The notes below the pieces were generated by a model. The model did no database searches. It worked only from the letters and a program-made list of their open reading frames with translations, and was not told where the DNA came from. Position numbers and translations under genes: made by a program. Shown piece after piece: positions 1-11,196 of a stretch of DNA of 11,196 nt. The stretch covers positions 1 through 11,196 of the forward strand of contig JAGUWR010000021.1 in NCBI GenBank assembly GCA_020062265.1. Direction: 5' to 3'. The DNA comes from Minisyncoccota bacterium. Its GTDB lineage: Bacteria; Patescibacteriota; Minisyncoccia; UBA6257; GWB1-50-10. Positions within the stretch are counted from its first letter, which is position 1. Every line of letters starts with the position of its first letter.

Positions 1-2
1 AT

Positions 3-269
3 CGGCATGAAGGCGAAACTTGGTGCGTCTCAAAACATCTGCTTGCGACCGCCATGCGTTTGATTGAAGTAGGGACAAAACTGCGCGCCGACAAAAAAAT
101 AAAAGAAGCAGAGGAAATATTCTTGAGAGCATACAAAATGTACTCTATTTTTTGGGCGCTTCGGCTGAAGCTAATTCGACTCCCGGAAGTTAAGAAAATG
201 GCCGCGGAGGAAAAGCCATGGTCGCTTGAAAATATTATGAATAAACTAGTTGATTGCTGCGATGAATAA
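3..269 (+). CDS. C-terminal end of an unidentified gene, possibly a glycosyltransferase
   Basis: This frame is open from the left edge of the window and ends at TAA 267-269, so only the last 88 residues are present. An internal ATG at 54 exists, but the frame continues upstream of it, so it is probably not the start. The visible part begins RHEGETW and continues as charged amphipathic helices (around EAEEIFLRAYKMY). There is no membrane segment and no catalytic motif. An RxHEG-type segment followed by a helical tail occurs near the C-terminus of some family 2 glycosyltransferases, which is my only reason for suggesting that. The helical part could equally be a TPR-like region. It overlaps the next gene by 8 nt, so the two are probably co-transcribed. 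The existence of the coding region is fairly sure; the product is not. Confidence 0.5.
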   Translation, partial: RHEGETWCVSKHLLATAMRLIEVGTKLRADKKIKEAEEIFLRAYKMYSIFWALRLKLIRLPEVKKMAAEEKPWSLENIMNKLVDCCDE

Positions 270-633
270 ACGAACAACCACTGTCGCCATCATCAGTATT
301 GCCGCAGTTGCCCTTGCGGTGTTTATTGTTTACCCCCGCGGCGGATGGAGTGATGAAAATCTCACCGTCTTCGCTCAGTGTCTTGCCGAGCGCGGTCTGA
401 CGATGTATGGAGCGGAAAGGTGTTCTTGGTGCCAGAAAGAGAAAGCGAATTTCGGAAGCGCCTTCAAATATGTCCCGCACGTTGAATGCTCAAAAGAGCC
501 GCAAAAATGCCTTGCTTTCGGCATTGAAAGCACCCCTACCTGGGTTTTGTCAGACGGCAGGAAATTCGTCGGCTATCAAGGTCTTGAAAATTTGTCGCGG
601 CTAAGCAGTTGCGATTTAGCGTATGAAGATTAA
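262..633 (+). CDS. Membrane-anchored thioredoxin-like protein (VKOR-associated type)
   Basis: A 123-residue protein from ATG 262. An upstream in-frame TTG at 250 is possible, but the ATG overlaps the previous stop as expected for a coupled start. Residues 7-24 form one hydrophobic helix preceded by Lys and Arg, an N-terminal anchor or uncleaved signal that would place the rest outside the cytoplasm. The thioredoxin-like part carries the redox motif CSWC at 54-57 and the cis-proline pair T91-P92. The segment FAQCLAERGLTMYGAERCSWC, the later cysteines C76 and C83 and the ESTPTWVLSDG stretch resemble the small thioredoxin domains that partner or fuse with vitamin K epoxide reductase (VKOR) for disulfide formation. 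No VKOR gene is visible here; it could lie outside the window. Likely role: extracytoplasmic thiol oxidation or isomerisation. It overlaps glycerate kinase by 11 nt. Confidence 0.8.
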   Translation: MNKRTTTVAIISIAAVALAVFIVYPRGGWSDENLTVFAQCLAERGLTMYGAERCSWCQKEKANFGSAFKYVPHVECSKEPQKCLAFGIESTPTWVLSDGRKFVGYQGLENLSRLSSCDLAYED

Positions 634-1963
634 GAATACAGCAGCGTTGGCCGTTACCGACGCCAGAAAATTAGGGATTGAGATAATTGAAGCCGGCTTA
701 ACCGCAATTGATACCAGCGACGTAATCAAAAAAAACATCCGTCTTGAAGACGAATTTTTATTTGTTAAAGAGAGAAAATTCTCATTAAAGAAAATAGACA
801 ATTTTTTTGTCGTCGGTATCGGCAAATGTTCTTCAGAAGCGGCAGCGGCTCTTGAAGATGTTCTTGGCGGACGTTTGGACGGTGGTATAGTTCTTGATGT
901 CCGTCTTTCAAAAAAGCTTAAAAAAATTAAGGGCTGCGAAGGTAGTCACCCTTTAGCTACTCCAAAAAATATTGATTTCACAAAAAAAATAATTGAGTTT
1001 TTGGGAAAGGCGGCTAAAAAAGGTTTGGTTTTGATGATTATTTCCGGCGGCGGTTCGGCTTTGTTATGCCAGCCCGAAAATTTTACCTGCGAACAGGAAT
1101 CGGAGACAATCAAATGTTTGATGGATGGCGGTGCGAATATTAAAGAGATGAACATTGCCCGCAAACATCTCTCGTTAGCCCGCGGCGGTTTTCTTGCTAA
1201 ATACGCTTATCCGGCCAGAGTAGTTTCTTTGATTTTCTCGGATGTGCCCGGTGATAAGATTGAATTCGTTGCTTCTGGGCCGACGGTTAAAGACACCACG
1301 ACTGTTGAGGATGCCAAGGAGATACTAAAAAGGTATCACTGCTACATTAACCCCGTTAGAAATAGCTCGCCCCAAAGGCCCGAGGGGCGCGCAAGCGCGG
1401 GCGAGATTTCTAACAGGATGAATTTTCTTATTGAAACTCCGAAAGAAGATAAATATTTTGAGAAGGTTAAAAACATTATTTTCATTTCAAACAAAATTGC
1501 CCTGAAAACTATGGCCGATTTTGCGCGTAAGGCCGGTTATGCCGTCAAAATTGTCAACGCCGAACTTCAAGGTGAGGCAAAAGAAATCGGTCGCCGAATT
1601 GCCGAAGAAATAAAAAACGAAAAACCCAAAACCGTTTTACTCTACGGCGGCGAAACCACGGTTAAAATTCTAGGTAAAGGGAAAGGCGGCCGCAATCAGG
1701 AACTGGCTTTGTCGGCTTTAAAGTTTATCGGTCCCGGCGTAACGATTATTGCTTTTGCTTCTGACGGGAGGGATAATACAGATGTAGCCGGCGCCATTGC
1801 TGATAAACTGACGCAAGAAAAAGCCGAAAAAATGGGTTTGAATGTTGAAAAATATCTGGCCGAAAACAATTCTTATGAATTTTTCCAAAAAACCGGCGGC
1901 TATATTCTTACTGGCTATACTGGCTCAAACGTTTCCGATTTAATCGTTGCTATCAAAAGCTAA
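623..1963 (+). CDS. Glycerate 2-kinase (GckA/MOFRL family)
   Basis: A 446-residue protein starting at ATG 623 inside the end of the previous gene. The family phosphorylates D-glycerate with ATP to 2-phosphoglycerate in the cytoplasm. Diagnostic segments are in order: FFVVGIGKCS near 61-70, SGGGSALL at 141-148, NIARKHLS at 177-184 followed by RGGFLA, SDVPGD at 206-211, ASGPTV at 217-222, and the MOFRL half with GGET (342-345), GGRNQE (355-360) and DGRDNTD (381-387). The C-terminus GYTGSNVSDL matches the family end. Residues about 243-265 are foreign to the family: they are encoded by a palindromic element at 1351-1417 that sits in frame between the two lobes. All recognised motifs lie outside it, so the enzyme is probably active. 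The product feeds directly into enolase, encoded further downstream. PEP synthase follows after 1 nt. Confidence 0.92.
   Translation: MKIKNTAALAVTDARKLGIEIIEAGLTAIDTSDVIKKNIRLEDEFLFVKERKFSLKKIDNFFVVGIGKCSSEAAAALEDVLGGRLDGGIVLDVRLSKKLKKIKGCEGSHPLATPKNIDFTKKIIEFLGKAAKKGLVLMIISGGGSALLCQPENFTCEQESETIKCLMDGGANIKEMNIARKHLSLARGGFLAKYAYPARVVSLIFSDVPGDKIEFVASGPTVKDTTTVEDAKEILKRYHCYINPVRNSSPQRPEGRASAGEISNRMNFLIETPKEDKYFEKVKNIIFISNKIALKTMADFARKAGYAVKIVNAELQGEAKEIGRRIAEEIKNEKPKTVLLYGGETTVKILGKGKGGRNQELALSALKFIGPGVTIIAFASDGRDNTDVAGAIADKLTQEKAEKMGLNVEKYLAENNSYEFFQKTGGYILTGYTGSNVSDLIVAIKS
1351..1417. repeat. Palindromic element inserted in frame in glycerate kinase
   Basis: The left arm (1352-1372) begins cccgttagaaat and continues agctcgccc. 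The right arm (1399-1417) is gggcgagatttctaacagg. They are reverse complements except for one base pair and two extra bases in the left arm. Between them lie smaller hairpins: cccc (1370-1373) with gggg (1384-1387), and gcgc (1387-1390) closing on gcgc (1395-1398) around a GCAA loop (1391-1394). The element is read through in frame as about 23 residues (PVRNSSPQRPEGRASAGEIS and neighbours) between RYHC and FLIETPK, which would otherwise be contiguous in this family. This resembles Rickettsia palindromic elements in behaviour, though no relation in sequence is claimed. Confidence 0.85.
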
Positions 1964-1964
1964 A

Positions 1965-4418
1965 ATGCCCAAAAGAAAATCTTTCATTTTTTGGTTTAAA
2001 GACATCGGTATTAAAGACGTTGGTCTTGTCGGCGGCAAGAATGCCGCTTTAGGCGAAATGTTTTCCGAGTTAACGCCGCTGGGTATAAAAATTCCGAACG
2101 GATTTGCCGTCACTGCCCGCGCCTACAACTATTTTTTTAAAAAAACCGACCTTGACAAGCAGATAAGGGAAATTCTCACCGGGCTTAATACCCACAACAT
2201 CAAAGATTTGCAGAAGCGCGGCAAGACGGTGAGACAGTTGATTTTGAAGGCGGGATTTCCGAATGATTTAAAAAAACAAATCACGACGGCTTATAAAAAG
2301 CTGGGGGGAATTTATTTTGAAAATCCCGACGTGGCGGTTCGTTCTTCGGCTACGACCGAGGACTTACCCGGCGCTTCTTTTGCCGGTCAGCAGGAGACCT
2401 ATCTCAATGTCGTCGGCGCTGGAAATGTTATTGAAGCGGTAAAAAAATGTATTGCTTCGCTTTTTACCGACCGGGCGATTTCTTACCGAGTTGACAAAGG
2501 ATTTTCTCATTTTGACGTTGCTCTTTCGGTCGGCGTTCAAAAAATGGTTCGTGCGGATTTAGCTTCAAGCGGCGTCGCTTTCACCATTGATACCGAAAGC
2601 GGATTTGATAAAGTCGTCATTATTGACGGTTCTTACGGACTTGGCGAGATGGTTGTCCAAGGCAAAATCGTGCCGGATGAGTTTACTGTTTTCAAACCCA
2701 CATTAGAAAAAGGACATAAAGCGATTATCGCTAAAGATTTAGGCAAGAAAAACATAAAACTCATTTATGGTCAGACAGGAACTCGCAAAGTAAATGTTTC
2801 CGAAAATTCTCAAAATCGCTTTTGTTTGAAAGATAGTGAAATTTTGGAGCTGGCCCGCTGGTGCGTTAAAATTGAAGAACATTTTTCAAAAAAACATCAT
2901 CGTTACCAGCCGATGGATATTGAGTGGGCCAAAGACGGAAAAACTAAAGAGTTATTCATTGTCCAAGCCCGTCCCGAGACCGTTCATTCTCTTGCTGATA
3001 AAACTCTTTATAAAGAATATGTTCTTAAGGGTAAAGGCGGATTACTCACTATTGGCATTGCCATCGGCACCAAAATCGCTAATGGCAAAGTTAGAGTAAT
3101 CAAAAATGTTAAAAATATCGGGGTCTTTAAAAAAGGAGAAGTTTTAGTTACCGAAATCACCGATCCCGACTGGGAACCAATTATGAAAATTGCTTCAGCG
3201 ATTGTCACGGATAAGGGCGGGCGCACTTCTCACGCGGCAATCGTGAGCCGGGAATTAGGGGTTTCCTGTATTGTTGGGACTGGCAATGCGACCAAGATTC
3301 TTAAAGACGGTCAAGCGGTTACAATTGATTGTTCATCCGGCGAAACAGGCAAAGTTTATGCCGGGAGAGTTCCTTATGACGTGGCTGAACATCGTCTTGA
3401 TGAGATTCCCAAAACCAAAACTAAAATTATGGTGAACGTCGGTTCCCCCGACGAAGCTTTCAAATATCACAATTTGCCGGTAAAAGGCGTTGGACTCGGC
3501 AGAGTTGAGTTTATCATTGCCGCCCACATTAGAATTCATCCCAATGCCCTGATTGATTATAAGAAATTAAAAGATAAAAACCTCATCAATCAGATTAAGA
3601 AACTCACGCTGGGCTATGTTAATAAAACTCAATTTTATATTGACGAACTCGCCGAGGGGATTGGAAAAATCGGGGCGGCTTTCTGGCCCGAAGAAGTGAT
3701 TATCCGTTTTTCCGATTTTAAAACCAATGAATACCGAAAGCTTATCGGCGGCGAGCTTTATGAACCAAATGAAGAAAATCCTATGCTTGGCTGGCGCGGC
3801 GCCTCGCGCTATTATGACCCGAAGTTCAAGATGGCCTTCGGTTTGGAATGTAAAGCCCTTAAAAAAGTCCGCGATGAGATGGGTTTGAAAAACATAGTGC
3901 CGATGATTCCGTTCTGCCGCACACCGGAAGAAGGCGAAAAAGTTCTGAAAATCATGGCACAATACGGTTTGCGTAGAAATCAGTGTAAATCAACAAATAA
4001 TCAGCATAAATCAGCGTTCAAAGTTTATGTTATGTGCGAAATTCCTTCCAATATTCTTTTAGCTGACGAGTTCCTGAAAATTTTTGACGGGATGTCTATC
4101 GGTTCCAATGATTTGACCCAACTGGCACTTGGTTTGGACCGGGATTCGGGCATTGTCACTCACATTGCCAATGAAAACAATCCGGCCGTGAAGAAAATAA
4201 TAAGCGAAATTATTAAAAAATGCCGCGCTCAAAAAAAATACATCGGCATCTGCGGCCAAGCGCCTTCCGATTATCCCGAATTCGCCGAATTTTTAGTCGA
4301 AGAGGGGATTGAGAGTATTTCCTTAAACCCCGATGCGGTTATAAAAACAATCTTAATGATTAAGAAGACGGAAAAGTTATTTGTCCGATCGCCGAATACG
4401 AATACGAAAGCGCTGTGA
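1965..4418 (+). CDS. ppsA: Phosphoenolpyruvate synthase (pyruvate, water dikinase)
   Basis: An 817-residue protein from ATG 1965, one base after the glycerate kinase stop. An upstream TTG at 1947 would overlap that gene and add nothing conserved. It catalyses pyruvate + ATP + H2O <-> PEP + AMP + phosphate. Domain order is normal: an N-terminal ATP-grasp domain (GLVGGKNAALGEM near 19-31, then VAVRSSATTEDLPGASFAGQQET near 125-147), the phosphohistidine domain with KGGRTSHAAIVSRELG and catalytic His423, and the C-terminal PEP/pyruvate barrel with GRVEF, MIPFCRT, GSNDLTQ and the catalytic loop GICGQAPSDYP (Cys763). Two oddities occur. Residues about 672-685 are an extra stretch encoded by two 21-bp repeats. 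The last dozen residues are encoded by simple aatacg repeats, and the TGA stop lies within a perfect palindrome. No pyruvate kinase is visible in the window, so this enzyme may also run in the pyruvate-forming direction (inference). Confidence 0.96.
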   Translation: MPKRKSFIFWFKDIGIKDVGLVGGKNAALGEMFSELTPLGIKIPNGFAVTARAYNYFFKKTDLDKQIREILTGLNTHNIKDLQKRGKTVRQLILKAGFPNDLKKQITTAYKKLGGIYFENPDVAVRSSATTEDLPGASFAGQQETYLNVVGAGNVIEAVKKCIASLFTDRAISYRVDKGFSHFDVALSVGVQKMVRADLASSGVAFTIDTESGFDKVVIIDGSYGLGEMVVQGKIVPDEFTVFKPTLEKGHKAIIAKDLGKKNIKLIYGQTGTRKVNVSENSQNRFCLKDSEILELARWCVKIEEHFSKKHHRYQPMDIEWAKDGKTKELFIVQARPETVHSLADKTLYKEYVLKGKGGLLTIGIAIGTKIANGKVRVIKNVKNIGVFKKGEVLVTEITDPDWEPIMKIASAIVTDKGGRTSHAAIVSRELGVSCIVGTGNATKILKDGQAVTIDCSSGETGKVYAGRVPYDVAEHRLDEIPKTKTKIMVNVGSPDEAFKYHNLPVKGVGLGRVEFIIAAHIRIHPNALIDYKKLKDKNLINQIKKLTLGYVNKTQFYIDELAEGIGKIGAAFWPEEVIIRFSDFKTNEYRKLIGGELYEPNEENPMLGWRGASRYYDPKFKMAFGLECKALKKVRDEMGLKNIVPMIPFCRTPEEGEKVLKIMAQYGLRRNQCKSTNNQHKSAFKVYVMCEIPSNILLADEFLKIFDGMSIGSNDLTQLALGLDRDSGIVTHIANENNPAVKKIISEIIKKCRAQKKYIGICGQAPSDYPEFAEFLVEEGIESISLNPDAVIKTILMIKKTEKLFVRSPNTNTKAL
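3978..4019. repeat. Two 21-bp direct repeats within ppsA
   Basis: Two adjacent 21-bp units start at 3978 and 3999. Both begin aatcag and share taaatca in the middle; 14 of 21 positions match. They encode NQCKSTN and NQHKSAF. They interrupt a conserved stretch of PEP synthase, between the helix ending QYGL and KVYVMCEIPSN, which is normally joined by only a few residues. The frame is kept. Confidence 0.65.
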
Positions 4419-4431
4419 CGCGTCACAGCGC
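4410..4431. promoter_or_regulatory. Perfect 22-bp palindrome, copy 1 of TGTGACGCGTCACA
   Basis: Perfect dyad centred between 4420 and 4421, reading gcgc-TGTGACGCGTCACA-gcgc with the shared core in capitals. It lies between convergent genes: the ppsA TGA (4416-4418) is inside it and the TrpR-like stop (4436-4438) is 5 bp away. Neither flank has a T-run, so it is not a standard intrinsic terminator. It could be an operator, a nuclease or recombinase site, or the end of a mobile unit. Two more copies lie within 1 kb. Confidence 0.85.
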
Positions 4432-4435
4432 CAGC

Positions 4436-4852
4436 TTAGGGCAGGTAAATTGTCCCGTACTTCGTCCGGACAGGTCTACCATGAGGTTTTCTTTTGGTTT
4501 GGGGTGAATCGCGACTATATACTCTTTTTTTTCTTTCTGTTTTGCTTCTCTCTCGATAACTCCTGTAGCTATTTTTATTTATAGCTTTCTTGATGCTGCT
4601 GATGGTTTGCGACGAGAGCCATAACTCTTCTCCGATCTGCCGATACTTTTTCCCCGCATTGATGCGGCTAATTACCGCGGCACGCATAACGAAATTATGG
4701 CGTTCATAAGGAGTAAACAAAAGCCCAAAAAAATCTCTGGATTTTAAAATTTTACGCCAGCAAGTATTTTCCCATTCCTTGCGCGAAGGGTAGCAGTTAA
4801 CCGGCGGCAGGGCGAACAGAAATTCTTTTTTACCCTTTACCTTTTTCCTCAT
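4436..4852 (-). CDS. TrpR/YerC-YecD-like DNA-binding protein
   Basis: A 138-residue basic protein, start ATG 4852, stop 4438-4436. Residues 48-91 (PYERHNFVMRAAVISRINAG followed by KKYRQIGEELWLSSQTISSIKKAI) form the TrpR-superfamily fold. The helix-turn-helix is about residues 67-90, with YRQIGEEL as the first helix and SSQTISSIKKAI as the recognition helix. The N-terminal part (PSRKEWENTCWRKILKS) is helical. The tail from about 92 is rich in Lys, Arg and Ser and probably contacts DNA or RNA. There is no reason to think it binds tryptophan. Its promoter carries one copy of the TGACGCGTCA palindrome and its 3' end abuts another, so it probably binds that site and represses itself (inference). 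It is flanked on both sides by unrelated metabolic operons on the other strand, consistent with a self-contained inserted module. Confidence 0.85.
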   Translation of the reverse strand: MRKKVKGKKEFLFALPPVNCYPSRKEWENTCWRKILKSRDFFGLLFTPYERHNFVMRAAVISRINAGKKYRQIGEELWLSSQTISSIKKAINKNSYRSYRERSKTERKKRVYSRDSPQTKRKPHGRPVRTKYGTIYLP

Positions 4853-4863
4853 GAAATAAGTGT

Positions 4864-4890
4864 ATCATATTGCTATGACGCGTCACAGCA
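4864..4890 (-). promoter_or_regulatory. TrpR-like gene promoter with overlapping palindromic operator (copy 2)
   Basis: On the minus strand a -10 TATGAT (4869-4864) lies 11 nt before ATG 4852, giving a very short or absent leader. One base upstream is a 20-bp dyad (4871-4890) with a single mismatched pair (4875/4886), containing TGACGCGTCA. It fills the -10/-35 spacer and reaches the expected -35 position, where no good hexamer is seen. A protein bound here would block polymerase. It also lies in the divergent gap before the zinc-ribbon relic, so it could affect both. Confidence 0.6.
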
Positions 4891-4948
4891 CGAGAATTAC
4901 TTCCTCTAACCTTCTTTCCTTTTAATTTTCTCTCTTTTTAGTCCGGTG

Positions 4949-4957
4949 TGGTATAAT
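4949..4957 (+). promoter_or_regulatory. Extended -10 promoter of the zinc-ribbon relic
   Basis: TGgTATAAT is a perfect extended -10 element. Its last base is 8 nt from ATG 4966, so transcription would begin at or just before the start codon (leaderless). No -35 hexamer is apparent. Confidence 0.6.
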
Positions 4958-4965
4958 TTTAGTTA

Positions 4966-5422
4966 ATGAATTCTGAAACCCATTCAATGAATTCAGGACA
5001 AGCCAAACCCTGTCAAAATTGTCCCGATTTTGTACGAGCAAAGCGAATCTACAAATACCAACGAAGTCATCCAATGCCAACATAACCAGCAGTGTAATGA
5101 GCAGTGTACTCAAGTTTTCAAGATTACCCTTCAAGAACTTCAATTCTACAGACGAATGAACCTGCCCTTGTCCTGTCTCTGTCCTAACTGCTGTCACTAT
5201 CAGCGCCTCAAATAAAGAAACACTCTTAAATTGTGGTATAGGCAGTGTATGTGCGCCGGCATCCAATCTTACGGGGCTAAGCCTCATAAGATTGGATATA
5301 AAAATACGGCGGTTCATTTTCACGGCAACCAGTCCTGCTCCAATGAATTTGAAACTTCTTATGTTCCTGACCGCAAAGAGATCGTGTATTGCGAACAATG
5401 TTACAACGCCGAGGTGGTTTAA
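4966..5422 (+). pseudogene. Decayed cysteine-rich zinc-ribbon protein gene
   Basis: The promoter-proximal ATG 4966 opens a 39-codon frame containing CQNC and ends at TAA 5083. The rest of the protein is in the +1 frame, open from 4991. It reads CQHNQQCNEQC, FYRRMNLPLSCLCPNC, HYQRLK, then TAA at 5213-5215, and continues without a break as RNTLKLWYRQCMC to FETSYVPDRKEIVYCEQCYNAEVV and TAA 5420-5422. From memory, CPR proteins of this type have an unbroken Q at the internal stop (LKQRNPLKLWHRQCMC), so a single CAA-to-TAA change would explain it. They also have a much longer N-terminal part, so an internal deletion near 5030-5060 may have joined frames. A 37-bp stem-loop at 5261-5297 has also entered it. 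The paired CxxC sites suggest zinc binding; the function is unknown. Two short live ORFs, or an assembly error at the stop, remain possible. Confidence 0.6.
5261..5297. repeat. 37-bp stem-loop element inside the zinc-ribbon relic
   Basis: Arms atccaatctta (5261-5271) and taagattggat (5287-5297) are perfect 11-bp complements. An inner stem ggggc/gcctc (5273-5277 with 5281-5285) closes a three-base loop. Read in frame it adds IQSYGAKPHKIGY between RQCMC and the YKNT segment, which I remember as close together in intact relatives. It therefore looks like a separate small insertion. Confidence 0.65.
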
Positions 5423-5425
5423 ATA

Positions 5426-5453
5426 ATAGCGCTGTGACGCGTCACAGCGCTAT
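5426..5453. promoter_or_regulatory. Perfect 28-bp palindrome, copy 3 of TGTGACGCGTCACA
   Basis: Perfect dyad centred between 5439 and 5440: atagcgc followed by the shared core TGTGACGCGTCACA and gcgctat. It begins 3 bp after the stop of the zinc-ribbon relic and about 100 bp before the dehydrogenase gene. It is the longest of the three copies. No T-run follows, so a terminator role is unlikely. With copy 1 it brackets about 1.04 kb. Confidence 0.85.
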
Positions 5454-5475
5454 ACCATGGGATAGCAACTATAAT

Positions 5476-5523
5476 AAGTAGTACATAAAGTAGTATAAAA
5501 TAGTATAACCTAATAGTATAACC
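5476..5523. repeat. Imperfect tagta repeats upstream of the dehydrogenase operon
   Basis: TAGTA occurs at 5479, 5491, 5501 and 5514, spaced 12, 10 and 13 bp. The last two are within a 13-bp-period direct repeat atagtataacc. The helical-turn-like spacing in an AT-rich leader could mark a regulator site, or this may simply be a low-complexity repeat. Confidence 0.45.
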
Positions 5524-5536
5524 AAAGACTGAATTA

Positions 5537-5545
5537 TGTTATCAT
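5537..5545 (+). promoter_or_regulatory. Extended -10 promoter of the dehydrogenase-enolase operon
   Basis: TGtTATCAT ends 6 nt before ATG 5552, so the transcript would be leaderless or nearly so. There is no recognisable -35 and no Shine-Dalgarno sequence. It would drive the four-gene string to 10076. Confidence 0.5.
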
Positions 5546-5551
5546 AAAATT

Positions 5552-6559
5552 ATGAAAATAGCATTTTACGAAATTGAGGGTTGGGAGGAGTCAATTGCGA
5601 GACAGAATCTGGCAGCTGCCGAGCTTTTCTTTTATAAAAACAAGATTGACGAGATAGATTTACCGCCGAAAAGCGATTATTATGATGCGATTTCCATATT
5701 TGTTGATTCAAGAATCACTTCTAAGGTTTTAGAGCAATTCCCCAATTTGAAATTCGTCGCTACCCGTTCTACCGGCTACGACCACGTTGATCTTGAGGCT
5801 TGCGGTAAGAAAGGCATTCAAGTAGCTAATGTTCCGGGCTACGGCGACAATACCGTGGCCGAGTTTGCTTTCGGGCTGATTCTTAATTTGACTCGTAAAA
5901 TCTACCACGGGATAGATCAAATTAAAGAAACCGGTTCGTTTTCGCTTGCCGGTCTTCGGGGTACGGATCTTAAAGGCAAGACGATCGGCATTATCGGCAC
6001 CGGCCGAATCGGCAAAGAGATGATAAAAATTGCCAAAGGTTTTGGACTGGTTGTGCTTGCTTTTGACCCTTTCCCAAACGAAGATTTTGCGCGAGAAATG
6101 AATTTCAAATATGTTTCTCTCCAAGAACTTTTGAAAAATTCCGACATTGTTTCTCTCCACTGCCCTTATAACAAAGAAACCCACCATCTCATTAATAAGC
6201 AGAATATTACCTTCATCAAAAGAGACGCTTATTTGATTAACACTGCCCGTGGCGGGATAGTTGAGACCGATGCTTTAGTGTTCGCTCTTGAGCAGGGGAT
6301 ACTGGCCGGTACCGGTTTGGATGTGCTTGAAGAAGAAGGGGAAACTAAAGACGAGCTGAAATTCTTGAGTACGGCGCGGGCCGACGGAGGCGAGTTGAAG
6401 ACGATGCTCCAGAATCATATTTTGATACGGATGCCCAACGTTCTTATCACGCCCCACAACGCCTTCAATACCCGGGAGGCGCTTGAGCGGATTCTTCGTA
6501 CCACGATTGAAAATTTAAAGAGTTTTATCGAAGGCAAGCCCGTGAATTTAGTGAAATGA
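5552..6559 (+). CDS. D-2-hydroxyacid dehydrogenase (D-lactate dehydrogenase-like)
   Basis: A 335-residue cytoplasmic NAD-dependent oxidoreductase that interconverts a 2-oxoacid and a D-2-hydroxyacid. Residues 1-100 and the C-terminal helix form the substrate domain (RSTGYDHVD at 72-80, NVPGYGDNTVAE at 93-104). The Rossmann domain has GTGRIG at 149-154 and Asp172 at the end of the second strand, which favours NAD over NADP. Catalytic residues are visible: Arg233 in NTARGG, Glu260 in GLDVLEEE, and His302 in TPHNAFNT. The overall pattern fits fermentative D-lactate dehydrogenase best. Glyoxylate/hydroxypyruvate reductase is the alternative, and would supply glycerate for the kinase at 623-1963. 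It starts at ATG 5552 behind its own promoter and overlaps enolase by 4 nt (ATGA), so the two are translationally coupled. Confidence 0.9.
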   Translation: MKIAFYEIEGWEESIARQNLAAAELFFYKNKIDEIDLPPKSDYYDAISIFVDSRITSKVLEQFPNLKFVATRSTGYDHVDLEACGKKGIQVANVPGYGDNTVAEFAFGLILNLTRKIYHGIDQIKETGSFSLAGLRGTDLKGKTIGIIGTGRIGKEMIKIAKGFGLVVLAFDPFPNEDFAREMNFKYVSLQELLKNSDIVSLHCPYNKETHHLINKQNITFIKRDAYLINTARGGIVETDALVFALEQGILAGTGLDVLEEEGETKDELKFLSTARADGGELKTMLQNHILIRMPNVLITPHNAFNTREALERILRTTIENLKSFIEGKPVNLVK

Positions 6560-7785
6560 GCCGCATTGCTTTTCTTAACGCCCGAACCATAGCCGATTCG
6601 CGCGGCGACTTGACCATTGAGGTGATTGTTGAGTTGGAAAGTGGGGCGCGGGCAATTGCTTCAGTGCCCCAAGGTAAAAGCCGCGGCCGCGCCGAGGCTT
6701 TCTTATTAGAAACGGCAAAAGCGGTTGAAAACGTAAATCAATTGATCGCTTCAGCCATTCAGGGTAAAGATTTTAAAAATCAGCAGGCGCTTGATAAGTT
6801 TTTAATTGCTTTAGACGGCACGTCGAATAAGTCGAAGCTTGGGGCGAACGCTTGTCTCGGCGTTTCTCTTGCTTTTGCCAGGGCTTCAGCGATAAGCCGC
6901 GGGATTCCCCTCTGGCAGTACATCCGGGGGCTAGTTACCGATAAGTCCAATATGACCAATGGGTCGGATAGGACTGATAGAACTTATAAGACGCCGCGGT
7001 TACTGGTTAATATTATCGGCGGCGGGCTTCATGCTAAAAATAATCTTGATTTTCAAGAATATTTAATCATTCCGAAAACATCGAACGTAAAAGAAGCGTT
7101 CGAGACGGCAGAAGTGATTTACGAAAATGTTAATAATCATCTTAAAAGCAAATTCGGTAGTGTTTTGTTTGCCGACGAAGGAAATTTTGCTCCCAATCTT
7201 GCCGACAATGAGGAACCGTTTTTAATTATTAAAGAAGCGGCCCGGGCGGCAAATTTGAGCGATAAAATTGATTTTGGCCTGGATGCGGCGGCCAGCAACG
7301 TCAGAATGAAGTCAAACGAACTTTTTAATTGGTATTACGATATGAAAAAGAAATACAATCTGCTTTACCTTGAGGATCCGTTTAGCGAAGAAGATTTTGA
7401 AAACTTTTCAGAGCTTTTGGATAAAATTGGCGACAATACTATTATTGCCGGCGATGATTTAACCGTTACCAATCTTCAAAGAATGGAACGCGCTCGCGAG
7501 CAAAAAAGCATAAACGGCGTTATTATTAAACCGAACCAAATCGGCACTTTAACCGAAACCATTGAAGCAGTTAAAAAAGCCAAAGAATTGGGCTGGGCAG
7601 TAATAGTTTCTCACCGCAGCGGCGAGACAAACGATTCTTTCATCGCTGATTTGGCTTACGGCGTCGGCGCTGATGGCTTGAAGGCCGGCGCGCCTTTGGC
7701 TCCGGGGCGATCGGTTAAGTACAAAAGATTGATTAATTTGGTTTCAGGACCGAAAAATGGATTTACTGAAAACAATGAGCAGTAA
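6556..7785 (+). CDS. eno: Enolase (phosphopyruvate hydratase), divergent
   Basis: A 409-residue protein, slightly shorter than usual (about 415-430), converting 2-phosphoglycerate to PEP. Active-site positions are kept: His159 (GGGLHAKNN), Glu168 (FQEYLI), Glu208 (ADEGNFAP), metal ligands Asp243 (GLDAAAS), Glu273 (YLEDP) and Asp300 (AGDDLTVTN), Lys325 (IKPNQIGTLTET), SHRS at 352-355 and Lys376 (LKAGAP). The N-terminal signatures have drifted: the usual REILDSRGNPT is RTIADSRGDLT at 10-20, and the mobile loop PSGASTG is PQGKSRG at 38-44, keeping only the metal-binding serine. GAPCRSER is GAPLAPGR. Residues 129-146 are an insertion encoded by six 9-bp repeats just before the VNIIGGG strand. Because all catalytic residues remain, it is probably an active enolase from a divergent lineage. 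The next gene starts 29 nt before its stop. Confidence 0.93.
   Translation: MSRIAFLNARTIADSRGDLTIEVIVELESGARAIASVPQGKSRGRAEAFLLETAKAVENVNQLIASAIQGKDFKNQQALDKFLIALDGTSNKSKLGANACLGVSLAFARASAISRGIPLWQYIRGLVTDKSNMTNGSDRTDRTYKTPRLLVNIIGGGLHAKNNLDFQEYLIIPKTSNVKEAFETAEVIYENVNNHLKSKFGSVLFADEGNFAPNLADNEEPFLIIKEAARAANLSDKIDFGLDAAASNVRMKSNELFNWYYDMKKKYNLLYLEDPFSEEDFENFSELLDKIGDNTIIAGDDLTVTNLQRMERAREQKSINGVIIKPNQIGTLTETIEAVKKAKELGWAVIVSHRSGETNDSFIADLAYGVGADGLKAGAPLAPGRSVKYKRLINLVSGPKNGFTENNEQ
6940..6993. repeat. Six tandem 9-bp repeats within enolase
   Basis: The units are gataagtcc, aatatgacc, aatgggtcg, gataggact, gatagaact and tataagacg. Each is exactly three codons, giving DKS, NMT, NGS, DRT, DRT, YKT: a [D/N/Y]-[K/R/M/G]-[S/T] triplet. 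The period is exact and in frame, at residues 129-146. The tract sits in the loop between YIRG and PRLLVNIIGGG, where enolases normally have a short linker. Confidence 0.8.
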
Positions 7786-9184
7786 GGAAGAATTTCCAGC
7801 ATTGGAAAAGCGCGAACTCCCTTTGCCGCCTTCTTGGCGGAAGGCGCTTGGAGTAGGAATAGTGGTAATGGGGTTGGCTATCGGCACGGGCGAGCTGATT
7901 TTATGGCCGCATCTTATTGTCAAACACGGATTTGTTCTTCTTTGGCTCGCTTTTTTGGGCATTACCGTCCAGTATTTCATTAATCAAGAAGTGGCTCGCT
8001 ACACAATCGCTACTGGTGAAAGTTTTTTCACCGCTTCAGCCCGAATTCTTAAATGGTCGGCAATTTTTTGGCTGGTAACTGCTCCTATTTTGTATATTTG
8101 GCCCGGCTGGGCAAGCGCTATAGGCACCATCCTCAAAGAACTTTTCGGTTCTGGCGGGTATATCTTCTGGGCGATGCTGCCCTTAGGGTTGGTATTAATT
8201 CTCACTTACAGCGGCAGAGTAGCTTATGCGGTTCTTGAATATTCTCTTAAAATAATCGTCCCGGCATTCTTTTTGATGATTCTTGTCATTAGTTTTTTCA
8301 ATATTGATTTAGAAATTCTAAAAGAAGCGCTGACCGGGCTTTTAAGTTTCGGAGTAATACCTTCAGGCATTGACATCAACGTGCTTCTAGGAGCGGTGGT
8401 TTTTGCCGGCGCCGGGGGGATGCTCAATCTTTGTGTTTCACTTTGGTACCGCGATAAGCAAACAGGAATGGCGTCTTATATAGGCAGAATCACTAATCCT
8501 ATTACTGGTAAAACCGAAGCAATCCCGGCTACCGGTTATATTTTTGAACCGACGCCGATAAATCTCCAAAAATGGCGCGGTTGGCTCCGCTACGTCCGGA
8601 TTGACCAGGGTATTATTTTTTGGTTTCTCGGTTTTTTAACGCTTTTTTTGTTAAGCGTTAACGCTTACGCTGTCCTTACCCCTCGGGGTTTGGTGCCGGA
8701 AGATCTGCAAGTGGCAGTGGTTCAGGCGCATATTTTTGGCGAACAATGGGGCGCTATCGGTTTTAAACTATTCTTGGTGATGGCATTCTTGATGCTTTTC
8801 TCGGTAATGTGGACGGTAATTGACGCCTTAACAAGAATTATGAGTGATATTCTCTATACTAATTCCCGAAGCGGTCCTCTGCGGCGGTATTTTTCTTGGT
8901 TGATTAATGTTCCTCTTAATGTTCTTTACTATGTTATTATTACAATAGTAGTGGTTATCGGAGCATTTTTAATCCCTTTTCGCCAGCCCCTAACCCTGCT
9001 TGTTATTTCGGCCGTATTGGGAGGGTTAACAATGGCGCTTTATACTCCTCTTCTTATTTATATTAACAATACCAGACTTTCTAAACCGCTCCGTCCGGGT
9101 TGGCTGACCAATGCCGCAATGGTTCTAATTTCATTTTTCTTCATCTATTTTTCTGTGAAAATTTTTATTCATCATTTTTTGTAA
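7757..9184 (+). CDS. Nramp-like (LeuT-fold) membrane transporter
   Basis: A 475-residue integral membrane protein with about 11-12 hydrophobic helices. Start ATG 7757 is chosen because AGGA at 7746-7749 lies 7 nt upstream, one of the few good Shine-Dalgarno sites here; ATG 7775 lacks one. Residues 1-28 are hydrophilic. TM1 (about 30-55) contains GTGEL, a helix break in the position of the DPGN motif of SLC11/Nramp transporters. The helix around 208-230 (VFAGAGGMLNLCVSLWYRDK) occupies the TM6 position but lacks the MPHN metal-binding motif. A loop at 231-283 is long and polar. The pattern fits Nramp-related proteins that lack the canonical divalent-metal site, so the substrate cannot be named. 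It overlaps enolase by 29 nt and precedes gpsA by 1 nt, hence operonic. Confidence 0.7.
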   Translation: MDLLKTMSSKEEFPALEKRELPLPPSWRKALGVGIVVMGLAIGTGELILWPHLIVKHGFVLLWLAFLGITVQYFINQEVARYTIATGESFFTASARILKWSAIFWLVTAPILYIWPGWASAIGTILKELFGSGGYIFWAMLPLGLVLILTYSGRVAYAVLEYSLKIIVPAFFLMILVISFFNIDLEILKEALTGLLSFGVIPSGIDINVLLGAVVFAGAGGMLNLCVSLWYRDKQTGMASYIGRITNPITGKTEAIPATGYIFEPTPINLQKWRGWLRYVRIDQGIIFWFLGFLTLFLLSVNAYAVLTPRGLVPEDLQVAVVQAHIFGEQWGAIGFKLFLVMAFLMLFSVMWTVIDALTRIMSDILYTNSRSGPLRRYFSWLINVPLNVLYYVIITIVVVIGAFLIPFRQPLTLLVISAVLGGLTMALYTPLLIYINNTRLSKPLRPGWLTNAAMVLISFFFIYFSVKIFIHHFL

Positions 9185-9185
9185 C

Positions 9186-10076
9186 ATGCTCAATGTAGTT
9201 ATTATCGGCTTCGGCAATATCGGCCAGGCGTTAAAGAAAATCATCAAAGAAAAAAATACCAATGTCGAAATTTGGGATAAAGATTTTTCTAAAATCCCGC
9301 GTCAGAAGCCCCTTAAAGAAATTATTCCGTCGGCGGATTTAGTATTTTTATGCGTGCCGTCGTGGTCAATAAGAAAAGCCCTTTTAGGCATCAAGCCCTA
9401 CTTAAAAAGGAAAGTTATCATTATCTCTCTTGCTAAAGGGATGGAGAGAAAAACATTCAAAACGGCCTTTGAAATACTTAAGGAATTGGTGCCATTTAGT
9501 TATTACGGTATTTTGAGCGGGCCGATGATCGCCAAAGAGCTTAGACAGGGGAAGGGAGGAGCCGGGGTTGTCGCCGGCAAAAGTAAACTCGTTTTTGAAA
9601 AAGTACGCGAGCTTTTTTCTCCCGATGATATGAATCTTGAATATTCCGCAGACGCGAAAGGAACAGCTCTTGCCGGCGTTCTTAAAAACATCTACACTCT
9701 CGGTTTCGGGATCGTCGACGGTCTTGGCTGGAGTTTCAACTTAAAAGGCTGGCTGACGACGCAAGTATTTCTGGAAATGAAGAGTATTACAAGCTTGCTT
9801 GGCGGCAAATCCGCAACGGTTTTAGGCATAGCCGGCTTAGGCGATTTAGTTGCAACTTCTTTCAGCCCCTACTCCAACCATCGGCGAATCGGCGAAAAAT
9901 TTGCAAAAACAGGAAGAATAACAAATTTAAAAACCGAGGGACTTATTTCTCTATCTGTTGTTATCTCCGCTTTGTTGGCGAAAAACCTCAAGAAACCGCC
10001 GTTATTGGAGGCCTTAAAGGACATTTTTATAAAAAACAAAAATCCAAGAAAAGTATTTGAAGAACTTATTAATTAG
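9186..10076 (+). CDS. gpsA: NAD(P)-dependent glycerol-3-phosphate dehydrogenase
   Basis: A 296-residue protein that reduces dihydroxyacetone phosphate to sn-glycerol 3-phosphate, the backbone of bacterial phospholipids. It is shorter than the usual 320-340 residues but has the whole signature set: the Rossmann loop GFGNIG at 8-13, LVFLCVPS near 52-59, AKGMER near 83-88, LSGPMIAKEL at 110-119, the catalytic lysine K167 in GVLKNIYTLGFGIVDGL, the N-x-K segment FNLKGWLTT, and GLGDLVATSFS at 217-227 followed by HRRIGE. It starts 1 nt after the transporter stop, with no Shine-Dalgarno, so expression probably depends on the operon. Its stop overlaps the convergent RMD1-like gene by 4 nt. Confidence 0.92.
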   Translation: MLNVVIIGFGNIGQALKKIIKEKNTNVEIWDKDFSKIPRQKPLKEIIPSADLVFLCVPSWSIRKALLGIKPYLKRKVIIISLAKGMERKTFKTAFEILKELVPFSYYGILSGPMIAKELRQGKGGAGVVAGKSKLVFEKVRELFSPDDMNLEYSADAKGTALAGVLKNIYTLGFGIVDGLGWSFNLKGWLTTQVFLEMKSITSLLGGKSATVLGIAGLGDLVATSFSPYSNHRRIGEKFAKTGRITNLKTEGLISLSVVISALLAKNLKKPPLLEALKDIFIKNKNPRKVFEELIN

Positions 10077-10852
10077 AGCAGAGGGATTAAACTTAAGGCA
10101 ATAAGAATAATTATCGCGATTTCTAATATTTCCAGTCGTACCGTCGCAATTAAGTCAAGGGAGGTTTTAGTATTAAGTTGCATCAGTTTGAATTTTTCCG
10201 AAAGGACGCGGCTTCGTTCCGACAGTTCCAAACTGTCAGCAAAGTTAGTGTAGAGAAAGTCAAAATCTTGATTTTCCCAAGTTAATTCTGGCTTGTCGAG
10301 GATGCCAAGGTTGGTAATAAGTTCCTGATGGAGACGCATCAATTGGTTGATAAGGCGTTTAAGGTGGGTGGTGCGGAACCAGAAAAGCGGCTTTTCAAAT
10401 TTCCTCATTTCTTTAAAGAGTTGGTCGAGAAGAGGATCAATTCGCTTTTCGTAAGATTCCAACCCCACCGATTGGCAAAGCAGCATTCCGATTATAAGCA
10501 GGAATTTTTCTTCAAAAGAAGGGATTATTATTTTGTTAAAGAGGACGCAGATTTTCTCATTTGGTTCAACAAAAACCTTAATTGAATCTTCGGTGGAAAT
10601 TGACGGCAGGGAATTGCGGAGAAACGGTTCAATAAGAGAAAGTGCTTTAATTCGGAACTGGGGCGAGGTGTTAGCGAGAGCAACGGCTCCGTAGTGAGTG
10701 AGAATAAGATATTGTTGCCGCTTGGCGCTTAATGTAACCATAAGAGAATCGTTCCAGACTACTGGGTAATGTTTACCCAAGCCGGCAAAAGCCGTCCGGA
10801 GATCAATCGTTTGGCTGGCCTCAAAAGCTTCGATGGTTAATTTATTGCTCAT
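10073..10852 (-). CDS. RMD1/DUF155 family protein with C-terminal membrane anchor
   Basis: A 259-residue protein on the minus strand from ATG 10852. The C-terminal half carries the RMD1 (DUF155, YagE/Sif2-like) pattern: LWF-like FWFRTTHL, helices 161-185, KPELTWENQDFDFLYTNFADSLELSERSRVLSEKF at about 187-221, then NTKTSLDLIATVRLEILEIAIIILIALSLI. The last 20 residues (about 239-258) form one transmembrane helix, so the bulk faces the cytoplasm as a tail-anchored protein. Eukaryotic members act in mitochondria or meiosis; the bacterial role is unknown. It stands alone, convergent with gpsA, with its own promoter. It has no clear tie to the metabolic genes. Confidence 0.75.
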   Translation of the reverse strand: MSNKLTIEAFEASQTIDLRTAFAGLGKHYPVVWNDSLMVTLSAKRQQYLILTHYGAVALANTSPQFRIKALSLIEPFLRNSLPSISTEDSIKVFVEPNEKICVLFNKIIIPSFEEKFLLIIGMLLCQSVGLESYEKRIDPLLDQLFKEMRKFEKPLFWFRTTHLKRLINQLMRLHQELITNLGILDKPELTWENQDFDFLYTNFADSLELSERSRVLSEKFKLMQLNTKTSLDLIATVRLEILEIAIIILIALSLIPLL

Positions 10853-10862
10853 AATTGAGATT

Positions 10863-10876
10863 TTTTATAGATTATA
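10863..10876 (-). promoter_or_regulatory. Promoter of the RMD1/DUF155 gene
   Basis: On the minus strand a consensus TATAAT (10876-10871) lies 18 nt before ATG 10852, and a second candidate, TATAAA (10868-10863), lies 10 nt before it. It directly follows the terminator of the short unit upstream. No -35 can be assigned because that position falls in the terminator stem. Confidence 0.45.
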
Positions 10877-10911
10877 AAAATGAACCCCTCCCCGACCTGG
10901 TCGGGGAGGGG
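10877..10911 (-). terminator. Strong intrinsic terminator
   Basis: Arms cccctccccgacc (10885-10897) and ggtcggggagggg (10899-10911) are perfect 13-bp complements around one central base. On the minus strand the stem is followed by TTCATTTTT. The plus side has no T-run. It would end the short minus-strand unit and insulate the RMD1/DUF155 gene. Confidence 0.7.
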
Positions 10912-10920
10912 AGAAAGGCG

Positions 10921-10962
10921 TTATCTTTTCTTCCCCGCCTTTTTACCCTTCTTCTTAGCCAT
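10921..10962 (-). CDS. Lysine-rich 13-residue microprotein candidate
   Basis: The minus-strand ATG at 10962-10960 opens MAKKKGKKAGKKR and stops at TAA 10923-10921. An in-frame TAA sits four codons before the ATG, so it is not the tail of a longer gene. There is no Shine-Dalgarno. It is followed within 10 nt by the terminator and preceded by a promoter. A very basic peptide of this kind could bind nucleic acid, as do the lysine-rich tails of histone-like proteins. It may instead be an incidental reading frame in a small RNA. Two predictions overlap here, and translation is unproven. Confidence 0.35.
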   Translation of the reverse strand: MAKKKGKKAGKKR

Positions 10963-10982
10963 CAGGCAATTATTTTATTTCC

Positions 10983-11004
10983 GCTGGTGCCGACTACCGC
11001 CAGC
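10983..11004 (-). ncRNA. 5' stem-loop of a short minus-strand transcript
   Basis: Arms gctggtg (10983-10989) and cgccagc (10998-11004) pair over seven positions, one of them G-T, around an 8-base loop. The stem lies about 20 nt downstream of the minus-strand promoter at 11028-11023 and upstream of the 13-codon ORF. The whole transcript would run from about 11016 to about 10877, roughly 140 nt, with a structured 5' end and a terminator: the outline of a small RNA or a leader. Confidence 0.35.
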
Positions 11005-11022
11005 TCGTGTTCTATTACTTTA

Positions 11023-11031
11023 ATTATAGCA
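11023..11031 (-). promoter_or_regulatory. Extended -10 promoter of the short minus-strand unit
   Basis: Minus strand TGcTATAAT at 11031-11023 is a perfect extended -10, preceded by a run of eight Ts. It faces the hairpin and lysine-rich ORF. It is divergent from the DUF763 promoter. Confidence 0.55.
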
Positions 11032-11086
11032 AAAAAAAATTTTCAGAATTGTGGATAACTTCCTTTGATGAAAGATTTTTTTCCTT

Positions 11087-11095
11087 TGTGATAAA
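11087..11095 (+). promoter_or_regulatory. Extended -10-like promoter of the DUF763 gene
   Basis: TGtGATAAA ends 6 nt before ATG 11102, the same geometry as the dehydrogenase promoter at 5537-5545. The hexamer differs from TATAAT at two positions. No -35 or Shine-Dalgarno is visible. Confidence 0.4.
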
Positions 11096-11101
11096 ATTAA
11101 A

Positions 11102-11196
11102 ATGATGATTCAGCGGGGGATTGCTACTTTTGGTTTGGATTACGGCCGTTGTCCGCACTGGCTTTTTGAACGGATGGTTAAGCTTGGCCGGGAGAT
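11102..11196 (+). CDS. Start of a DUF763 domain protein (runs off the window)
   Basis: From ATG 11102 the frame is open to the right edge: MMIQRGIATFGLDYGRCPHWLFERMVKLGRE. The opening RGIATxxLxxGxxPxWLFERMVKL is the N-terminal signature of DUF763, a family of roughly 350-450 residues found in archaea and scattered bacteria, with no firm biochemical role. The second ATG at 11105 is an alternative start. Only 31 residues can be seen, so fusions or truncations cannot be excluded. Confidence 0.75.
   Translation, partial: MMIQRGIATFGLDYGRCPHWLFERMVKLGRE

Follow-up and report, generated by a model that had tools for sequence, protein, structure and literature searches.

A TrpR-like gene family of Patescibacteria associated with paired and dispersed palindromes

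Introduction

The window analysed here, an 11,196-nucleotide stretch from a Minisyncoccota bacterium, carries three palindromes of one type close to a small TrpR-like gene, which raises the question of what ties the gene to the palindromes. The initial annotation offered two answers, a regulator with its own operators or a small unit whose palindromic ends are recognised by its own protein. The question touches on a puzzle posed by the REP/RAYT systems, namely why repeats bracket the very gene presumed to move them, and why gene and repeats evolve together. If an unrelated protein were found in a similar layout, this would show that the layout, and not the Y1 enzyme, recurs. We consider it probable (roughly 0.6 for the reading as a whole) that the gene in the window belongs to a palindrome-associated, REP/RAYT-like family of TrpR-like genes in Patescibacteria.

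Palindromes and gene in the window

The window has three sites, 4414, 4874 and 5433, that match TGTGACGCGTCACA with at most 3 mismatches, which confirms the annotated group of three palindromes within 1.05 kb. In 200 shuffles of the window the mean was 0.19 sites, and three sites were never reached (0/200). Palindrome 1 (4410..4431) is a 22-bp perfect dyad, GCGCTGTGACGCGTCACAGCGC, which overlaps the ppsA stop codon. Palindrome 2 (4871..4890) is a 20-bp dyad with one mismatched pair, and palindrome 3 (5426..5453) is a 28-bp perfect dyad; none of the three is assigned a strand. The palindrome had been described as lying nowhere else in the window; in the genome, it is not confined to this segment: TGACGCGTCA occurs at four more places of the same 331-kb genome, and its backward control pattern at none. 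No target-site duplication is visible by eye at the window unit. The relatives are too diverged for empty sites at base level.

The TrpR-like gene (4436..4852, minus strand) encodes 138 amino acids, with a predicted HTH at residues 70-92 whose recognition helix starts at residue 81. Its protein matches Pfam Trp_repressor (PF01371) with an E value of 1.1e-6 and 29 bits (cut-off 27), which backs the annotation of such a gene between palindromes 1 and 2. The AlphaFold2 model has a mean pLDDT of 80.5 and a pTM of 0.51. A Foldseek search using the model ranked TrpR chains at the top with a weak E value of 0.18, and returned no structures at 0.001 or better. Pfam detected neither a nuclease nor a transposase domain in it, Y1_Tnp included. 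In NCBIfam, an IS630 transposase model was weakly matched by 4 of 20 family members (best 1.6e-4) and an IS21 model by 2, presumably through the HTH.

Palindromes on both sides of the gene

Relatives of the gene were examined for palindromes sharing a core (at least 12 of 14 positions) on both gene sides. Such pairs were found at 61 of the 82 copies whose flanks reached 250 nt or more in both directions (9 of 91 copies had shorter flanks and were left out), compared with 0/243 control ORFs. When the downstream sides were re-dealt in 1000 rounds, the mean was 7.5 pairs and the maximum 16. The pair is missing in 21/82 copies, and in 21/28 distant phylum-wide relatives among the matches listed. 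Across the family the dyad centres of the flanking palindromes are 427-778 bp apart. Judged from these flanks, the real unit is palindrome 1 as the downstream end, the TrpR-like gene and palindrome 2, about 480 bp in the window (4410-4890), and not a 1-kb module bounded by the outer palindromes. A glycerate-kinase-like gene and ppsA flank the segment with the three palindromes on one side and a 2-hydroxyacid dehydrogenase gene on the other. Palindrome 3, which lies behind a Cys-rich relic, is read as an extra dispersed copy outside the gene unit.

The cores vary widely: the 63 downstream sites contain 45 different ones, and in 31 of the 63 loci the palindrome is extended privately by 3 bp or more on each arm. 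Because these arms stay self-complementary, and palindromes 1 and 3 would form strong RNA hairpins (-15.6 and -19.6 kcal/mol, respectively), the palindromes could be transcription terminators or mRNA-stabilising hairpins. However, T-runs (at least 5 T in 8) follow only 5 and 6 of the 63 downstream palindromes on the two strands, so intrinsic terminators were rejected. Hairpins by themselves, moreover, call for no common core and for no protein that varies with it, and a 200-kb sample of genome G011 had no bias of solo sites towards gene 3' ends (5/16 within 60 bp, random 26%). We give this explanation almost no credence.

Promoter placement and predicted autorepression

A putative -10 box, TATGAT (4864..4869, minus strand), adjoins palindrome 2, and one half of the palindrome's core covers the predicted -35 region. 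In the family, an extended -10 element at promoter spacing from the upstream palindrome and directed towards the gene was found in 42/63 copies, compared with 8 and 5 in control windows, and at only 1 and 3 of the 63 downstream palindromes. An outward-facing -10-like element was present at 11/63 upstream palindromes, above the control of 5. The role of the upstream palindrome as the promoter operator of the gene, with autorepression, is well supported by this placement: it overlaps the -35 region, so the protein probably represses itself.

These features would suit a conventional repressor of the TrpR/HisR type that controls its own promoter from an operator there, has a small regulon and has spread by horizontal transfer, the downstream site being a looping aid or a roadblock. 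The protein is TrpR-like, and passages of PMC9413887 describe HisR/TrpR proteins that bind 20-bp palindromes, hisR often having a site at its own promoter. The family resembles TrpR/HisR (YerC/YecD; PF01371, TIGR02531) in its Pfam family, predicted HTH, 20-bp-type palindromic operator and own-promoter site. Unlike them, it has additional conserved N-terminal (RKEWE...) and C-terminal (...RTKYG) parts, a further palindrome downstream of the gene, dispersed sites without promoters and many paralogues with differing sites, and the window protein scores 17.6 bits against TIGR02531, below the curated cut-off of 42.2. Solo sites were rejected as operators because their extended -10 elements were not above control (3/60 directions, control window 6). 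Several of these sites lie between convergent genes. Looping between the two flanking sites was likewise rejected, since the 63 separations show no helical phasing at periods of 10-11 bp. Together with a mini-element and mixed-core clusters (see below), which are unexpected of a regulon, these results make an ordinary repressor unlikely.

Dispersed palindromes track the gene

The same palindromes are dispersed in the genomes, with up to 21 sites of one tested core per genome. In the G011 sample, where ORF coverage is 86%, 16/16 sites lie outside ORFs; two other palindromes of that genome sit inside an ORF. Many dispersed sites are perfect palindromes, and mixed-core clusters are present. In genome G022, a 67-bp mini-element of two palindromes occurs at two places with 94% identity. 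Two cores were checked in 244 genomes, and 25/30 and 14/17 of the genomes with these palindromes also carry the gene (Fisher 3.6e-10 and 9.4e-6). The palindromes are thus scattered, but they follow gene-carrying genomes and are not unlinked to TrpR-like genes. The remaining 5/30 and 3/17 genomes have orphan palindromes but no gene match.

Such orphans, the mini-element, the private extensions and the lack of a catalytic domain in the protein by Pfam would fit a history in which only the palindromes are mobile. An unseen transposase or replication slippage would move them, and the TrpR-like gene would travel along as a passenger, with one palindrome serving as its operator. Against this stands the tight co-variation of protein and palindrome at both ends of the gene, which points to a protein that works at either end, and we regard the passenger explanation as quite improbable.

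Co-variation of protein and palindrome

Protein distances and core distances are correlated (Mantel r 0.47-0.48, p 0.0005). Residue 81 varies with half-site base -8: Pro or Ser occurs with C, Leu with T and Arg with G. This rule fits 35/37 such copies among the 42 higher-scoring ones and 45/49 among all 62 counted; the data that suggested it are also those on which it was tested. On the tree it represents few independent events, with 3 supported pairs and 9 on the whole tree, and the sign test is not significant. In E. coli TrpR, the counterpart of residue 81 in the alignment is the I of GIAT (residue 79), which we take to be a specificity position. Recognition of the palindromes by the TrpR-like protein is well supported by these sequence comparisons.

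In 52/54 pairs of TrpR-like copies within one genome, the cores differ; for these comparisons the genomes of the loci were assigned by hand, and any locus lacking a handle was placed among the other genomes. The data do not support selection that would keep the sites of one genome different, because at 45-80% protein identity identical cores were found in 2/21 within-genome pairs and 9/301 other pairs. Locus L126, whose palindromes overlap so that the register is unclear, was dropped from the residue-81 and within-genome comparisons.

Distribution and gain or loss of the unit

The TrpR-like gene was found in 76/244 genomes, a patchy distribution, with up to nine copies per genome that have differing cores. 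This bears on a further explanation, in which the protein serves in nucleoid organisation or segregation by coating or bridging the palindromes dispersed over the chromosome, and represses itself as well. Noc, MatP and ParB each combine one HTH protein with dispersed palindromic sites outside promoters, which they coat or bridge. Here, too, a cognate HTH protein accompanies dispersed sites that lack promoters, perfect palindromes are common among the sites, and dN/dS of the gene is low (0.03-0.18 in the 4 measurable of 6 pairs, rough figures because dS is 0.9-3.2). However, the Noc, MatP and ParB systems are single-copy and conserved, whereas the TrpR-like family is patchy, multi-copy and fast-changing. 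The patchy presence, the multiple copies with differing cores and the diversity of the downstream cores argue against a housekeeping role, and we consider the chromosomal-site explanation rather unlikely.

The REP/RAYT-like reading gains from empty sites in relatives. The ppsA-dehydrogenase place is empty in relatives, as are those of locus L122 in G027 and of L106 in G011, G027 and others; of the 24 rows of the listing, the L026/L050 row was dropped because a place was compared with itself. Empty sites indicate gain or loss of the unit, and could also be losses. In genus g12, four genomes have the gene at a common position, so vertical inheritance without movement accounts for some copies. 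No near-identical copies were seen within a genome among 63 paired copies (top identity 75%), and recent transposition is therefore not supported, although assembly could hide such copies. With shared-core flanks, the upstream promoter, co-variation that includes a recognition-helix position, and empty sites, both the regulator and the palindrome-ended unit of the initial annotation are supported in the family; its 1-kb limits are not.

A RAYT/Y1 transposase acting in trans was also considered. Y1_Tnp is present in 21/42 family genomes, and this candidate was rejected because the domain was not found in the gene-bearing genomes G000 (68% complete), G022 and G003. Carriage by viruses or plasmids was rejected as well: no relative was found among viral-contig candidates or in plasmids, PADLOC gave no match, and PHROGs matches were weak (best E 0.013).

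Comparison with REP/RAYT

The nearest known systems are REP elements with REP-associated tyrosine transposases (RAYTs), and REPINs. Passages of PMC2817692 and PMC3116915 describe RAYT genes with a palindrome on either side; the palindrome is also dispersed extragenically and co-evolves with the gene, with distinctive copies in one genome and with doublets and clusters. The TrpR-like family shares these traits. It differs in that RAYT proteins are Y1/HUH transposases with a catalytic Tyr, whereas a TrpR-like protein is present here in which Pfam detects no Y1 domain. REP palindromes carry a GT(A/G)G head and are imperfect, and those found here are often perfect; the upstream palindrome here also doubles as a predicted promoter operator. 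No genome has more than 21 sites of a tested core, compared with the 37-427 perfect copies of Stenotrophomonas REPs given in PMC2817692.

In the preferred reading, a TrpR-fold protein, presumably a dimer, would bind long palindromes at both gene ends and repress its own gene from the upstream one. The same palindrome is dispersed, mostly extragenically and in one genome also as the two-palindrome mini-element, and the gene unit has been gained or lost at different chromosomal places. Unit and palindromes may spread as selfish DNA, the candidate movers being an enzyme in trans or replication and recombination at palindromes. The whole would behave as a REP/RAYT pair in which a TrpR-like protein has replaced the Y1 transposase. 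What the sequences themselves show is that the palindromes are paired with shared cores, co-vary with the protein and are dispersed, that the upstream one sits at the promoter, and that relatives differ in whether the unit is present.

A more tentative extension, possible but doubtful at present, is a new class of selfish DNA with a TrpR-fold repressor as its only protein. This protein would recognise the end palindromes, repress itself through one of them and seed solo and paired palindromes. Specificity would diversify through the recognition-helix residue and all half-sites together, and a host or unseen enzyme would carry out movement on protein-bound palindromes. A literature survey, judged on titles and abstract openings and covering few subscription papers or preprints, found no TrpR-like genes with flanking palindromes described in these bacteria. 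The family points to a repeat class in Patescibacteria, which are ultra-small uncultured bacteria, for which no description was found. It would also provide dozens of natural protein-site pairs built on one small protein, and a rule of recognition that can be read off and used in testing the layout.

The neighbouring Cys-rich relic

The decayed Cys-rich gene (4975..5425, limits approximate, plus strand) is indeed a remnant, of a protein family of about 600 aa in these genomes, but its membership in the module was not borne out. A gene of this family lies within 1.5 kb of only 8/91 TrpR-like copies, compared with 7/166 background windows of 3.4 kb, and it was rejected as cargo. The relic is most likely a bystander and not part of the unit. 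There may be a mild association with the closest TrpR-like copies, as a Cys-rich gene is nearby in 7 of these 47.

Paired palindromes at the TrpR-like gene

In the window, the TrpR-like gene (4436-4852, minus strand; 138-aa product, Pfam Trp_repressor) lies between two palindromes built on TGTGACGCGTCACA, one just behind its stop codon (4410-4431) and one at its promoter (4871-4890). The latter and a third TGTGACGCGTCACA palindrome (5426-5453) enclose a degraded fragment of a Cys-rich protein. None of 200 shuffles reached these three TGTGACGCGTCACA matches. A glycerate kinase-like gene and ppsA lie on one side, and a dehydrogenase gene on the other. The Cys-rich relic belongs to a family of about 600 aa found in these genomes, with four copies in 280 kb of the relative G027 (L232-L245, contig C5); 545 residues scanned of one G027 member gave no Pfam match. 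The window also holds a 475-aa ORF (7757-9184), a membrane protein judging by its sequence, with no Pfam match at E 0.1.

The genome of the window (G000) is a 331-kb assembly, 68% complete. The named protein relatives belong to Jorgensen-, Lipton-, Wolfe-, Colwell- and Brennerbacteria, apart from single MAGs classified as Spirochaetia and Deltaproteobacteria, so the TrpR-like family is one of Patescibacteria. A profile built from 20 relatives (threshold E 1e-6) found the gene in 76 of the 244 order genomes, a single genome carrying as many as nine copies, and the gene or a distant relative was present in 65 of 379 genomes sampled across the phylum.

We collected 91 distinct copies, 82 of which are flanked by 250 nt or more on either side. 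Palindromes were found on both sides of the gene in 65 of these 82, and a core common to both flanks at 12 or more of 14 positions in 61. Among 243 other ORFs of the same loci, four had unrelated palindromes on both sides and none had a shared core; when the downstream sides were re-dealt among copies, the shared-core count was at most 16. Two copies of shorter flank bring the paired set used in later tests to 63, whose downstream sites comprise 45 different core sequences. Seven of 28 distant phylum-wide relatives had palindromes on both sides, all seven with a shared core; six had a one-sided palindrome and 15 had none. In 31 of the 63 loci, at least one palindrome has a private extension, absent from its partner, of at least three paired bases in each arm. 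Template switching at the replication fork would produce such arms.

Promoter position and protein-site co-variation

In 42 of the 63 copies (8 and 5 in control windows), an extended -10 element between the upstream palindrome and the gene points at the gene, spaced so that a core half-site falls close to -35. Facing outward, it was found in 11 (controls 5 and 5). Because the element is so placed, the TrpR-like protein likely autorepresses via the upstream site. At the downstream palindrome the element faces inward in 1 and outward in 3 of the 63 copies, as in background, and this site must therefore serve something other than autorepression. Solo sites, away from the gene, showed no promoter above control.

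Protein distance correlated with core distance (r 0.47 downstream and 0.48 upstream, p 0.0005). When protein columns were compared with half-site positions across 43 copies, residue 81 and base -8 came out as the top pair, and the helix-turn-helix, with 24 of 100 columns, held 9 of the 20 top pairs. Residue 81 opens the recognition helix in a structure model, and its aligned counterpart in E. coli TrpR is the Ile of GIAT. The pairing of Pro/Ser with C, Leu with T and Arg with G holds in 35 of 37 higher-scoring copies having these residues and in 45 of 49 of all such copies, discovery and test having used the same copies. Tree-paired paralogues within a single genome change residue 81 and base -8 together, with good support for L104/L122 in G011 and L106/L124 in G020, and weaker tree support for L015/L112 in G022. 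There are too few independent pairs for significance: three where branches are well supported and nine over the full tree.

Dispersed palindromes

The initial annotation had proposed testing the palindromes for co-location with this TrpR-like family; in a wider search, the sites fell mostly in gene-bearing genomes. Counting gene-flanking sites as well, 12 of 42 family genomes have TATGACGCGTCATA, 10 of them gene carriers. Of 244 order genomes, 30 have TATGCTATAGCATA (25 gene carriers; 2 for the backward control) and 17 have TATGACATGTCATA (14 gene carriers; 0 for the backward control). Five genomes (G170, G082, G048, G064 and G193) carry one to seven TATGCTATAGCATA sites without a gene match, which makes these sites orphan repeats or signs of a missed gene.

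In G000, TGACGCGTCA occurs at seven places, three in the window and four elsewhere, the latter lying between convergent genes (two) or codirectional genes (two); a one-base variant on contig C9 is also between convergent genes. A 200-kb sample of G011 holds 26 perfect palindromes of at least 18 bp, and none after shuffling. In sixteen of them, all outside ORFs, the core is ACGCGT or CTATAG, as at G011's own genes; beyond that sample, two palindromes of different cores (L207 2025 and 2780, contig C11) lie inside one 556-aa ORF. The corresponding numbers were 13 in 280 kb of G027, two with a family core, and two, both lacking a family core, in 124 kb sampled from two gene-free genomes.

G022 has two copies (L181 57-123 and L202 1976-2042), 94% identical and with one core differing, of a 67-bp unit made up of two palindromes and a spacer. 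Neighbouring palindromes with differing cores, separated by at most about 50 bp, also occur in G000, G022, G024 and G013.

Gain and loss between relatives

ppsA is present in 34 of the 42 family genomes, and 29 relatives' ppsA loci were fetched. The dehydrogenase is the next recognised gene in 12; the remaining 17 are cut short or have other neighbours. In eleven of the 12 the two genes are 29-539 nt apart or, in one case, overlapping, and no palindrome of the family kind lies between them, the kind of locus that the initial annotation had proposed for comparison; the gap in the window is 1137 nt. In the twelfth locus (L160), 869 nt separate the genes and include a single unrelated 18-bp palindrome. 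The G011 copy L122 has no counterpart at that place in G027, a genome of its genus, where 33 nt separate the two neighbours; the one on the right is a Cys-rich gene from a multi-copy family (40% identity), but gene order further out agrees. L106, L098 and L136 likewise have empty counterparts in relatives. The glycerate-kinase place, by contrast, holds a TrpR-like copy in each of four g12 genomes (a genus), which means that some copies are inherited where they stand. Purifying selection appears to act on the genes: four gene pairs give a dN/dS of 0.03-0.18, rough values with synonymous sites near saturation, and two more pairs are saturated.

Relation to known systems

The units are organised like REP/RAYT systems (PMC2817692, PMC3116915), with palindromes on both flanks, dispersal outside genes, co-variation, distinctive copies, a doublet element and clusters. 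A TrpR-like protein replaces the transposase, and on the protein they are not REP/RAYT members. Judged by sequence, membership of the TrpR/HisR repressors holds for the protein family and the promoter site, but leaves the second palindrome and the dispersed promoterless sites unaccounted for. Because neither class covers the whole, the unit is best read as a REP/RAYT organisation built on a TrpR-like protein. A stronger reading, in which these are selfish elements of a new, repressor-only class, is tentative, and we would put its chance at roughly one in three.

The mosaic of mixed-core palindromes is reminiscent of BIMEs. In G000, palindromes with two different cores overlap or adjoin at C28 6591-6697 (L133), C26 5872-5915 (L132) and C9 5549-5586 (L131), and ACGCGT or a variant adjoins CTATAG in mixed clusters, as also on G022 C29 and on G024 C16 and C40. 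The G013 cluster joins ACGCGT to ACATGT. At L015 1237-1481 (G022 C1), a 114-bp direct repeat holds a palindrome and includes the apparent 3' end of another TrpR-like copy.
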